From: Prevotella sp.
GTDB taxonomy: Bacteria > Bacteroidota > Bacteroidia > Bacteroidales > Bacteroidaceae
NCBI GenBank assembly: GCA_017458225.1
Contig: JAFTFX010000011.1
Location: 54,472-118,471 of the forward strand
Direction of reading: 5' to 3'
DNA: 64,000 nt
Positions 1 to 64,000 of this stretch are shown one piece after another. Made by a program: the position numbers and the translations under genes. Within the stretch, counting starts at the first letter, position 1; each line of letters starts with the position of its first letter. The notes below the pieces were generated by a model. The model did no database searches. It was not told the origin of the DNA and saw nothing but the letters and a program-made list of their open reading frames with translations.

Positions 1-2
1 AG

Positions 3-41
3 AAAAAGAAGAAGAAACGTGACCATGCTCCCAAGAATTAG
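3..41 (+). CDS. C-terminal tail of an upstream gene (partial)
   Basis: A frame open from the left edge encodes a lysine-rich end (five Lys, then RDHAPKN) and stops at a TAG inside the start of gldH. Bacteroidales genomes often carry a PSP1/RicT-family gene with a lysine-rich C-terminus just before gldH, so this is probably that gene's last twelve codons, overlapping gldH by about 17 bases. Too little is present to name it. Confidence 0.35.
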   Translation, partial: KKKKKRDHAPKN

Positions 42-504
42 TCGCACGGCGCTATCAATACTATGGATTACGGTTGCACTGACAATGGTCGGGTGCAACC
101 GTAAGACCATCTATAGTCGTTATCAGCCGACTCCCCTGGAAGGGTGGGAACCCAATGACAGGCTGACCTTCAGCATCGAACCGATGAAAACTGCCGGCTG
201 CTATGAGGAAATTGTGGGACTGCGCACCACCTCAGACTATCCTTTCATGCGTCTGACGCTGATTGTGGAGCAAGAACTGTTTCCCACGCATCAGCTGATG
301 GTCGACACGATTGATGTTCCGATTGTCGACGAGGACGGTGCCATTCTGGGCAATGGGGTCAGCACTTTTCAGTACACGTTCCCCTTGCGCCGTTTGGACT
401 TGAACCAAGGCGACAGCCTGCAGGTGAGCATCCATCACTTCATGAAGCGCGAGTTGCTGCCCGGCATCTCGGATGTAGGATTTGCGGTCGCCCGGCATCA
501 ATAG
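25..504 (+). CDS. gldH: GldH family lipoprotein
   Basis: Lipoprotein of about 160 residues. The N-terminus is a hydrophobic signal ending in a lipobox (TMVGC), so it should be lipidated and envelope-anchored. Size, the YSRYQPTPLEGW segment after the lipid anchor and a predicted beta-rich body match the GldH family. GldH was named for Flavobacterium gliding, but it is widespread in non-gliding Bacteroidales, where its role is unclear. I chose the ATG at 25; a GTG two codons earlier at 19 is possible. The last ten codons lie in a tandem duplication shared with the end of the convergent rodA. Confidence 0.85.
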   Translation: MLPRISRTALSILWITVALTMVGCNRKTIYSRYQPTPLEGWEPNDRLTFSIEPMKTAGCYEEIVGLRTTSDYPFMRLTLIVEQELFPTHQLMVDTIDVPIVDEDGAILGNGVSTFQYTFPLRRLDLNQGDSLQVSIHHFMKRELLPGISDVGFAVARHQ

Positions 505-538
505 CCGATGTGGGATTTACGGTCGCCCGGCATCAATA
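472..538. repeat. Tandem duplication at the gldH/rodA convergent junction
   Basis: Two 32-bp copies (472-503 and 507-538) agree at 30 of 32 positions with a 35-bp period. The first copy contains the gldH stop codon; the second encodes the end of rodA on the other strand. One of the two differences (G to A, position 519) creates the rodA TAA stop. Confidence 0.9.
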
Positions 539-1971
539 CGAAGGAAGATGAACAGCAGGATGGTGAATCCCCAGAGTGACGAGCCACCATAGCTGAAGAA
601 CGGCAGCGGAATGCCGATAACGGGGGTGAGCCCCAGCACCATGCCTACGTTGATGAAGACATGGAACAGGAAAATGGACAACACACAATAGCCATAGACG
701 CGGCCGAAGGTGCCCGTCTGCCGCTCTGCCAAGTGGATGAGTCGCAGAATGAGTGTCAGGAACAGCAACAGCACGCCGGCTGCTCCAACGAATCCTTCTT
801 CTTCGCCTACCGTACAGAAAATGAAGTCGGTGTCTTGTTCGGGCACATATTTCAGCTTCGTCTGCGTGCCATTCAGGAACCCTTTGCCTTCCAGTCCGCC
901 TGAGCCGATGGCTATCTCGCTTTGATGCACATTATAGCCGGCACCACGCAGGTCTTCCTCCAGCCCGAGCAGCACGTTGATGCGCGTTCGCTGGTGGGGC
1001 TCCAGAATGTTGTTGAGCGCATAGTCGGCTGTGTTGAAGAAAACGACAGACCCCATCGTGAACAGGGCTATCCAGAAATATTGCTGAAAACGGGTGCCCA
1101 GCCATTGCCATGCCAGATAGGCAACGAGGGCGATAGTCAGAAACAGCTGAACCCAGAACAGGTCGAAGGGAATGACGTAGATGGAAAAAATGAGGGAGCA
1201 TAGCGTGACAAGCAGACAGGCTGCTGCCAGACGGAGTGCCTCTTTCTGTTGCCTGACGAACACCCAGACCATGGAACAAGAGAATATCTGGATGAGCAGT
1301 AGCACGACAAACTTGCCCACAGAAGTGGGTGTGCTGAAGAGTGGTACATCGGCATAGCGGATGCCTACGACGAAATAGACAACCATCGCCACACCCGTAA
1401 AGAGAATACTGCCCGTCATGCCTTCGCGATAGAGCATCAGGAAGAAGCTGAAATAGACCAGTGCAGAGCCCGTCTCGCGTTGCATGACAATGAAGAGCAT
1501 GGGGGTGAAGATGATGGCCAGCGTGATGAGGAAGTCTTTCCACCGGTGGATGTCGTAGCCGTATGTGCTCATGAACTTGGCCAAGGCCAGGGCCGTGGCG
1601 AACTTGGCAAACTCGGCCGGTTGCAGACGCAGCGGACCTAACACGAGCCAAGAGCGCGAGCCCTTGATGCTGTGGGGATTGAATATGGTGGCAAAAAGCA
1701 ACAGCAGCAACACGGCAAAAAGGATATAGGCAAACGTGTCGTAGAACCGATCGTCGAGCAGAAGGATGGTCAGACTGAGGAAGATGGACGTGCCTATCCA
1801 GATGATTTGCATGCCGGAACGGGTGGACAGCGAGAAAAGGTCGTTGTCGCCATAGGTATAGCTGGCACCACAGACGCTGAGCCATCCAAAGGACAGCAGG
1901 GCGACGTAAATGACGATCGTCCACCAGTCTAACGACCGGAAAATGCTATTTCTACCTGTTCTCTGTTCCAT
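517..1971 (-). CDS. rodA: Rod shape-determining protein RodA (SEDS glycosyltransferase)
   Basis: Polytopic SEDS-family membrane protein that polymerises lipid II into glycan strands in the elongasome, paired with the class B PBP encoded directly upstream. The C-terminal half carries the family signature: a GSGGLEGKGFLNG segment, PEQDTDFIFCTVGEEEGF, and a late PLPFFSYGGSS loop. At 484 residues it is longer than proteobacterial RodA (about 370); the extra length is additional hydrophobic sequence in the middle, as is usual in Bacteroidetes. Its start lies inside the end of mrdA (20-bp overlap), so the two are translationally coupled in the mre operon. Confidence 0.96.
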   Translation of the reverse strand: MEQRTGRNSIFRSLDWWTIVIYVALLSFGWLSVCGASYTYGDNDLFSLSTRSGMQIIWIGTSIFLSLTILLLDDRFYDTFAYILFAVLLLLLFATIFNPHSIKGSRSWLVLGPLRLQPAEFAKFATALALAKFMSTYGYDIHRWKDFLITLAIIFTPMLFIVMQRETGSALVYFSFFLMLYREGMTGSILFTGVAMVVYFVVGIRYADVPLFSTPTSVGKFVVLLLIQIFSCSMVWVFVRQQKEALRLAAACLLVTLCSLIFSIYVIPFDLFWVQLFLTIALVAYLAWQWLGTRFQQYFWIALFTMGSVVFFNTADYALNNILEPHQRTRINVLLGLEEDLRGAGYNVHQSEIAIGSGGLEGKGFLNGTQTKLKYVPEQDTDFIFCTVGEEEGFVGAAGVLLLFLTLILRLIHLAERQTGTFGRVYGYCVLSIFLFHVFINVGMVLGLTPVIGIPLPFFSYGGSSLWGFTILLFIFLRIDAGRP

Positions 1972-3799
1972 AGTTGATACGCTTTTCTTGAATGGCAGTG
2001 GCCCTGGCTTCCGATGCCTCTGAGAGACTGCCGTGCAGGTATTGCTCCATCAGCAGTCCGCCGATGGGCACGCCGTAGGTGGCACCCCATCCGCCGTTCT
2101 CCACATAGACGGCAATGGCTATCTTGGGGTCGTTCATGGGGGCAAAGCCCATGAAGACGGAGTGGTCGTGACCACGGTTCTGTGCCGTACCCGTCTTGCC
2201 GCAGGCTTCAAAGTCGTAGTGGGCCAGCTCATGACAGGTGCCGCCGAGTGCTGAGGCACGCATGCCCTGCACCACATAGTCGTAGCTTTCGCGGGTGGCC
2301 ATGGTGTAGTGGCGCTTGGTATAGGTGCTGTCGAGGGGCTCGCCCTGCACTTTCTTGACCACATGGGGGGTGATGTAGTAGCCACGGTTGGCTATCGTTG
2401 CTCCAAGATTGGCTATCTGGAGCGGTGTCAGGTTCACCTCACCCTGTCCGATAGAAATTGATATGATGGTCAGTCCATTCCACGAACCTTTGTAGGCTTT
2501 GTCGTAGAACTTGGAGTTGGGGATAAGACCTCGTTTCTCGCCGGGCAAGTCGATGCCAAGACGATAGCCAAAGCCCATGCTGACCATGTAGTCGCGCCAC
2601 GTGTCCATGGCATTTTGCACCGAACCGTATTTCTTGTTGCCAATCATGTAGTAGAGCCCCCAGCAGAAGAATCCGTTGCAGGACGTGGAGAGGGCTGGAA
2701 CAAGTGGCAGGGGGGCAGCATGGCCGTGACAGCCTACGCGCAGTCCCTTATAAATGAATCCGTGACTGCAAGGGTAGGGGGTCTGTGGGGTGATGATACC
2801 TTCTGAGAGGAAGGTGAGGCCTTGCGAAGTCTTGAAGGTAGAGCCTGGAGGATATTGCCCCATGATGCTGCGGTTGAGCAGGGGCTTCCAGGCATCGCGA
2901 CTGAGTTCGCGGTGGCTCTTTGAACGTTTGCGGCCCACCATCATGCGTGGGTCGTAGGAGGGTGAACTGACCATGCAGAGCACTTCGCCTGTCTGGGGCT
3001 CGATGGCTACGATGCTGCCGATCTTGCCCTCCATCAGACGTTCACCCAGTGCCTGTAGCTTGTAGTCAATGCCCAAGGTGAGGTTCTTCCCTGGAATGGG
3101 CTGACGGTCGAGTGCACCATCTTGATAGCGGCCTTTGATGCGTCCGTGGGCATCGCGCAGCAGAATCTGTATGCCTTTCTCACCACGAAGCTGTTTCTCA
3201 TAGCTACGCTCAACGCCCAACTTCCCGATGTAGTCGCCCGGCTGGTAGTAGTCGTCGGCTTCAATGTCAGCAGGCGATACCTCGGCAACGTCGCCCAGCA
3301 CATGGGCACCATAGGGATGCTGATACTGGCGGATGCTGCGTCGCTGGATGTAGAAACCGGGAAAACGGTAGATTTTCTCTTGAAAGACGCTGAAATCCTT
3401 GTCGGAGAGTTGACTGAGGAACATCTGCTGGGTGAAACGGGAATAGCCGGGATTGCGCGAACGGTCCTTGATGGTCGACATGCGCTGTTGGAATTCTTCT
3501 TTCGTGATGCCCAGCGTCTGGCAGAATTCCAAGGTGTCAAGGCGGTCCTTGGCTTCATTCATGACCACCATGATGTCGTAGGATGGCTGATTGAAGACCA
3601 GCAGTTCGCCATTGCGGTCGCGGATGACACCGCGTGAAGGGAACTCCACCTTTTTCAGAAAGGCATTCGAGTCGGCATTCTTCTTGTAGTCGTCGCTCAT
3701 CAGCTGCAGAAAGAACAGACGGATGATGTAGACCGTCACAATCAGCACGGCTACACCACCAATCACGTATTTTCTGTTGTCCAGTCCGTAGTCTTTCAC
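1952..3799 (-). CDS. mrdA: Penicillin-binding protein 2 (elongasome transpeptidase)
   Basis: Class B PBP of 615 residues with one N-terminal membrane anchor (residues about 11-33), a PBP dimerisation domain and a C-terminal transpeptidase. Active-site motifs are visible: SxxK as S320-T-F-K323, SxN as S373-C-N375, and KTG in CGKTGTAQN. It cross-links peptidoglycan with RodA during side-wall growth. The start codon overlaps the mreD stop by 4 bp (ATGA) and the end overlaps rodA, consistent with one co-translated operon. Confidence 0.97.
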   Translation of the reverse strand: MKDYGLDNRKYVIGGVAVLIVTVYIIRLFFLQLMSDDYKKNADSNAFLKKVEFPSRGVIRDRNGELLVFNQPSYDIMVVMNEAKDRLDTLEFCQTLGITKEEFQQRMSTIKDRSRNPGYSRFTQQMFLSQLSDKDFSVFQEKIYRFPGFYIQRRSIRQYQHPYGAHVLGDVAEVSPADIEADDYYQPGDYIGKLGVERSYEKQLRGEKGIQILLRDAHGRIKGRYQDGALDRQPIPGKNLTLGIDYKLQALGERLMEGKIGSIVAIEPQTGEVLCMVSSPSYDPRMMVGRKRSKSHRELSRDAWKPLLNRSIMGQYPPGSTFKTSQGLTFLSEGIITPQTPYPCSHGFIYKGLRVGCHGHAAPLPLVPALSTSCNGFFCWGLYYMIGNKKYGSVQNAMDTWRDYMVSMGFGYRLGIDLPGEKRGLIPNSKFYDKAYKGSWNGLTIISISIGQGEVNLTPLQIANLGATIANRGYYITPHVVKKVQGEPLDSTYTKRHYTMATRESYDYVVQGMRASALGGTCHELAHYDFEACGKTGTAQNRGHDHSVFMGFAPMNDPKIAIAVYVENGGWGATYGVPIGGLLMEQYLHGSLSEASEARATAIQEKRINYGTENR

Positions 3800-4293
3800 T
3801 TCCTAACGCTTTCTAAGGTCAGTATGAGCAAGATGGTCAGAAGTGAACTGCCAATGATGCATTGCAGCCAATACAGCCAGTTGAAGAAGTTGAAGGCTTC
3901 GAATGAGAAGAAAGCAAGACAGAAAAGCGTGACGGCCAGCGTTGTATAGGTGGCGAACTTGCCCCAGCCTAAGTTCAGTGCACTAACCTGCATGTTCTCG
4001 TCGGCATCGCGTGGAATGAAGAGTTCAAGCAGATAGGGTTGAATGGCACCGATAAGCGTCAGGGAAGCACTGGCTACACCTGGGGTGTTGGTGAACATGT
4101 CGACGACAAGTCCCAGCGAGAAACTCCACAGCAGGAGAGCCCACTTGCTATAATTGCGTGGAAACATGAGCACGAAATAGACATAGAGCAACGGGGTGGC
4201 GAAGCCGAACAGCTGGATACGGTTCAGTACCAATGCCTGTGCTATGCAAAACAGCAGGAAGATTCCCACACGTTTCAAGGTGTCTATTGTCAT
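3796..4293 (-). CDS. mreD: Rod shape-determining protein MreD
   Basis: Small integral membrane protein (165 residues, about five hydrophobic segments) between mreC and mrdA. Sequence conservation in MreD is low, so the call rests on length, topology and position in the mreB-C-D-mrdA-rodA order. It is thought to connect MreB/MreC with the synthetic enzymes. The gap to mreC is about 50 bp. Confidence 0.93.
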   Translation of the reverse strand: MTIDTLKRVGIFLLFCIAQALVLNRIQLFGFATPLLYVYFVLMFPRNYSKWALLLWSFSLGLVVDMFTNTPGVASASLTLIGAIQPYLLELFIPRDADENMQVSALNLGWGKFATYTTLAVTLFCLAFFSFEAFNFFNWLYWLQCIIGSSLLTILLILTLESVRK

Positions 4294-4343
4294 GACTCTT
4301 TGTCTTTTTTTTGTTCGTTGTTTAAGACTGTCGCCTCGGACGG

Positions 4344-5207
4344 TCAGTTCCTTCTCAGCATCAGCGAGTCGTTGGTCGCCTCTTTCAGTCGCATGCGCTC
4401 AGCCATTCCCTTGTCGTTGATGACGCAAACATCGCGCAGACATGAGAAATCAGTAGACAGGCGTATCTGCAGCCTGTAGGAGAGACCGTCGGCAGAATTG
4501 AAAATCTTCTCAATCTTGCCCACAGAAATGCCGTGCGGAAAGATAGATGAATAGCCGCTGGTCTCAATCCAGTCGCCTTTTCTGAGCTTCGCATGTCGGG
4601 GAATGTCCTCTACGTATGCTGTCATGGGGTCCACACCATCCCATGCAAGATAGCCGAAATAGTCGCTGCCTCGGATGGCGCAGCTGATGCGTGAACGCTT
4701 GTTCAAGGCTGGCAGGACGACAGAGTAGTGCTGGCTGGCCAAATAGACAACGCCTACGATGCCATTGCCGCAGACAACACCCATGTCGGTCTTGATGCTG
4801 TCGGCCAGTCCTTTGTCAATCGTAATCATGTTGTCCAGCGTGTTCACTGAATTGGAGATCACCTTGGCCGGTATCAGCTGAAACTCTTTGAGATTCTCCA
4901 TCTCTGCATGTTGGGCCGCCGTCGTGTCGCCTGTGACATCGGCATATTTCTGCTTCAGCTTGTCCAGTTGCAACTCCAGAAAGACATTTCGCTGCGCCAG
5001 TTCCTCATTCTGTCGGGTCAGCGAGAAGAAATGCTCCACTCCCGACTGCCACTCATAGACCTTTCCTGCCACGACATTGGCCGACGAGACCCACACACTG
5101 CCTTGGTAGTTGTTGTAGTTGAATAGCATGACAACACTGACTGCCTCCAGAAAAAGGAAAAGCAGCCAGTGAAAATGTCTTGTCAGGAAAATCCAGAGAT
5201 TTTGCAT
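4344..5207 (-). CDS. mreC: Rod shape-determining protein MreC
   Basis: Bitopic protein of 287 residues: short cytoplasmic start, one membrane helix (residues about 12-30), a coiled-coil stretch (about 65-100, rich in Glu, Gln, Lys and Leu) and a beta-rich periplasmic domain with the family-typical GVVGVVYLAS-like and SxxYSSIFPxGI motifs. MreC scaffolds the elongasome and activates PBP2. It begins one base after the mreB stop. Confidence 0.95.
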   Translation of the reverse strand: MQNLWIFLTRHFHWLLFLFLEAVSVVMLFNYNNYQGSVWVSSANVVAGKVYEWQSGVEHFFSLTRQNEELAQRNVFLELQLDKLKQKYADVTGDTTAAQHAEMENLKEFQLIPAKVISNSVNTLDNMITIDKGLADSIKTDMGVVCGNGIVGVVYLASQHYSVVLPALNKRSRISCAIRGSDYFGYLAWDGVDPMTAYVEDIPRHAKLRKGDWIETSGYSSIFPHGISVGKIEKIFNSADGLSYRLQIRLSTDFSCLRDVCVINDKGMAERMRLKEATNDSLMLRRN

Positions 5208-5208
5208 A

Positions 5209-6231
5209 TTAGCGCATCAGGAACGAGAAGCGGTCAACATTCTTCAGGGCAATACCGGCACCCTTTGCCACAGAGTGCAGAGGATCTTCGGGAACGTGGA
5301 AAGGAATGTTGATCTTGTCCTCCAGACGCTTGTCGAGACCGCGCAACAGCGCACCACCTCCAGAGAGGTAGATGCCATTCTTCACAATGTCGGCATACAG
5401 TTCGGGAGGCGTGTTCTCCAGTGCAGAAAGAACAGCATTCTCAATCTTCGCCACCGTCTTGTCCAGACAGTGCGCAATCTCCTGATAGCAAACGGGCACC
5501 TCCATAGGCAGCGCCGTGATGCGGTTCGGGCCGTGAACAATGTAGTCTTCAGGTGCATCGTCGCCCAGGTCGGTGAGAGCCGAGCCTACATGAATCTTGA
5601 TACGTTCAGCCATGCGCTCACTCACTTTCACATTGTGCTGGCGCGACATGTATTCCTGGATATCGGCCGTCAGGTCGTCGCCGGCAGTGCGGATAGAGTT
5701 GTTTGAGACGATGCCGCCCAGTGAGATAACGGCAATCTCGGTAGAACCACCACCAATGTCGACAATCATGTTGCCTTCAGGAGCTTCTACATCAATACCG
5801 ATACCGATAGCAGCTGCCATAGGCTCGAAAATCAGGTAGACATCGCGGCCGTCAGCATGTTCCGCAGAGTCACGGACGGCACGCAGTTCCACTTCGGTAG
5901 AGCCAGAGGGAACGCCGATAACCATGCGGAGTGATGGTGAGAACAGGTGATGACCAGAGTTCACCATTTTGATCAAACCGCGCATCATCTGCTCGCAGGC
6001 AGAGAAGTCGGCTATCACACCGTCGCGCAACGGGCGAATGGTACGTATGTTGTCGTGAGTCTTCTCATACATCATCTTTGCCTTCTCACCCACCGCAATC
6101 ATCTTGTCCGTGCGGCGGTCTAAAGCAACCACCGAAGGCTCGTCGACAACAATCTTGTCATCGCAAATGATAATTGTATTAGCTGTGCCAAGGTCCATGG
6201 CCAGCTCTTGTCTGAAACTGAAAAATCCCAT
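5209..6231 (-). CDS. mreB: Rod shape-determining protein MreB
   Basis: Actin-like ATPase of 340 residues. The phosphate-1 motif (DLGTANTII), phosphate-2 motif (VDIGGGSTEIA) and adenosine motif (LSGGGALLRG) are all intact. MreB filaments at the inner membrane guide lateral wall synthesis. First gene of the five-gene shape operon; the gap to the purH-type gene upstream is only 39 bp and holds short TTACTCATTA repeats, so co-transcription with that gene is possible. Confidence 0.97.
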   Translation of the reverse strand: MGFFSFRQELAMDLGTANTIIICDDKIVVDEPSVVALDRRTDKMIAVGEKAKMMYEKTHDNIRTIRPLRDGVIADFSACEQMMRGLIKMVNSGHHLFSPSLRMVIGVPSGSTEVELRAVRDSAEHADGRDVYLIFEPMAAAIGIGIDVEAPEGNMIVDIGGGSTEIAVISLGGIVSNNSIRTAGDDLTADIQEYMSRQHNVKVSERMAERIKIHVGSALTDLGDDAPEDYIVHGPNRITALPMEVPVCYQEIAHCLDKTVAKIENAVLSALENTPPELYADIVKNGIYLSGGGALLRGLDKRLEDKINIPFHVPEDPLHSVAKGAGIALKNVDRFSFLMR

Positions 6232-6250
6232 ACTTTCTTAATCTAATCAG

Positions 6251-6276
6251 TAATTACTCATTACTCATTATTAATT
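6251..6276. repeat. TTACTCATTA short repeat between mreB and the purH-type gene
   Basis: Degenerate direct repeat of an ATTACTC-type unit that fills the gap and runs into the last codons of the next gene. A second stretch of the same motif lies at 6885-6906 on the other side of that gene, so the gene is bracketed by the motif. Confidence 0.55.
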
Positions 6277-6867
6277 CTTAGCAAACCAGCCGTGTATAGC
6301 TGTGTCGTAGTGCGAACTGACACCAAAGGCACGGGTCGCAAACATGCGACGGTCTTCAAGGTCGGTCTGTGCACCCTTCTTGTTCAGAATATCAAGCAAA
6401 ACAGAATATTCAGCTTTTGAAGGCACAATCACCACATCCTTGAAGTTCTTCGCACCGGCACGAATCAGCGAGATGCCGCCAATGTCGATCTTCTCAATGA
6501 TGTCGGCTTCTGAAGCACCGCTGGCAACAGTCTGTTCAAAGGGATACAAATCGACAACAACCAAGTCGATTTCAGGAATTTCATATTTAGCCATCTGCTC
6601 GCGGTCGCCCTCATTGTCGCGACGACCCAGTATGCCGCCGAACACTTTCGGGTGCAGCGTCTTCACGCGGCCGCCTAAGATAGATGGATACGTCGTCACG
6701 TCTTCAACTTTCTGACATTCATAGCCCAGCGACTCAATGAATGTCTGTGTGCCGCCCGTAGAGAGAAACTTCACACCTTCGTCATTCAGTTTCTTCAGCA
6801 ACTCCTCCAGTCCGTCCTTGTGGAACACGGAGATCAGTGCGGTCTTAATCTTTTTTGCTTCTGCCAT
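6271..6867 (-). CDS. purH: Stand-alone IMP cyclohydrolase domain (PurH N-terminal half)
   Basis: Catalyses ring closure of FAICAR to IMP, the last step of purine synthesis. The 198 residues correspond only to the MGS-like cyclohydrolase half of bifunctional PurH: SVFHKDGLEELLKKL, FLSTGGT, GGRVKTLHPKVFGGIL and DLVVVDLYPFEQTV are all present, then the protein stops at a normal stop codon after HGWFAKN. The AICAR transformylase half (usually another 300 residues) is absent and does not follow out of frame; mreB comes next. A separate transformylase gene elsewhere is expected. Confidence 0.9.
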   Translation of the reverse strand: MAEAKKIKTALISVFHKDGLEELLKKLNDEGVKFLSTGGTQTFIESLGYECQKVEDVTTYPSILGGRVKTLHPKVFGGILGRRDNEGDREQMAKYEIPEIDLVVVDLYPFEQTVASGASEADIIEKIDIGGISLIRAGAKNFKDVVIVPSKAEYSVLLDILNKKGAQTDLEDRRMFATRAFGVSSHYDTAIHGWFAKN

Positions 6868-6871
6868 AATT

Positions 6872-6887
6872 TTTATAACGTTATAAA
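6872..6887. promoter_or_regulatory. 16-bp perfect palindrome upstream of the IMP cyclohydrolase start
   Basis: TTTATAACGTTATAAA lies four bases before the start codon on the minus strand. It could be an operator or an mRNA hairpin over the ribosome-binding region. No factor can be named. Confidence 0.4.
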
Positions 6888-6920
6888 TTACTCATTACTA
6901 ATTAATCTATAATGAGGGCG

Positions 6921-6928
6921 CAAAGATA
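6921..6928 (-). promoter_or_regulatory. Bacteroidetes -7 element for purH-mre
   Basis: Minus-strand TATCTTTG fits the TAnnTTTG consensus, 54 bases upstream of the cyclohydrolase start. A TTTG/TTG -33 element at the expected spacing is not clear. Confidence 0.5.
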
Positions 6929-6995
6929 CAAAAAAAGTTAGGAGTTCTTGCGTTTCTAACCCTCTTTTTTATAAAAACCGCACTTTTCTTGACCC

Positions 6996-7400
6996 TTATT
7001 TATTCTTTTTATAGTAGTCGAGGGCCAACTGTACATTCTGGATGATGGCATCCGACGTGAATGTAGCTCCCGTCACACCGTCAACTTTCATCTTCTGCGC
7101 ATCGTTCACCTTCTTGTTGTCCCACTTGTCAAGCAGGCCTTTCTTCACTCTGGCCATGTATTTGGGCGTTTCCTGATTCTTCAGGGCTTCCACCTTCACC
7201 ACCTTGTTCTTCTTGATGTAGACCTTGACAGGTGTCGTGCTCACATAACCCGTTATGTTCTTGCCCAAAGTGGTGGTGTTGACGACATACATGCCGTCTT
7301 CTTTTGTCATAACCTTGTCATCTTCTGGTGTGGCGCTCTGCAGTGCGAAGGCCAACATGAGCAGTGCAAGACTACTCGTAAAAACAGCTATTTTCTTCAT
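6996..7400 (-). CDS. Exported FMN-binding domain protein
   Basis: 134 residues: an N-terminal signal or anchor helix (residues about 4-20), then an FMN_bind domain of the NqrC/RnfG type. The flavinylation motif DGVTGATFTS is intact, with Thr113 the expected site for covalent FMN attached by an ApbE-type flavin transferase. Such proteins carry electrons outside the cytoplasm. It lies 64 bp after the DUF6850-like gene on the same strand with no obvious promoter between, so it is probably the last gene of the 13.8-7.0 kb operon. No apbE gene is in the window. Confidence 0.85.
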   Translation of the reverse strand: MKKIAVFTSSLALLMLAFALQSATPEDDKVMTKEDGMYVVNTTTLGKNITGYVSTTPVKVYIKKNKVVKVEALKNQETPKYMARVKKGLLDKWDNKKVNDAQKMKVDGVTGATFTSDAIIQNVQLALDYYKKNK

Positions 7401-7464
7401 GATAGAATCTCTTTGTATGATTATTTTATACTTTTTCTATAAGATGCTTATTTTGTGGAATGGT

Positions 7465-8988
7465 TTAATTGAACAGTCCGATGCTCAAGCCAATTGTTTT
7501 GCTATTGAGCGAATTGTTCGTTTTGAGATAGTCGCCGTATGCACGGACGAACCATCGGGTATCTGTTCCCTTGATTTTCAGTGGGAACTGATAGGTCAGC
7601 TGCAGATGGCCGCGCCAGTAGTTGGCCGCATAATAGCTTAGGTCGGGCAGCAAAACCTGTTTGGCATAGTCGGTGGTGGGGTCGGCCAAGTCCAGTTCAG
7701 GGCTCTGTGCCACATAACCGCCAGCGCTGGCTTCCACCCACAGCCGCTTCGTGATGGCTCCGCCGCCTTCGGCCATGATGGTCGTACCGCCATGGCTGAA
7801 TGTCGATGTGGGCAGCAGGTACTTGTTCTTGCTGTCGTCAAGTGCAACATGGAAACCTGCGTATGCCTGCTCTTCTCGTCCCTTGCAGAAGTGGGCGCGA
7901 TAGAGAATGTCGGCATTGAAAACGTTCACCTGATAGCGTTTCTTGTAGGTAAGCAGCCTTTCGTATGAATAGGAAGTCAGTCCTGTTGATGCATCCTGTG
8001 TGGCAATCAGTTTCTGTCGATACTCGTCAGCGTATGCCTGGTCAATGTTCATGCTGATGTCCAACTGATGAATGGTGTTCTCCTCGTAGAAGCGGTTGCG
8101 CAGGGCGATGCCATATTGATAGTCCACATAGCGTCCAGGCTCATATTTGTATTGTTCATAGGCATACTCTTCACCACGTTCGATGGATAGAGATAGCAGT
8201 GAGTGCTGGGTTTGGGAATGAAAGGCATACGACAGTTCGCCGCCGAAACGGTGGTCCACCCATTCACGCCAAAAACTCTCATAGCCGTTAGTCTTGCCGT
8301 CAACATTCTCCAGTCCCGACATGAAATAGTATTTGATGGTGGCATTCTTCTGCTCGTTCTTGACACCCGTAAACTTCTCTTTCCGGCGATGATAGCTGCC
8401 GCTGAGGGCTACGGTGTGCATCCCTGCCGTATAGGCAACGGCCGGCGTGACCTTGTAGTCGAGCAGTTGGATGCGCGGACGTGGGTCGCGCAGTCGGCTC
8501 AGGTCGCCAGCTTTGTAGTCAAGTCGCATGCCGAATCGCCATCCGTTGAATGCAGTTGTTCCGATAGCAGCCGTGAAATCGAAGTCTTGAAAGTCGTACT
8601 TACCCTTGATGGCACTGCCGGAGAAGTAGGGATTGGCATTGTAGGGACGCATCACATCAGCCCACGACCGTTCTTTGGTACGTCCGAGGTCGAAGTCGAA
8701 ACGCCCGTAGCCGTACAGGTATTTCCCGATAGTCTGATAACGCTCGCTCTTGAAGCGCAACTGGTTGGTCTGGTTGCCTTCTTGAATGCGTGTGTAGTCG
8801 CCTGAGTGGTGCTCTCCGTTGAAAAGCGCATAGCCACGGTTGTGCAGAGAGTCAATGCCCAGTGCAGCGGCATTGCTGGTCAGTCGCCACAGCTGTGTTG
8901 CGTCATCATAGCGATAGGCCCCTTCCTGCGCATGGGCGGATGCCATGAACAGCAGAAGAGATGTATATAGAAAGATGGTTCGTCTCAT
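7465..8988 (-). CDS. DUF6850-like outer-membrane beta-barrel protein
   Basis: 507 residues with a signal peptide (cleavage likely after SAHA, residue about 20) and a body of alternating aromatic and polar strands (for example GKYLYGYGRFDFDLG and a terminal IGLSIGLFN) typical of a Bacteroidetes outer-membrane barrel. I recognise it as resembling DUF6850 proteins, which accompany DUF4876 lipoproteins and TonB receptors; function unknown. 24 bp after the DUF4876 gene. Confidence 0.8.
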   Translation of the reverse strand: MRRTIFLYTSLLLFMASAHAQEGAYRYDDATQLWRLTSNAAALGIDSLHNRGYALFNGEHHSGDYTRIQEGNQTNQLRFKSERYQTIGKYLYGYGRFDFDLGRTKERSWADVMRPYNANPYFSGSAIKGKYDFQDFDFTAAIGTTAFNGWRFGMRLDYKAGDLSRLRDPRPRIQLLDYKVTPAVAYTAGMHTVALSGSYHRRKEKFTGVKNEQKNATIKYYFMSGLENVDGKTNGYESFWREWVDHRFGGELSYAFHSQTQHSLLSLSIERGEEYAYEQYKYEPGRYVDYQYGIALRNRFYEENTIHQLDISMNIDQAYADEYRQKLIATQDASTGLTSYSYERLLTYKKRYQVNVFNADILYRAHFCKGREEQAYAGFHVALDDSKNKYLLPTSTFSHGGTTIMAEGGGAITKRLWVEASAGGYVAQSPELDLADPTTDYAKQVLLPDLSYYAANYWRGHLQLTYQFPLKIKGTDTRWFVRAYGDYLKTNNSLNSKTIGLSIGLFN

Positions 8989-9012
8989 TGTTCCGTAATT
9001 TCGTCTTGTTGA

Positions 9013-10239
9013 TTAATCGTCATATTCGCGCGGCTTGATGGTGGTCGACACCTTGAAGTCGTTTGAACTGTTGTTGGTGTCCATGAGAATCTTCCGACCG
9101 TCGGCTGTGACCTTGTCGGTTCTGCGGTATACCACCTCGCCCGTATAGCCGCTGATTGCCTCGATGTGCGTATAGCCGGCATCAATGTCGCTATAGAGGC
9201 GTTTCGAGGTAACGTCTACGCCAGTCGACTTGTTCTTCAGATAGTCAACACCGTCGAGAATCAGACGTTTGGGCACGCAGAGATAGTAGTTCGAACCGCT
9301 GGTCTTGCCATATCCATAAGTGTGGGGCCAAAGGTCGAAATCTTCCGTGGTGCGGAAAATGATGACTCCGCAGGGACCGCCTTGCATCAGGTTCATCGTA
9401 CTGTTCTTGGGGAAGATGGTGAACGAGGTGAGCAAGGCCGGAACAGCAGGGTTGTTCACGTGATTGGTAGCTCCTTTTGATTCAAAGTCGGCTCCCGTCA
9501 GGTCGTATTCCATGTCGTTGACATCGCTATGGTCGGTAGCGCTGTTTGTCAGCAGGAGCGTGCCGCCGCCCTTAATCTTATAGGGCTTGTCAGCAGGCAC
9601 TTGGAACACCTGTTTCACAATGACCACCGAGTCGGCATAGTCCTCATGCAGGTTTTCAAGCGTGTAGGGCTGGGGACTGGTAGATTCAAGCAGTCCGATG
9701 TAGAGTCCGCTCACGTCAATAGAGTCGGCCGACTGGTTGTACAGCTCCAGATATTTGCCGTACAGGTAGTTTTTGTTGTTGGCATCTTTCGAGCCGGCAC
9801 TGGCTATCTTGCCGATGACGATGTCGCGTTTTACCTCCATTGAGGTGGGCAGAAGGATGGGGCTGCCCTCTTGCTCCTCCGTGATGGGCTGTGCGTTCAG
9901 GGCTCCTGTCACGATGCATCCGTTGCTGACTGCCTGTTCGCCCGTCAGCTGGCTATATTCCTCACCCGACAGTTCCCACGAGGTTGAGATATCGTAGATG
10001 TCGGGCTTGATGTCTGGGAAAGTGGCAATACCGTTTTCGTCGGTCTTGCTGACCATTTTTGTAGAGCCAAGGGCTATGGTCACGTTTTTCCCTTCTGCTC
10101 CCTGACTGCCGGCTAATTCGGCAGGCAGTACTACCTGAACCTTCCCGTTGACATTGCGGCTGACATCCTCGTAGTCGATGCATCCGGCCAATGCCGTGGC
10201 AGCGAGTAGGATAGGGATGATATGCTGATACTGTTTCAT
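9013..10239 (-). CDS. DUF4876 surface lipoprotein
   Basis: 408 residues. Signal peptide with lipobox LAGC (Cys20), an N-terminal carboxypeptidase-regulatory or Ig-like module (KVQVVLPAELA to ISTSWEL, residues about 33-90), then a larger domain containing YLYGKYLELYNQSADSIDVSGLY, split here as YLYGKYLELYNQ and SADSIDVSGLY, resembling lamin-tail or DUF4876 folds. Probably an outer-membrane lipoprotein partner of the TonB receptor that starts 12 bp upstream, analogous in position to SusD but unrelated in sequence. Function unknown. Confidence 0.82.
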   Translation of the reverse strand: MKQYQHIIPILLAATALAGCIDYEDVSRNVNGKVQVVLPAELAGSQGAEGKNVTIALGSTKMVSKTDENGIATFPDIKPDIYDISTSWELSGEEYSQLTGEQAVSNGCIVTGALNAQPITEEQEGSPILLPTSMEVKRDIVIGKIASAGSKDANNKNYLYGKYLELYNQSADSIDVSGLYIGLLESTSPQPYTLENLHEDYADSVVIVKQVFQVPADKPYKIKGGGTLLLTNSATDHSDVNDMEYDLTGADFESKGATNHVNNPAVPALLTSFTIFPKNSTMNLMQGGPCGVIIFRTTEDFDLWPHTYGYGKTSGSNYYLCVPKRLILDGVDYLKNKSTGVDVTSKRLYSDIDAGYTHIEAISGYTGEVVYRRTDKVTADGRKILMDTNNSSNDFKVSTTIKPREYDD

Positions 10240-10251
10240 TGCGCTGATAAG

Positions 10252-13077
10252 TTAAAGATTGAGATACAATTCGGCACCGAAGCTGAAGCCAGTGTTGCGT
10301 TGGGTCAGTGTGCTGGTCTTGTTGCCTGTCATGAAGGGCTCATAGTAGAGCGCGTTGTTCACGTAGAACGACAATCCGCCCACCTTGCCCAGTTCCTTGG
10401 TCAGTCGGGCCTGCAGGTTCCACGTCACAGGTGTCTTGTTGGGCTCGTTGTCCTTTTCGGTGATCAACAGCTCTTCGAGTGCCACACTGCTTTGGGTAGT
10501 GGGTTTCGTAGCGGTGTATTGGGCATTGTTGGTCAACTGACCGCCTGCTTGTGTGAAGTTGTCATCGAAGGCAATATAGCCTCCCATCATGTCACTGGTC
10601 AGCTCGTGGCGGTTCAGTTGTGCGTCAATCCATGCGATGGGCTGTTTGTCGGCAATGTAGCTGTGGTTCCAGTCGTACCAGATGGCCTGTGCCGTAAACG
10701 ATGCCACCATGCGCAACTCAGGTATGTGTGTGACGGTGCGCAGTGTGGTCACAAAGCGGCGGTACTTGTTGTAGTCGCCCCCCGACGGATAGATAATCTT
10801 GAAAGGCGTGAGACCATTGTTGCGCAGATCGTACTGGTTGGCTGTGACATAGCTGCTGGGCAGTTTGCCCGATGGTACCGAACTGCTGTTCATGTCGGTG
10901 CTCCATGTCTTTGTTTCTTGCCAGGCACCGCTCAGCAGGAACTGAGTGCGCAGGGGCTTCACGGTGCCGAAGTCGAAGTCGGCCTCAATGCCACGGTTAA
11001 TGGTGGTGTTGGTATTGCCAATCTCGCCTGTCGTCATGAAGTAGACATTGGTGCGTGCTGGGTTCGAATAGTCAATTTCGGTGGCCTGTCCGGGGGTAAT
11101 CTTCAGTCCTTGTGTCTGGGTGAAGTAGCTGCTGGTATAGGTGAGGTAGTCGGTCACCGAACCGAATCCGTTGGGTGTCTTGTCGCGATAGGCCAGTAGT
11201 GACAACTTGCGTCCGTGGGGCAGTTTGAAGTCCAGTCCAGCCTCAATCTTGGTCGTTGTGGCATTCTTCATGTTCTTCGAGTAAGCCACTTCATAGACCA
11301 TGGTGCGGTAGGCCAGTATCTGTGCCGGCAGGTCGTTGGTCGGCATATAGTTGGCTGCCTCCAGGTCGGCATATTTCTTGTCGGGATACAGGTAGTTGAG
11401 GCCAGGTGTCTTTGAACTCATGCCGATGCCACCCCTGATGTCCAGCCATTTGGTCACAGCGAACGACAGGTTCAGTCGTGGCGACAATGCCATGGTGGCG
11501 ACATCGCCGAATGGCTGCAGTGCCGTGAAGCGCAGACCGGCCGTGGCCCGCAGACGGTTCACCTTGTTCAGGTTCCATGTGAACTGGTCTTCTGCATAGG
11601 CGGCTATCTGGTGCAGTCCGGGCACGTCGCTGAAGGCACGCGGCCGACCGTTACTGTTGGGGTTCAGCGGGTGTCGCTCGTCTTCGTTATAGTAGCCGCG
11701 TCCGCTGTTCCAGTCGTAGCGGTAGTCGGCACCGATCTTGAAGGTCTGGCGTGTCTTCCCTGCCTTGAAGAAGAACTGGTCGCTTATTTTGGCATAGACG
11801 TTGCCAGGACGGCTCTCGGTTGCTCCCGATGCCAGATAGGAACGAGTCTCGAAGGGAACGATGTAGTAGCCCGACTCGCGTGCCGTTAAGATGGGTTGCA
11901 GTCCAGATCCGGCATAGCTGGTGGTGTGGTTGTCGGTCTGGGTGAGGCTGATGCCTACTGTATAAGATAAGGTACGCGCAAGGAGTTTGTTCAGCTGAAT
12001 GCGTCCGTTGTGTGTCAGCGAGAAGGTCTGGTTCTTGTTCTCTGTCGATGTGCCGTCGGCTTCCACGTCGGGGTCGCTTCCGCTCCAGTCTTTGGCCTGC
12101 ATGTAGCGCAGTTTGGTGTTGATGTTCCATTTGGGCGTGATGTCGTAGCCCCAGCCCACGTTGGCTGTATAGCGGTGGAACGAGCGTGTCTTCATTCGCG
12201 GGTCGCCCCATGCCTGTGCATAGTCAAGACTGACGTTCAGAATGCCAGCTTTGCCCAGGTTCTCACCTTTGCCCAGTGAGTAGTTCATGATGGTCGGGTT
12301 CACCTTGGCCTTGAACTGTACGGGCGTGACACCCACCTTTGAGTGAACCACCACCAAGCCACTGGTCAGGTCGCCGTATTCTGCCGAGGGAATGCCGCGC
12401 ACCACTTCCACCTCGTCAATGTCGTCGGCGGCAATCTGGCGCAGGTCGGTACCGGTGAAGGCAGTCGAGGAAAATCCTCCTTGTGTGAGGGCACCATTGT
12501 TTGACATCGGTACACCGTCGACCACGATACTGGCACCGAAAGCCGACGTGTTGTTGTTCACCAGTTGGCGCAGTTGCAGGTTCGACGACGAAGTCAGGTC
12601 CTGATTGCCCATCAGTTGTCCGGGCACCAGCTGCATGATGTCGGCCAGCGACGTAGCCTGCAGGTGGTCGATGGCCTGTCGGCCGATGATGCTCGAGGTC
12701 GATGAGCCGCTGGCGTTCTGCCGGGCTGTCACGGTGATGCCTTTCAGTGCCAGCGACGTGGGCTGCATCACGTATTTCAGGTGCATGTCCTTTTCCACTT
12801 TCAGACGGGCGTTGATGGTCTCGAAGCCCACGTAGCTGATTTGCAGCATATACTCACCCTCGGGCACGTTCTGCATCGTGGCTTCACCGTTGACGTTGGT
12901 GACCGCCATGATGTCGGCAGGCAGCAACCGCAGTGTTGCCATGATCACGGCATCGCGCGAGCCGCGCTCGTTGACCTGTATGTGCAGGGTGTATCCTTTC
13001 TGCTGCGCACTTGCCGCAATGCTCAGCAGCATCAGCAAGGCATATAACAGGAAACTTCTTTTCACGCTATTTTTCAT
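10252..13077 (-). CDS. TonB-dependent receptor
   Basis: 941 residues: signal peptide (about 1-24, ending ASAQQ), an N-terminal CarboxypepD_reg-like domain (about 28-110), a plug domain (about 125-240, with IVVDGVPMSN and DDIDEVEVVRGIPSAEYGD) and a C-terminal 22-strand barrel ending in an aromatic-containing ELYLNL. It is not SusC-type: it is shorter and lacks a SusD neighbour. It sits between a heavy-metal-associated domain protein and a DUF4876 lipoprotein, so a metal or metallophore ligand is a reasonable guess, not shown by sequence. Confidence 0.92.
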   Translation of the reverse strand: MKNSVKRSFLLYALLMLLSIAASAQQKGYTLHIQVNERGSRDAVIMATLRLLPADIMAVTNVNGEATMQNVPEGEYMLQISYVGFETINARLKVEKDMHLKYVMQPTSLALKGITVTARQNASGSSTSSIIGRQAIDHLQATSLADIMQLVPGQLMGNQDLTSSSNLQLRQLVNNNTSAFGASIVVDGVPMSNNGALTQGGFSSTAFTGTDLRQIAADDIDEVEVVRGIPSAEYGDLTSGLVVVHSKVGVTPVQFKAKVNPTIMNYSLGKGENLGKAGILNVSLDYAQAWGDPRMKTRSFHRYTANVGWGYDITPKWNINTKLRYMQAKDWSGSDPDVEADGTSTENKNQTFSLTHNGRIQLNKLLARTLSYTVGISLTQTDNHTTSYAGSGLQPILTARESGYYIVPFETRSYLASGATESRPGNVYAKISDQFFFKAGKTRQTFKIGADYRYDWNSGRGYYNEDERHPLNPNSNGRPRAFSDVPGLHQIAAYAEDQFTWNLNKVNRLRATAGLRFTALQPFGDVATMALSPRLNLSFAVTKWLDIRGGIGMSSKTPGLNYLYPDKKYADLEAANYMPTNDLPAQILAYRTMVYEVAYSKNMKNATTTKIEAGLDFKLPHGRKLSLLAYRDKTPNGFGSVTDYLTYTSSYFTQTQGLKITPGQATEIDYSNPARTNVYFMTTGEIGNTNTTINRGIEADFDFGTVKPLRTQFLLSGAWQETKTWSTDMNSSSVPSGKLPSSYVTANQYDLRNNGLTPFKIIYPSGGDYNKYRRFVTTLRTVTHIPELRMVASFTAQAIWYDWNHSYIADKQPIAWIDAQLNRHELTSDMMGGYIAFDDNFTQAGGQLTNNAQYTATKPTTQSSVALEELLITEKDNEPNKTPVTWNLQARLTKELGKVGGLSFYVNNALYYEPFMTGNKTSTLTQRNTGFSFGAELYLNL

Positions 13078-13080
13078 TCT

Positions 13081-13842
13081 TTACTTTTCGCTTTTCTCTT
13101 CTTTGCATACATGGGGAGCCGGTACTACGGCCTCAATACCGGCAGTCTTCAGCTCCTCAAGCAGTTTCTCCTCGCTGGTCTCAGTATTGACATAGGTGAT
13201 AGCCAACGATTTCTGCCGCTTGCTGACGTTGGCATCGTCGACTCCCTCAATGGCCAAGGCTGTCTCAATCGTTTCGTCGCAGACCTGTTCGGCAGGAATC
13301 TTGAAGTAGGCAAAGCTGATGTTCTTGCTGGTATAGTAGTTCACGGGGGTGAAGCCCATGCCAGTAAGGATTTCCCTGATGTCAGCCTTTGAGGTGCGGT
13401 TGGCATCGTAGCGGAAGAACACGTAGTGCTTCTCGATATTGGGCCCGATGCTGTCGATGCCCTCAACTTCTGAAAGTCGCTTGCTGATGCGGTTGGCACA
13501 GTTCCGGCAGTGCATGTCGGCCATCTTCAGACCCATGCCACGCATGATGGTGTCGGTCTTGCTATAGGCCGACGGCTTGTAGCGCGTGCCGCGCAGATAG
13601 TTCATGATGGAGTCGGGACAAGTGCGCGCAGCGTCGTAGCTCACGCTCACGGTGCGTTTCTCCAGGTCGAAACTCAGCGATTCAACGGCAGGGTTCTTTC
13701 TCAAGGCCGTACCAACCTTGTGGGCACATTCCTCACAACGCATCGACTTGATGCGCCATACAAGTGTATCTGCAGGCTGGGCTGCCTGCAGATTCGTGGC
13801 TGCCATCAGGGCTACCAGAAATAATAGTTTTCTCATCATCAT
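13081..13842 (-). CDS. Periplasmic protein with three HMA-like domains
   Basis: 253 residues with a signal peptide (about 1-21). Three repeats with ferredoxin-like HMA spacing follow: residues about 25-90 with C36-E-E-C39, about 100-168 with C112-R-N-C115, and about 174-240 where the CxxC is lost and a single Cys188 remains. HMA domains bind soft metals such as Cu(I), but here the protein is exported rather than attached to a P-type ATPase. First gene of the operon with the TonB receptor 3 bp downstream. Three consecutive ATGs at the start leave the exact initiation codon open. Confidence 0.85.
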   Translation of the reverse strand: MMMRKLLFLVALMAATNLQAAQPADTLVWRIKSMRCEECAHKVGTALRKNPAVESLSFDLEKRTVSVSYDAARTCPDSIMNYLRGTRYKPSAYSKTDTIMRGMGLKMADMHCRNCANRISKRLSEVEGIDSIGPNIEKHYVFFRYDANRTSKADIREILTGMGFTPVNYYTSKNISFAYFKIPAEQVCDETIETALAIEGVDDANVSKRQKSLAITYVNTETSEEKLLEELKTAGIEAVVPAPHVCKEEKSEK

Positions 13843-13870
13843 GATTTTCCGAGATTATGGATTCAGGCTG

Positions 13871-13901
13871 CAAAAGTACAATTTTTTTCACAATTATGCA
13901 A
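13871..13901 (-). promoter_or_regulatory. Promoter of the HMA-TonB-DUF4876-DUF6850 operon
   Basis: Minus-strand -7 element TACTTTTG at 13871-13878 and TTG at 13899-13901, a 20-bp spacer, which matches the Bacteroidetes consensus. It lies 28 bases from the first start codon. Confidence 0.65.
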
Positions 13902-13990
13902 TCATCAAATATGGGTATTTGCTTTTTTCACCTTTAAACAGAACGGGATATGAGTTGAATTAAATGATGGTCTGTATCTAACGAGTTTAC

Positions 13991-14056
13991 AAACTCGTCG
14001 ACTTTGTTGAACAAACTCGTCGACTTTGTTGAACAAACTCGTCGACTTTGTAAAAC
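13991..14056. repeat. Tandem array, three 22-bp units
   Basis: Units at 13991-14012, 14013-14034 (identical) and 14035-14056 (differs near its end). Each unit begins AAACTCGTCGACTTTG. An inverted copy of the unit's start (ACGAGTTT) stands just before, at 13981-13988. The array occupies the middle of a 423-bp gap between two divergent promoters. Confidence 0.92.
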
Positions 14057-14174
14057 GGTATGAGGCTGATTGCAAACCGAGGCAATATCGGTTGCCATGA
14101 AATGCACGGCAAATAGTGTGATGCTATAAATAATCTGAAAAAGGAATATTTTTTTTCAGATTTTCATGGTAATA

Positions 14175-14205
14175 TTGTCTACTAAATATTTTTTTTGTAC
14201 CTTTG
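14175..14205 (+). promoter_or_regulatory. Promoter of the SLC13 transporter gene
   Basis: TACCTTTG at 14198-14205 with TTG at 14175-14177, a 20-bp spacer, followed by about 60 bases of leader before the start codon. Confidence 0.7.
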
Positions 14206-14265
14206 CACCCCGAAAAAGTGTAAATATACACAATATTATAGATAAATAACCCAAAAACATCCAAA

Positions 14266-15771
14266 ATGTTTAAGAATTTCCATGGTTATGGTCTTCTTGA
14301 AGCCTACCACAAGATGCGCCAAGTGCAGAAAGACCATCCCCTTACTGTTCAGAAGCAGCTCGTCAAAGGCTGTTGCGTGTTGCTGATTACGTTGCTGTTG
14401 TGGAATATGCCTGCCGAATATTATGGCATGGAAGGGCTGACCGTTGTGCAGCAGCGCATTATCGCAATCTTTGCTTTTGCCACGCTGATGTGGATTTTAG
14501 AGGTGGTGCCGTCGTGGGCAACGAGTGTCGCCATCATCGGATTGATGCTCATCTTTACGTCTGACAGCGGCATCAAGTGGATGTGCGACCCTGAACAGGT
14601 GGGCACACTCCTGTCCTATAAATCCATCATGGCCACTTTTGCCGATCCCGTTATCATGCTGTTCATCGGCGGCTTCATCTTGGCTATCGCTGCAACGAAG
14701 ACCGGACTCGATGCCCAGTTGGCCAAAGCCCTGCTGAGGCCTTTCGGGAACAAGAGCGAAAACGTGCTGCTCGGCTTCCTGCTTATCACCGGACTGTTCT
14801 CGATGTTTGTGTCGAACACGGCCACAGCAGCCATGATGCTCACCTTCCTGACCCCTGTGTTCAAACAGCTGCCGCCCGAAGGAAAAGGGCGCATTGCAAT
14901 GGCTCTCTCTATTCCTGTAGCAGCCAACCTGGGCGGTATGGGAACACCTATCGGAACACCACCGAACACCATTGCCATGAAATACTTGAACGATCCCGAA
15001 GGACTGAACCTCGGACTGGGCTTCGGTCAGTGGATGATGTTCATGTTGCCGCTCGTCATTGTGCTGCTGTTCATCAGTTGGATGTTGCTGAAGACCCTGT
15101 TCCCTTTCTCGCAGAAGACTGTGGAACTGAAGATTGAGGGCGGCATGAAGAAAGATGCACGTACCTATATCGTTATCGTAACCTTCTTCCTGACCGTGCT
15201 CTTGTGGCTGCTTGACACGGTGACAGGCATCAACAGCTATACCGTGGCACTTATCCCCTTCGTTGTGTTTGCCCTTACAGGCGTGATCACCCGTGCCGAT
15301 TTGGAGGAAATCAACTGGTCGGTCATCTGGATGGTAGCCGGTGGTTTCGCTTTGGGCTACGGTCTGAATGCCTCTGGACTGGCAGCTCTTGCTGTGCAGA
15401 GCATACCGTTTGGCGACTTCTCGCCCCTGCTGATTCTGCTGCTGTCGGGTCTGATCTGCTACGGACTGTCCAACTTCATCAGCAACTCGGCAACGGCAGC
15501 CCTCTTGATGCCTATCCTGGCAGTGGTCTGCACGGCTATGGGCGACAAGCTTGATGCCATCGGTGGAACACCCACTGTGCTTATCGGTATTGCCATTGCC
15601 GCTTCGAGCGCTATGGTGCTGCCCATCTCAACGCCGCCGAATGCATTGGCATACGCCACTAATCTGGTTCAGCAGAAGCAGATGGCTAAGATCGGTCTGA
15701 TAGTTGGCATCATCTCGATGGTGCTGGGCTATGGTGTGCTCTACGCGATGGGTTCGCTCCATCTGATTTAA
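14266..15771 (+). CDS. SLC13/DASS family anion transporter
   Basis: Inner-membrane permease of 501 residues with 11-12 hydrophobic segments. The two inverted halves each carry the family's Ser-Asn-Thr/Ser signature: FVSNTATAAMM and FISNSATAALLMP, with GTPIGTPPN and ISTPPNALAYA following, which form the Na+ and substrate sites of DASS transporters. Likely a sodium-coupled importer of a dicarboxylate or similar anion; sulfate cannot be excluded from sequence. Strong promoter upstream; folA starts 36 bp downstream and may be co-transcribed. Confidence 0.93.
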   Translation: MFKNFHGYGLLEAYHKMRQVQKDHPLTVQKQLVKGCCVLLITLLLWNMPAEYYGMEGLTVVQQRIIAIFAFATLMWILEVVPSWATSVAIIGLMLIFTSDSGIKWMCDPEQVGTLLSYKSIMATFADPVIMLFIGGFILAIAATKTGLDAQLAKALLRPFGNKSENVLLGFLLITGLFSMFVSNTATAAMMLTFLTPVFKQLPPEGKGRIAMALSIPVAANLGGMGTPIGTPPNTIAMKYLNDPEGLNLGLGFGQWMMFMLPLVIVLLFISWMLLKTLFPFSQKTVELKIEGGMKKDARTYIVIVTFFLTVLLWLLDTVTGINSYTVALIPFVVFALTGVITRADLEEINWSVIWMVAGGFALGYGLNASGLAALAVQSIPFGDFSPLLILLLSGLICYGLSNFISNSATAALLMPILAVVCTAMGDKLDAIGGTPTVLIGIAIAASSAMVLPISTPPNALAYATNLVQQKQMAKIGLIVGIISMVLGYGVLYAMGSLHLI

Positions 15772-15807
15772 AGTTTCGTTATAAGGTTATAGCGAAATAG
15801 CACCTCT

Positions 15808-16293
15808 ATGATAAAAGTCAATATGATTGCAGCCGTGGCCCGTAACAGGGCCATTGGCTTTCAAAACAAGCTGATCTACTGGCTGCCCAACGACCTGAAG
15901 CGGTTCAAGCAGCTCACCACGGGACATACCATTCTGATGGGCCGTCGCACGTTTGAGAGTCTGCCCAAGGGTGCACTGCCCAATCGGCGTAACTGCGTGC
16001 TCACAACGAGTGTCGGCCAGTTGCCTGGCTGCGAGTGCTTCCGCTCATGGGATGCATTCCTGGCAACCTGCACCCCTGATGAGGATATATATATAATAGG
16101 TGGAGCCAGTCTCTATTCAGAACTTATCGACAAGGCCGACCGTCTGTGCTTGACGGAGATTGACGATACCCCGGCTGAGGCCGATACCTTCTTTCCCGAT
16201 TATTCCGAATGGCAAGAGCAGTCGCGTGAGAATCATGCTCCCGACGAGCGGCATGCCTTCGCTTACAGTTTTGTTGACTATACGCGCCCATGA
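15808..16293 (+). CDS. folA: Dihydrofolate reductase
   Basis: Reduces dihydrofolate to tetrahydrofolate with NADPH. 161 residues, the normal bacterial length. Visible features: MIAAVARNRAIGFQNKL start strand and Met20-type loop, LPNDLKRFKQLT helix with the substrate-contacting Asp, GRRTFESLP and the IIGGASLY nucleotide-binding turn. The stop overlaps the rsmA start (ATGA), so the two are translationally coupled. Confidence 0.96.
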   Translation: MIKVNMIAAVARNRAIGFQNKLIYWLPNDLKRFKQLTTGHTILMGRRTFESLPKGALPNRRNCVLTTSVGQLPGCECFRSWDAFLATCTPDEDIYIIGGASLYSELIDKADRLCLTEIDDTPAEADTFFPDYSEWQEQSRENHAPDERHAFAYSFVDYTRP

Positions 16294-17093
16294 AACAGGT
16301 AAGACCCAAGAAAAACCTTGGTCAGCACTTCCTGACCGATCTGAGTATCGCCAAGCGCATTGCCGACACCGTCGATGCCTGTCCCGACCTGCCTGTGCTG
16401 GAAGTGGGACCGGGTATGGGCGTAATGACGCAGTTCCTCGTGGAGAAGCCCCGTCCACTCCGTGTGGTCGAAATCGACCGCGAGTCGGTGGAATATCTGA
16501 ACGAGCACTTCCCCCGTTTGCGTGACAATATTATAGGCGACGACTTCCTGCGTATGGACTTGCGCCAGTTGTTCGATGGTCAGCAGTTTGTGCTTACGGG
16601 CAACTATCCCTATGATATCTCATCGCAGATATTCTTCAAGATGCTCGACAATCGTGACCTGATTCCCTGTTGTACGGGCATGATTCAGCATGAGGTGGCG
16701 GTCAGAATGGCTTCACAGCCGGGCAATAAGCAGTATGGCATCTTGTCGGTTCTCATTCAGGCGTGGTACAATGTGGAGTATCTGTTCACCGTAGAGCCAT
16801 CGGTATTCAATCCGCCTCCCAAGGTGCAGAGTGCCGTCATTCGCATGACGCGCAATGAGGTGCAGCACTTAGGCTGCGACGAACAACTGTTCAAGCGCGT
16901 GGTGAAGACCACGTTCAACCAGCGCCGCAAGATGCTGCGCGTCAGCCTCCGGCAAATCTTTGATGCCCAGCATCCTGCTCGTCCTGAGTTCTACCAGCAA
17001 GACATGATGACTCGCCGACCAGAACAACTCACCATCGGTCAATTCGTTGAACTGACCAATATGGTTGGGCAGGAATTAGCCTGTTCTTTATAG
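16290..17093 (+). CDS. rsmA: 16S rRNA (adenine-N6,N6) dimethyltransferase RsmA/KsgA
   Basis: Dimethylates two adjacent adenines in the 3' hairpin of 16S rRNA. 267 residues: KKNLGQHFLTD N-terminus, SAM-binding VLEVGPGMGVMTQ, and the catalytic motif TGNYPYDIS, equivalent to the NLPY motif. Ends in a 6-bp overlap with the convergent MATE gene, so there is no room for a terminator between them. Confidence 0.97.
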   Translation: MKQVRPKKNLGQHFLTDLSIAKRIADTVDACPDLPVLEVGPGMGVMTQFLVEKPRPLRVVEIDRESVEYLNEHFPRLRDNIIGDDFLRMDLRQLFDGQQFVLTGNYPYDISSQIFFKMLDNRDLIPCCTGMIQHEVAVRMASQPGNKQYGILSVLIQAWYNVEYLFTVEPSVFNPPPKVQSAVIRMTRNEVQHLGCDEQLFKRVVKTTFNQRRKMLRVSLRQIFDAQHPARPEFYQQDMMTRRPEQLTIGQFVELTNMVGQELACSL

Positions 17094-18485
17094 TTTTGTC
17101 TTAATCCATCTTCCCCGAATAAGACGGGCCAGGAAGATGATTCCACGGAAACTGAGGTCGATGGCCATGGCCGTCCACACACCGCGCAGGCCATAGCGAG
17201 GAGCCAGGAAATAGGCGAGCGTCAAGCGTACGCCCCACATTGACGAAAGGCTCATGATGGCCGGTATGAGCGTGTCGCCGGCTCCGATAAAAATGCCGTT
17301 GCAGACGATGGTGGCTGCAAACATCGGTTCTGCCCATGCCTCGATGCGCAAGGCCTGTGTACCTTCTTGGATGATTGCCTCTACTGGGGTCATGATGGCC
17401 ATCAGCTCTGGTGCAAAGACGTACATCAGTATGCCCATTACGGTCATCACCGAAATGCCCAGTCCCACAGACATATAGGCAAACGAACGGGTCAGCAGAC
17501 GCTGTCCAGCACCGATGCCCTGTCCCACCAAGGTGGTAGCAGCCTCGGCAATGCCATAGCCCGGCATGTAGCAGAGGCTTTCGACGGTGATGGCAAACGA
17601 GTTGGCCGCAATGGCAATGTTGCCCAATGGAGCAACAATCATGGTGCTGACAATCTGCGCACTGCCCATCAGCAGGTGTTGGAAGCCCATCGGCGCGCCA
17701 ATCTTGAAAGCTGTCTTCACCGTGTCTTTCTGAGGAAGGAACCGTTGACTTGAAGAGTCAGAACCATAGCGCTCTCTCCCAAAGATGGCCAGTTCCTTTG
17801 AGCGCATCAGCAGGAACCATGCCATCATGCATGCCGTCACAATGAAGGCAATCAGTGTGCCGAGGGCAGCACCAAGTACCCCCAGTCCGAATATAAATAT
17901 AAAGATGTAGTTGAAGCATACGTCCAGCACGCACATCATGATGTTGAGCATGCTGGGAATCTTCATGTTGCCGGAACACTTCAGCATTGAGCCGGCCAAA
18001 GACTCCAGCTGGAAGAAAGGTGCTGCAGCACCAAACACAGCAAAGTAGAGGGTGGCTTCGTGGGCAATATCGGCTCCTCCGCCTAACCAGTAGGGCAGCC
18101 ATGGACTGATGCCGACAGCCACGAAAAGCAGCATGAGACTCCAAAGTCCGCAGCACACGAGCGATTGCCGGAGCACATGGCGAGCATTGTCGAAGTCGTT
18201 GGCCCCAATATAGTGAGCCACCTGTACGGAGAAGCCCATCGAGGCAGCACTGACCAGACCGCCAAAAAGCCATGAAGTACTCTCAACCAGTCCGATGGCA
18301 GCCGATTGCCGCGCCCCCAGATGTCCCACCATCGATGCATCGATAAAGAACATGATGGTGCTGGAAATCTGAGCCAGAATGCTGGGAATACTCAAGTTGA
18401 CGATGAGGCGCAGCTTCTCGCTCTGCGTCATCGTACGGCCTTCCCTGATGTAAGCCAATAAATCGGTCTTCTCGCTCTTAGCCAC
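17088..18485 (-). CDS. MATE family efflux transporter
   Basis: Polytopic membrane protein of 465 residues with two repeated six-helix halves, each opening with the family pattern (LIVNLSIPSILAQISST near residue 25; IGAPMGFQHLLMGSAQI near 260). MATE proteins export drugs or metabolites coupled to Na+ or H+. The closest style is the NorM/DinF-like group common in Bacteroidales; substrate unknown. Starts 12 bp after the Dabb gene's stop and is probably co-transcribed with it. Confidence 0.93.
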   Translation of the reverse strand: MAKSEKTDLLAYIREGRTMTQSEKLRLIVNLSIPSILAQISSTIMFFIDASMVGHLGARQSAAIGLVESTSWLFGGLVSAASMGFSVQVAHYIGANDFDNARHVLRQSLVCCGLWSLMLLFVAVGISPWLPYWLGGGADIAHEATLYFAVFGAAAPFFQLESLAGSMLKCSGNMKIPSMLNIMMCVLDVCFNYIFIFIFGLGVLGAALGTLIAFIVTACMMAWFLLMRSKELAIFGRERYGSDSSSQRFLPQKDTVKTAFKIGAPMGFQHLLMGSAQIVSTMIVAPLGNIAIAANSFAITVESLCYMPGYGIAEAATTLVGQGIGAGQRLLTRSFAYMSVGLGISVMTVMGILMYVFAPELMAIMTPVEAIIQEGTQALRIEAWAEPMFAATIVCNGIFIGAGDTLIPAIMSLSSMWGVRLTLAYFLAPRYGLRGVWTAMAIDLSFRGIIFLARLIRGRWIKTKL

Positions 18486-18497
18486 TCCTTAATATTT

Positions 18498-18803
18498 CTA
18501 CACTTCAAAGTCTAAGCAGGCGCGGCTGGCAGTGTAGGGACGAACCTTTCCATTGGCAACAGCCAGATGTTCAGGATGCTGGGCATACCCTTTCAGAGCC
18601 TCTTCTGATTCCAAGGTGGAGTCAAGCATGACATCAGCATTCGACGACGACAGGCGGCCGTCGATATGCACCTTGACATCAATGAGTCCAGGCACTTTTC
18701 CCACCAGTCCTTCAAGACCTTCCTTGATACCTTGCTTGACAACTCTCTTTTCTTCTTCCGATAGCTCAGCGCGGAGCGTCCATAAAATAATGTGTTTAAC
18801 CAT
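18498..18803 (-). CDS. Dabb family (stress-responsive A/B barrel) protein
   Basis: 101 residues starting [10 protein letters not shown], with the typical Dabb pattern: an initial hydrophobic strand after His, an amphipathic helix with [18 protein letters not shown], and a C-terminal [19 protein letters not shown]. These dimeric ferredoxin-like barrels have no agreed function in bacteria. I chose the Met at 18803; an upstream extension of 21 codons (from 18866) has no homologous look and would overlap the psd-side leader. Confidence 0.85.
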
Positions 18804-18922
18804 TGTTATATGCAATTTGTGATTATCAGCGACAAAATTACAGAAAAAGTAGCGAAAAATGCACAAATAAATATGAAAAAGATATGCAAAGACCGTAAAA
18901 AGGCAAAGAATCAGACAAAAAA

Positions 18923-18953
18923 TTTGTCATTTAGCAAAAAAGCATTACCTTTG
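18923..18953 (+). promoter_or_regulatory. Promoter of psd-pssA-DUF4834
   Basis: TTTG at 18923-18926 and TACCTTTG at 18946-18953, a 19-bp spacer. The start codon follows 25 bases later. Confidence 0.75.
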
Positions 18954-18977
18954 CAGTTGATTTGTATCAAAACTACC

Positions 18978-19667
18978 ATGGGAGAAAGAATCAAGAAACT
19001 GAAAAAGATAAGAATACATAACGAGGGTAGGGCAGAACTATTCTACACATTACTCTTCGTAATTGCCATAGGCGTGATTCTTTGGAGGTCGTTCGACACG
19101 TTTATTCCGTTTGCTTTGTTTATTGCAGTGTTTGGAACGGCGTGGATGCTGATGCTCAATTTCTATCGTTGCCCTATCCGCTATTTCGCTACCGATACGG
19201 AAAAAGTGGTGGTGGCCCCGGCCGATGGCAAGATTGTGGTCATTGAGGAAGCTGAAGAGAACGACTATTTTCACGACAAGCGCATGATGATCAGTATCTT
19301 TATGAGTCCGCTGAATGTTCATGCCAACTGGTTCCCTGTTGACGGGCGAGTGAAATTTGTTCACCATTTCGACGGTAACTATCATCGTGCCTGGCTGCCA
19401 AAGGCCAGTGAGGAAAATGAGCATGCCGACATCATGATTGAGACTCCCGATGGTCAGGAAGTACTGGTGCGCCAGATAGCAGGTGCTATGGCTCGCCGCA
19501 TCGTTACTTATGCCAAGGATCAGGAAGACTGCTATATTGACGAACACTTAGGATTCATTAAGTTGGGATCGCGTGTTGATGTCTACCTGCCTCTGGGCTC
19601 AAAGCCCGAAGTGAAGATGGGACAGCCCACCACAGGCGATCAGACCGTGATAGCTCGTTTGCCATGA
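18978..19667 (+). CDS. psd: Phosphatidylserine decarboxylase proenzyme
   Basis: Converts phosphatidylserine to phosphatidylethanolamine. 229 residues, the short class of Psd: a hydrophobic N-terminal hairpin (about 22-58), [17 protein letters not shown] with the conserved His, and near the C-terminus [10 protein letters not shown], whose Gly-Ser is the expected autocleavage site that makes the pyruvoyl group. I chose the ATG at 18978 because it follows a good promoter and gives the standard family start; an in-frame extension upstream crosses the promoter. Overlaps pssA by 4 bp. Confidence 0.95.
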
Positions 19668-20368
19668 AGAAACATATTCCCAATACCATCACCTGCTGCA
19701 ACCTCGTTTCCGGTTGCGTCGCAACGGTGTTTGCCCTCTATGGCGATGCCCCGATGGCTTTGCTGTGGATTGTGATCGGTGCCGTCTTCGATTTCTTTGA
19801 TGGGATGAGTGCCCGTCTGCTGGGTGTGAGCTCGCCTATCGGTAAGGAACTGGACTCGCTGGCTGACGATGTAACTTTTGGCGTGGCTCCTTCGAGCATT
19901 GTTTTCAGTTTTCTTTGCGGTTGTCCTTTTGAAGAACTGCCTGAATCCATTGCCTTTTTCTTGCCTTTCGTTGCCTTTGTTATGGCAGCTTTCTCGGCAC
20001 TCCGTCTGGCAAAGTTCAATCTTGACGAGCGTCAGACAACATCTTTTATTGGCTTGCCAACGCCTGCCAATGCGCTGTTCTGGGGAGCCTTGATTGTAAG
20101 CATGGGCGACACCTTGGGAGCAACACCATACGGTGTGTGGGCCGTGATTGCCATGGTGTTCGTCAGCAGCTATCTGCTGGTAGCCGAACTACCTCTCTTT
20201 GCACTGAAGTTCAAACACTGGGGATGGAAAGGCAATGAGGTGAAATATATTTTCCTGTTGACTTCTGCCGTCATGATTGTCCTGCCCATTGTCATGGGAT
20301 GGGGTGTCATTGGCATTGCGGCCGTCATAGCATGGTATGTCCTGCTGTCGGTCGTTACTGGCAAATAG
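19664..20368 (+). CDS. pssA: CDP-diacylglycerol-serine O-phosphatidyltransferase
   Basis: Makes phosphatidylserine, the substrate for Psd encoded just upstream. 234 residues, polytopic, with a complete CDP-alcohol phosphatidyltransferase motif: DGMSAR, eight residues, then [10 protein letters not shown] (pattern DG-x2-AR-x8-G-x3-D-x3-D). Gene overlap with psd makes this a compact phosphatidylethanolamine pathway. Confidence 0.97.
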
Positions 20369-20406
20369 GGAAACACTTCGAATTGTATTAAAAAACTAAA
20401 GATCCT

Positions 20407-20796
20407 ATGAAGCTATTTACTGCTGTTATACTTTTTCTGCTTTTGTTTGTTGCAGTGGTCGGACTCGTGGTATTGTATTATATCCGTAAAGGCATACTTC
20501 GATTCCGACAGCATCTGACGGGCGACTATGACGAAGAGACCTTCAAGCGCATGTCTGACAAGAACTATCGAGGCAATGGTGAAGGCCCGAAGTTTGATAA
20601 AGACTACTTCAAGGGCAGTGGCACCCGAAGAAAACAGGAAAGTGCTACCTATCAGCAGAAGAACAAACAGCAACCCCGACAGGCCACGACAACAGCTGAA
20701 GGCACAACCATTATCGATGAACGGTCGATGGGCAATAAACGAAAAATCTTTGAAGACAACGAAGGCGAATATGTTGACTTCGTTGAAGAAGCATAA
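20407..20796 (+). CDS. DUF4834 family membrane-anchored protein
   Basis: 129 residues: one N-terminal membrane helix (about 4-25), a short basic segment, then a charged, Gln-, Lys- and Arg-rich, probably disordered tail with KFDKDYFKGSG and GEYVDFVEEA at the end. Resembles DUF4834 proteins of Bacteroidales. Follows pssA by 38 bp and likely shares its transcript. Function unknown. Confidence 0.8.
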   Translation: MKLFTAVILFLLLFVAVVGLVVLYYIRKGILRFRQHLTGDYDEETFKRMSDKNYRGNGEGPKFDKDYFKGSGTRRKQESATYQQKNKQQPRQATTTAEGTTIIDERSMGNKRKIFEDNEGEYVDFVEEA

Positions 20797-20804
20797 AAGA
20801 ATTA

Positions 20805-20864
20805 CTTGGGAAAGACCAAGCTTGGGAAGAACCAAAAAATTACTCGGGAAGAACCACGATGCTC
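20805..20864. repeat. Short tandem array with 16- then 22-bp spacing
   Basis: Three related units beginning CTTGGGAAAGACCAAG (20805), CTTGGGAAGAACCAAA (20821) and CTCGGGAAGAACCAC (20843). The last two are 22 bp apart. The third unit supplies the left arm of the adjacent terminator hairpin. Confidence 0.7.
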
Positions 20865-20876
20865 TCCCGAGTAATT
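20838..20876 (-). terminator. Terminator between convergent DUF4834 and pyrH genes
   Basis: Perfect 12-bp stem (20838-20849 with 20865-20876) and a 15-nt loop. On the minus strand the stem is followed by a run of T (complement of 20834-20839), so it best serves pyrH, but it can act on both transcripts. Confidence 0.8.
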
Positions 20877-20899
20877 ATTTAATTGTGTACCAGAGTTTT

Positions 20900-21607
20900 T
20901 TAGTTATGTACCAGTGTGCCGATTTCTTCGCCCTGCATCACTTTCTTCAGGTTACCCACAATGTCCATGTTGAATACATAGATAGGCAGGTTGTTGTCCT
21001 GACACATGCAGATGGCGGTCAAGTCCATCACTTTCAGACCACGGGCCAACACCTCTTTGTATGTAATATCGTTGAACTTCGTGGCAGTGGGATCCTTCTC
21101 GGGATCGGCGGTGTAGATGCCGTCAACGCGCGTACCTTTCAGCATCACGTCGGCCTCTATTTCAATGCCGCGCAGACTGCTTCCCGTGTCGGTGGTGAAG
21201 TAGGGCGAGCCTGTACCTGCCGAGAAGATGCACACACAGCCCTGTTCCATAGCCTCAATGGCCTTCCACTTCGTGTAGAACTCACCGATAGGCTCCATGC
21301 GAATGGCCGTCAGCACCTTGTTCTTTACCCCGATGGCTCCCAGGGCAGAGCTCAGTGCCAGCGAGTTGATGACCGTGGCACACATGCCCATCTGATCGCC
21401 TTTCACACGGTCGAAGCCCTTCTGCGAGCCGCTGAGTCCGCGGAAGATGTTGCCGCCACCGATGACGATGCCTATCTGCACGCCCATTTCGCTCACTTCT
21501 TTAATCTGCTGAGCATAGTCGCTCAGACGCTCAGGGTCTATTCCGAACCCCTGCTTGCCCATCAGGCTTTCACCTGAAAGTTTCAAAAGAATTCTCTTAA
21601 ATCTCAT
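20900..21607 (-). CDS. pyrH: UMP kinase
   Basis: Phosphorylates UMP to UDP in pyrimidine synthesis. 235 residues, amino-acid-kinase fold: KLSGESLMG at the N-terminus, GGGNIFRG for phosphate binding, TGSPYFTTDT and ADVMLKGTRVDGIYTADP. Complete and of normal length. An array of nine 8-bp repeats lies 13 bp upstream of the start. Confidence 0.97.
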   Translation of the reverse strand: MRFKRILLKLSGESLMGKQGFGIDPERLSDYAQQIKEVSEMGVQIGIVIGGGNIFRGLSGSQKGFDRVKGDQMGMCATVINSLALSSALGAIGVKNKVLTAIRMEPIGEFYTKWKAIEAMEQGCVCIFSAGTGSPYFTTDTGSSLRGIEIEADVMLKGTRVDGIYTADPEKDPTATKFNDITYKEVLARGLKVMDLTAICMCQDNNLPIYVFNMDIVGNLKKVMQGEEIGTLVHN

Positions 21608-21619
21608 AGTTTTTTGGTT

Positions 21620-21691
21620 TTATTTCGATATTTCGTTATTTCGACATTTCGTTATTTCGATGTTCCGATTTTTCGCTATTTCGATGTTTCG
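21620..21691. repeat. Nine 8-bp units (NNATTTCG) in the pyrH leader
   Basis: Nine consecutive octamers, seven of which end in TTTCG preceded by A, T or G at matching positions; the sixth is ATGTTCCG. The array fills most of the 90-bp gap between birA and pyrH and ends 13 bp from the pyrH start codon, inside its likely 5' untranslated region. Confidence 0.88.
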
Positions 21692-21697
21692 ATGATT

Positions 21698-22399
21698 TTA
21701 AATCACGAATTGCACCTCCTTGAAGGCATAGCGGTGCAGTTGGCCCTGTTCATCGCGCAGCAGGAGATGTCCGTCGTCTTCTATGTCTGCAATCTCTGCC
21801 GTCAATGTTCCAGTCTTGTCAGTATAGGGATGGAATCCGCTTCTGCGATACAGCTTGTCCATATAGCGTGCCTTTAAGTTCTGACCAAGATTCTGCATGA
21901 AGTTGTGCAGAATGTCATGGAGCAACTGCTCGCGGTCGGTCTCCTGTCCTGTGATCTGCCATAGAGAAACTGGATTGGGCGCATCGCTATGGAACACTTG
22001 CTGGTTGACGTTCAGTCCGATGCCGATGATGCTGTCTTTAATGTTACTGCCCTTCAGCGTGTGTTCTATCAGGATGCCGCAGATTTTCCGGTCTCGCCAG
22101 TAGATGTCGTTGGGCCACTTGATGCTGATGTCATGGGTGTGTTGCTCCAGTGCCTCGCAAATAGAGAGCGAGATTGCCATCGAGATATGGAATTGTTGGT
22201 TGGCAGGCAGCGATACGGGATGGATGAGCACCGAGAACAGCAGGTTCTGACCCCGTTCGCTCTCCCAGGTGTTAGTGCCGCAGCCTCTACCTGCCGTTTG
22301 GAAATCAGTCCACACCACCGTGTCTTTCGTCGATGGGTGGTCTTTCAGCCAACGGTTAGTCGAGTCGGTCTCGTCAATATGAATAATGTTGAAATCCAT
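21698..22399 (-). CDS. birA: Biotin-[acetyl-CoA-carboxylase] ligase
   Basis: Activates biotin and attaches it to carboxyl carrier proteins. 233 residues without the N-terminal DNA-binding domain of E. coli BirA, so it is a catalytic-only ligase. Motifs: DETDSTNRWL, TAGRGCGTNTWES for biotinyl-AMP binding, IKWPNDIYWRDRKICGILIE and GIGLNVNQ. Translation start is preceded by a tandem array that repeats its own initiation region. Confidence 0.95.
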   Translation of the reverse strand: MDFNIIHIDETDSTNRWLKDHPSTKDTVVWTDFQTAGRGCGTNTWESERGQNLLFSVLIHPVSLPANQQFHISMAISLSICEALEQHTHDISIKWPNDIYWRDRKICGILIEHTLKGSNIKDSIIGIGLNVNQQVFHSDAPNPVSLWQITGQETDREQLLHDILHNFMQNLGQNLKARYMDKLYRRSGFHPYTDKTGTLTAEIADIEDDGHLLLRDEQGQLHRYAFKEVQFVI

Positions 22400-22402
22400 G
22401 TA

Positions 22403-22477
22403 TTCTTGTCTGCGTGCTTATTTCATATTCTTGTCTGCGTGCTTATTTCATATTCTTGTCTGCGTGCTTAGTTCACT
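22403..22477. repeat. Three 25-bp units filling the GH127-birA gap
   Basis: Units at 22403-22427, 22428-22452 (identical) and 22453-22477 (last bases differ). On the coding strand each unit reads TAA, GCACGCAGACAAGAAT, ATGAAA. The array begins at the GH127 stop codon and ends two bases before the birA start, producing two ATG-AAA-TAA mini-frames ahead of birA. Confidence 0.95.
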
Positions 22478-24894
22478 TTCCATTCCAGTACACCGCCCGA
22501 CTGCCCCTTCTGCAGTTTGGCGAAAATCTTCAATCCACGGGTCCTTACGGGCTTGAAGTCTACTGAGTTATAGCAGTCTTTCAGCACCGTGAATGGCGAG
22601 TGCTGTTCCACTTCGCGCCATTGTCCGTCGGTGGTTTGGTAGTAGAGCACCCATGACTCGGGCACGCGGAAGTTTCCGTCGTAATGGTCTAGGTCGAGCC
22701 AATAGACCTGTACGTTGCTGACCTCGTATTCCTGATCAAACGCATAGCTGACAGCCTCTTGCGTGCCGTACTTCAGCCACCAGTAGTGGTAGGGTTTGCT
22801 GTTGTCCGACGAGCAGCGAGGCTCCCACTGGTCGTTCACTCCACTGGCCCATGAGTCGACAGGGGCTGTCTCAGGTGCATCGTTTTGTATGGGGCCACGG
22901 TTGCTGAAGGTCTGAGCCTTCGAGGCAATCGTCTCTTTGGGCGTGGGAACGGCAGTGTTTGGCATACGGGCCATCCATACCTCCATGGCTTGCGGCCCAC
23001 GGTTGTTCCATGTGCAATAGGGAATGGCGCGGAAAGGCTCTTCACCGATTTCTCCGTTTTGCATCACTTTCTTCATGTGCCCTTCCACCACCATCACGCC
23101 ACCAAGCAGGTCTTTCTCGAAATGTGCAGTCAGCGGTTCCGTGTCCAGCAGGTACTTGTCGAAGACGGAGTGGTCGTTTTGGTCGCCGGCTTCCATGCAG
23201 TAGACGATGGGGCCTCGCTCCAGACACACTTTTCCACGCAGATCCACGGCGTTGTCGTTGGCTTCAATGCGCCGGGTGTTCATGGGGAAACACAGTTCCA
23301 CGGTGTCGCCTTTCTTCCATTTGCGCTCAATGGTGATGTAGTCATCATTAGCATCTATGGCAATGCTGGCTCCATTGACCGTGCAGGTGGCATGGACTGA
23401 TGCGTCGATATAGCGGTACAGGTCGTTGTTGACGGGGGCCTCCTTCAGCCAGGAAGGGATGCGCAGCTTGAGTGCAAACCTGTCGCTGCCCTTGCTGATG
23501 CGGATGCTTATCTTGCCGTCCCACGGATAGCCGGTGGTCTGTTCCAGTTCAATTCGTCCTGCCTTGGCCTTTCCCTGTGCATAGAGGTTTACGTAGATAT
23601 TCTTTCCGTTGGTGGCATAGATATAGCCGGGCACGGAGGCGATGAAGCGCGTGATATTGCCCGGACAGCAGGCACATCCGAACCATTTCTGGCGCTCGTG
23701 TTCCCCGTTGCTCTCCAAAGGATTGTCGTAGAAGAATCTGTCGCCCGACAGGCTGACACCGCTCAACACATTATTATATAGTGCACGCTCCACGATGTCC
23801 ATGTATTTCTTCTGCCCCGTGGCCAGGAACATGCGGTGGTTCCAGTACACATTGGCGATGGCGGCGCAGGTCTCGCAGTAGGCCGTGTGCGAATGCAGCT
23901 CGTAGTTGGGACCGAAGCCCTCTCCCTGCGGACGCGAGCCGATGCCTCCGGTGATGAACAGTTTCTTGCCTGACATGTTCTGCCAGATGCGTTCCAAGGC
24001 CTGCTGATAGGCGGTGTCGCCAGTCAGGGCAGCCACATCGGCCACGCCACTATAGAGATAGCCTGCGCGCACGGCATGCCCCACAATCTCGTCTTGTTCC
24101 AGAATGGGCCGATGGTCTTGCGAGTAGGCCGATGGCTTGTGCCCGTCGGTCTGGCGGCCGGTCTCTTCCACAAAGTAGCGCGCCCCTTCCAGATATTTCC
24201 TGTTGCCCGTCACTTTGTATAGTTTGCACAGGGCCATCTCGATGATGGGGTGGCCACCAGGGCGGTGAATCTGTCCTTCTGCCGGGCCGAAGGTCTTGCA
24301 CACCAGATCGGCATTCTTGATGGCTACGTTCAGCAACGACCGCTTGCCCGTAGCGCGATAGTGGGCCACGGCACTCTCAATGAGGTGTCCGCTGTTGTAC
24401 AGCTCATGCGAGTTGATCTTTTCCCATTTGGAGCGTCCCCACCAGCCCGAAAGCCGGTAGCACTTGTTGGTGACGCAGGTTGTCAGATAACCGTCGGGTT
24501 CCTGTGCCAATGTGATGAGACGGATGATGGAGTCCAGATAGGCATCCAGTTGGCGGTCGTAGTGGACTGCCAGCGAGTAGGAGGCTCCCTCAATGATCTT
24601 GTAGGGGTCGGTGTCGTCGAACGAGAAGTCGCCCCGATGTTCTGTCACCGTGGTCTGCAGATGGCCGTTGTTCTTGGCCGCCAGCGCAAAGTTGTCGAAA
24701 CGTCCGCTTTTCTCGCACTCGCGGAAGGCCGATGGAATAGAGACCGTGCGGTTCACCTCAATGCGAGGAGCCCAGAAAGCATCGCTCAGATGCACCTGCG
24801 TAAAGGGCACTTCCTGAATCTGTGCTGTTGCCTGAAGAATGGCAATGGTGAACGCCAGGCAGATGACTGATCGTGGTCTGAAAAGGCTCTTCAT
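22468..24894 (-). CDS. GH127 family glycoside hydrolase (beta-L-arabinofuranosidase-like), long form
   Basis: 808 residues with a signal peptide (about 1-24). The catalytic (alpha/alpha)6 domain (former DUF1680) carries E325 in PQGEGFGPNYEL, E341 and C343 in AYCETCAAI, and C409-C410 in WFGCACCPGN. In GH127 these Glu and Cys residues bind Zn and one Cys is the nucleophile. A beta-sandwich follows, then a C-terminal extension (about 660-808) absent from the neighbouring paralogue, with F5/8-like strands (VSNVQVYWLDLDHYDGNFRVP). Acts on beta-L-arabinofuranosides in the founding members; substrate here unproven. Divergent from a second GH127. Confidence 0.93.
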   Translation of the reverse strand: MKSLFRPRSVICLAFTIAILQATAQIQEVPFTQVHLSDAFWAPRIEVNRTVSIPSAFRECEKSGRFDNFALAAKNNGHLQTTVTEHRGDFSFDDTDPYKIIEGASYSLAVHYDRQLDAYLDSIIRLITLAQEPDGYLTTCVTNKCYRLSGWWGRSKWEKINSHELYNSGHLIESAVAHYRATGKRSLLNVAIKNADLVCKTFGPAEGQIHRPGGHPIIEMALCKLYKVTGNRKYLEGARYFVEETGRQTDGHKPSAYSQDHRPILEQDEIVGHAVRAGYLYSGVADVAALTGDTAYQQALERIWQNMSGKKLFITGGIGSRPQGEGFGPNYELHSHTAYCETCAAIANVYWNHRMFLATGQKKYMDIVERALYNNVLSGVSLSGDRFFYDNPLESNGEHERQKWFGCACCPGNITRFIASVPGYIYATNGKNIYVNLYAQGKAKAGRIELEQTTGYPWDGKISIRISKGSDRFALKLRIPSWLKEAPVNNDLYRYIDASVHATCTVNGASIAIDANDDYITIERKWKKGDTVELCFPMNTRRIEANDNAVDLRGKVCLERGPIVYCMEAGDQNDHSVFDKYLLDTEPLTAHFEKDLLGGVMVVEGHMKKVMQNGEIGEEPFRAIPYCTWNNRGPQAMEVWMARMPNTAVPTPKETIASKAQTFSNRGPIQNDAPETAPVDSWASGVNDQWEPRCSSDNSKPYHYWWLKYGTQEAVSYAFDQEYEVSNVQVYWLDLDHYDGNFRVPESWVLYYQTTDGQWREVEQHSPFTVLKDCYNSVDFKPVRTRGLKIFAKLQKGQSGGVLEWKVN

Positions 24895-24929
24895 GATTCT
24901 TTTTTCTGCGGTTTTAGTCGTATTGGGTG

Positions 24930-24961
24930 CAAAGTTACATTTTTTTGTTTACCTTTGCAAA
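24930..24961 (-). promoter_or_regulatory. Promoter of the long GH127 gene
   Basis: Minus-strand TAACTTTG at 24930-24937 and TTTG at 24958-24961 with a 20-bp spacer. The spacer contains the opposite-strand -7 element of the divergent gene, so the two promoters occupy the same 32 bp. Confidence 0.7.
24950..24957 (+). promoter_or_regulatory. -7 element of the short GH127 gene
   Basis: TACCTTTG 30 bases before the ATG at 24988. The -33 region is weak (TTG at 24923-24925, 24-bp spacer), so the promoter may need an activator. Confidence 0.6.
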
Positions 24962-24987
24962 AGAATCAAAACAAAAACACGTCTGTC

Positions 24988-27006
24988 ATGAAGAAACTAC
25001 TCGTTTTAGCGATGACTGCCGCTGCATGCATGAACGCCATAGCGCAACACGTCAACACATCGTCGGCCGGATACCCCATCACGCCCGTGCCCTTCACATC
25101 GGTGAAAGTCGTACCCAACACGTTCTGGGGACAACGTCTGGATGCCATCCGCACTACAACCGTCCCACTGGCTTTCGCGAAATGCGAGGAAACGGGCCGC
25201 TATGCCAACTTCGAGCATGCTGCTGCTCACATGAAAGACCCTTCGAAAACCTTCAAGGTGGGTGGCTATTCGTTCGACGATACCGACCCCTACAAGACCA
25301 TTGAGGGAGCTTCCTACCTGCTGCAGACCTATCCCGACAAGCGGCTTGTGCACTACATCGACTCCGTGCTCGACATGATTGCCTCGGCACAAGAGCCCGA
25401 CGGCTATCTCTATACGGCTCGCACGCAGAACCCTGAGCTTCCGCACGACTGGGCCGGCTCGCGTCGCTGGACCAAGGAGGAAGACCTGAGTCACGAACTC
25501 TATAATCTGGGACACATGGTCGAGTCGGCTATTGCTCACTATCAGGCCACGGGCAGTCGCAAGTTCCTCAACATTGCCATTCGCTATGCCGACTGCGTGT
25601 GTCGCGAGGTGGGCCCTGGTGAGGGACAGGCCTGCGTGGTGCCCGGCCACCAGATTGCCGAGATGGCATTGGCCAAGCTCTACATTGTGACGGGCAATAA
25701 GAAATATCTTGATGAAGCGAAGTTCTTGTTGGACTACCGTGGAAAGACGGAGATTCAGCACAGCTATTCGCAGGCCCATAGGCCCGTGGTGGAACAGGAT
25801 GAGGCTGTGGGCCACGCCGTGCGTGCTGCCTATATGTATGCCGGCATGGCCGATGTGGCCGCTCTCACCGGCGATACGGCCTATATCCGTGCCATCGACC
25901 GCATCTGGCAGAACATTGTTGAAAAGAAACTCTACATCACGGGCGGCATCGGTGCCACGTCTAACGGCGAGGCCTTCGGCAAGAACTATGAGTTGCCCAA
26001 CGCGACGGCTTACTGCGAGACGTGCGCTGCCATTGGCAATGTTTATGTGAACTACCGCTTGTTCCTGCTTCATGGCGAGTCGAAATACTACGACGTGCTG
26101 GAACGAACACTCTACAACGGACTTATCTCGGGCATGTCGCTCGACGGCGGAAGCTTTTTCTATCCGAACCCGCAGGCTTCTACCGGTCAGCACCAGCGCA
26201 AGCCTTGGTTCGGCTGTGCCTGCTGCCCCAGCAACCTGTGCCGCTTCATTCCCTCGCTGCCCGGCTATGTCTATGCTGTGAAGGAGGCTCCGAAGGGTAA
26301 GGAAAGCAAGTCGGCTGTCTACGTGAACCTCTTCTTGTCGAACGCCACCCAGCTGACTGTCGGCGGCAAGAAGCTCAGCCTGAGCCAGGCCACCAACTAT
26401 CCCTGGGACGGCGATGTCACGCTGACCGTCGACAAGAATCAGGCGGGAGCATTCGCCTTGAAAATCAGAATCCCCGGATGGGTGAAGGGGCAGGCCGTAC
26501 CTTCCGATCTCTATCGGTATACTGACGGCAAGCATCTTGCCGCAACCTGCATTGTCAATGGCGATACCGTCAGTGTTGCTCCTGGTGCCGACGGCTATCT
26601 CAGCATTGAGCGCCGCTGGAAGAAGGGCGACCGAATACAGATTCACTTCGACATGCCGGCTCGCACCGTGCGTGCCATCGACAAGGTGCAGGCCGACAGA
26701 GGCATGGTGGCTGTTGAGCGCGGACCGCTGGTCTACTGTGCCGAGCATCCTGACAACGCCTTTGATATCATGAGTGCCCTCGTCAATCAAAAGCCGCAGT
26801 TCCAAATGGGAGAGGCGCAGATTGCCGGCAACCGTGTGGTGACCCTCACCACCGATGCGCAGACACTCAGCTTCAACCAAGAGGGACGGCTTGCCGTTCA
26901 GAGCCAGGCACTGACGCTGATACCTTACTATGCCTGGTGTCATCGCGGTCAGGGAAATATGCGCGTCTGGCTGTCGCAAGATCTCAGTAGTATCAATAAC
27001 CATTGA
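24988..27006 (+). CDS. GH127 family glycoside hydrolase, short form
   Basis: 672 residues from the ATG at 24988, chosen because it begins a clean signal peptide (MKKLLVLAMTAAACMNAIAQ); an upstream in-frame ATG at 24955 would start inside the -7 element. Catalytic residues match the neighbour: E328, E344 and C346 (AYCETCAAI), and C412-C413 (WFGCACCPSN). It ends at a normal beta-domain boundary without the C-terminal extension of its divergent paralogue. Predicted periplasmic or surface arabinofuranosidase-type enzyme. Confidence 0.93.
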   Translation: MKKLLVLAMTAAACMNAIAQHVNTSSAGYPITPVPFTSVKVVPNTFWGQRLDAIRTTTVPLAFAKCEETGRYANFEHAAAHMKDPSKTFKVGGYSFDDTDPYKTIEGASYLLQTYPDKRLVHYIDSVLDMIASAQEPDGYLYTARTQNPELPHDWAGSRRWTKEEDLSHELYNLGHMVESAIAHYQATGSRKFLNIAIRYADCVCREVGPGEGQACVVPGHQIAEMALAKLYIVTGNKKYLDEAKFLLDYRGKTEIQHSYSQAHRPVVEQDEAVGHAVRAAYMYAGMADVAALTGDTAYIRAIDRIWQNIVEKKLYITGGIGATSNGEAFGKNYELPNATAYCETCAAIGNVYVNYRLFLLHGESKYYDVLERTLYNGLISGMSLDGGSFFYPNPQASTGQHQRKPWFGCACCPSNLCRFIPSLPGYVYAVKEAPKGKESKSAVYVNLFLSNATQLTVGGKKLSLSQATNYPWDGDVTLTVDKNQAGAFALKIRIPGWVKGQAVPSDLYRYTDGKHLAATCIVNGDTVSVAPGADGYLSIERRWKKGDRIQIHFDMPARTVRAIDKVQADRGMVAVERGPLVYCAEHPDNAFDIMSALVNQKPQFQMGEAQIAGNRVVTLTTDAQTLSFNQEGRLAVQSQALTLIPYYAWCHRGQGNMRVWLSQDLSSINNH

Positions 27007-27011
27007 CCTTT

Positions 27012-27464
27012 ATGACAACGACTGAACAACTGAAAGCCGACGAGCAATACATGCGCTTCGCCATTGCCGAGGCGCGCATGGCTTTCGAGAAAGGCGAGAT
27101 TCCCATTGGAGCTGTCGTGGTGTGCAAGAATCGTATCATTGCCCGTGCCCACAACCTGACGGAGACACTCTGCGACGTGACCGCCCATGCCGAGATGCAG
27201 GCCATCACAATGGCTGCCAACGAGCTGGGCGGCAAGTACCTGACCGACTGCACACTCTACGTGACGGTGGAGCCATGTCCCATGTGTGCCGGCGCTATCG
27301 GATGGGCTCAGCTGCCGCGCATCGTCTATGGTGCAGCCGATGAAAAACGCGGCTTCCGCGAGTATGCCCCCCACGTGCTGCACCCCAAGGCAAACGTCAC
27401 TGGCGGCATCCTTGAGGAAGAATGTCGCCAGCTGATGCAAGACTTCTTTCGTCAGCGGCGCTGA
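27012..27464 (+). CDS. tadA: tRNA-specific adenosine deaminase TadA
   Basis: Zinc deaminase of about 150 residues that makes inosine at the wobble position of tRNA-Arg(ACG). Active-site motifs HAEMQAI (His zinc ligand and catalytic Glu) and PCPMCAGAI (two Cys ligands) are present, and IGAVVV precedes them as usual. I took the ATG at 27012; a TTG at 27003 overlaps the GH127 stop. A 22-bp repeat array starts about 20 bp after the stop. Confidence 0.9.
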   Translation: MTTTEQLKADEQYMRFAIAEARMAFEKGEIPIGAVVVCKNRIIARAHNLTETLCDVTAHAEMQAITMAANELGGKYLTDCTLYVTVEPCPMCAGAIGWAQLPRIVYGAADEKRGFREYAPHVLHPKANVTGGILEEECRQLMQDFFRQRR

Positions 27465-27486
27465 GCAAAATGGCTTCTATGGGTTT

Positions 27487-27574
27487 TTGCTTGTAAGCAA
27501 AAGCTCATCTGCTTACAACCGAATGGCCTTTTGCTTATAAGCGAATGGTCATTCACTTGTAGCCAAAAGTTGCA
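27487..27574. repeat. Tandem array, four degenerate 22-bp units (family A)
   Basis: Units start at 27487, 27509, 27531 and 27553, each resembling TTGCTTGTAAGC followed by AAAAG or GAATGG. TTGCTT and AAGC within a unit are self-complementary, so each unit can form a small hairpin. Confidence 0.8.
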
Positions 27575-27588
27575 AGAACAGCTATTTC

Positions 27589-27654
27589 GTACCGTAATCC
27601 ATACGTTCTTGTACCGTAAATTCTATGTTCTTGTACCGCAATTCAAACGTTTTT
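27589..27654. repeat. Tandem array, three 22-bp units (family B)
   Basis: Units at 27589-27610, 27611-27632 and 27633-27654, each beginning GTACCG and ending in a GTTCTT or GTTTTT stretch. Same period as family A, 14 bp away, but unrelated sequence. Confidence 0.85.
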
Positions 27655-27664
27655 GTTTCAATAT

Positions 27665-27695
27665 TTTGCGAATTCGTAAAAAGTATGTATCTTTG
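27665..27695 (+). promoter_or_regulatory. Promoter of the MNT nucleotidyltransferase gene
   Basis: TTTG at 27665-27668 and TATCTTTG at 27688-27695 with a 19-bp spacer; the ATG follows 25 bases later. Confidence 0.75.
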
Positions 27696-27719
27696 TAACC
27701 TAATCATCAAGATTCTCGT

Positions 27720-28043
27720 ATGACGAATAAAAACAGAAATGTTTTGAGCCAAATTCAGACTTTAGCTCGTGAAACAGTTCCAGAAGGCAGTCTTGTTATG
27801 CTTTTTGGTTCAAGAGCCAGAGGAGATGCTAAGAAGGATTCCGATTGGGATATCCTCATTGTCTTACCAAAGAAATCGTTGGAGCAGAAAGACTATGATG
27901 ATGTGAGCTATCCTTTCGTGGAGTTAGGATGGAAACTTAATGAACAGATTAATCCAATCATGTACACTCAGGATGAATGGAGGGCAAACAGCATTACGCC
28001 TTTTTACGATAATGTGATACGTGACGGGATTCGGTTGAATTGA
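27720..28043 (+). CDS. MNT-type minimal nucleotidyltransferase, orphan
   Basis: 107 residues with the polymerase-beta-like motif GSRARGDAKKDSDWDIL (GS-x-A-RG ... D-x-D), which binds the nucleotide and metal. Small proteins of this kind often pair with a HEPN protein as a toxin-antitoxin or AMPylating module, but no HEPN gene follows: the next 157 bp has no credible frame and the next gene is convergent. The coding sequence is more A/T-rich than its neighbours, which hints at acquisition. Function unassigned. Confidence 0.85.
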   Translation: MTNKNRNVLSQIQTLARETVPEGSLVMLFGSRARGDAKKDSDWDILIVLPKKSLEQKDYDDVSYPFVELGWKLNEQINPIMYTQDEWRANSITPFYDNVIRDGIRLN

Positions 28044-28117
28044 AAGTCTTCTTATTCGTTGAGGGGTTGACCGTCCTTTCGTTTTTGTTTCCTACAATTT
28101 TAATTTTAATAAAAGTA

Positions 28118-28153
28118 TAGGAGGTGAACACTTTTGATAGTGCTCACCTCCTA
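28118..28153. terminator. Hairpin between convergent MNT and lipoprotein genes
   Basis: 14-bp stem (28118-28131 with 28140-28153) broken by one mismatch, 8-nt loop. No clean T-run on the plus strand; the minus strand continues with a T/A-rich tract, so it more likely ends the SusC-SusD-lipoprotein transcript. Confidence 0.65.
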
Positions 28154-28200
28154 TGCGATTATGATATTTCTTTCGCCAGAGACGAAAGTCTGTTTAAAGC

Positions 28201-29943
28201 TTATTTCAGGTTTTTCTGAATGGGACGGGCCCACTTGGCAAGCTTTTCGTGCTTTTGGGCTTTCTTCATAGCCTTTTTGGCAACAATGTCTGCAATGCGT
28301 GAAGCTGCATTGCCAGTCAGTACGAGCTCATCCTGCTGATATGCCCATGCACCATCGTAGTCATGGTATGCCAGATAGAAGGTGAACTTGCCGTTGCTAT
28401 AAGTACTGGCTAAGTCAGCTGCACCATAAGTCTTTACGTCGGTAGCATAGACCATGCCCCATTCCTCGTCAACATAGCCTGTTTCAACCTCGTCAACTAC
28501 GATGTTGCCAGCCTCGTCGAGCGTGAACACCAAGCCTCCTTCATTGCCTGTTTCGCCCCAAGGCAGCACTTTCAAGCGCGAATCGTCTAGGTCGCTCTCA
28601 TAGAGCACCACTTCGCTTTCGCCTTCGTAGAAGAGTTCACCTTGGGTGGCGAGGTTCTGCACACCATAGGTGTAGGTGCCTACATAGATGGGATTCCAGT
28701 TCTCGGGGATGGGAGCGCCTAATTCTATCTTGAATGAAACAGAGGTCGAGCTGACCACGTTGTTTTCAGCATATCCTACAACAGCTACGGTGTAGCGTCC
28801 AGATTCCTTGACGGGCAGGCGATAATCACCGCTGGCATTGGCTACCTGACTTTCAATAGTTCCGTCAATGATGCCACTGATAGCAGCCTCTGCATCGTTT
28901 CCTGCCACGAGGGCATACTTAACTGATTCCAGATCACTGCCCAGTGTCAGAGTGATATTGGCAAAGGCCTCTTCGCTCGTGTTCACGAATTTCCCGGTAT
29001 AAGCAGCTTCGATGGAATAGTCTTTGGGAGAATAGCCAGGGAAAGTGATGACGATCATGCCGTCATTCTGCGTCTGGTTCCAACCACCCACACCGTCCAT
29101 GTAGTAGAAGGGTGCCAGCTGAATCTGTCCGGGTGTCTTGCCGTCTTCCTGATAGGCCAGCACCTTGTTCTTTACCCATGTGTCGGCTGTGGGAGTGGCT
29201 TTGAAACCTTCGGCAGGGTGATAAATCTTGATCCAGGCCTCGTAAGTAGGATGGAAATAGCCGGTATTTGTCGTTGTAAAGTAAACCGTGTTCTCTTCGG
29301 TAATGGTCTCTCCAGCCAGTGTGGCACCAACAGGAATGATGGTGATGTCGAGATTTGCATCGCCTTGATAGTCGCCGTCATTTGTGATTCCGTCATAGGG
29401 ATTCACAATGCGGAACACGTTGGGCTGGTTCTGATTCTGCATAATCTCAACGGTGGCTGTTCCTCCTAAGAAATCGTCGGAGAGTGTACCCTTGCCCAGA
29501 GAAACGAAAGGTTCAGACTTTCCAACTGAGAATGAGTAGGATGATGCACCGTAGGGTGTCGTGAGCGTCTCGTCGATGATGCTGATGACCACGTCTTTGT
29601 AGTCGGCATATTCAAAATCGTCACTGTTGTAGGTAACCACGATGTTTTGTACACTCTCACCTGCAGCAAAGGTTACTGAGGTGGGAATCTGCAACTTCTC
29701 TGTAGAGTCTGCAACATGCAAATCGACCTTCAGAGCAGTAGCTGTATTCACACGGTTGATAGGCACGGTAAATGTGGTCTCACTCTCTGAGATATTCACC
29801 ACGCTGGGCAGATCCTTGCTGAAATAGACCTGTTCACCTGTTGCTGTGGCCCAGTGGTATTCCTTGTCGTCATCGTCGTTGCAGGCTGCAAATACAACCA
29901 GTCCGATGAACAATAGCATGAAACTTTCTAAATATTTCTTCAT
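28201..29943 (-). CDS. Surface lipoprotein of the SusC/SusD operon
   Basis: 580 residues. Lipobox FAAC (Cys21) followed directly by NDDDDKE, an acidic export signal that sends Bacteroidetes lipoproteins to the cell surface. Two repeated beta-sandwich stretches with Calx-beta-like phrases (FTVPINRVN, TVTYN-type ends) follow, then a larger C-terminal region ending in an unusual basic helix (AKKAMKKAQKHEKLAKWARP). Third gene after SusC and SusD, the position of SusE/F-type glycan-binding proteins; probably a ligand-binding accessory. No enzyme motif seen. Confidence 0.85.
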   Translation of the reverse strand: MKKYLESFMLLFIGLVVFAACNDDDDKEYHWATATGEQVYFSKDLPSVVNISESETTFTVPINRVNTATALKVDLHVADSTEKLQIPTSVTFAAGESVQNIVVTYNSDDFEYADYKDVVISIIDETLTTPYGASSYSFSVGKSEPFVSLGKGTLSDDFLGGTATVEIMQNQNQPNVFRIVNPYDGITNDGDYQGDANLDITIIPVGATLAGETITEENTVYFTTTNTGYFHPTYEAWIKIYHPAEGFKATPTADTWVKNKVLAYQEDGKTPGQIQLAPFYYMDGVGGWNQTQNDGMIVITFPGYSPKDYSIEAAYTGKFVNTSEEAFANITLTLGSDLESVKYALVAGNDAEAAISGIIDGTIESQVANASGDYRLPVKESGRYTVAVVGYAENNVVSSTSVSFKIELGAPIPENWNPIYVGTYTYGVQNLATQGELFYEGESEVVLYESDLDDSRLKVLPWGETGNEGGLVFTLDEAGNIVVDEVETGYVDEEWGMVYATDVKTYGAADLASTYSNGKFTFYLAYHDYDGAWAYQQDELVLTGNAASRIADIVAKKAMKKAQKHEKLAKWARPIQKNLK

Positions 29944-29993
29944 AATCTTTGTTTCTTTTGTGATGTTTAGATAAATGGTTTGAAGAACGACTA

Positions 29994-31664
29994 TTACCAG
30001 GTAAACTCTTCAGAGTCACCAGAGGGACGCTGTGGGTCAGGGTTCACTACCAGTGATTCGTTGTATTGAGCTTCAGTGTTGACAAAGCACCACACCATCC
30101 AGTTGGGCATGCCCTGTACGTTGAAACGGCACTGCTCAATATGGTTCGTTCCCTTATAGCTGCGAATGATACCCTTGTTCAGACGCTTGATATCGAACGT
30201 TGCGAAGCCTTCGCCCCAAAGTTCAACGCGGCGCTGCCACCACACTTCGTTCTGGAATGCAGAAGTTGTCGTGTTATAGTAAGCATCTTGATGCTGTCCA
30301 TAAACATAGCTGGCATCACGTGTCTTGGCAAAATCGGTGAGCAGGGCAATACCGTTGGCTTCGTTCTGCATGCCAGCAGCCTCAGCTTCAATAAGCTTCA
30401 TCTCCTCAACACGCATCAAAGGTACTGCAACTACCCATGCGTCATATTTTACGTTTGCCTTTCCGGCTGCATTGCGGAATTTCAGTGACAGACCGCCAAC
30501 ACCATAGCTGGCATTGGAAACGCCAGCGGCATACACACGCTCAGGATAGTCGGTCTGAGGACGCATTGCAGCAATGGCGGTAGCCTCATCAACATCATCA
30601 AGGGCGAAGTCTATCCAGCACTGCTTGCGGAAGTCAGTAGTGGGGATGGTCTCATAGAGGTGACGGTCAATGACGTTCGGTCCGCCATAGTTGGCTGCAT
30701 AGCCGCAATCAAAGCCGTTCTCCAGCAACATGACGCTACCCCATGAGGAGTCACCGTCGTTTTCAATGATGTTGGGGTCAGTGTCCTTGTAGGTAACACC
30801 GAACATCCAGGAAGAGTTAGGCGTGTTGAAACCGTTGTCGTGGCTCAGGTATTCGTCTTCGCTCATCATGGCATAGCCCTTCATGGCTTTCTTAGCATAC
30901 TCCTCGGCTTTAGCCCAGTTCTGCTGCTCAAGATAGGTGCGAGCCTTCAGACCGTAGACAACACTTACATCGGGCGTATATACATCGGTGCGGTTGTAGC
31001 CGGCCAACAGTTTTTCAGCAGCATCCAAGTCGGCTAGGATGAACTGGAAAGCCTCATCCCATGTCATACGAGCATTGTGCTGAGCCTCGTCAATGGTTGT
31101 CGATTCAGTAATTTTTACAGTGGTCAGCGCATCTTTCTTTACTGCATAGGGAGCTGCAGCATACATGCGTACGCAGTCCAAATAGTACATAGCGCGCAGT
31201 GCATAGGCAATACCAGCACCTACTTCACGGCCAGACTCGGGTTGAGCATAGTCAGTGGCACCAGCCATCTTGAGCACATTGTTACAGTCTTTAATCCAAC
31301 CGTAGTAGAGAGTCCAGGGGTACTGGGTGCGAGCCCAGTTGGGAGCCAGATAAGTGAAGTCCTGATACCAAGTGTCGAACCAGTTGTTTGTACCAACAGG
31401 CACCACGTCCTGTCCCATCACGTCGCGGATGAGGAAGAACGAAGGATAACCGAAGTCGAAAACATAGAAACTGCTTCCGCTATAGGTGAACTGACCAGTC
31501 AGATTGCCCGTCAAGTTGTTAACAAAATTGTCGAACGAACCAGGGGCGTTAGCAGCTTGGTCGATGGTAACCGTACTGGTTTGCGGATCTATTTCCTCTA
31601 TGCAACTCGTGAAAAGCGATGTGCTCAGCAGAGCTGCTGAAAGTACTGAAAATATCTTTTTCAT
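29994..31664 (-). CDS. SusD/RagB family nutrient-binding lipoprotein
   Basis: 556 residues with lipobox FTSC (Cys21) and acidic residues after it. Helical TPR-like pattern typical of SusD: an early AYALRAMYYLDCVRMY segment, a middle KARTYLEQQNWAKAEEYAKKAM repeat and the C-terminal RRVELWGEGFATFDIKRLNKG signature. It caps the SusC pore and binds the ligand outside the cell. Lies 26 bp after susC. Confidence 0.96.
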   Translation of the reverse strand: MKKIFSVLSAALLSTSLFTSCIEEIDPQTSTVTIDQAANAPGSFDNFVNNLTGNLTGQFTYSGSSFYVFDFGYPSFFLIRDVMGQDVVPVGTNNWFDTWYQDFTYLAPNWARTQYPWTLYYGWIKDCNNVLKMAGATDYAQPESGREVGAGIAYALRAMYYLDCVRMYAAAPYAVKKDALTTVKITESTTIDEAQHNARMTWDEAFQFILADLDAAEKLLAGYNRTDVYTPDVSVVYGLKARTYLEQQNWAKAEEYAKKAMKGYAMMSEDEYLSHDNGFNTPNSSWMFGVTYKDTDPNIIENDGDSSWGSVMLLENGFDCGYAANYGGPNVIDRHLYETIPTTDFRKQCWIDFALDDVDEATAIAAMRPQTDYPERVYAAGVSNASYGVGGLSLKFRNAAGKANVKYDAWVVAVPLMRVEEMKLIEAEAAGMQNEANGIALLTDFAKTRDASYVYGQHQDAYYNTTTSAFQNEVWWQRRVELWGEGFATFDIKRLNKGIIRSYKGTNHIEQCRFNVQGMPNWMVWCFVNTEAQYNESLVVNPDPQRPSGDSEEFTW

Positions 31665-31690
31665 ATTCTATAATCTCCTATATGTTTAGT

Positions 31691-34600
31691 TTAGAAAGAA
31701 ACCTGTATACCTCCCATGATGGTGCGAGCTGGTGAATAGGCATTCACACCGCCTGAGTTGGTACCTGCGAATGAGTAGCGAGGATCAAGGCCCTTGCGCT
31801 TGCTCCAGAAATAGATGTTCTCGCCTTGGCAATAGACACGCACCTTGCTGAGCTTGACAATGTCGGTCAGCGAACGGGGCAGTGTGTAGCCTACTGTGAA
31901 GCTCTGGAAGTTCAGATAGGAAGCACTGGTAAGGAAGCGAGTAGAGCGTGCTGATGTATAGAGGTCGTTATACTGCCAACGAGGAATATTAGTATTGGGC
32001 GATTCTACTGTCCATGAATCCAATACGTCCTTGTGGTAGGTCTGACCGTTGCCGCTGGTGGCAACAGGTGTCATCAGGTTCATATAACGGTTATCGTAAA
32101 GCTTGCCACCGAGCTGGTAGTCAAAAGTAGCGTTGACATCGAAGTCGTAAATCTTCAGGCTGGTAGAGAAGCCGCCGGTCACCTTAGGAAGAATAGAACC
32201 CTGAGCATAGTAGCTGGCCTTGTTCCAGTCAGTAGTAGCAGCATTGTGCTCCTTACCAGGCTTCGTAGTGGTCATCGTTGCTTTCGAGGGGTCTGTCGGA
32301 TCATCAGCATCGGGCTCCAACAGATTAGTGTCTTGCCAGTAGAGGGCCATACCTGCCTTCTTGGGATCATAGGTGGCATCACCTGTCAAATAATAGTTCT
32401 CCATGCTATAAACACCAGCATACTCAGGAAGCATGGCATTGTAGAGACCCTGTCCCTCTTCATACCAAAGTGACATGTTGCTGTCGGAATCAGACTCGCG
32501 GAAGCCACCGTTGATCTTCGTCTTGCTCTCGGGCAGTTTCAGAATCTTGGTTGTGTTGTGTGAAAGGTTTGCTGTGACATTCCATGTGATATCCTTTGTG
32601 CGAATTACGTCGCCGCTGACAACAAGTTCGAAACCTGTGTTGCGAATATCACCTAGGTTGCCCCAATAACCGCGTGCGCCAAAACTTTCAGGGATGGAAA
32701 GCCAGAACAACTGGTCGGCAACCTTTTTGTTGTACACATCGAAGCTACCAGTGAGGCGGCCGTGCAAAATGCTCCATTCCAAACCTACGTTGAAGTTAGT
32801 TGTTGTTTCCCAAGTGATATCCTCATTACCTATTTGATCGAACGAAGGCAACATGCCGTTTTCTCCCTTTGAGAGCGAGTATAGGTCAATGTAGGCCCAG
32901 TTGCCAATTCCATCGTTACCCTGCTGACCGATTGATACTTTCAACTTCAACTGGTCGAGCCAACTCTTGGTGCTCTCCATGAAACTTTCGCTCGAAATCA
33001 TCCAGGCACCACCAACGCTCCAGAAGTTACCCCAACGGTGGTCGGGATGGAAACGGCTGGAAGCATCACGGCGATAGGATACCGAACCGAAGTATTTCTG
33101 GTCGTAGTCGTATTGTGCATTGGCGAACCAACCTTCAACGTTATAAGCTGTGGTGTAGCTGTACGAATTGTAGCGATTGCTGAAAGCATTGATTTCAGGC
33201 ACATCGGGCGAGAATCCCTTGTTTGCAAGGGCTTCCAGTACCTTCGTCGTAGTCTTGTACCACTCATGACCCAGCATCAGCTGTGCATTGTGCTTACCGA
33301 ACTCTTTGTGGAAGTTCAGCGTCTGCACGTAGTTCTGGCGCAGCGTAGAAGAGCTTTTCTTGTCAATATTACCATTTTCCGAAGCAGAGGGTCCGTAGAA
33401 CGGGTTTCCATAGACGCTCTGAATGCTCTGGCCATGGTTCAAGTTGTTGTTCGAATTGAACTTCAGCCAGCTGGTGATGTCAATGTCCAGTGTGAATGAA
33501 CCGTTGAACTGATTAACTGTAGTTTCCGAAGTGTTGTACTGGTTGGCACCGATGGGGTTACCTGTTGCCAGGAACAAACGTGTTCCGTTGCCGGGGAAGT
33601 TGGTGGCAGGCACACCATAGTCGTACTGCAAGTGTCCATATTGGTCGGTACGGATATAAGGATTGCCAAGTGCATCTACCGAACGTACATAAAGTGGGTA
33701 GATAGGAGCAATCATAGAGGTGTAGTAGGCCATGTTGTTCGAACCAAGCTCGCTGACAGAGAAGTTGGGATTCTCTTCCTGATTGCTGTGTACGAAGCCT
33801 ACGTTGGCACCAACACGCAGCCAAGGACGAGCCTGATAGTCTGCCTTTAAACGTCCAGTAAAGCGCTCATAGTTCGAGTTGTCGATGATACCGTCTTCGT
33901 TCAGGTAGCCAGCAGAGGCATAGAAACTGCTGTTTGATGTACCACCGCTCACATTGGCAGTGTATTCCTGACGGAAACCAGTATGGTAGGCTTCATCCTG
34001 CCAGTTATCGGGGTACATGTAATAGGTCTCACCGTTATAGGTATAGGCACGTCCCAATGTGGCATTAGGATTCAACTTGCCGTCGAGACCAATGAGGTTC
34101 TGACCGTCGGGCAGCGTGAAAGGATTGTATTGCAGACCCCAGTTCTGATTTGTGATAATGCGGTCGTTTACCCACTTGTTGGCAGCTGCATTGCTCAAGC
34201 CGTTGGCTGTAGCATAGTTATAGAACTGCTTGTAGTAGACTTCCATGAACTGCGCGGGATCCGTAATAGTTTCGTAGTCCTGAATTGAACGAGTGTTGGC
34301 ACCCCACTTCATGTCTACGTTAATCTGTGCATCCTGTGTCTTACCTTTCTTGGTGGTAATCAGAATCACACCTGCAGCACCACGGGCACCATAGAGGGCT
34401 GCCGAGGCAGCATCCTTCAGAACGGTGACACTCTCAATATCATCTTGTGGCAGGTTACTCAAACTTGAACTGTAAGGGGCACCATCAACGACGATTAGAG
34501 GTTCGGTGTCGGCATACATAGATGCAATACCACGAATGTGGATGCTACCTTGGCTGGCACCAGGCTGACCGCTTGAACCGCGAATCTGCAGACCAGGTAC

Positions 34601-35029
34601 TGAACCGACGAGAGCATCGGCAACGTTGGTTGTAATCTTCTGACTCAGTTCGTCAGCACCTACAATTGCAGCTGAACCGGTGAAGGATGACTTCTTCTGT
34701 GTACCGAAGGCTACGACAATCACCTCATCGAGGGCCTTCTGGTCATTAGTCAGCACAATTTTCATGTTTGGACGTGCGCTCACTTCCAGCGGCTCCATAC
34801 CTACGTAGGTGATGCGCAAGGTCTTCTTGCCTGCAGGCATAGTCAGTGAGAACTTACCGTCGGCATTGGTCACTACGCCAGTGTTGGTGCCAACCACAAG
34901 AATAGACGCACCGATAACGGGTTGTCCGTCTTCTTGCGATACCACGGTACCACTGACTTTAGTTTGGGAAAATGCCCCCCCCACCAAAAGGAAGAGGCTT
35001 ACCAAAAGCATTGTTAGTCTTTGTTTCAT
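31691..35029 (-). CDS. SusC/RagA family TonB-linked outer-membrane transporter
   Basis: 1112 residues from the ATG at 35029, chosen because it begins a signal peptide (MKQRLTMLLVSLFLLVGGAF). Order: CarboxypepD_reg domain (about 23-105), plug with VVAFGTQKKSSFTGSAAIVG and the ALYGARGAAGVILITTKKGK signature of SusC, then a barrel ending in MGGIQVSF. Imports the ligand captured by SusD. The operon contains no glycosidase, sulfatase, peptidase, sigma/anti-sigma pair or HTCS regulator, so the substrate cannot be inferred. Confidence 0.97.
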   Translation of the reverse strand: MKQRLTMLLVSLFLLVGGAFSQTKVSGTVVSQEDGQPVIGASILVVGTNTGVVTNADGKFSLTMPAGKKTLRITYVGMEPLEVSARPNMKIVLTNDQKALDEVIVVAFGTQKKSSFTGSAAIVGADELSQKITTNVADALVGSVPGLQIRGSSGQPGASQGSIHIRGIASMYADTEPLIVVDGAPYSSSLSNLPQDDIESVTVLKDAASAALYGARGAAGVILITTKKGKTQDAQINVDMKWGANTRSIQDYETITDPAQFMEVYYKQFYNYATANGLSNAAANKWVNDRIITNQNWGLQYNPFTLPDGQNLIGLDGKLNPNATLGRAYTYNGETYYMYPDNWQDEAYHTGFRQEYTANVSGGTSNSSFYASAGYLNEDGIIDNSNYERFTGRLKADYQARPWLRVGANVGFVHSNQEENPNFSVSELGSNNMAYYTSMIAPIYPLYVRSVDALGNPYIRTDQYGHLQYDYGVPATNFPGNGTRLFLATGNPIGANQYNTSETTVNQFNGSFTLDIDITSWLKFNSNNNLNHGQSIQSVYGNPFYGPSASENGNIDKKSSSTLRQNYVQTLNFHKEFGKHNAQLMLGHEWYKTTTKVLEALANKGFSPDVPEINAFSNRYNSYSYTTAYNVEGWFANAQYDYDQKYFGSVSYRRDASSRFHPDHRWGNFWSVGGAWMISSESFMESTKSWLDQLKLKVSIGQQGNDGIGNWAYIDLYSLSKGENGMLPSFDQIGNEDITWETTTNFNVGLEWSILHGRLTGSFDVYNKKVADQLFWLSIPESFGARGYWGNLGDIRNTGFELVVSGDVIRTKDITWNVTANLSHNTTKILKLPESKTKINGGFRESDSDSNMSLWYEEGQGLYNAMLPEYAGVYSMENYYLTGDATYDPKKAGMALYWQDTNLLEPDADDPTDPSKATMTTTKPGKEHNAATTDWNKASYYAQGSILPKVTGGFSTSLKIYDFDVNATFDYQLGGKLYDNRYMNLMTPVATSGNGQTYHKDVLDSWTVESPNTNIPRWQYNDLYTSARSTRFLTSASYLNFQSFTVGYTLPRSLTDIVKLSKVRVYCQGENIYFWSKRKGLDPRYSFAGTNSGGVNAYSPARTIMGGIQVSF

Positions 35030-35084
35030 ACTCTCTCGTTTTTGAATTTTGTGTATAATTATGCTAAATTCTAAGTTTTGGGTG

Positions 35085-35092
35085 CAAATATA
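35085..35092 (-). promoter_or_regulatory. Possible -7 element of the susC operon
   Basis: Minus-strand TATATTTG 56 bases before the start. The nearest TTTG upstream is 23 bp away, slightly too far, so this is tentative. Confidence 0.4.
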
Positions 35093-35160
35093 TAACAAAT
35101 TTTATTAAAATGCGGCAAAACTTTGAAAAATTTTTATATTTTATGTGTTTTTCTTGATAA

Positions 35161-35196
35161 AAAAGAAGAGTCTCAAACACTTGAGACTCTTCTTTT
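35161..35196 (-). terminator. Terminator after fba
   Basis: Perfect 16-bp inverted repeat with a 4-nt loop (35161-35176 and 35181-35196). Stem ends are AAAAGAAGAG and CTCTTCTTTT, so either strand yields a stem followed by U-rich sequence. It separates fba from the downstream susC operon promoter. Confidence 0.9.
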
Positions 35197-35226
35197 AGGT
35201 GAATAAAAATCCGCTTTCGCGTTCTT

Positions 35227-36231
35227 TTACTGGGCCAATTTGCCGTCAGAACCGAGCACATCAACAATCTTGTGGATGTACATCTTCTTCATGTTCTCGC
35301 GGGCGGGCTTCAGATACTGGCGAGGATCGAAGTGGTCGGGATGCTCAGCCAGATACTTGCGGATGGCAGCAGTCATGGCCAGACGAGAGTCGGAGTCGAT
35401 GTTGATCTTGCAGACAGCGCTCTTCGAAGCCTTGCGGAGCTGCTCTTCGGGGATACCAACGGCATCGGGCAACTTACCGCCGAAAGCATTGATGGTGTCA
35501 ACCTCGTCCTGAGGAACTGACGAAGAACCGTGGAGCACGATGGGGAATCCGGGCAGTTTCTTCTCGATCTCAGCCAGCACGTCGAAAGCGAGTGGGGGAG
35601 GAACGAGCTTGCCGGTCTTCGGGTCGCGTGTGCACTGTTCGGGCTTGAACTTGTAAGCACCGTGGCTGGTGCCGATAGAGATGGCCAGAGAGTCGCAGCC
35701 TGTACGGGTAGCGAAGTCGATTACCTCTTCGGGCTTGGTGTAGTGGCTTACCTCAGAGGCAACCTCGTCTTCAACACCGGCCAGCACGCCGAGCTCGCAC
35801 TCAACGGTGACATCGTGCTGGTGAGCATACTCTACTACCTGACGAGAGATACGGATGTTCTCCTCGTAGGGCAGCGAGCTGCCGTCGTACATCACTGAAG
35901 AGAAGCCCATGTCGATGCAGTCCTTGCAGAGTTCGAAGCTGTCACCGTGGTCCAGGTGGAGCACAATCTCAGGATGCTCGCAGCCGAGCTCCTTGGCGTA
36001 TGCTACAGCACCCTCGGCCATGTAGCGCAGAATGGTGGCGTTGGCATAGTTGCGTGCGCCCTTAGACACCTGCATGATGACGGGTGACTTTGTCTCCACG
36101 GCAGCCTGAACGATGGCCTGCATCTGTTCCATTGTGTTGAAGTTGAAAGCGGGAATAGCATAGCCACCGGCTACTGCTCTCTTAAACATCTCGCGAGTGT
36201 TCACGAGACCCAAATCCTTGTAGTTTACCAT
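35227..36231 (-). CDS. fba: Class II fructose-bisphosphate aldolase
   Basis: Zinc-dependent cleavage of fructose 1,6-bisphosphate in glycolysis and gluconeogenesis. 334 residues: AIPAFNFNTMEQMQAI, HLDHGDSFELCKDCI with the zinc His and catalytic Asp, YDGSSLPYEENI, VECELGVLAG with the metal-site Glu, and SIGTSHGAYKF. Monocistronic by context, with a strong terminator behind it. Confidence 0.97.
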   Translation of the reverse strand: MVNYKDLGLVNTREMFKRAVAGGYAIPAFNFNTMEQMQAIVQAAVETKSPVIMQVSKGARNYANATILRYMAEGAVAYAKELGCEHPEIVLHLDHGDSFELCKDCIDMGFSSVMYDGSSLPYEENIRISRQVVEYAHQHDVTVECELGVLAGVEDEVASEVSHYTKPEEVIDFATRTGCDSLAISIGTSHGAYKFKPEQCTRDPKTGKLVPPPLAFDVLAEIEKKLPGFPIVLHGSSSVPQDEVDTINAFGGKLPDAVGIPEEQLRKASKSAVCKINIDSDSRLAMTAAIRKYLAEHPDHFDPRQYLKPARENMKKMYIHKIVDVLGSDGKLAQ

Positions 36232-36281
36232 AATAATAATGTATACAATATTTATATAAGTGAATTGTTGTATTCCGACCG

Positions 36282-36289
36282 CAAAATTA
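36282..36289 (-). promoter_or_regulatory. -7 element of fba
   Basis: Minus-strand TAATTTTG 50 bases before the start. No good -33 element at the expected distance. Confidence 0.45.
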
Positions 36290-36420
36290 CGGAAATCTTT
36301 CCAAAAAGATAAAAAATGACCTGCGGATTTATCGGTTTTTCGGATTTTTTAAATGATTCCGAGGGTTCCGATGAATCCGCAGGCTAAAAATGCTAAATGA
36401 AGTTAGCAAACGGTGTTTCT

Positions 36421-37101
36421 TTACTTCTCGTCGGCTGCTGGCTCAATGATTTTCCAGATGCAGGCTGCCAAAGCACCGCCTACCAGCGGGCCTACGATGA
36501 ACACCCAAAGATCGGCCAGAGCCTGACCGCCCTCGAACAGGGCTGGGCCAATGCTGCGGGCAGGGTTGACAGAAGTGCCCGTGAAGTGGATGCCGACCAG
36601 ATGAATCAGAATCAGTGACAGACCGATGGCCAGACCGGCGAAGTTGTTGGTAGCACCGTTGGTCTTCGATGTGGCACCCAGTACTACGAGTACGAAAAGG
36701 GCTGTCAGCACTATCTCAACAATCAGACCGTTCACAACACCATAGGTGCAGCCGTTGGCACCTGTTGAGGTGGTGATTACAAGGCTCGGATCGGTAGCTA
36801 CGATACCGGCCAGCACGGCAGCGGCCAGCACAGCACCAATCACCTGGAATACCATATACATGGCGCAGTCTTTGGCGCTGATGCCGCCATTGATGAATAC
36901 GCCCAGTGTGATGGCGGGGTTGATGTGGCAACCAGAAATGCCACCAATGGTGTAGGCCATTGCAACAACAGCCAGACCGAAGGCGATAGCGGTTCCTACG
37001 ATTGATGCTGTGTCAGCACCACAACCCAGGGCAACGGCTGCACCGCAACCCAGAAACGTAAGTACGAACGTACCTACCAGCTCTGCAAGATACTTTTTCA
37101 T
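36421..37101 (-). CDS. aqpZ: Aquaporin (MIP family)
   Basis: 226 residues with six membrane helices and two half-helices carrying the NPA boxes HINPAITLG and SVNPARSIGPA. The Arg after the second NPA (selectivity-filter position) and the small residues around it favour a water channel over a glycerol facilitator. No glycerol genes are adjacent, which supports that. Confidence 0.94.
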   Translation of the reverse strand: MKKYLAELVGTFVLTFLGCGAAVALGCGADTASIVGTAIAFGLAVVAMAYTIGGISGCHINPAITLGVFINGGISAKDCAMYMVFQVIGAVLAAAVLAGIVATDPSLVITTSTGANGCTYGVVNGLIVEIVLTALFVLVVLGATSKTNGATNNFAGLAIGLSLILIHLVGIHFTGTSVNPARSIGPALFEGGQALADLWVFIVGPLVGGALAACIWKIIEPAADEK

Positions 37102-37166
37102 AATGTTACACTGTTAATTGGTTAAAATAAAAATAGGTTGTTATTTGTTTTCATTTGTTTTCAGAG

Positions 37167-37196
37167 CAAAATTACAAAAAAAATCAAAATGGCCAA
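37167..37196 (-). promoter_or_regulatory. Promoter of the aquaporin gene
   Basis: Minus-strand TAATTTTG at 37167-37174 and TTG at 37194-37196, a 19-bp spacer. It lies downstream of the small-RNA terminator, so aqpZ has its own start. Confidence 0.55.
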
Positions 37197-37248
37197 TACT
37201 TTTCAACTTTTTTTTGATAAAAACATCTGAAAACATCTGTTTTGACAT

Positions 37249-37273
37249 AAAAAAAGGGTCACCGCCGTGACCC
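37249..37273 (-). terminator. Intrinsic terminator of the predicted small RNA
   Basis: 7-bp GC-rich stem GGGTCAC/GTGACCC (37256-37262 with 37267-37273), 4-nt loop, then seven T on the minus strand (complement of 37249-37255). Confidence 0.8.
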
Positions 37274-37311
37274 AACCTTTGTTAACCTTAAATCTAATAC
37301 TATGAAAAACA
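37249..37311 (-). ncRNA. Predicted small RNA of about 60 nt
   Basis: A consensus promoter (37317-37348, minus strand) is followed within about 60 bases by an intrinsic terminator with seven T. No start codon with a usable frame lies between them, and the next gene (aqpZ) is 148 bp further on with a separate promoter. The body contains AGTATTAGATTTAAGG on the minus strand, a phrase I recall from short Bacteroidales transcripts, but I cannot check that here. Exact 5' end is inferred. Confidence 0.55.
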
Positions 37312-37316
37312 CGTTG

Positions 37317-37348
37317 CAAAGATATTACTTTTTGGGCCGCTTTACAAA
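37317..37348 (-). promoter_or_regulatory. Promoter of the predicted small RNA
   Basis: Minus-strand TTTG at 37345-37348 and TATCTTTG at 37317-37324 with a 20-bp spacer, a full match to the Bacteroidetes housekeeping consensus. Confidence 0.75.
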
Positions 37349-37383
37349 CAAATTGAAACTTTTTAGTGTGTTTTTGATAATTA

Positions 37384-37399
37384 ATTGATATATATCAAT
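37384..37399. promoter_or_regulatory. 16-bp perfect palindrome upstream of clpB
   Basis: ATTGATATATATCAAT, about 160 bp before the clpB start. Could be an operator for clpB or for the divergent small RNA; no family can be assigned. The rest of the 250-bp clpB leader shows no clear TAnnTTTG element. Confidence 0.4.
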
Positions 37400-37558
37400 C
37401 GCTGCTTTGTAAAAACTGTTATGTTGTCCTTTCGTCTGGTTGAAGATGGGTGTCTGTCAATCTGTCGGTAAATGATGCCTTTTTGTCGTGTTGGCATTCG
37501 GGGGCATGGTTTTTGAATGCCGATGAGTAAAAACAACTAAAAAAGAAAGGAGACAATT

Positions 37559-40105
37559 ATGACATTAGACAAGTTTACAATCAAGGCACAAGAGGTGGTA
37601 CAGGCTGCCGTGCAAACTGCCCAGCGTGGCGGTCAGCAGACCATTGAGCCCGTTCATCTGCTTGTAGGGCTGATGGACAAGGCCAAGGATGTAACCACGT
37701 TCATCTTCCAGAAGTTGGGCGTGAATACGCAACAGTTGGAGATGCTGGCCCGTCAGGAGCTGCAGCATCTGCCCCGTGTGCAAGGCGGTGAGCCTTACTT
37801 GAGCAGCGATACAAACAAGGTGCTCATGAAGGCTGAGGATATTTCGAAGGAGATGGGCGACGAGTACGTCTCTTGTGAGCCTGTCCTGTTGGCCCTGCTG
37901 CAGGTGAACAGTACCGTGAGCCGTATGCTGAAGGATGCCGGTGCCACGGAGAAAGACATGCGACAGGCTATCCTTGAACTGCGTCGCGGACAGAAGGTGC
38001 AGAGCCAGAGTGCCGACGACAACTATCAGTCGCTGGAGAAGTATGCCAAGAACCTCGTGTCGCTGGCCCGTCAGGGCAAGCTCGACCCGGTGATTGGCCG
38101 TGACGACGAGATTCGTCGTGTGCTGCAAATCCTGTCGCGCCGTACAAAAAATAACCCCATTCTGATAGGTGAACCGGGCACGGGTAAGACTGCTATCGTG
38201 GAGGGTTTGGCTGGACGTATCGTGCGTGGCGACGTGCCCGAGAACCTGAAGGACAAACAACTCTACTCGCTTGACATGGGCGCACTGGTGGCCGGTGCCA
38301 AGTATAAGGGTGAGTTCGAGGAGCGTCTGAAGAGCGTCATCAACGAGGTGACACAGGCCGAGGGGCGTATCATCCTGTTCATCGACGAGATACACACGCT
38401 GGTGGGTGCCGGCGGTGGCGAGGGTGCCATGGATGCTGCTAACATTCTGAAGCCGGCACTGGCTCGTGGTGAGCTGCGTGCCATCGGTGCCACCACACTG
38501 AACGAGTATCAGAAGTACTTCGAGAAAGACAAGGCCCTGGAGCGACGCTTCCAGACCGTGATGGTCGACGAGCCCGATGAGCTCAGTGCTATCTCTATAT
38601 TAAGAGGATTGAAGGAACGCTACGAGAACCACCATAAGGTGCGCATACAGGACGATGCCTGTATTGCTGCCGTACAATTGTCAGAGCGCTACATCAGCCA
38701 GCGCTTCCTGCCCGACAAGGCCATCGACTTGATGGACGAGGCTGCTGCCAAACTGCGCATGGAGCGCGATTCTGTACCTGAGGAACTCGATGAGATCACT
38801 CGTCGTCTGGCTCAACTCGAGATTGAGCGCGAAGCGATCTCTAGAGAAACTAGTATCTCTAGTTCAACTAATCATACTAGTGAAACAGGTCCTACCAGCA
38901 AGCTCGCCCAGCTGGACCGCGACATTGCCGAGCTGAAGGAACAGGAGGCACAGTTCCGTGCCAAGTGGGAGGGCGAGCGCCAGCTGGTGAACCAGATTCA
39001 GCAGGACAAGCAACAGATGGAACAGCTGAAGTTCGAGGCCGAGCGTGCCGAGCGTGAAGGTGATTATGGAAAGGTGGCTGAGATACGCTATTCGAAACTG
39101 AAAGGACTGGAAGACGATATCGCGCGGATACAGGCTCAGCTGTCATCGGCACAGGGCGGCAATGCTATGGTTCGTGAAGAGGTTACTGCCGACGATATTG
39201 CAGAGGTGGTGTCGCGTTGGACGGGTATTCCTGTGACCCGTATGATGCAGAGTGAACGCGAAAAACTGCTGCATCTGGAAGACGAGTTGCACAAGCGCGT
39301 CATTGGTCAGAACGAAGCCATCACCGCTGTGAGCGATGCTGTGCGCCGTAGTCGTGCAGGGCTGCAAGACCCCAAGCGGCCTATCGCCTCGTTCATCTTC
39401 CTTGGTACTACGGGTGTTGGTAAGACCGAACTGGCCAAGGCTTTGGCAGAATACCTGTTCAATGACGAACAGATGATGACCCGTATCGACATGTCGGAGT
39501 ATCAGGAGAAGCACACTGTGTCGAGACTGATTGGTGCCCCTCCGGGATATGTCGGCTATGACGAGGGCGGACAACTGACCGAGGCCGTGCGTCGCAAACC
39601 CTACTCAGTGCTGCTCTTTGACGAGATCGAAAAGGCGCACCCTGACGTGTTCAACATCCTGTTGCAGGTGCTTGACGACGGTAGACTGACCGACAACAAG
39701 GGACGCACTGCCGACTTCAAGAACACCATCATCATCATGACTTCGAACGCAACACGTGAACAGCTTCGAATGACCATGCGGCCCGAGTTCCTGAACCGTA
39801 TCGACGAGATTATCACCTTCCAGCAACTCTCGGAGCAGGAGATTGCCCAAGTGGTACGGCTGCAACTTGGTCGCGTACAGCAGATGCTGGCACCGCAGGG
39901 CATCACTCTGGAAGCTACCGAGCATGCCATCAAGTGGCTGGCGCGTGAAGGCTACGATCCCGACTTCGGCGCACGTCCGGTGAAACGTGCCATTCAGCAG
40001 TACGTACTGAACGACTTGTCGAAGAAACTGCTGGCCGACGAAGTGGACCGCACAAAGCCTATCATCATCGATGAGTTTGGTGAAGGACTCATTTTCCGCA
40101 ACTAA
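37559..40105 (+). CDS. clpB: ATP-dependent disaggregase ClpB
   Basis: Hexameric Hsp100 that rescues aggregated proteins with DnaK. 848 residues: N-terminal Clp repeats (1-145), first AAA+ domain with [13 protein letters not shown], coiled M-domain (about 405-520), second AAA+ domain with [15 protein letters not shown]. Two oddities: residues 428-443 form a Ser/Thr-rich insert coded by A/T-rich DNA unlike its surroundings, and between sensor-1 TSN (about 728) and RPEFLNR only 10 residues occur where E. coli ClpB has about 30. Reading frame is intact. A good ribosome-binding site (AAGGAG) precedes the ATG. Confidence 0.96.
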
Positions 40106-40185
40106 AAGTTCTCGTTCAGACTTCGTTTGGGGTGCATTAAGACGTTAAAAAAACGTAATCGTGCGCGGTTTACGGCAATTATGCG

Positions 40186-40193
40186 TAATTTTG
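40186..40193 (+). promoter_or_regulatory. -7 element of tig
   Basis: TAATTTTG 46 bases before the trigger factor start; -33 element not clear. Confidence 0.5.
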
Positions 40194-40239
40194 CACCCCA
40201 AAACGAAATCATATATAATAAATAAAGGTATAAAGAACA

Positions 40240-41598
40240 ATGAATATTCAGTTTGAGTGCGCCGACAAGGTGAATGGATTGATGACAATCACTGTTGAAA
40301 AGGCAGATTACGAAGAGAAAGTTGAAAAAACACTGAAGGACTATCGCAAGAAGGCACAGGTGCCTGGCTTCCGTCCGGGCATGGTTCCCATGGGACTGGT
40401 GAAGCGCCAGTATGGCACCGCCGTCAAGGTTGACGAGGTGAACCGCCTGCTGGGTGAGAAGTTGTATGAGTATATCCGTGAGAACAAGATTCAGATGCTG
40501 GGTGAACCCCTCCCCAACGAGGAGAAACAGCAGCCTCAGGATTTTGAGAAGAGTGACAGCTACACTTTCGTCTTCGATATCGCCGTGGCTCCTGAGTTCA
40601 AGGCAGAACTGACTGCCAAAGACAAGGTGGACTATTATAATATTAAGGTGGACGACAAACTCGTTGACGACCAGGTGCAGATGTATGCTTCACAGGCCGG
40701 CGAGTTTGTTCAGGCTCAGGAGTGGAGCGGCAACGACACCTTGAAGGGCGATCTGCGCCAGCTTGACGAGAACGGTAATACGCTTGAGGGCGGTATTGAG
40801 ACCGAAGGCGGTATGATTATGCCCAGCTATATCAAGGGCGAGGACGAGAAGAAGAAGTTCGAGGGTTGCAAGCCCGGCGACATCATCACTTTCAATCCCA
40901 AGAAGGCTTATCCCGAGAATGATGCTGAGGTGGCTGCCCTGCTGAAGGTTGACAAGGAACAGGTGAAGGACTTGACCGCAGACTTCAGCTTCCAGGTGAC
41001 CGAGATTCGTCACTTCCAACCCGCAGCTGTCGACGAGAAACTCTTTGAGCGTGTGTTTGGCGAAGGTGTAAAGGACGAGGCTGATTTCCGTCAGCGCATC
41101 AGCGATACCATCAAGCCCCAGCTGCAGGCTAATGGCGACTATAAGTTTATGCTCGACGTGCGCAAGTATATGGAGAAAAAGGTAGGCGAGCTGACCTTTC
41201 CCGAGGCTCTGCTGAAGCGCGTCATGCTGAACAACAATAAGGACAAGGGGGCCGACTATGTGGAGAAGAATTTCAAGGCCTCGATTGACGAATTGAAGTG
41301 GCATCTGATTAAGGAACAACTGGTAGTCGCTGCCGGTATCAAGGTGGAGGATGAGGATCTGAAGCAGGTTGCGAAAGCAGCGATTCGTCAGCAGTTTGCA
41401 CAGTACGGCATGACCAATGTGCCTGAAGATGTGCTGGAGAACTATGCTGCCGAGCAGTTGAAAAAGCGCGAAAATGTCGATCAGTTTGTCGACCGTGCCA
41501 TTGATGCCAAACTGACAGAGGCCCTGAAAAGTATTGTGAAACTGAATACCAAGGAGGTGACCCTCGATGAGTTCAACAAGATGATGCAGGAGGCTTAA
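40240..41598 (+). CDS. tig: Trigger factor
   Basis: Ribosome-bound chaperone and prolyl isomerase. 452 residues. The N-terminal ribosome-docking segment is recognisable (KKAQVPGFRPGMVPMGLVKRQYG, cited in parts: VPGFRPGMVP), followed by a central PPIase-like domain with low conservation and a long helical C-terminal domain. Divergent from proteobacterial Tig, as is normal in Bacteroidetes. Position directly ahead of clpP-clpX, as in many bacteria, supports the call. Confidence 0.93.
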   Translation: MNIQFECADKVNGLMTITVEKADYEEKVEKTLKDYRKKAQVPGFRPGMVPMGLVKRQYGTAVKVDEVNRLLGEKLYEYIRENKIQMLGEPLPNEEKQQPQDFEKSDSYTFVFDIAVAPEFKAELTAKDKVDYYNIKVDDKLVDDQVQMYASQAGEFVQAQEWSGNDTLKGDLRQLDENGNTLEGGIETEGGMIMPSYIKGEDEKKKFEGCKPGDIITFNPKKAYPENDAEVAALLKVDKEQVKDLTADFSFQVTEIRHFQPAAVDEKLFERVFGEGVKDEADFRQRISDTIKPQLQANGDYKFMLDVRKYMEKKVGELTFPEALLKRVMLNNNKDKGADYVEKNFKASIDELKWHLIKEQLVVAAGIKVEDEDLKQVAKAAIRQQFAQYGMTNVPEDVLENYAAEQLKKRENVDQFVDRAIDAKLTEALKSIVKLNTKEVTLDEFNKMMQEA

Positions 41599-41614
41599 GC
41601 CTGCATCATCTTTT
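41578..41614 (+). terminator. Terminator overlapping the tig stop codon
   Basis: 13-bp perfect stem (41578-41590 with 41600-41612), 9-nt loop that contains the TAA stop, followed by a U-rich tract. The last codons of tig form the left arm, so translating ribosomes would mask it. Confidence 0.8.
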
Positions 41615-41647
41615 CTTTTGTTTTTATTTTAGAAACCCTTTTGATGT

Positions 41648-42277
41648 ATGAGCGAACACGGAACACATAGTGGCGAGCACAGATCGCATGGTCATCGCCG
41701 TGAGATGAGAATCACAGGTTTTAAACAGTATAAGCCCTCGAAAGTCTTGACACCTGCTGTGGTTCTGAGTATTGTGTCGGTGGCGCTATTGTTCCTGGCC
41801 AGATTTACATTGCTGCCAGGAAGTGACATGATGCCCTATATGGTGATTGCTCATGTGCTGGGTGGCTTGGGGTTGTCGATATTGGTATGGGCCATCGTGT
41901 CTATACCAGATCCCATCACAAAACACTTGGACTGGTGGGCTTGCTCTGCAGCCTTTGCCGTTATGGCATATCATCTGACGGTGGCAGCAGCATATCTGGT
42001 TGATTTCGATTATGGTCTGGAGTCGGCAGCAATAGCGATGTGGGGACTGAAAACGGCCCTCATCACCATTATGATACGCGATTTGCTGCTGATGCGCAAC
42101 AACGATTTGCTGATGGCGGCTGTGCTGTTGCTTGTCTATTGTGTTGCCGGTTGTCCGTTTATGTTGTCGGGAGGCTTCGGGTTCTTGCAGTGGTTCTTGG
42201 CAAAGGTGGTGACTGTGCTTTTGTCCATACAGCTCTATCGCAGTTATATGAGCCTTTACAACGATCCGAACTTGTAA
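41648..42277 (+). CDS. Six-helix membrane protein with His-rich N-terminus, unknown
   Basis: 209 residues. The first 18 contain five His (HGTHSGEHRSHGH), then a basic stretch and six hydrophobic helices (about 36-58, 63-88, 97-119, 124-150, 153-173, 180-203). No catalytic motif or family recognised. It sits between the tig terminator and the clpP promoter. The His cluster may bind metal, but that is only an inference. Confidence 0.8.
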   Translation: MSEHGTHSGEHRSHGHRREMRITGFKQYKPSKVLTPAVVLSIVSVALLFLARFTLLPGSDMMPYMVIAHVLGGLGLSILVWAIVSIPDPITKHLDWWACSAAFAVMAYHLTVAAAYLVDFDYGLESAAIAMWGLKTALITIMIRDLLLMRNNDLLMAAVLLLVYCVAGCPFMLSGGFGFLQWFLAKVVTVLLSIQLYRSYMSLYNDPNL

Positions 42278-42356
42278 AATTGCGCATTTTCTTGCCGAAT
42301 AAAATCTTTTCTACACAAAAAATCTTAAAATAGGCATGTTTATCGGGAATTTTTCA

Positions 42357-42364
42357 TAATTTTG
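42357..42364 (+). promoter_or_regulatory. -7 element of clpP-clpX
   Basis: TAATTTTG 73 bases before the clpP start codon. Confidence 0.5.
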
Positions 42365-42437
42365 TATTTACGTTTGTGGGCGAATGTCATATAAGAAGAC
42401 AGAAACCGACAGGTAAAAGCAATGTAAATATTTGATT

Positions 42438-43121
42438 ATGAACGATTTTAGAAAATATGCAACACAGCATCTGGGCATGAATGGCCAGGTGCTTGACGAC
42501 GTGATGCGTGCCAACCGACTTGCTATGGAGGCACAGGCACAGTACATGAACCCTTACATTTTGGAGGAACGCCAGTTGAACGTGACCCAGATGGATGTCT
42601 TTTCACGACTGATGATGGACCGCATCATCTTCTTGGGAACAGAAGTAAATGACTATACGGCTAACACCTTGCAGGCACAGTTGCTTTATTTGGACTCTGT
42701 GGATCCGGGCAAGGACATCAGTATCTATATCAATTCTCCTGGTGGCAGCGTCTATGCCGGTCTGGGCATCTACGACACGATGCAGTTTATCTCAAGTGAT
42801 GTGGCTACTATCTGTACGGGTATGGCAGCTTCAATGGCTGCCGTGCTGCTGGTGGCTGGTACGGAGGGCAAACGTTCGGCACTGACTCATAGTCGTGTGA
42901 TGATTCACCAGCCGTTGGGCGGTGTTCAGGGCCAGGCCAGCGATATTGAGATTGAAGCTCGTGAGATACAGAAACTGAAGAAAGAACTCTATACCATCAT
43001 TGCCGACCACTCACATACCGACTATGAGAAGGTGTGGAACGACTCTGACCGCAATTACTGGATGACGGCAGACGAGGCCAAGGAATACGGAATGATTGAC
43101 CAGGTGCTGAAGAAGAAGTAA
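42438..43121 (+). CDS. clpP: ClpP protease subunit
   Basis: Serine protease forming the barrel chamber of ClpXP. 227 residues from the ATG at 42438 (a TTG two codons earlier is less likely). Catalytic Ser in [11 protein letters not shown] and His in SRVMIHQP are clear; the Asp lies in [22 protein letters not shown] is standard. The N-terminus is about 25 residues longer than E. coli mature ClpP, probably a propeptide or extended axial loop. Overlaps clpX by one base. Confidence 0.97.
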
Positions 43122-44335
43122 TGAAGAAGGAATGCAGCTTCTGCGGAAGAAGCGAGAAAGAGGTAAAACTGCTGATCTCGGGGTACGGTGCCTATATCTG
43201 CGAGGATTGTGCAGAAAGGGCCTATCAGATCGTGAAGGAATCGGGGTTGGATGCTGCCAGTGACGCAGGCAAGGGCTCTCCGAAGATGAAGAACGTGCCC
43301 AAGCCCAAAGAAATCAAGGACTACCTGGATCAGTATATTATCGGTCAGGATGAGGCCAAACGTTTCCTCTCAGTGGCCGTCTATAACCACTATAAACGTT
43401 TGCAGCAGCCAGACGATGAGAATGGGGTGGAGATAGAAAAGTCGAACATCATCATGGTGGGTTCGACTGGAACGGGAAAGACGCTTCTGGCCCGTACTAT
43501 TGCCAAACTGCTGGATGTGCCTTTTACTATCGTAGATGCCACAGTGTTCACAGAGGCTGGTTATGTGGGCGAGGACGTGGAGAGCATCTTGAGTCGTCTG
43601 TTGCAGGTGGCCGACTATAATGTGGAGGCAGCCCAGCGGGGCATTGTCTTCATTGATGAGATAGACAAGATTGCACGCAAGAGCGACAACCCCTCGATAA
43701 CCCGTGATGTGAGTGGAGAGGGTGTGCAACAGGGACTATTGAAACTGCTGGAGGGCACCATTGTGAATGTTCCGCCTAAAGGAGGTCGTAAGCATCCAGA
43801 TCAGGAATATATCCATCTGGACACTCACAATATTCTATTTATATGTGGTGGTGCCTTCGACGGTATTGAGCGTAAGATTGCTCAGCGACTGAACACGCAT
43901 ACGGTGGGATATAACTCGGTGCAAAATGTCAGGAAGATTGATACAAACGACCTGATGAAGTATGTACAGCCGCAGGATTTGAAGTCGTTTGGACTGATTC
44001 CGGAGATTATTGGTCGTCTGCCAGTGCTGACCTATCTGAACCCATTGGATCGTGAGGCTTTGCAGCGTATCTTGATAGAACCGAAGAACTCCATTATCCG
44101 GCAATATGAGAAAATCTTCAAAATGGACAATGTGACTCTGACGTTTGCCGATGATGCTTTGGCTCTGATTGTTGACAAAGCAGTGGAGTATAAACTGGGA
44201 GCCCGAGGACTGAGGTCGATCGTGGAGAGCATCATGATGGATGCCATGTTCGAAGTCCCCTCGAAAAAAGTGAAGAAGTTTGAAGTGACACGCGAGTATG
44301 CACAGCAGCAGCTCGACAAGTCGCACTTACAATAA
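43121..44335 (+). CDS. clpX: ClpX unfoldase
   Basis: AAA+ ATPase that delivers substrates to ClpP. 404 residues: N-terminal C4 zinc finger (C5, C8, C27, C30), Walker [12 protein letters not shown], Walker [10 protein letters not shown], and the ClpX-type loop [13 protein letters not shown]. Complete. Confidence 0.98.
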
Positions 44336-44339
44336 GCCT

Positions 44340-46517
44340 ATGACTAAAAGAACAGATCTTACAACCGCACTCAAGCACTATTTCGGCTTTGATACGTTCA
44401 AGGGCGATCAGCAGGCCATCATTCAGAATGTGCTGGATGGTCGCGATACTTTTGTGCTGATGCCTACCGGCGGTGGAAAGTCGCTGTGCTATCAGCTGCC
44501 GTCGCTGCTGATGGATGGTGTGGCTATCGTCATTTCACCGCTGATTGCACTAATGAAGAACCAGGTGGACTTCATTACGCATCTGAGTGAGCATGAGGGA
44601 ACGGCCCATTTCCTGAACTCGTCGCTTAACAAGACGGCTATCGACCAGGTGAAGGCCGACATTCGCAATGGGTACACAAAGCTGCTCTATGTGGCTCCCG
44701 AATCGCTGACGAAAGAGGAAAATGTGGAGTTCCTGAAAGGCTGTAAGATTTCGTTCTATGCTGTTGATGAGGCTCACTGTATTTCGGAGTGGGGTCACGA
44801 CTTCCGTCCTGAATATCGGCGCATTCGGCCGATTATCAATGAGATAGGAAAGGCTCCTGTCATCGCACTGACGGCCACGGCGACCGATAAGGTGCGCACA
44901 GACATCAAGAAGAGTCTGGGCATCATTGATGCAGACGAATTCAAAAGCTCTTTCAATCGCCCGAATCTCTATTACGAGGTAAGACCGAAGACCAAGGATG
45001 TGGATAAGGACATCGTTCGTTTTATTAAACAGCATACGGGCAAGAGCGGTATCATCTATTGTCTGTCGCGAAAGAAAGTGGAAGATCTGGCTGAAGTGCT
45101 GCGGGCTAATGATATTAAGGCTTCAGCCTATCATGCAGGCTTGGACAGCGGCACCCGTACTCAGACACAGGATGATTTTCTGATGGAAAAAATTGACGTA
45201 ATCGTGGCAACCATCGCCTTTGGCATGGGCATTGATAAGCCCGATGTGCGTTTCGTTATCCATTACGACATACCGAAGTCGCTGGAGGGCTATTATCAGG
45301 AGACAGGGCGCGCCGGTCGTGATGGCGGCGAGGGCATCTGTCTGACGTTCTATAGCTACAAGGACTTGCAGAAACTGGATAAATTTATGGAAGGCAAGCC
45401 TGTGGCAGAGCAGGATATAGGCCGTCAGCTACTACAGGAGACGGCAGCATACGCTGAGACGAGCGTGTGCCGAAGAAAAATGCTGCTCCATTATTTCGGT
45501 GAGACCTACGAGAAAGATAATTGTCATAATTGCGACAACTGTCTGCATCCCAGTACGAAGAAGGAGGCTAAGGATCAGCTGGTTATCGTACTGAAAGCCA
45601 TACAGGCCATCAAGGAGAACTTCCGCAGTGACTATGTGATTGACTTTGTTATTGGCCGTGAAACTGATGAAATCTTGGCGCATAAACATCATGAGTTGGA
45701 AGAGTTTGGCTCTGGAGCCGATGAAGACGAGAAAATATGGAATCCATTGATTCGTCAGGCTTTGATTGCTGGCTACTTGAAAAAGGATGTAGAAAACTAT
45801 GGATTGCTGAAGCTGACATCGGCTGGTAAGAAATTCATCAAGTCACCATCATCGTTTATGGTCGTTCAAGATCATGAGTTTGGTGAAGACGAGGAACCCA
45901 TGGAAGGAATGACCAGTGCATTGGATCCTACCCTGAGCGCCATGTTGCACGACCTCCGTAAAAAATGGTCGCGTAAATTGGAGCGTCCGCCATACGTCAT
46001 ATTCCAAGATGTGTCTATCGAACAGATGGCTACCGACTATCCCGTGACGCTGGAGGAACTGAAGAATATCCAGGGGGTAGGCGATGGCAAGACACGCCAG
46101 CCCTACGCGAAAGAATTTGTTGATCTCATCAAACGCTATTGTGAGGAGAACGAGATTACCCGGCAGGCTGACCTGCGCGTCCGCACTAAGGCCAAGGACT
46201 CCATGCGCAAACTGAAGATTCTGCAGAATATAGATCGCAGGATTGCTCTGGATGATATTGCCAATGCGTTGGGAATTGATTTCGAGGAATTGCTCGATGA
46301 ATTAGAGGGTATTGTGCTCTATAGCGGCAACAAGGTGAATATTGACTATTTCCTGGAGGATATTATGGATCCCGATGATGTTAAGGATATCTATGAGTTC
46401 TTCCGAGAACAGGAGAAGGATGACTTGAACGCTGCTATCGAAGAGTTTGGTGCTGATATCGACGAGAATGAGATTCGCTTGGTGCGCATCAAGTTCATCA
46501 GCGAGATGGCTAACTAA
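44340..46517 (+). CDS. recQ: ATP-dependent DNA helicase RecQ
   Basis: 3'-5' helicase for recombination repair. 725 residues from the ATG at 44340, four bases after the clpX stop; an upstream in-frame start would overlap clpX. Motifs: PTGGGKSLCYQLP (Walker A), DEAHCISEWGHDFRP, GIIYCLSRKK, QETGRAGRDG, then a zinc cluster (CRRKMLLHYFGE and CHNCDNC), winged helix and an HRDC-like domain near 560-640. The C-terminal 100 residues extend beyond short RecQ and are acidic. Confidence 0.96.
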   Translation: MTKRTDLTTALKHYFGFDTFKGDQQAIIQNVLDGRDTFVLMPTGGGKSLCYQLPSLLMDGVAIVISPLIALMKNQVDFITHLSEHEGTAHFLNSSLNKTAIDQVKADIRNGYTKLLYVAPESLTKEENVEFLKGCKISFYAVDEAHCISEWGHDFRPEYRRIRPIINEIGKAPVIALTATATDKVRTDIKKSLGIIDADEFKSSFNRPNLYYEVRPKTKDVDKDIVRFIKQHTGKSGIIYCLSRKKVEDLAEVLRANDIKASAYHAGLDSGTRTQTQDDFLMEKIDVIVATIAFGMGIDKPDVRFVIHYDIPKSLEGYYQETGRAGRDGGEGICLTFYSYKDLQKLDKFMEGKPVAEQDIGRQLLQETAAYAETSVCRRKMLLHYFGETYEKDNCHNCDNCLHPSTKKEAKDQLVIVLKAIQAIKENFRSDYVIDFVIGRETDEILAHKHHELEEFGSGADEDEKIWNPLIRQALIAGYLKKDVENYGLLKLTSAGKKFIKSPSSFMVVQDHEFGEDEEPMEGMTSALDPTLSAMLHDLRKKWSRKLERPPYVIFQDVSIEQMATDYPVTLEELKNIQGVGDGKTRQPYAKEFVDLIKRYCEENEITRQADLRVRTKAKDSMRKLKILQNIDRRIALDDIANALGIDFEELLDELEGIVLYSGNKVNIDYFLEDIMDPDDVKDIYEFFREQEKDDLNAAIEEFGADIDENEIRLVRIKFISEMAN

Positions 46518-46562
46518 ATCGTTAAACCGTTAAATCGTATTAATTCAATTTGTTTTTTATAA

Positions 46563-48110
<1,548 letters not shown>

Positions 48111-48119
48111 AATTGAAAT

Positions 48120-49559
48120 ATGAAAAATAAGAAAGTCCTGGCTGTCGCCTTACTGATGGCTTCATTTCAGTATGTTACGGCCCAGTCGCAATCTGCCGAC
48201 CCCGTTATTATGACAGTGAATGGGGAACCTGTTTTGCGCTCTGAGTTCGAATATTCCTATAATAAGAATAATTCAGAAGGAGTCATCGACAAGAAGTCGA
48301 TTGACGAGTATGTAGACCTTTTTATCAATTATAAGTTAAAGGTTGTTGCTGCTTTGGATGCAAAGTACGATACGTTGGATAGCTTCAAAAAGGAGTTTGC
48401 GCAGTATCGTGACCAACAAATCTATCCGTTGCTGGTGACAAACGACGATGTAGAGGCTGAAGCACATAAGATTTATGACGAGACTGTACAGCGTATCGGT
48501 CCTGATGGTCTGGTACAAGTGTCACATATCCTGTTACGCCTGAATCAGCAAGCATCGCAGGAAGAGCAGGCTGCCGCAAAGGTGCGCATAGACTCAATTT
48601 ATAAAGCCCTGAAGGGTGGGGCAGACTTTGCCGAGCTGGCCAAGCAGGTCTCTCAGGATCCGGGCTCTGCCCAGCAGGGTGGCTTGTTGCCCTTCGTACA
48701 GCGTGGCCAATTTGTTAAGGAATTTGAAGATGCTGCTTTTGCCCTGCAACCAGGCCAGATGTCTGAAATCGTACAGTCGCCCTTCGGCTATCACATCATC
48801 TTAATGAAAGAGCGTAAGATGTTGGAACCCTTTGAATTCCATCATGACAACATTATCCGTTTCATCGATCAGCGCAACCTGCGTGACCGCATTGCCGAAC
48901 AGAAAGTTGACGAGTTGGTGAAAAAGTCCGATGGCTCAACGAAAGAGCAGATTATGGAGGCAAAGGCTGATGAACTGTCTGCTAACGATTCAGACCTGAA
49001 GAACCTTATTCGGGAATACCACGATGGTCTGTTGCTCTATGAGATTAGTAATAATCTGGTATGGGGAAAAGCCTCCAAAGATGAAGCTGGATTGCAGAAG
49101 TACTTCAAGAAGAACAAGAAAAAGTATGCCTGGGATCAGCCTCGCTTCAAGGGAATGGCTTTCCATGTGAAAGATGCTGCCGATGTGCAGGCTGTAAAGA
49201 ACTGCGTGAAGAAACTCGCTTTCGACAAGTGGGCTGAGAAACTGCGCACCACATTTAATAGTGACTCTGTTTTGCGTATCAGGGTTGAGAAGGGCATCTT
49301 CAAACTGGGCGACAATGCTTTGGTGGACAGTATGGTCTTCCATAAGGACACAACGGTGACGAAGGTGAAAGATTATCCTATTGATGATGTCTTTGGAAAA
49401 GTCTTGAAAAAGGGTCCGGAAGACTATACCGACGTTCGTGGATTGGTTGTCGCCGACTATCAGGAAGAGTTGGAGAAACAGTGGGTGGCTGAGCTGCGCA
49501 AGAAGTATGCTTTCACTGTGGACGAAGAAGTACTGAAGACCGTAAATAAGCACGAATGA
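48120..49559 (+). CDS. Periplasmic parvulin-type peptidyl-prolyl isomerase
   Basis: 479 residues with a signal peptide (about 1-21). A SurA-like N-terminal helical part is followed by one clear rotamase domain (VQVSHILLRL, about 138, to SPFGYHIILMKERK, about 232) and a long C-terminal region without a clear second active rotamase. Likely folds outer-membrane proteins. Its stop overlaps the next parvulin gene by 4 bp. Confidence 0.92.
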   Translation: MKNKKVLAVALLMASFQYVTAQSQSADPVIMTVNGEPVLRSEFEYSYNKNNSEGVIDKKSIDEYVDLFINYKLKVVAALDAKYDTLDSFKKEFAQYRDQQIYPLLVTNDDVEAEAHKIYDETVQRIGPDGLVQVSHILLRLNQQASQEEQAAAKVRIDSIYKALKGGADFAELAKQVSQDPGSAQQGGLLPFVQRGQFVKEFEDAAFALQPGQMSEIVQSPFGYHIILMKERKMLEPFEFHHDNIIRFIDQRNLRDRIAEQKVDELVKKSDGSTKEQIMEAKADELSANDSDLKNLIREYHDGLLLYEISNNLVWGKASKDEAGLQKYFKKNKKKYAWDQPRFKGMAFHVKDAADVQAVKNCVKKLAFDKWAEKLRTTFNSDSVLRIRVEKGIFKLGDNALVDSMVFHKDTTVTKVKDYPIDDVFGKVLKKGPEDYTDVRGLVVADYQEELEKQWVAELRKKYAFTVDEEVLKTVNKHE

Positions 49560-50968
49560 GGAATTTAAGGTTCATACTGATATCGTTACTGGCGGCGATG
49601 TCCTTGGTGAGCATCGCATCGTTGCCCAAGCAGGCATTGCCAACTCCTGCAATTCAGGAAGACAGCATTGCGGGAAAGGCCAATGTGGTTGACGAGGTTG
49701 TCTGGGTCGTAGGCGATGAAGCTATCTTGAAGAGTGACATTGAGGTGATGCGTATTCAGGCAGCGATGGAGGGTATGCGTTGGGATCGTGATCCAGACTG
49801 TGCTATCCCAGAGAAGATTGCCGTTCAGAAACTATTCCTCCATCAGGCCGCTATTGATAGTATTGAAGTCACTGAGTCGGAAGTGTCCCAGCAGGTAGAA
49901 GCCCGTTTGGACTATATGATTACGCAGATTGGCTCGCGTGAGAAATTGGAGGAGTATCGTAAGCAGAGTATCAGCGAGATACGTTCGTCTATGCATGACG
50001 AACTGCGCGACCAATTGCTGATTCAGCGTATGAAAGAGCATCTGGTTAAGAATGTGGCTGTGACACCTGCTGAAGTGCGTCGCTATTTCAAAGACCTGCC
50101 TGCCGATAGTATTCCTTTCGTACCCGAGGAGGTGGAGGTGCAGATTATTGCACAGACACCAAGGGTTACTGCCGAGGAAATAAACCGTGTGAAGGATGAA
50201 CTACATGACTTTACTGATCGTGTTACTCGTGGTGAGGCTACTTTCCAGACATTGGCCCGCCTTTATTCACAGGATCCTGGTTCGGCCCGTAATGGTGGTG
50301 AATTGGACTATACAGGTCGTGGCATGCTTGATCCTGCTTTCGCACAGGTAGCTTTTAATCTGACTGACCCAAAGAAGATTTCAAAGATTGTAGAGTCTGA
50401 GTTCGGATATCATATTATCCAGTTCATAGACAAGCGTGGCGATAAGGTGAAAGTACGCCATATCCTGTTGAAGCCCGAGGTGGGCGACTCTGCCATTGAT
50501 GCCTCGTTGGCTCGATTGGACTCCGTAGCTGTAGAGATTAGGAAGGGGGCGTTTACGTTTGAAGAAGGTGCCAGCTTTATATCCGATGATAAGGACACCC
50601 GTAATAACCGAGGTCTGATGGCCAACCGTTCCGAGCGCGGACAGACATCAAAATTCCAACTGCAGGACCTGCCGGCTGAAATAGCAAAGGTGGTCGATAC
50701 ATTGCAAGTCGGCCAAATTTCGAAACCGTTCACGATGATCAATGAACGAGGAAAAACCCTTTGCGTGATTGCCAAACTGAAGAGTCGTACGCCCGGACAT
50801 AAGGCCATTATCACGGAAGACTTTCAGGTGATGAAGGACATTGTTGTTGAGAAACGGCGTGAAGAGGCTCTGCATAAATGGGTTGTGAATAAAATAAAGA
50901 ACACGTACGTGCGCGTGAACGATAATTATCGTAATTGCGATTTCGAGTACGAGGGATGGGTCAGGTAA
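49556..50968 (+). CDS. SurA-like periplasmic chaperone/peptidyl-prolyl isomerase
   Basis: 470 residues: signal peptide, N-terminal SurA chaperone segment (VDEVVWVVGDEAILKSDIEV), then two parvulin-type domains, the first centred on SQDPGSARNGGELDY (about 237) and ESEFGYHIIQF, the second beginning KVRHILLKPEVG (about 300). This is the closer SurA equivalent of the tandem pair; escorts nascent outer-membrane barrels to BAM. Confidence 0.93.
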   Translation: MRNLRFILISLLAAMSLVSIASLPKQALPTPAIQEDSIAGKANVVDEVVWVVGDEAILKSDIEVMRIQAAMEGMRWDRDPDCAIPEKIAVQKLFLHQAAIDSIEVTESEVSQQVEARLDYMITQIGSREKLEEYRKQSISEIRSSMHDELRDQLLIQRMKEHLVKNVAVTPAEVRRYFKDLPADSIPFVPEEVEVQIIAQTPRVTAEEINRVKDELHDFTDRVTRGEATFQTLARLYSQDPGSARNGGELDYTGRGMLDPAFAQVAFNLTDPKKISKIVESEFGYHIIQFIDKRGDKVKVRHILLKPEVGDSAIDASLARLDSVAVEIRKGAFTFEEGASFISDDKDTRNNRGLMANRSERGQTSKFQLQDLPAEIAKVVDTLQVGQISKPFTMINERGKTLCVIAKLKSRTPGHKAIITEDFQVMKDIVVEKRREEALHKWVVNKIKNTYVRVNDNYRNCDFEYEGWVR

Positions 50969-50972
50969 ACTG

Positions 50973-51014
50973 ATTTGAGGTTTAAAAATTGAAATTTGAG
51001 GTTTGAAAGTTAGA
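50973..51014. repeat. 21-bp direct repeat containing the OstA-like start codon
   Basis: Two copies (50973-50993, 50994-51014) sharing ATTTGAGGTTT. The second copy holds the TTG used as the next gene's probable start. Confidence 0.7.
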
Positions 51015-52811
51015 TTGTCTATCATAAGAAGCTTTGTGGGCAGAAGCATCATTTTGGTGCTTCTGTTTGCACTTTGTTGCTCGTTCCTATATGCCGCAAC
51101 CGTTCAAATTAACAATTTCGTCTATCCTGAGAAGGCGCAAACAGATAAGAAGAAGGCGAAATCCAACAAGAAACAGCAAAAGGCTGTAGAGAAAAAGGAC
51201 GAAAAGCGCGTCTATCTGGTACATGCCGACGAACTGTTCTATGAGCGCTGGCGGAACAACAATGCCCAGGTGCTGCGAGGCAACGTGCAGTTTGAACATG
51301 ATGGAGCCCGTCTGCTATGCGACAGTGCCAATTTCTATGAAGAAACTAACTCATTCGAAGCCTTCGGCCATGTGAGAATGTATCAGGGTGATACGCTCTC
51401 CTTGGTGAGCGACTATGGCTATTATGATGGTAACGACCAGTTGATGCAGGCATTGCAGAATGTGGTGCTGAAGCACAGGGAGACCACGCTTTATACGGAC
51501 TCCCTCTATTACGATCGCCTGTGGAACATGGGCTATTTCCAAGAAGGCGGTAAGATGGTTGACAAAACGACGACGCTGGTCAGCGACTGGGGAGAGTATC
51601 ACACAGACACGAAAATGGCTATTTTCTATTACGATGTCGACATGCGTGACAAGAATTTCCTGCTGACAACCGACTCGCTTTATTATGACACGAATGCAAA
51701 ACTGGCCCATATTGTCGGCCCGTCGGATATACATAGCGGCAATAGCCATATCTATTCAGAGCTTGGGTTCTATAATACAGACACCGAACAGGGACTACTG
51801 CTCAGACGGTCGGTCGTAGATAACGACGGTCGGCTGCTGACAGGCGACAGCATTCGTTATGACGGAGCCAAGGATATTAGTGAAGCCTTTGTGAATGTTG
51901 TATATAACGACACGGTCAACAAGAATATGTTAGTCGGAAACTATGGCTATTACGAAGATTCAACAGGATATGCCATGTGTACGGACAGCGCCGTAGCCAT
52001 AGACTATTCGCAGCGTGACTCGTTGTTCATGCATGCCGACACGTTCAAGGTGTTCACGTTCAACAAGGAGACCGATTCCGTCTATCGCATGGTGCATGCC
52101 TATCACAAGGTGCGTGCCTATCGAGTAGACCTTCAGGCGGTGTGCGATTCGCTGGTGTATAACCAGAAAGACTCTTGCATGACTCTTTATCGCGATCCGA
52201 TTACATGGAATATGAATCAACAGCTGTTGGGCGAGGAAATCAGGGTCTATATGAACGACTCTACTATTGACAGGGCACATGTCATCAATCAGGCATTCTC
52301 CATTGAAGACCTGCATCATAAGGATATGTATAATCAAGTGTCGTCAAAGGAGATGTTGGCCTTTTTTGAGAAGGGTGAGATTCATGAAGGCAGGGCTGTC
52401 GACAATGTGCTGGTGGTCTACTATCCTGTTGACGAGTCAGATAGTAGCTATATCGGTATGGTATCAATGGAAACCAGTGAGATGCGCATGTTCTTAGAGC
52501 AGCAAAGACTGCAACGTATCTGGGCTCCCAAGAGTGAAGGTATGGTCTATCCCATGACGCAGATACCGCCAGCAAAGAGATATCTGCAGGGATTCGCGTG
52601 GTTCGACTATGTCAGACCAGTCTCGAAGGAAGATATCTTCGTGTGGCGGGGTAAGAAGGCTGGTACTGAACTGAAACCGATGAAACGCAGAGAGTCACCG
52701 TTGCAGAAACTCTCAGGTCTGGAAAACAGTGAAACTGTAGAGACAACGACCGAACAGACGACTGCTGCTGAAACTATTGATGACGAAACAACTCCGAAAG
52801 CCGATGAGTGA
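51003..52811 (+). CDS. OstA/LptA-like organic-solvent-tolerance domain protein
   Basis: 602 residues: signal or anchor helix (about 12-32), lysine-rich linker, then repeated beta-jellyroll strands with the LptA/OstA rhythm (LFYERWRNNNAQVLRGNVQF, LLCDSANFYEETNSFEAFG, TLSLVSDYGYYDG). Probably a periplasmic lipopolysaccharide-transport bridge component or relative. No ATG gives a full signal peptide; the TTG at 51003 does, with a GTG at 51033 as the alternative. C-terminal 40 residues are Thr/Glu-rich. Overlaps mutL by 8 bp. Confidence 0.85.
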   Translation: MKVRLSIIRSFVGRSIILVLLFALCCSFLYAATVQINNFVYPEKAQTDKKKAKSNKKQQKAVEKKDEKRVYLVHADELFYERWRNNNAQVLRGNVQFEHDGARLLCDSANFYEETNSFEAFGHVRMYQGDTLSLVSDYGYYDGNDQLMQALQNVVLKHRETTLYTDSLYYDRLWNMGYFQEGGKMVDKTTTLVSDWGEYHTDTKMAIFYYDVDMRDKNFLLTTDSLYYDTNAKLAHIVGPSDIHSGNSHIYSELGFYNTDTEQGLLLRRSVVDNDGRLLTGDSIRYDGAKDISEAFVNVVYNDTVNKNMLVGNYGYYEDSTGYAMCTDSAVAIDYSQRDSLFMHADTFKVFTFNKETDSVYRMVHAYHKVRAYRVDLQAVCDSLVYNQKDSCMTLYRDPITWNMNQQLLGEEIRVYMNDSTIDRAHVINQAFSIEDLHHKDMYNQVSSKEMLAFFEKGEIHEGRAVDNVLVVYYPVDESDSSYIGMVSMETSEMRMFLEQQRLQRIWAPKSEGMVYPMTQIPPAKRYLQGFAWFDYVRPVSKEDIFVWRGKKAGTELKPMKRRESPLQKLSGLENSETVETTTEQTTAAETIDDETTPKADE

Positions 52812-54630
52812 CGTAATTCAACTTCTGCCCGATTCAGTAGCCAATCAGATAGCTGCAGGCGAAGTGATTCAACGCCCTTCGTCAGTGATCAAAGAATTGG
52901 TGGAAAACTCTGTGGATGCCGGTGCTCAGAGCATACAGGTGATTGTCCTGGATGCTGGGCGCACGCTCATTCAGGTCATTGACAACGGTCGAGGCATGTC
53001 GGAGACCGATGCACGACTGGCTTTTGAACGCCATGCTACTTCCAAGATCAGAAAGGCCGACGACTTGTTCAATCTTCATACGATGGGATTCCGTGGTGAA
53101 GCGCTCCCCTCGGTTGCGGCAGTCTCACAGGTAGAGTTGATTACTCGTGCGGAAGGTGAGGATATTGGTACCCATCTAGTGCTTCAAGGCTCGCGAGTCA
53201 CCAGTCAAGAGCCGATAGCGTGTCCTGTGGGGTGTAATTTCCGGGTGGAGAATATCTTTTTCAATGTGCCTGCCCGTCGTAAGTTTCTGAAGACAAATGC
53301 TACCGAACTGAGCAACATACTGACCGCTTACGAACGTATCGTGCTGGTCTATCCCCAGATTGCATTCTCCCTGCATAGTAATGGTCAGGAACTGCTTAAT
53401 CTGAAGCAAGGCTCTCTGCGTCAGCGTATCGTTGATGTCTTTGGCAAAAAGATGAGCCAAGATCTCCTGCCTGTAGAGGTGGATACAGCTTTGTGTCGTA
53501 TTTCGGGATTTGTAGGGAAACCTGAGTCGGCACGTAAGAAAGGGGCCCAGACATTCTTCTTCGTCAATGGCCGATACATGAAGCATGCCTATTTCCATAA
53601 AGCCGTGTCTGGGGCTTTTGAAAGAATGATTCCTCAAGGCATGACCGTTCCTTATTTCCTCTACTTCGATGTGTCACCGGCTGACATTGACGTGAATATC
53701 CATCCGACAAAGACGGAAATCAAGTTTGAGAACGAGCAGAGCATCTGGCAGATTCTGAATGCCGCTGTCAAGGATGCTATCGGCAGGTTTTGTGAAGTGC
53801 CGTCCATAGACTTCGATACAGAGGGAAAACCGGAAATTCCTGTTTTTAATCCTCAGCACGACGGCATTGAGATGCCTAAAGTCTCATATAATCCCGACTA
53901 TAATCCATTTAAGAATGTGAGCACTGGTGGAACACGTCCTCGTCGTTCCGCTTCGGACACGCAGTGGCAGCAACTCTATGAGGATACGCTCTTTCCGCAA
54001 AACACCACGTTGTTCCCACAAGATGCCACAGAGCAACCGGCTACCCCCGAGCCTCTCATTGCAGAAAAGTCACCTGCTCATTATCAGTACAAGGGACGCT
54101 ACATCATGACTGCCGTCAAGTCAGGCTTGATGATTATTGACCAGCATCGTGCAGATGTGCGTATTCGTTATGAACGCTATATGGGACAGTTTGCGCAGCA
54201 CCAGTCCAACACCCAGCGCCTCCTGTTTCCTGAAGTTGTTCAGTTTGCCCCCTCTGAGGTCGCCCATCTTGACCTGTTGATACCGGAACTATCGTCCATA
54301 GGCTTCGACATGAGCCCGTTGGGAGGCGGAAGCTATGCGGTCGCTGGTGTCCCATCTGGGCTGGAAGGCTTGCAGCCGGCCCTTCTCGTACAGGAGATCG
54401 TCAGTGACAGCATCGGACAACAAACTGGTGGTATGGAACAAATACATTCGGCTCTTGCCCTCAGCTTGGCCCGTCATGCTGCCATCCCTCACGGACAGGT
54501 GCTGACCAACGAAGAGATGGAAACAATCGTCAATCAGCTTTTTGCCTGTGCAAATGTTAACTATACGCCCGATGGTCAGCCCATCATAGCCATTTGGCCA
54601 CAAACAGATATTGAAAAGCTTTTGACATAA
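52804..54630 (+). CDS. mutL: DNA mismatch repair protein MutL
   Basis: 608 residues from the ATG at 52804. GHKL ATPase motifs intact: ELVENSVDAGA, DNGRGM, GFRGEALPS. The C-terminal dimerisation domain lacks the endonuclease signature: the DQHA-x2-E-x4-E motif reads DQHRADVRIRYE, and the C-terminal Cys/His motif is not visible. So it probably acts as a matchmaker without latent nicking activity, unlike most non-enteric MutL. Last gene of the guaB-parvulin-OstA cluster. Confidence 0.95.
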   Translation: MSDVIQLLPDSVANQIAAGEVIQRPSSVIKELVENSVDAGAQSIQVIVLDAGRTLIQVIDNGRGMSETDARLAFERHATSKIRKADDLFNLHTMGFRGEALPSVAAVSQVELITRAEGEDIGTHLVLQGSRVTSQEPIACPVGCNFRVENIFFNVPARRKFLKTNATELSNILTAYERIVLVYPQIAFSLHSNGQELLNLKQGSLRQRIVDVFGKKMSQDLLPVEVDTALCRISGFVGKPESARKKGAQTFFFVNGRYMKHAYFHKAVSGAFERMIPQGMTVPYFLYFDVSPADIDVNIHPTKTEIKFENEQSIWQILNAAVKDAIGRFCEVPSIDFDTEGKPEIPVFNPQHDGIEMPKVSYNPDYNPFKNVSTGGTRPRRSASDTQWQQLYEDTLFPQNTTLFPQDATEQPATPEPLIAEKSPAHYQYKGRYIMTAVKSGLMIIDQHRADVRIRYERYMGQFAQHQSNTQRLLFPEVVQFAPSEVAHLDLLIPELSSIGFDMSPLGGGSYAVAGVPSGLEGLQPALLVQEIVSDSIGQQTGGMEQIHSALALSLARHAAIPHGQVLTNEEMETIVNQLFACANVNYTPDGQPIIAIWPQTDIEKLLT

Positions 54631-54728
54631 AAAAGTGGGAAAATATTCATTTTGTTAAGGATTTTAGTCTAAAATAGGGGTGGAATTTAAAAAATAGTGT
54701 TAAAAATGCAATTTATCTTTGTAAAATG

Positions 54729-54759
54729 TTGTTATTTTAATTCTTTTTATCTACTTTTG
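54729..54759 (+). promoter_or_regulatory. Promoter of the OmpA-family gene
   Basis: TTG at 54729-54731 and TACTTTTG at 54752-54759, 20-bp spacer. A second TATCTTTG at 54714-54721 could be an additional start. Leader of about 40 bases is A/T-rich. Confidence 0.7.
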
Positions 54760-54807
54760 CATGACATTTCGAAATATATATTGATTGTTTTATAAAATAA
54801 AATTATT

Positions 54808-55962
54808 ATGAAGAAACTTTTAATGGTACTGGCTTTGGCCAGTGTTTCTGTAGCCGGAATGGCTCAGGACGAGACTCCTGTACTGAAGCACAGTGTTGCT
54901 ACTAATTCTTTCTGGAGCAATTGGTTCATTCAGGCAAACGTTGCTGGAACAGCATTCTATGGTAGCCAAGAGGAACCTCTGGGACTGTCAAAGAGCCCTC
55001 TGAAAGACTTCCGTACAAATTTGGGCGCTTCTGTTGCTATCGGTAAGTGGTTTACTCCTGGCCTCGGTCTTCGTACGAAGGTGAATGGTATCTGGGGTCG
55101 CACAGTTATCAGCGGTGACAAAGAGACCAACGCTTCTAAATACTGGGTGGCTCAGGAGCAGGTGCTGTTCAACCTGAGCAACATGCTGTGTGGCTACAAC
55201 CCCACTCGTGTTTGGAACTTCATTCCTTACTTTGGCGGTAGCATTGCTCGCAACATGAGTTACAATTCTTATGCCATGGGTCTGAATGTGGGTATTTTGA
55301 ATACGTTCCGTCTGAGCAAGCACGTCGCTGTGAACTTCGACCTGTCGTTTGCTGGCTATGAGCCCGACTTCGATGGTGACGGCCGTGTCTTCAGCGACAA
55401 GCGTTTCTCTATGAAGGGCAAGGATCGTACCTTCAGTGCTGAAATCGGTCTGACCTTCAATCTGGGTAAGGCTACTTGGAACAAGGTTCCCGATGTTGAG
55501 GCTATCAAGGCTCTCCACCAGAGCGAGCTTGACGCTCTCAATGCTCAGCTGGCTGATGCACAGAACGATCGCGACGCTTGGAAGACCAAGTTCGAGAGCC
55601 ACAAGTGCCCCGAGGTTAAGGAATCTGCTCCTGTCATCAAGACTATTGCTGCTCCTGTTTCTGTATTCTTCAACATTGGTAAGAGCAAGATCGCTTCTCG
55701 CAAGGATATGCAGAACGTGAAGGAACTGGCTGAGGTTGCTAAGAACGAGAACAGCAAGATTGTTGTTACAGGTTATGCTGACAGCAAGACTGGTAGCGCT
55801 GAGTTCAACCAGAAGCTGAGCCAGAAGCGTGCTGAGACTGTTGCTGACGAGCTCGTTAAGATGGGCGTAAGCCGTGACAACATTGAGGTTGTTGCTAAGG
55901 GTGGTGTTGCTGATCTGACACCTGTTTCTTACAACCGCCGTGCTACTGTTGCTATCAAATAA
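54808..55962 (+). CDS. OmpA family outer-membrane protein
   Basis: 384 residues: signal peptide (about 1-19), an N-terminal eight-strand barrel (about 35-225), a short coiled linker (VEAIKALHQSELDALNAQLADAQ, shown by its first part VEAIKALHQSELDALN) and a C-terminal OmpA peptidoglycan-binding domain (about 285-384) with VFFNIGKSKI and SQKRAETVADELVKMGV. Anchors the outer membrane to the wall and is probably abundant: strong promoter, T-rich codon choice typical of highly expressed genes here, and a strong terminator. Confidence 0.95.
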   Translation: MKKLLMVLALASVSVAGMAQDETPVLKHSVATNSFWSNWFIQANVAGTAFYGSQEEPLGLSKSPLKDFRTNLGASVAIGKWFTPGLGLRTKVNGIWGRTVISGDKETNASKYWVAQEQVLFNLSNMLCGYNPTRVWNFIPYFGGSIARNMSYNSYAMGLNVGILNTFRLSKHVAVNFDLSFAGYEPDFDGDGRVFSDKRFSMKGKDRTFSAEIGLTFNLGKATWNKVPDVEAIKALHQSELDALNAQLADAQNDRDAWKTKFESHKCPEVKESAPVIKTIAAPVSVFFNIGKSKIASRKDMQNVKELAEVAKNENSKIVVTGYADSKTGSAEFNQKLSQKRAETVADELVKMGVSRDNIEVVAKGGVADLTPVSYNRRATVAIK

Positions 55963-55987
55963 GCAAACTAAAAAATAGAATAAAAAA

Positions 55988-56020
55988 GAGGATTAACCTT
56001 GTGTTAGTCCTCTTTTTTTT
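55988..56020 (+). terminator. Terminator of the OmpA-family gene
   Basis: 10-bp stem GAGGATTAAC/GTTAGTCCTC (one G-U pair), 5-nt loop, then eight T. Confidence 0.88.
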
Positions 56021-56060
56021 AGCTAAAAACAAAAAAATACGAAAAAAAGTTGGGAAAAAT

Positions 56061-56091
56061 TTTGCAGGTACGGAAAAATAGCGTACCTTTG
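56061..56091 (+). promoter_or_regulatory. Promoter of tRNA-Val
   Basis: TTTG at 56061-56064 and TACCTTTG at 56084-56091, 19-bp spacer, about 20 bases before the mature tRNA. Confidence 0.78.
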
Positions 56092-56111
56092 CACTCGCTT
56101 AACAAAAGCAA

Positions 56112-56186
56112 GGGCGTTTAGCTCAGTTGGTTCAGAGCATCTGCCTTACAAGCAGAGGGTCGGCGGTTCGAATCCGTCAACGCCCA
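56112..56186 (+). tRNA. tRNA-Val (anticodon TAC)
   Basis: 75-nt cloverleaf. Acceptor GGGCGTT pairs with AACGCCC, D-arm GCTC/GAGC, anticodon stem TCTGC/GCAGA around loop CTTACAA (anticodon TAC), T-arm with GGTTCGAATCC. Discriminator base A. CCA is not encoded. Confidence 0.95.
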
Positions 56187-56194
56187 CACAAGAG

Positions 56195-56224
56195 TCGCAA
56201 TCCGAGAGGGTTGCGATTTTTTTT
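56195..56224 (+). terminator. Terminator of tRNA-Val
   Basis: 9-bp stem TCGCAATCC/GGGTTGCGA (one G-U pair), GAGA loop, then eight T. Confidence 0.88.
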
Positions 56225-56226
56225 GT

Positions 56227-56278
56227 GTTCAAACGGTATGTTTAAACATTGCGTTCAAACGATATGTTTAAATATCAA
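56227..56278. repeat. Two 26-bp units after tRNA-Val
   Basis: Copies at 56227-56252 and 56253-56278 share GTTCAAACGRTATGTTTAAA; each is also partly self-complementary (TTTAAA core). Confidence 0.75.
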
Positions 56279-56338
56279 AAAAAACATGATTTGCGGCAAA
56301 TTTCTTTCACTTCATTCTTCATTCTTAATTAATTGTCG

Positions 56339-56346
56339 TAACTTTG
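56339..56346 (+). promoter_or_regulatory. -7 element of purB
   Basis: TAACTTTG 34 bases before the ATG at 56381; no clear -33 element. Confidence 0.5.
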
Positions 56347-56380
56347 CAGCGTTAAGGATATCATTTTGTATAGCAAAAGC

Positions 56381-57730
56381 ATGGAATTAAGCAGACTAAC
56401 CGCCATTTCGCCTATTGATGGCCGCTATCGCGGAAAGACCGACTCGTTGGGTGAGTATTTTTCTGAATATGCATTGATACGCTATCGCGTGCGTGTAGAA
56501 ATAGAGTATTTCATCACGCTTTGTGAGCTGCCGCTCCCGCAGCTTGCCGGTTTCAATCACGATTTGTTCGAGCCCCTTCGCTCCATTTATCGTCAGTTCT
56601 CGGAAGAGAACGCTCAGCGCGTGAAAGACATCGAGAAGGTGACCAATCATGATGTGAAGGCAGTAGAGTATTTTATTAAAGAGGAGTTCGACAAGATTGA
56701 TCCTTCTTTGAACCAGTATAAGGAATTTGTCCATTTCGGCCTTACCTCTCAGGATATCAACAACACCAGCGTGCCCCTTTCCATCAAAGAAGCCTTGGAG
56801 AACGTCTACTACCCCTTGGTGGAGGAGCTGATTGAGCAGCTCAACGACTATGCTGAGGAGTGGAAACAAGTGCCCATGCTGGCCAAGACCCATGGACAGC
56901 CTGCTTCTCCGACCCGTTTGGGTAAGGAGATTCGCGTCTATGTCTATCGTCTGGAGGAACAGTTGCGCTCCTTGAAAGACACCCCCATCACTGCTAAGTT
57001 CGGTGGTGCTACGGGCAACTATAACGCACACCATGTGGCCTATCCCCAGTATGACTGGCGCGAGTTTGGTGATACGTTCGTCAGCGAGAAACTCGGGCTG
57101 GAGCGTGAGCAGTACACCACTCAGATATCTAACTACGACTGGCTGGGAGCCATCTTCGATGCCATGCGTCGCATCAACACCATTGTCATCGACCTTGACC
57201 GTGACTTCTGGATGTACATCTCTATGGAGTATTTCAAGCAGAAAATCAAGGCTGGCGAGGTGGGTAGCAGTGCCATGCCACATAAGGTGAACCCCATTGA
57301 CTATGAGAATTCCGAGGGTAATCTGGGCATTGCGAATGCCATTTTGCAATTCTTGGCACAAAAATTGCCTGTGAGCCGTTTGCAGCGCGACCTGACCGAC
57401 TCGACCGTGTTGCGCAATGTGGGTGTTCCCATGGGACATGCCGTCATTGCTTTCGAGAGTACGTTGAAGGGACTGCGCAAGCTGATTCTCAATGAGGACA
57501 AGCTGCATGAGGATTTGGAGAATACGTGGGCTGTCGTGGCCGAAGCTATTCAGACCATTTTGCGCCGTGAGTCCTATCCCAATCCCTACGAGACGCTGAA
57601 GGCACTGACCCGTACCAACCAGAAGATGACCGAGCAGACCATTCATGAGTTTATCAATACCCTGGAAGTCAGCGACAGTGTGAAACAAGAACTGCTGGAG
57701 ATTACTCCATGGAACTATACAGGTGTTTAA
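56381..57730 (+). CDS. purB: Adenylosuccinate lyase
   Basis: Acts twice in purine synthesis (SAICAR to AICAR, adenylosuccinate to AMP). 449 residues from the ATG at 56381. Superfamily signature SSAMPHKVNPIDYE is intact, with the mobile-loop Ser, and TSQDINNTS and KTHGQPASPTRLGKE carry the catalytic His residues. The E. coli-type PurB subgroup by length. Confidence 0.97.
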   Translation: MELSRLTAISPIDGRYRGKTDSLGEYFSEYALIRYRVRVEIEYFITLCELPLPQLAGFNHDLFEPLRSIYRQFSEENAQRVKDIEKVTNHDVKAVEYFIKEEFDKIDPSLNQYKEFVHFGLTSQDINNTSVPLSIKEALENVYYPLVEELIEQLNDYAEEWKQVPMLAKTHGQPASPTRLGKEIRVYVYRLEEQLRSLKDTPITAKFGGATGNYNAHHVAYPQYDWREFGDTFVSEKLGLEREQYTTQISNYDWLGAIFDAMRRINTIVIDLDRDFWMYISMEYFKQKIKAGEVGSSAMPHKVNPIDYENSEGNLGIANAILQFLAQKLPVSRLQRDLTDSTVLRNVGVPMGHAVIAFESTLKGLRKLILNEDKLHEDLENTWAVVAEAIQTILRRESYPNPYETLKALTRTNQKMTEQTIHEFINTLEVSDSVKQELLEITPWNYTGV

Positions 57731-57743
57731 ACATATTCTTTTA

Positions 57744-57827
57744 TATCAAGAATAAGAAGTTTAATCAAGAAAAATATCAAGAACAAAAAGTTTAACCAAG
57801 AATAATATCAAGAACAAGAAAAATTTA
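57744..57827. repeat. Array with 31-bp period between purB and rluB
   Basis: Two full 31-bp units (57744-57774, 57775-57805) and a shortened third (57806-57827), each starting TATCAAGAA with a second CAAGAA 19 bp in. Almost free of G and C apart from the CAAG cores. Confidence 0.8.
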
Positions 57828-57908
57828 TATCAAGAATAAGAAAGAGCCGTGAGGTTCTGTGAATATTATCAACAAAGTATCAACCAATTTTAAGTATTTA
57901 GCAGAATT

Positions 57909-59375
57909 ATGGATTTCGAGAATGAAAAGAACATGGAAGGCGCATCAGTGAGCGCTAACGACAAATCAGAAACACAGGGAAGCCGTGACGGTTATCAGAA
58001 AGAATTCAGACCCGTGGGCCGTTCGCCGCGTCCCCGTATTCACACGGTGCAGAACGAACGTCCCAGTTTTAACAAGTATAAGAGCGAGGACGATGGCGAG
58101 TTCCGTCCCGAAGGCTTTGGGGCCAGTCTTCAGAGTCAGCCCCAGCAGCGTGGCGGCTATCGCCCACGTACCAACAACGGCTATCAGCCTCGCCAGCAGG
58201 GCGAGGGCTACCAGTCGCGTGGCGGCTATCAGCCCCGTCAGCAGTATGGTCAGCAGGAGGGTGGCTATCAGCCTCGTGGCGGCTATCAGCAGCGTCAGGG
58301 CGGTTACCAGCAGCGCCAGCAGGGCGAGGGAGGCTATCAGCAGCGCGGCGGCTATCAGCCCCGTCAGCAGGGTGGCTTCCAGCAGCGTGGTGGCTATCAG
58401 CAGCGTCAAGGCGGCTATCAGCCTCGCCAGCAGGGCGAAGGCTATCAGTCGCGTGGCGGCTATCAGCAGCGCCAGCAAGGCGAGGGCTACCAGTCGCGTG
58501 GCGGCTATCAGTCCCGTCAGCAGGGTGGCTTCCAGCCTCGTGGCGGCTATCAGCAGCGTCAGGGCGGTTACCGTCAGCATACGGCCGACTATGATCCCAA
58601 TGCAAAGTACAGTTTGAAGAAGCGTATAGAATATAAGGAGCAGAACTTCGATCCCAACGAGCCCATCCGTCTGAACAAGTTCCTGGCCAATGCCGGTGTT
58701 TGCAGCCGTCGCGAGGCCGACGAGTTCATTCAGGCAGGCGTGGTGACCGTCAATGGTGAGGTAGTCACCGAACTGGGCACCAAAATCATGCGCACCGATG
58801 TGGTACGCTTCCACGAGGATTCTGTTTCGTTGGAGAAGAAGGTCTACGTTCTTCTCAACAAGCCGAAGGACTATGTCACCACGAGCGACGATCCCCAGCA
58901 GCGCAAGACCGTGATGGACTTGGTGAAGAATGCCTGCCCTGAGCGCATCTATCCCGTAGGTCGTCTGGACCGTAACACCACTGGTGTGCTGCTCTTGACC
59001 AACGATGGCGATCTGGCTTCGAAGCTGACCCATCCGAAGTTCCTGAAGAAGAAGATTTATCATGTATATACCGACCGCAATGTGACGGCCCACGACCTGC
59101 AGCAGATTGCCGAAGGTGTGATGCTTGAAGACGGTGAGATCAAGGCCGATGCCATTGAGTATGCCGATCCTGTGGACAAGAAGCAGGTGGGCATCGAGAT
59201 CCATTCGGGCAAGAACCGCATTGTGCGCCGCATCTTCGAGAGCCTTGGTTACAAGGTGACCAAGCTCGACCGCGTTCAGTTTGCCGGTCTGACCAAGAAG
59301 AACCTGCGTCGTGGCGAGTGGCGCTATCTGACACAGGAAGAGGTGGACCGCCTGCGCATGGGAGCATACGAGTAA
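57909..59375 (+). CDS. rluB: RluB/RsuA-type pseudouridine synthase with Gln/Gly/Arg-rich N-terminal repeat tail
   Basis: 488 residues. The C-terminal half is a standard large-subunit rRNA pseudouridine synthase: S4 domain ([19 protein letters not shown], about 250-310) and catalytic domain with Asp in [18 protein letters not shown], plus [16 protein letters not shown]. The N-terminal 235 residues are disordered; residues about 78-225 are repeats of [22 protein letters not shown] and GGFQPR type. RGG-like tails bind RNA in other proteins. The extension is encoded by near-identical DNA repeats, so its length may vary. Confidence 0.92.
58138..58580 (+). repeat. Coding tandem repeats in rluB
   Basis: Imperfect in-frame units of 21-45 bp built from GGCGGCTATCAGC and CGTCAGCAGGG blocks. 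About fifteen GGY or GGF units are encoded. Confidence 0.9.
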
Positions 59376-59390
59376 AATCATTGTTAAGTT

Positions 59391-59409
59391 ACCGAGGCAA
59401 TGCCTCGGT
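59391..59409. repeat. Palindrome in the asnS leader
   Basis: ACCGAGGC AAT GCCTCGGT, a perfect 8-bp stem with 3-nt loop, 20 bases before asnS and 16 after the rluB stop. No T-run, so not a typical terminator; it looks like a dispersed palindromic repeat. Confidence 0.6.
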
Positions 59410-59428
59410 CTACACAACGGAGAACAAT

Positions 59429-60886
59429 ATGAAACGAACAAAAGTTATCGACGTGCTGCAGAGCACGGAATATGGCAAGGAAGTCTGTGTGAAGGGCTGG
59501 GTGCGCACGCACCGCTCATCGAAGGCTGTCGACTTCATTGCCTTGAATGATGGCTCGACCATCAAGAATGTGCAGGTGGTGGTAGATCCTACCAAGTTCG
59601 ACGACCAGCTGCTGAAGCAGATCACAACAGGTTCATGCATCTGTGCCCTGGGCACGCTGGTGGAAAGCCAGGGTGCAGGGCAGAGCAGTGAGATTCAGGC
59701 TACGGCGCTGGAAATCTACGGTCTCTGCGACAACGACTATCCCATGCAAAAGAAGGGACAATCGTTCGAGGCCATGCGCAAGAACGCCCACATGCGTCTG
59801 CGCACTAACACCTTTGGTGCCGTGATGCGCATTCGCCACAACATGGCGATGGCCATCCACACCTACTTCCATGAGCATGGCTTCTACTATTTCCACACGC
59901 CGCTGATTACTGCCAGCGACTGCGAGGGTGCCGGCAACATGTTCCAGGTGACCACGAAGAACCTCTACGACCTGAAGAAGGACGAGCAGGGCAAGATTAT
60001 CTACGACGATGACTTCTTCGGCGAGCAGACCTCGCTGACCGTGAGTGGACAGCTGGAAGGCGAACTGGGCGCAACGGCTCTGGGAGCCATCTATACTTTC
60101 GGTCCCACGTTCCGTGCCGAGAACAGCAACACACCGCGCCACCTGGCCGAGTTCTGGATGGTGGAGCCCGAAGTGGCCTTCATCGACCAGGAAGAGTTGA
60201 TGGACTTGGAGGAAGACTTCATCAAGTACTGCGTGCGCTGGGCACTCGACCACTGCAAGGACGACCTGGAGTTCCTGAACAAGATGATCGACAAGACGCT
60301 CATCGAGCGTTTGGAGGGCGTGCTGAAGGAGACCTTCGTGCGTCTGCCTTACACCGAGGGCATCAACATCCTGCAAGAGGCTATCAAGAACGGCAAGAAG
60401 TTTGAGTTCCCCTGCAACTGGGGCGACGACCTGGCCTCGGAGCATGAGCGCTACCTTGTGGAGGAGCACTTCAAGAAGCCCGTCATCATGACCGACTATC
60501 CGCGTGCCTTCAAGTCGTTCTACATGAAGCAGAACGAGACCTCCCCCAGCCCCTCCGAAGGAGGGGAGCCTGGCAGCGTGGGCTACAAGGGAGCTGTGGC
60601 TCCCGGTCCCACCATGCAGGGCACCGATGTGCTGTTCCCGCAGATTGGTGAGATCATCGGCGGTTCTGTCCGTGAGGAGAGCTACGACAAACTGATGAGC
60701 GAGGTGGAGCGCCGCCAGATGGACCAGACCCACCTGTGGTGGTATCTCGACACCCGTCGTTGGGGCTCTTGTCCCCATGCCGGCTTCGGTCTGGGCTTCG
60801 AGCGTCTCATCCTCTTCGTTACGGGCATGCAGAACATTCGCGACGTGATTCCGTTCCCACGCACTCCGAAGTCTGCTGAGTTCTAA
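59429..60886 (+). CDS. asnS: Asparaginyl-tRNA synthetase with in-frame palindromic insert
   Basis: Class IIb synthetase charging tRNA-Asn. 485 residues from the ATG at 59429; the longer frame starts inside rluB. N-terminal OB-fold anticodon domain ([19 protein letters not shown]), then the catalytic core with motif 2 ([22 protein letters not shown]) seen as [15 protein letters not shown], and motif 3 [12 protein letters not shown]. Residues about 371-394 ([12 protein letters not shown] to APGP) interrupt the usual short link between YMKQNE and [18 protein letters not shown]. The insert is in frame, Gly/Pro/Ser-rich and surface-loop-like. Confidence 0.95.
60539..60610 (+). repeat. Palindromic element inserted in asnS
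   Basis: Two hairpins: CCCCTCC GAA GGAGGGG (60550-60566) and GGGAGC TGTG GCTCCC (60589-60604). Much more G/C-rich and palindromic than flanking asnS. About 72 bases, a multiple of three, with no stop in the coding frame. Confidence 0.75.
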
Positions 60887-60943
60887 TGGTAGCAGCAATT
60901 CGCTAAAACCAACGAAAAACAAAAACAGCAAATTTGCATACAC

Positions 60944-61009
60944 TGCCTACACTCCTTGCTTGAAATGCCGATAAACAGGTGTTCAAGCAGAGTGTAGGCA
61001 ATTTTTTTA
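60944..61009 (+). terminator. Terminator of asnS
   Basis: Long stem: TGCCTACACT plus TGCTTGAA on the left (60944-60964, with a 2-nt bulge) pairs with 60982-61000, followed by a run of seven T. Confidence 0.88.
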
Positions 61010-61017
61010 TGAAATAG

Positions 61018-61049
61018 TTTGGATTGTATGTGTTTTTTAATTATTTTTG
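61018..61049 (+). promoter_or_regulatory. Promoter of the 61-kb barrel gene
   Basis: TTTG at 61018-61021 and TATTTTTG at 61042-61049, 20-bp spacer, 41 bases before the ATG. Confidence 0.7.
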
Positions 61050-61089
61050 CATCGAGAATTAATTTTATTAACTTAAATACCGTTTTAAT

Positions 61090-62070
61090 ATGAAAAAATT
61101 AATGATTGTTTGCAGCTTTGCGTTGCTGGGACTTCAGGAATCCTATGCCCAGGCATTTGAGCCTCATGTAGGTGTGGGCGTTGGTGTCGGTCTCACAGGT
61201 ATTGTCATTGATGCATCGGCAACCATCAATCCATGGCTTGGTGCTCGTTTCGGTGTTGATATTATGCCAGTACCAACCCTTAAAACAGAGTTCGACTTAG
61301 GCATCGAAGACAAAACCAATGGAACGTCGATTTCGGAGATGTCAAAATATATTGACGACTTGAATACTAAAATCGATGCTTATAATGCAGATGTTGCAGC
61401 AAATTTGATTCCTGGCCCTGCACTTGAGAAGGTGGACAAGACAGCCCTGCCTTCCGGCGAGCTTCCCAATGAGTTGGATGTCGAGGGAAAACTCTCTAAC
61501 ACGCTTCTGCATTTCCTGGTTGACGTTTATCCCTTTGGCAAAAAGAGCAGTTTCCACCTTACAGCAGGTGCCTATTTCGGTCCTTCAAAGATTATCAAGA
61601 TCAATAACGGAGAACCAGGCTTCTTGAAACCCATCAACCAGTGGAACAATGCCATTATCGGTGCTAATGAAAATCCCACCTCTCTGCTGTACACACAGGT
61701 TGTCCAGCCCAATAACTTGCAGATGATTGGTGCTGAGCTGGGCGATTATTTCATTACGCCGAATCCTGCCGACCAAGGCAACGTGGCTGCAAGTATCAAG
61801 GTGAGCGGCTTCCGTCCTTATGTAGGTCTGGGCTTTGGTCGTGCTGTTCCCAAGGGCCGTCTGGGCTGTCAGTTCGATTTGGGCGTACAGTTCTGGGACT
61901 CTCCTAAGATCTATGCTCCAAACTACGATAAGTTGACGAAGACTTATAACAGCGAGACTCTTATTGAAGAGAAGAATGCCGATAGCGATGCCGGCGGTGT
62001 CATCAAGATCATTTCGAAGGTATCGGTCTATCCCGTGCTGAACTTCCGCATCGTAGGACGTATCCTGTAA
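61090..62070 (+). CDS. Outer-membrane beta-barrel protein, unknown family
   Basis: 326 residues with a signal peptide (about 1-20, ending SYAQA). Begins with a Gly/Val strand (HVGVGVGVGLTGIVID), ends with a strand pattern closing VYPVLNFRIVGRIL, and contains a helical insert (residues about 75-105, MSKYIDDLNTKIDAYNADV) that may be a plug or periplasmic element. No family recognised. Own promoter; convergent with the next barrel gene. Confidence 0.82.
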   Translation: MKKLMIVCSFALLGLQESYAQAFEPHVGVGVGVGLTGIVIDASATINPWLGARFGVDIMPVPTLKTEFDLGIEDKTNGTSISEMSKYIDDLNTKIDAYNADVAANLIPGPALEKVDKTALPSGELPNELDVEGKLSNTLLHFLVDVYPFGKKSSFHLTAGAYFGPSKIIKINNGEPGFLKPINQWNNAIIGANENPTSLLYTQVVQPNNLQMIGAELGDYFITPNPADQGNVAASIKVSGFRPYVGLGFGRAVPKGRLGCQFDLGVQFWDSPKIYAPNYDKLTKTYNSETLIEEKNADSDAGGVIKIISKVSVYPVLNFRIVGRIL

Positions 62071-62101
62071 AAACAATGTCACAGTACCTCTTGCAGCAAT
62101 A

Positions 62102-62240
62102 AGATGCTTGTCTCGCTGCAATTAGATACAAGTTTCGCTCTGTTTAACGTCAAATCTCGCTCTAATCCATATTTAATTAGAGCGAGATTTGACGTTAATT
62201 AGAGCGAAGTTTGACGTTAATCAGAGCACGATTTGACGCT
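62102..62240. repeat. Inverted 3 + 3 array of 22-bp units
   Basis: Three units at 62175-62196, 62197-62218 and 62219-62240 (core AGAGCGAGATTTGACG), mirrored by inverted units at 62146-62167 (21 of 22 match), and, more degenerate, 62124-62145 and 62102-62123. A 7-9 bp gap sits at the centre. The innermost pair forms a 21-bp near-perfect stem. Lies between two convergent genes and fills most of the 217-bp gap, so it may also terminate both. Confidence 0.85.
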
Positions 62241-62287
62241 GATTGTTGCAAGAGACTTTTTGCTGCTGTAGAAGAAGTGCCTCGGGC

Positions 62288-62977
62288 TTAGAAGTTCACG
62301 CCGAAGTTGATGAAGAAGGCGTTGCTGTGCTGTGAGTACTCTTCGCTGCTCAGCACGTTTGATAAGCCGAACTGGAAGCCCGTTTCCAGATAGAGCATGT
62401 TCCACTCTGCGCCGCAACCAACCTTCAGTCCCAAATCGGTGCGTGAGTATTTGGGGAGACCGTTGGTCTTGTCTGCGCTATACGATGAGACGGAATAGAA
62501 CTCTCGCGTGAGCGTAGTGGGGTTCGTGGGGTCGGTGAGGTAATTGTAATATCCCTTCTTCTTTCCTGCAATACCCAGTGATAGGGTGGGGCCTATGAAG
62601 GGCAGTACGGCAATATCGTCGGTGACGTTGAAGCCGGCCTTAATCAGGATGGGAATCTCCAGATAGTTCAGGTTCACTTCGGTCTTACCGCTCGAAGCTC
62701 CACGCTCGGTGTAGTAGAGTCCGCTCTCCAGAAAAATAGGGGTCGTTTCCGACAGGCGCAGGCCAATCACAGCGCCCAGGTTAAAACCGGTATTGGTGCC
62801 GAGCGTATTGCCTTCAATAGTCTTCGATTTGTCGCCAGTCAGGCTGGCAACGTTCAGGCCAATGCGCACACCATAGTAGACAGAACTCTCGTCGACCGAA
62901 AATTCACCCGTTTTGATTTGTGAGAAAGAAGGCACCGAAAACAGTGCGGCTGCCATAGCGAGTAATAATTTCTTCAT
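62288..62977 (-). CDS. PorT-like/porin-family outer-membrane protein
   Basis: 229 residues: signal peptide (about 1-19, ending PSFS), then an eight-strand barrel of the outer-membrane protein beta-barrel (PorT-like) type, with GVRIGLNVASLTG, NTGFNLGAVIGLRLS and IPILIKAGFNV and a C-terminal aromatic FINFGVNF. Function not defined; members are very common in Bacteroidales. Confidence 0.87.
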   Translation of the reverse strand: MKKLLLAMAAALFSVPSFSQIKTGEFSVDESSVYYGVRIGLNVASLTGDKSKTIEGNTLGTNTGFNLGAVIGLRLSETTPIFLESGLYYTERGASSGKTEVNLNYLEIPILIKAGFNVTDDIAVLPFIGPTLSLGIAGKKKGYYNYLTDPTNPTTLTREFYSVSSYSADKTNGLPKYSRTDLGLKVGCGAEWNMLYLETGFQFGLSNVLSSEEYSQHSNAFFINFGVNF

Positions 62978-63059
62978 GTCTTTTTTGTGATAGTATCCTT
63001 AAACTTGGTGCAAAGTAACACATTTTTTTCGGGTTGTGCAAACATTTGCCGTTTATTCT

Positions 63060-63091
63060 TTTGGCAATTACCCAAATTCTTCATATATTTG
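63060..63091 (+). promoter_or_regulatory. Promoter of lplA
   Basis: TTTG at 63060-63063 and TATATTTG at 63084-63091, 20-bp spacer, 38 bases before the ATG. Divergent from the porin-type gene, whose -7 (TTACTTTG, minus strand, 63011-63018) is off consensus by one base. Confidence 0.7.
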
Positions 63092-63129
63092 CACTTGATA
63101 TTCGTTAACCTTATCTTAAATAAGTAGGC

Positions 63130-63852
63130 ATGATGAACTACGTAGCACTGCCCGTGGATGGCGAACGGCAATTGTCGTTCTATCTGGCTATGGAGGAATA
63201 TGTGGCTCGCCATGTGCTTGAGGCCTCTGACAACAGCGATTTGTTCTTCATGTGGCAGGTGCCGCCCAGCGTGATTTTCGGGCGCAACCAGCAGTTGGCA
63301 GCCGAAGTGAACGTCAGCTACTGTCGCGAGCATGACATCCGCATGTTCCGTCGCAAGAGCGGTGGCGGCTGTGTCTATGCCGACCGTGACAACCTGATGT
63401 GGTCGTATGTCACGAAAGAGACGAATGTCAACCTCGCTTTCCATACGTTTGTCAATATGGTCATCCTGGTGCTGCGCAAGCTGGGTGTGCCGGCTGTGAG
63501 CACCACCCATAACGACATCATGATAGGCGACAGGAAAGTGTGCGGAACCGCTTTCTATCAGTTGCCCAAGAGCAGCATCGTTCATAGCACGATGCTCTAC
63601 GACACCAACATGGAGCACATGCTGCATGCCATCACGCCGAGCGCGGAAAAGCTGCAGGCAAAAGGCATACAGAGTGTCCGTCAGCGCATCACCCTGCTGA
63701 AAGACTATATCCCCCAAAGTCTGGAACAGTTCAAGTCGTTTGTCAGGGAGACACTCTGCAATGGCGAGCTGATGCTGTCGGCCAGCGATGTGGCGGCCAT
63801 CGAGGCGTTGGAGCAGACCTATCTGCGCGAGGAGTTCATCAAGCGAATGTAG
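63130..63852 (+). CDS. lplA: Lipoate-protein ligase A family protein
   Basis: 240 residues of the BPL/LplA/LipB fold: the lipoate-binding motif RRKSGGGCVYADRDNLMWSY, and HNDIMIGDRKVCGTAFY with the conserved Lys. Attaches lipoate or octanoate to E2 or GcvH proteins. Shorter than E. coli LplA because the C-terminal accessory domain is replaced by a short helical tail, a form common in Bacteroidales. Two ATGs at the start (63130, 63133). Confidence 0.92.
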   Translation: MMNYVALPVDGERQLSFYLAMEEYVARHVLEASDNSDLFFMWQVPPSVIFGRNQQLAAEVNVSYCREHDIRMFRRKSGGGCVYADRDNLMWSYVTKETNVNLAFHTFVNMVILVLRKLGVPAVSTTHNDIMIGDRKVCGTAFYQLPKSSIVHSTMLYDTNMEHMLHAITPSAEKLQAKGIQSVRQRITLLKDYIPQSLEQFKSFVRETLCNGELMLSASDVAAIEALEQTYLREEFIKRM

Positions 63853-63901
63853 AATATACCCTAAATTCCGCAGCACTTTAGTTTAACTTTCTTTATAAGT
63901 A

Positions 63902-63926
63902 CCTGAGCAACTTTTTGTTGCTCAGG
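63902..63926 (+). terminator. Hairpin downstream of lplA
   Basis: Perfect 10-bp stem CCTGAGCAAC/GTTGCTCAGG with a 5-T loop. Only a weak T-run follows, so termination is plausible, not certain. Confidence 0.5.
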
Positions 63927-63934
63927 ATTTGGCC

Positions 63935-64000
63935 ATGTCAGATTTTTCACTTACCTTAGTGCTGCAAATCAAGACAAGCAAAATCATCAATGACATGGCA
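63935..64000 (+). CDS. Possible start of a gene cut by the window edge
   Basis: An ATG frame (MSDFSLTLVLQIKTSK...) stays open for 22 codons to the edge. There is no clear A-rich ribosome-binding site. GCCATGTCA at 63932 and its complement at 63991 form an inverted pair, which might mark a mobile-element end instead. Undecided. Confidence 0.2.
   Translation, partial: MSDFSLTLVLQIKTSKIINDMA

Follow-up and report, generated by a model that had tools for sequence, protein, structure and literature searches.

How does a palindromic DNA sequence come to lie, in frame, inside a gene of the essential type such as asnS, which encodes asparaginyl-tRNA synthetase (AsnRS)? The best-known cases of selfish palindromes in frame come from Rickettsia and from some genomes rich in REPs. 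An earlier note on the window, the 64,000-nt stretch of a Prevotella sp. contig analysed here, had proposed that this asnS tolerates a dispersed palindrome much as Rickettsia genes tolerate their palindromic elements (RPE). Our analysis bore out this core idea, since the core of the palindrome is multi-copy in the same genome and the other copies, like that in asnS, lie in frame inside genes. Judged from sequence comparison, the asnS stretch is very probably a single copy of a mobile REP-like element, here called REP-I, that is translated and tolerated in a loop of the enzyme.

Results

Borders of the element in asnS

The asnS frame is open throughout, from the ATG at 59429 to the stop codon ending at 60886, and the PF00152 match (Table 1) places AsnRS in the class II synthetase family of Pfam. 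The insert had been described as open and in frame, and as about 24 codons (72 nt) long. The open frame was confirmed, and the insert as delimited here, 33 nt, is 11 codons; in contrast, alignment of asnS from relatives (110 distinct loops) set its borders at 60539-60571 and did not uphold the longer extent. Only the left half of the 72 nt is element, because the right half is a clade-specific loop present in element-free relatives. It is only for this clade-conserved half that relatives carry the loop with unrelated DNA, the outcome that the note had named as speaking against its proposal.

Table 1. Features of the asnS locus (positions of the window)
Feature	Position	Strand	Basis
asnS, asparaginyl-tRNA synthetase, 485 aa	59429..60886	+	ORF; Pfam PF00152, E 9.7e-63 over residues 116-479; PDB 6pqh, E 6.1e-155
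Inserted element, best delimited: 33 nt, 11 codons, residues 371-381	60539..60571	+	Relatives' loops compared; 3' extension AGCCT common with G160
REP-I core, CCTCCCCCAGCCCCTCCGAAGGAGGGG: C-rich tail CCTCCCC, 3 nt, hairpin CCCCTCC-GAA-GGAGGGG	60540..60566	+	Exact pattern match
Hairpin core, 17-mer CCCCTCCGAAGGAGGGG: 7-bp stem, 3-nt (GAA) loop	60550..60566	+	
Clade loop, outside the element though inside the coordinates of the earlier note	60572..60610	+	Present in element-free relatives
Second palindrome, GGGAGC-tgtg-GCTCCC, best read as codon coincidence in GAVAP	60589..60604	+	

The 11-codon element consists of a preceding A, the REP-I core and AGCCT, the last as in the copy of a related genome (G160). 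REP-I would replace about 4-5 loop codons of AsnRS with 11, in a loop already longer in the clade; read from the alignments, this is a net gain of 6-7 codons, the element itself accounting for about 33 nt. Query residues 373-394 have no counterpart in the solved AsnRS 6pqh and appear as an alignment gap. Because the structure model of AsnRS is poor (mean pLDDT 60.8), our description of the site as a flexible loop rests on alignments; the hydrophilic insert peptide is probably tolerated because the site is such a loop. The asnS copy is the sole one in the window at up to 3 mismatches.

Two strong palindromes had been claimed at this site. The first, the core hairpin, is real and multi-copy. The second was rejected as part of the element, because it consists of conserved GAVAP codons and because a stem of 6 at this site occurs in six of 90 distinct segments (our own included), with no longer stem in any of them; it is best read as a coincidence of codons. 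Neither is strong in terms of folding: as single-stranded RNA, they were no stabler than shuffles of equal dinucleotide make-up (z -0.40 for the element and -1.75 for the second palindrome). Hairpin stability was therefore rejected as evidence for the element, since the folding does not exceed what composition would give. The evidence is recurrence, not folding energy.

Most related AsnRS have more than the few residues that the note expected at this place. The long GY-type loop is found in 94 of the 110 distinct loops, 62 of which have 34-35 residues, and our own has 41. Fifty-five loops belong to two base types, QN..QGEGS (22) and QN..T.DGGS (33), followed by (V/I)GYKG...TMQGTDV, and six of the 110 show a short form of 20 residues.

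REP-I copies in the same genome

Our genome is a draft, 74.7% complete. The search for further copies proposed in the note gave five exact places for the 17-mer core, asnS included, and two with one mismatch, while the 27-nt pattern CCTCCCCNNNCCCCTCCNAAGGAGGGG occurred at eight places at up to 3 mismatches; the reversed controls gave none. Counting copies in and between genes, we found all eight places inside genes, six genes in total. Succinylornithine carbamoyltransferase and tsaD carry two copies each, arranged as a pair, and pyrG, asnS, lpdA and a GH35 beta-galactosidase gene carry one each; each of those in pyrG and the beta-galactosidase gene is paired with a second, more diverged copy. 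The pairs measured 102 nt in tsaD, 87 nt in pyrG and 87 nt in the beta-galactosidase gene, all divisible by three. At all eight places Pfam matches span the insert or flank it on both sides. Compared with solved structures, the inserts appear as gaps at 133-169 in TsaD (8iey), 161-183 in the carbamoyltransferase (1js1) and 134-160 in CTP synthase (9kao).

Distribution of REP-I

REP-I is widespread in the genus. At up to one mismatch it was found in 74 of 200 genomes, with up to 51 copies per genome, and the 200 genomes held 771 places against six for the reversed pattern. A scan of named genomes gave at least 116 stretches; the 80 titles among the matches listed, all of which we take to be Bacteroidota, include cultured Flavobacterium, Segatella, Hoylesella, Marinilabilia and Arenibacter.

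Copies were assigned with simple ORF callers, which placed our own beta-galactosidase copy in an antisense ORF and missed dapF, and those within 60 nt of a locus end or on loci shorter than 1,500 nt were left out. Among the matches listed in named genomes, 67 of 132 distinct copies lay inside ORFs and 65 outside (mean ORF cover 0.886); in the genus loci, where the classification covers only a subset of the genus-wide places, the figures were 27 and 12 of 39 (ORF cover 0.877). The note's statement that matches are scattered between genes thus held for other species and failed for REP-I in our own genome. Relative to an ORF cover of about 0.88, REP-I is over-represented outside ORFs in both sets. 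Loss of most insertions that hit genes would produce such a surplus; the survivors in genes are still many.

In-gene copies are not only an artefact of metagenome assembly, because cultured Flavobacterium genomes carry them: twice in LeuRS, and in a class I tRNA-synthetase ORF, RecG and a P-type ATPase. In the LeuRS of F. columnare, the residues encoded by the element pair with a loop that 1h3n already has, and no net gap of the element's length arises. Separately, three proteins that look ValRS-like by eye (L073, L160 and L172) carry REP-I at one shared position, before a QDED.LDTW motif.

Reading frame and pair geometry

All six frames of the REP-I core are free of stop codons, and on this basis its peptide is probably translated as part of AsnRS. 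The six frames are used unequally. Among the matches listed, two of them account for 65 of the 84 in-gene copies (ORFs of at least 150 aa) and read SPxPS(E/K/Q)GG or PP(L/S)EGxGE, with the other 19 in three further frames; a simpler ORF caller gave 69 of 89, again among the matches listed. The p-values for this bias, near 1e-16, are too small, because the copies are related and not independent. The gap within pairs was divisible by three in 9/10 pairs inside one gene, 2/4 outside genes and 1/3 mixed pairs. Frame preference and gap periodicity fit selection on the translated peptide.

These data also bear on whether the insert reaches the protein at all. In-gene hairpins that are skipped in translation are known from some mitochondria, a precedent for ribosomes skipping the element, or for its loss from the RNA, to give an AsnRS that lacks the insert. 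Such a bypass would need no open frame, no length divisible by three and no preferred frame, all of which are seen; we consider it extremely improbable and keep to a translated insert.

REP-I occurs alone, in tandem or as an inward-facing inverted pair, the last being commonest among near neighbours: of 102 such pairs, 62 were inward, 37 tandem and three outward. MITEs are defined by terminal inverted repeats together with a target-site duplication; the ends of the REP-I pairs are CCTCCCC/GGGGAGG. Unlike the inverted pairs elsewhere, the arrays at L052:1501-1791 (G168) and G016:C1:371739-371897 run head to tail, with 66- and 44-nt periods.

Two further families

A sister family, REP-II (CCCACCCCNNNCCCCTCCCNNNNAGGGAGGGG), was found at 16 places of our genome at up to one mismatch (control, 0) and in 18 of the 35 genomes asked (controls, 0). 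Eight of these places in our genome are plainly gene-internal, three fall in residues 1-35 of an ORF, where they may precede the true start codon, and five are outside, three of these 8-9 nt behind an ORF. The in-gene sites are in pyrG, gltB, dapF, dnaG, an AAA helicase gene, a GH28/43 ORF and, twice, a 1015-aa ORF that had no Pfam match at E 1e-8. The dapF gene (L374:1768-2727, own contig C4) has inserts at three sites, namely two REP-II copies and one other G/C palindrome pair, and despite them is open from start to stop over 320 codons; compared with 9mro, DapF shows inserts at the three sites, with the first two in part aligned to loops already present. In pyrG (L370:447-666), gltB (L370:2728-2893) and dapF (L374:2039-2270), two inward-facing REP-II copies bracket the gene's own sequence, an arrangement that no simple one-step insertion explains.

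The third family, REP-III (CCCGCNGGTTCTCCNGCGGG, in many cases preceded by GCCACTGTG or a similar sequence), encodes VPAGSPAG when read in the coding direction and occurs at 60 places in 21 of the 200 genomes (control, 3). The VPAGSPAG frame was open for at least 200 codons in 30 of 39 copies examined, nine of the 30 coming from one locus, and one further copy lies in a gene in the opposite orientation. At L400-L429 the layout is GCCACTGTG-CCCGCNGG-TTCT-CCNGCGGG, mostly in open frames and with complementary stem changes. Some copies (G173) are 33-nt tandem repeats in Pro/Ala-rich stretches, and part of the family may be ordinary low-complexity coding sequence.

The asnS loop in relatives

Exact REP-I was found in two of the 110 distinct asnS loops, our own (L009) and that of G160 (L069, NEASPNPSEGGEPYSIGYKG). 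The loop of G032 carries NEPVINPSQGEEAGSIGYKG, probably a decayed REP-I copy. By similarity of the DNA flanking the loop, G176 (0.917), G218 (0.914) and G186 (0.904) are slightly nearer to our own asnS than G160 (0.899), yet they have no REP-I in asnS. The flank tree, with 7/40 inner branches well supported, is compatible with one old insertion followed by losses or with two insertions. Dispersal, together with presence and absence among relatives, suggests that REP-I is mobile.

Other asnS loops carry other palindromes. One of them, CCAGACGGGTGAACCGTCTGG, was found at up to 2 mismatches once each in three of 21 genomes searched (G007, G083 and G112), each time at asnS, and looks private. We rejected the idea that all the others are private too, because the palindromes in G040 and G229 fit a hairpin pattern that is dispersed, with 24 places in 10 of 20 genomes (reversed control, 7). 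The palindrome of G033 lies outside this pattern and is grouped with them by eye only.

A private palindrome such as CCAGACGGGTGAACCGTCTGG is what would be expected if no mobile element were involved and the loops grew by template-switch mutations that copy a few bases inversely. This is hard to reconcile with REP-I, which is near-identical in six genes of our genome and present in over a third of the genus genomes searched, or with the dispersed pattern of the G040 and G229 palindromes, and we regard such an origin de novo as very improbable.

Some points favour a functional hairpin, one retained for a regulatory effect of RNA or DNA structure on asnS through pausing, mRNA stability or protein binding. 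Among the 28 longer asnS loops, 13 contain a perfect stem of at least 7, where codon shuffling gives 0.5 on average; under a stricter control that keeps the peptide, eight of the 28 reach p<0.05, with our own loop above this cut-off at p 0.06. In 38 of 47 typed REP-III matches the two unspecified letters of the stem complement each other, and between the G040 and G229 palindromes two stem positions have changed in a compensating way. Against regulation, a perfect stem of 7 is absent from all 64 shorter asnS loops, the same elements are found in unrelated genes, and, as described above, the folding follows composition. A role of this kind is improbable, and a tolerated mobile element remains our preferred reading.

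Reuse of the same loops

By comparison of aligned loops, the same sites in asnS, lpdA and pyrG carry different palindrome families in different species. The asnS loop has REP-I in our genome (G000) and G160 and REP-III-like palindromes in G040 and G229, with G033 added by eye. The lpdA loop has REP-I in our genome and REP-III at the same place in G040. For CTP synthase (pyrG), 35 genomes were asked, 23 gave a match and 18 proteins were aligned: the loop behind RRMLR holds a REP-I pair in our genome and G148 and a REP-II pair in one of two G034 copies, whereas at the REP-I site it is short in 10 of the 18 proteins and carries simple-repeat-like inserts in five others. The latter (L314-L317 and L334) resemble translated simple repeats of the LHSSL, KVKSEE and VDKLN types, not palindromes.

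Relation to known REP systems

In a broad sense REP-I is REP-like: it has a 27-nt core palindrome with an unpaired tail, is multi-copy, and most of its near pairs face inward. It could accordingly be a standard REP or REPIN moved by a Y1 (TnpA-REP) transposase, the RAYT system, to which it is similar in size, in its hairpin with unpaired tail and in its inward-facing pairs. Matches to Y1_Tnp (E<=0.001) occur in 111 of the 200 genus genomes, with one in our own at 2.8e-5, and the accessible part of PMC6006769 describes a Bacteroidetes subclass of TnpA-REP flanked by atypical repeated structures with copies elsewhere in the genome, a likeness by description only.

The two are nevertheless unrelated in occurrence: 44 genomes have both, 67 Y1_Tnp only, 30 REP-I only and 59 neither (Fisher p 0.46). 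The REP-I-rich genomes G003, G026, G188 (51 copies), G168, G177 and G163 have no Y1_Tnp match, and REP-I at up to 3 mismatches was absent from all 30 Y1_Tnp loci searched (about 3 kb each), two of which had REP-II-like copies. A REP linked to the Y1 transposase was rejected on these grounds, and we think RAYT-driven spread unlikely.

Identity with the GTAG or CGTC REPs was likewise rejected, as their tags are rare at the ends of 181 copies. GTAG/CTAC occurred no more than 8 nt from the 5' end in nine and from the 3' end in five, and CGTC/GACG in one at either end.

Discussion

Our results favour a simple course of events at asnS. REP-I would spread by DNA transposition or by template-switch copying, with a putative enzyme acting in trans; this is the least certain step. 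Selection would then act through which insertions survive: those that are out of frame, or that are read as oily, Trp-rich or Arg-rich peptides, would be lost, and their loss would leave mostly two of the six frames. REP-I probably does nothing useful for AsnRS and would be selfish or neutral DNA in genes.

In-frame palindromes are already known as a phenomenon, from Rickettsia RPE and from intragenic REPs. According to the accessible text of PMC2229807, RPE are palindromic repeats of 105-146 bp, found in frame in genes of conserved proteins and also between genes, and the RPE-bearing enzyme Gmk is reported to be active. REP-I resembles RPE in that the palindrome is dispersed and a single genome has it in frame in several genes; by description, it differs in its size of about 33 nt (87-102 nt for the three pairs measured) and its Bacteroidota host. 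The same text (PMC2229807) mentions the Correia elements of Neisseria and the ERIC-type MITEs of enterobacteria, which are small, non-autonomous and in some cases carry open frames that are fused in genes; again by description, these are larger than REP-I and live in other hosts.

Intragenic REPs are the closest precedent in size. As far as its accessible part goes, PMC3733652 describes REPs as palindromes of 20-40 bp, single or as dimers, predominantly head-to-head, and places GTAG and CGTC REPs inside ORFs that include tRNA synthetases and repair genes. It reports the CGTC type in Bacteroidetes, not tied to transposases, and suggests that in-gene REPs are neutral in linkers or loops. REP-I differs in having neither tag, a frame preference was measured for it, and in-gene placing is the rule in our genome (8/8 for REP-I, and 8/16 clearly interior for REP-II). 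The REPIN/BIME doublets of RAYT systems, like REP-I, form inward-facing inverted pairs with a spacer, but REP-I has no statistical link to Y1_Tnp in the 200 genomes. Coding palindromes in the mitochondria of Nematomorpha are likewise translated inside functional proteins; in contrast to REP-I, their arms encode conserved protein parts, according to the portion of PMC6649704 consulted.

Titles and abstract starts in the open-licence PMC literature gave no description of this Bacteroidota family, and none of six core strings was found in that literature. Nor did the literature searched yield its frame preference or the reuse of loops by different families.

In-frame palindromes are common here in a large group of bacteria, some of whose members are in culture, and lie in genes that include asnS, pyrG, dnaG, dapF and tsaD. 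Since related species offer natural element-free sites, the neutrality of the inserts is directly testable, as are the way in which the reading frame shapes the spread of an element and whether inserts create new protein linkers. Annotation is also affected, because the inserts look like odd insertions in conserved proteins.

It is plausible, if on balance a little short of probable, that REP-I, REP-II and REP-III are adapted to life inside genes, with preferred frames, soft hydrophilic linkers and repeated use of the same few loops of core proteins. If so, the three families would be coding selfish DNA that diversifies core enzymes, and the coding frame would be part of the element's fitness.

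Elsewhere in the window, at 57909-59375, an ORF for a pseudouridine synthase (RluB-like by eye) has a long N-terminal part rich in Gln, Arg, Gly and Tyr, with GGYQPRQQ repeats.
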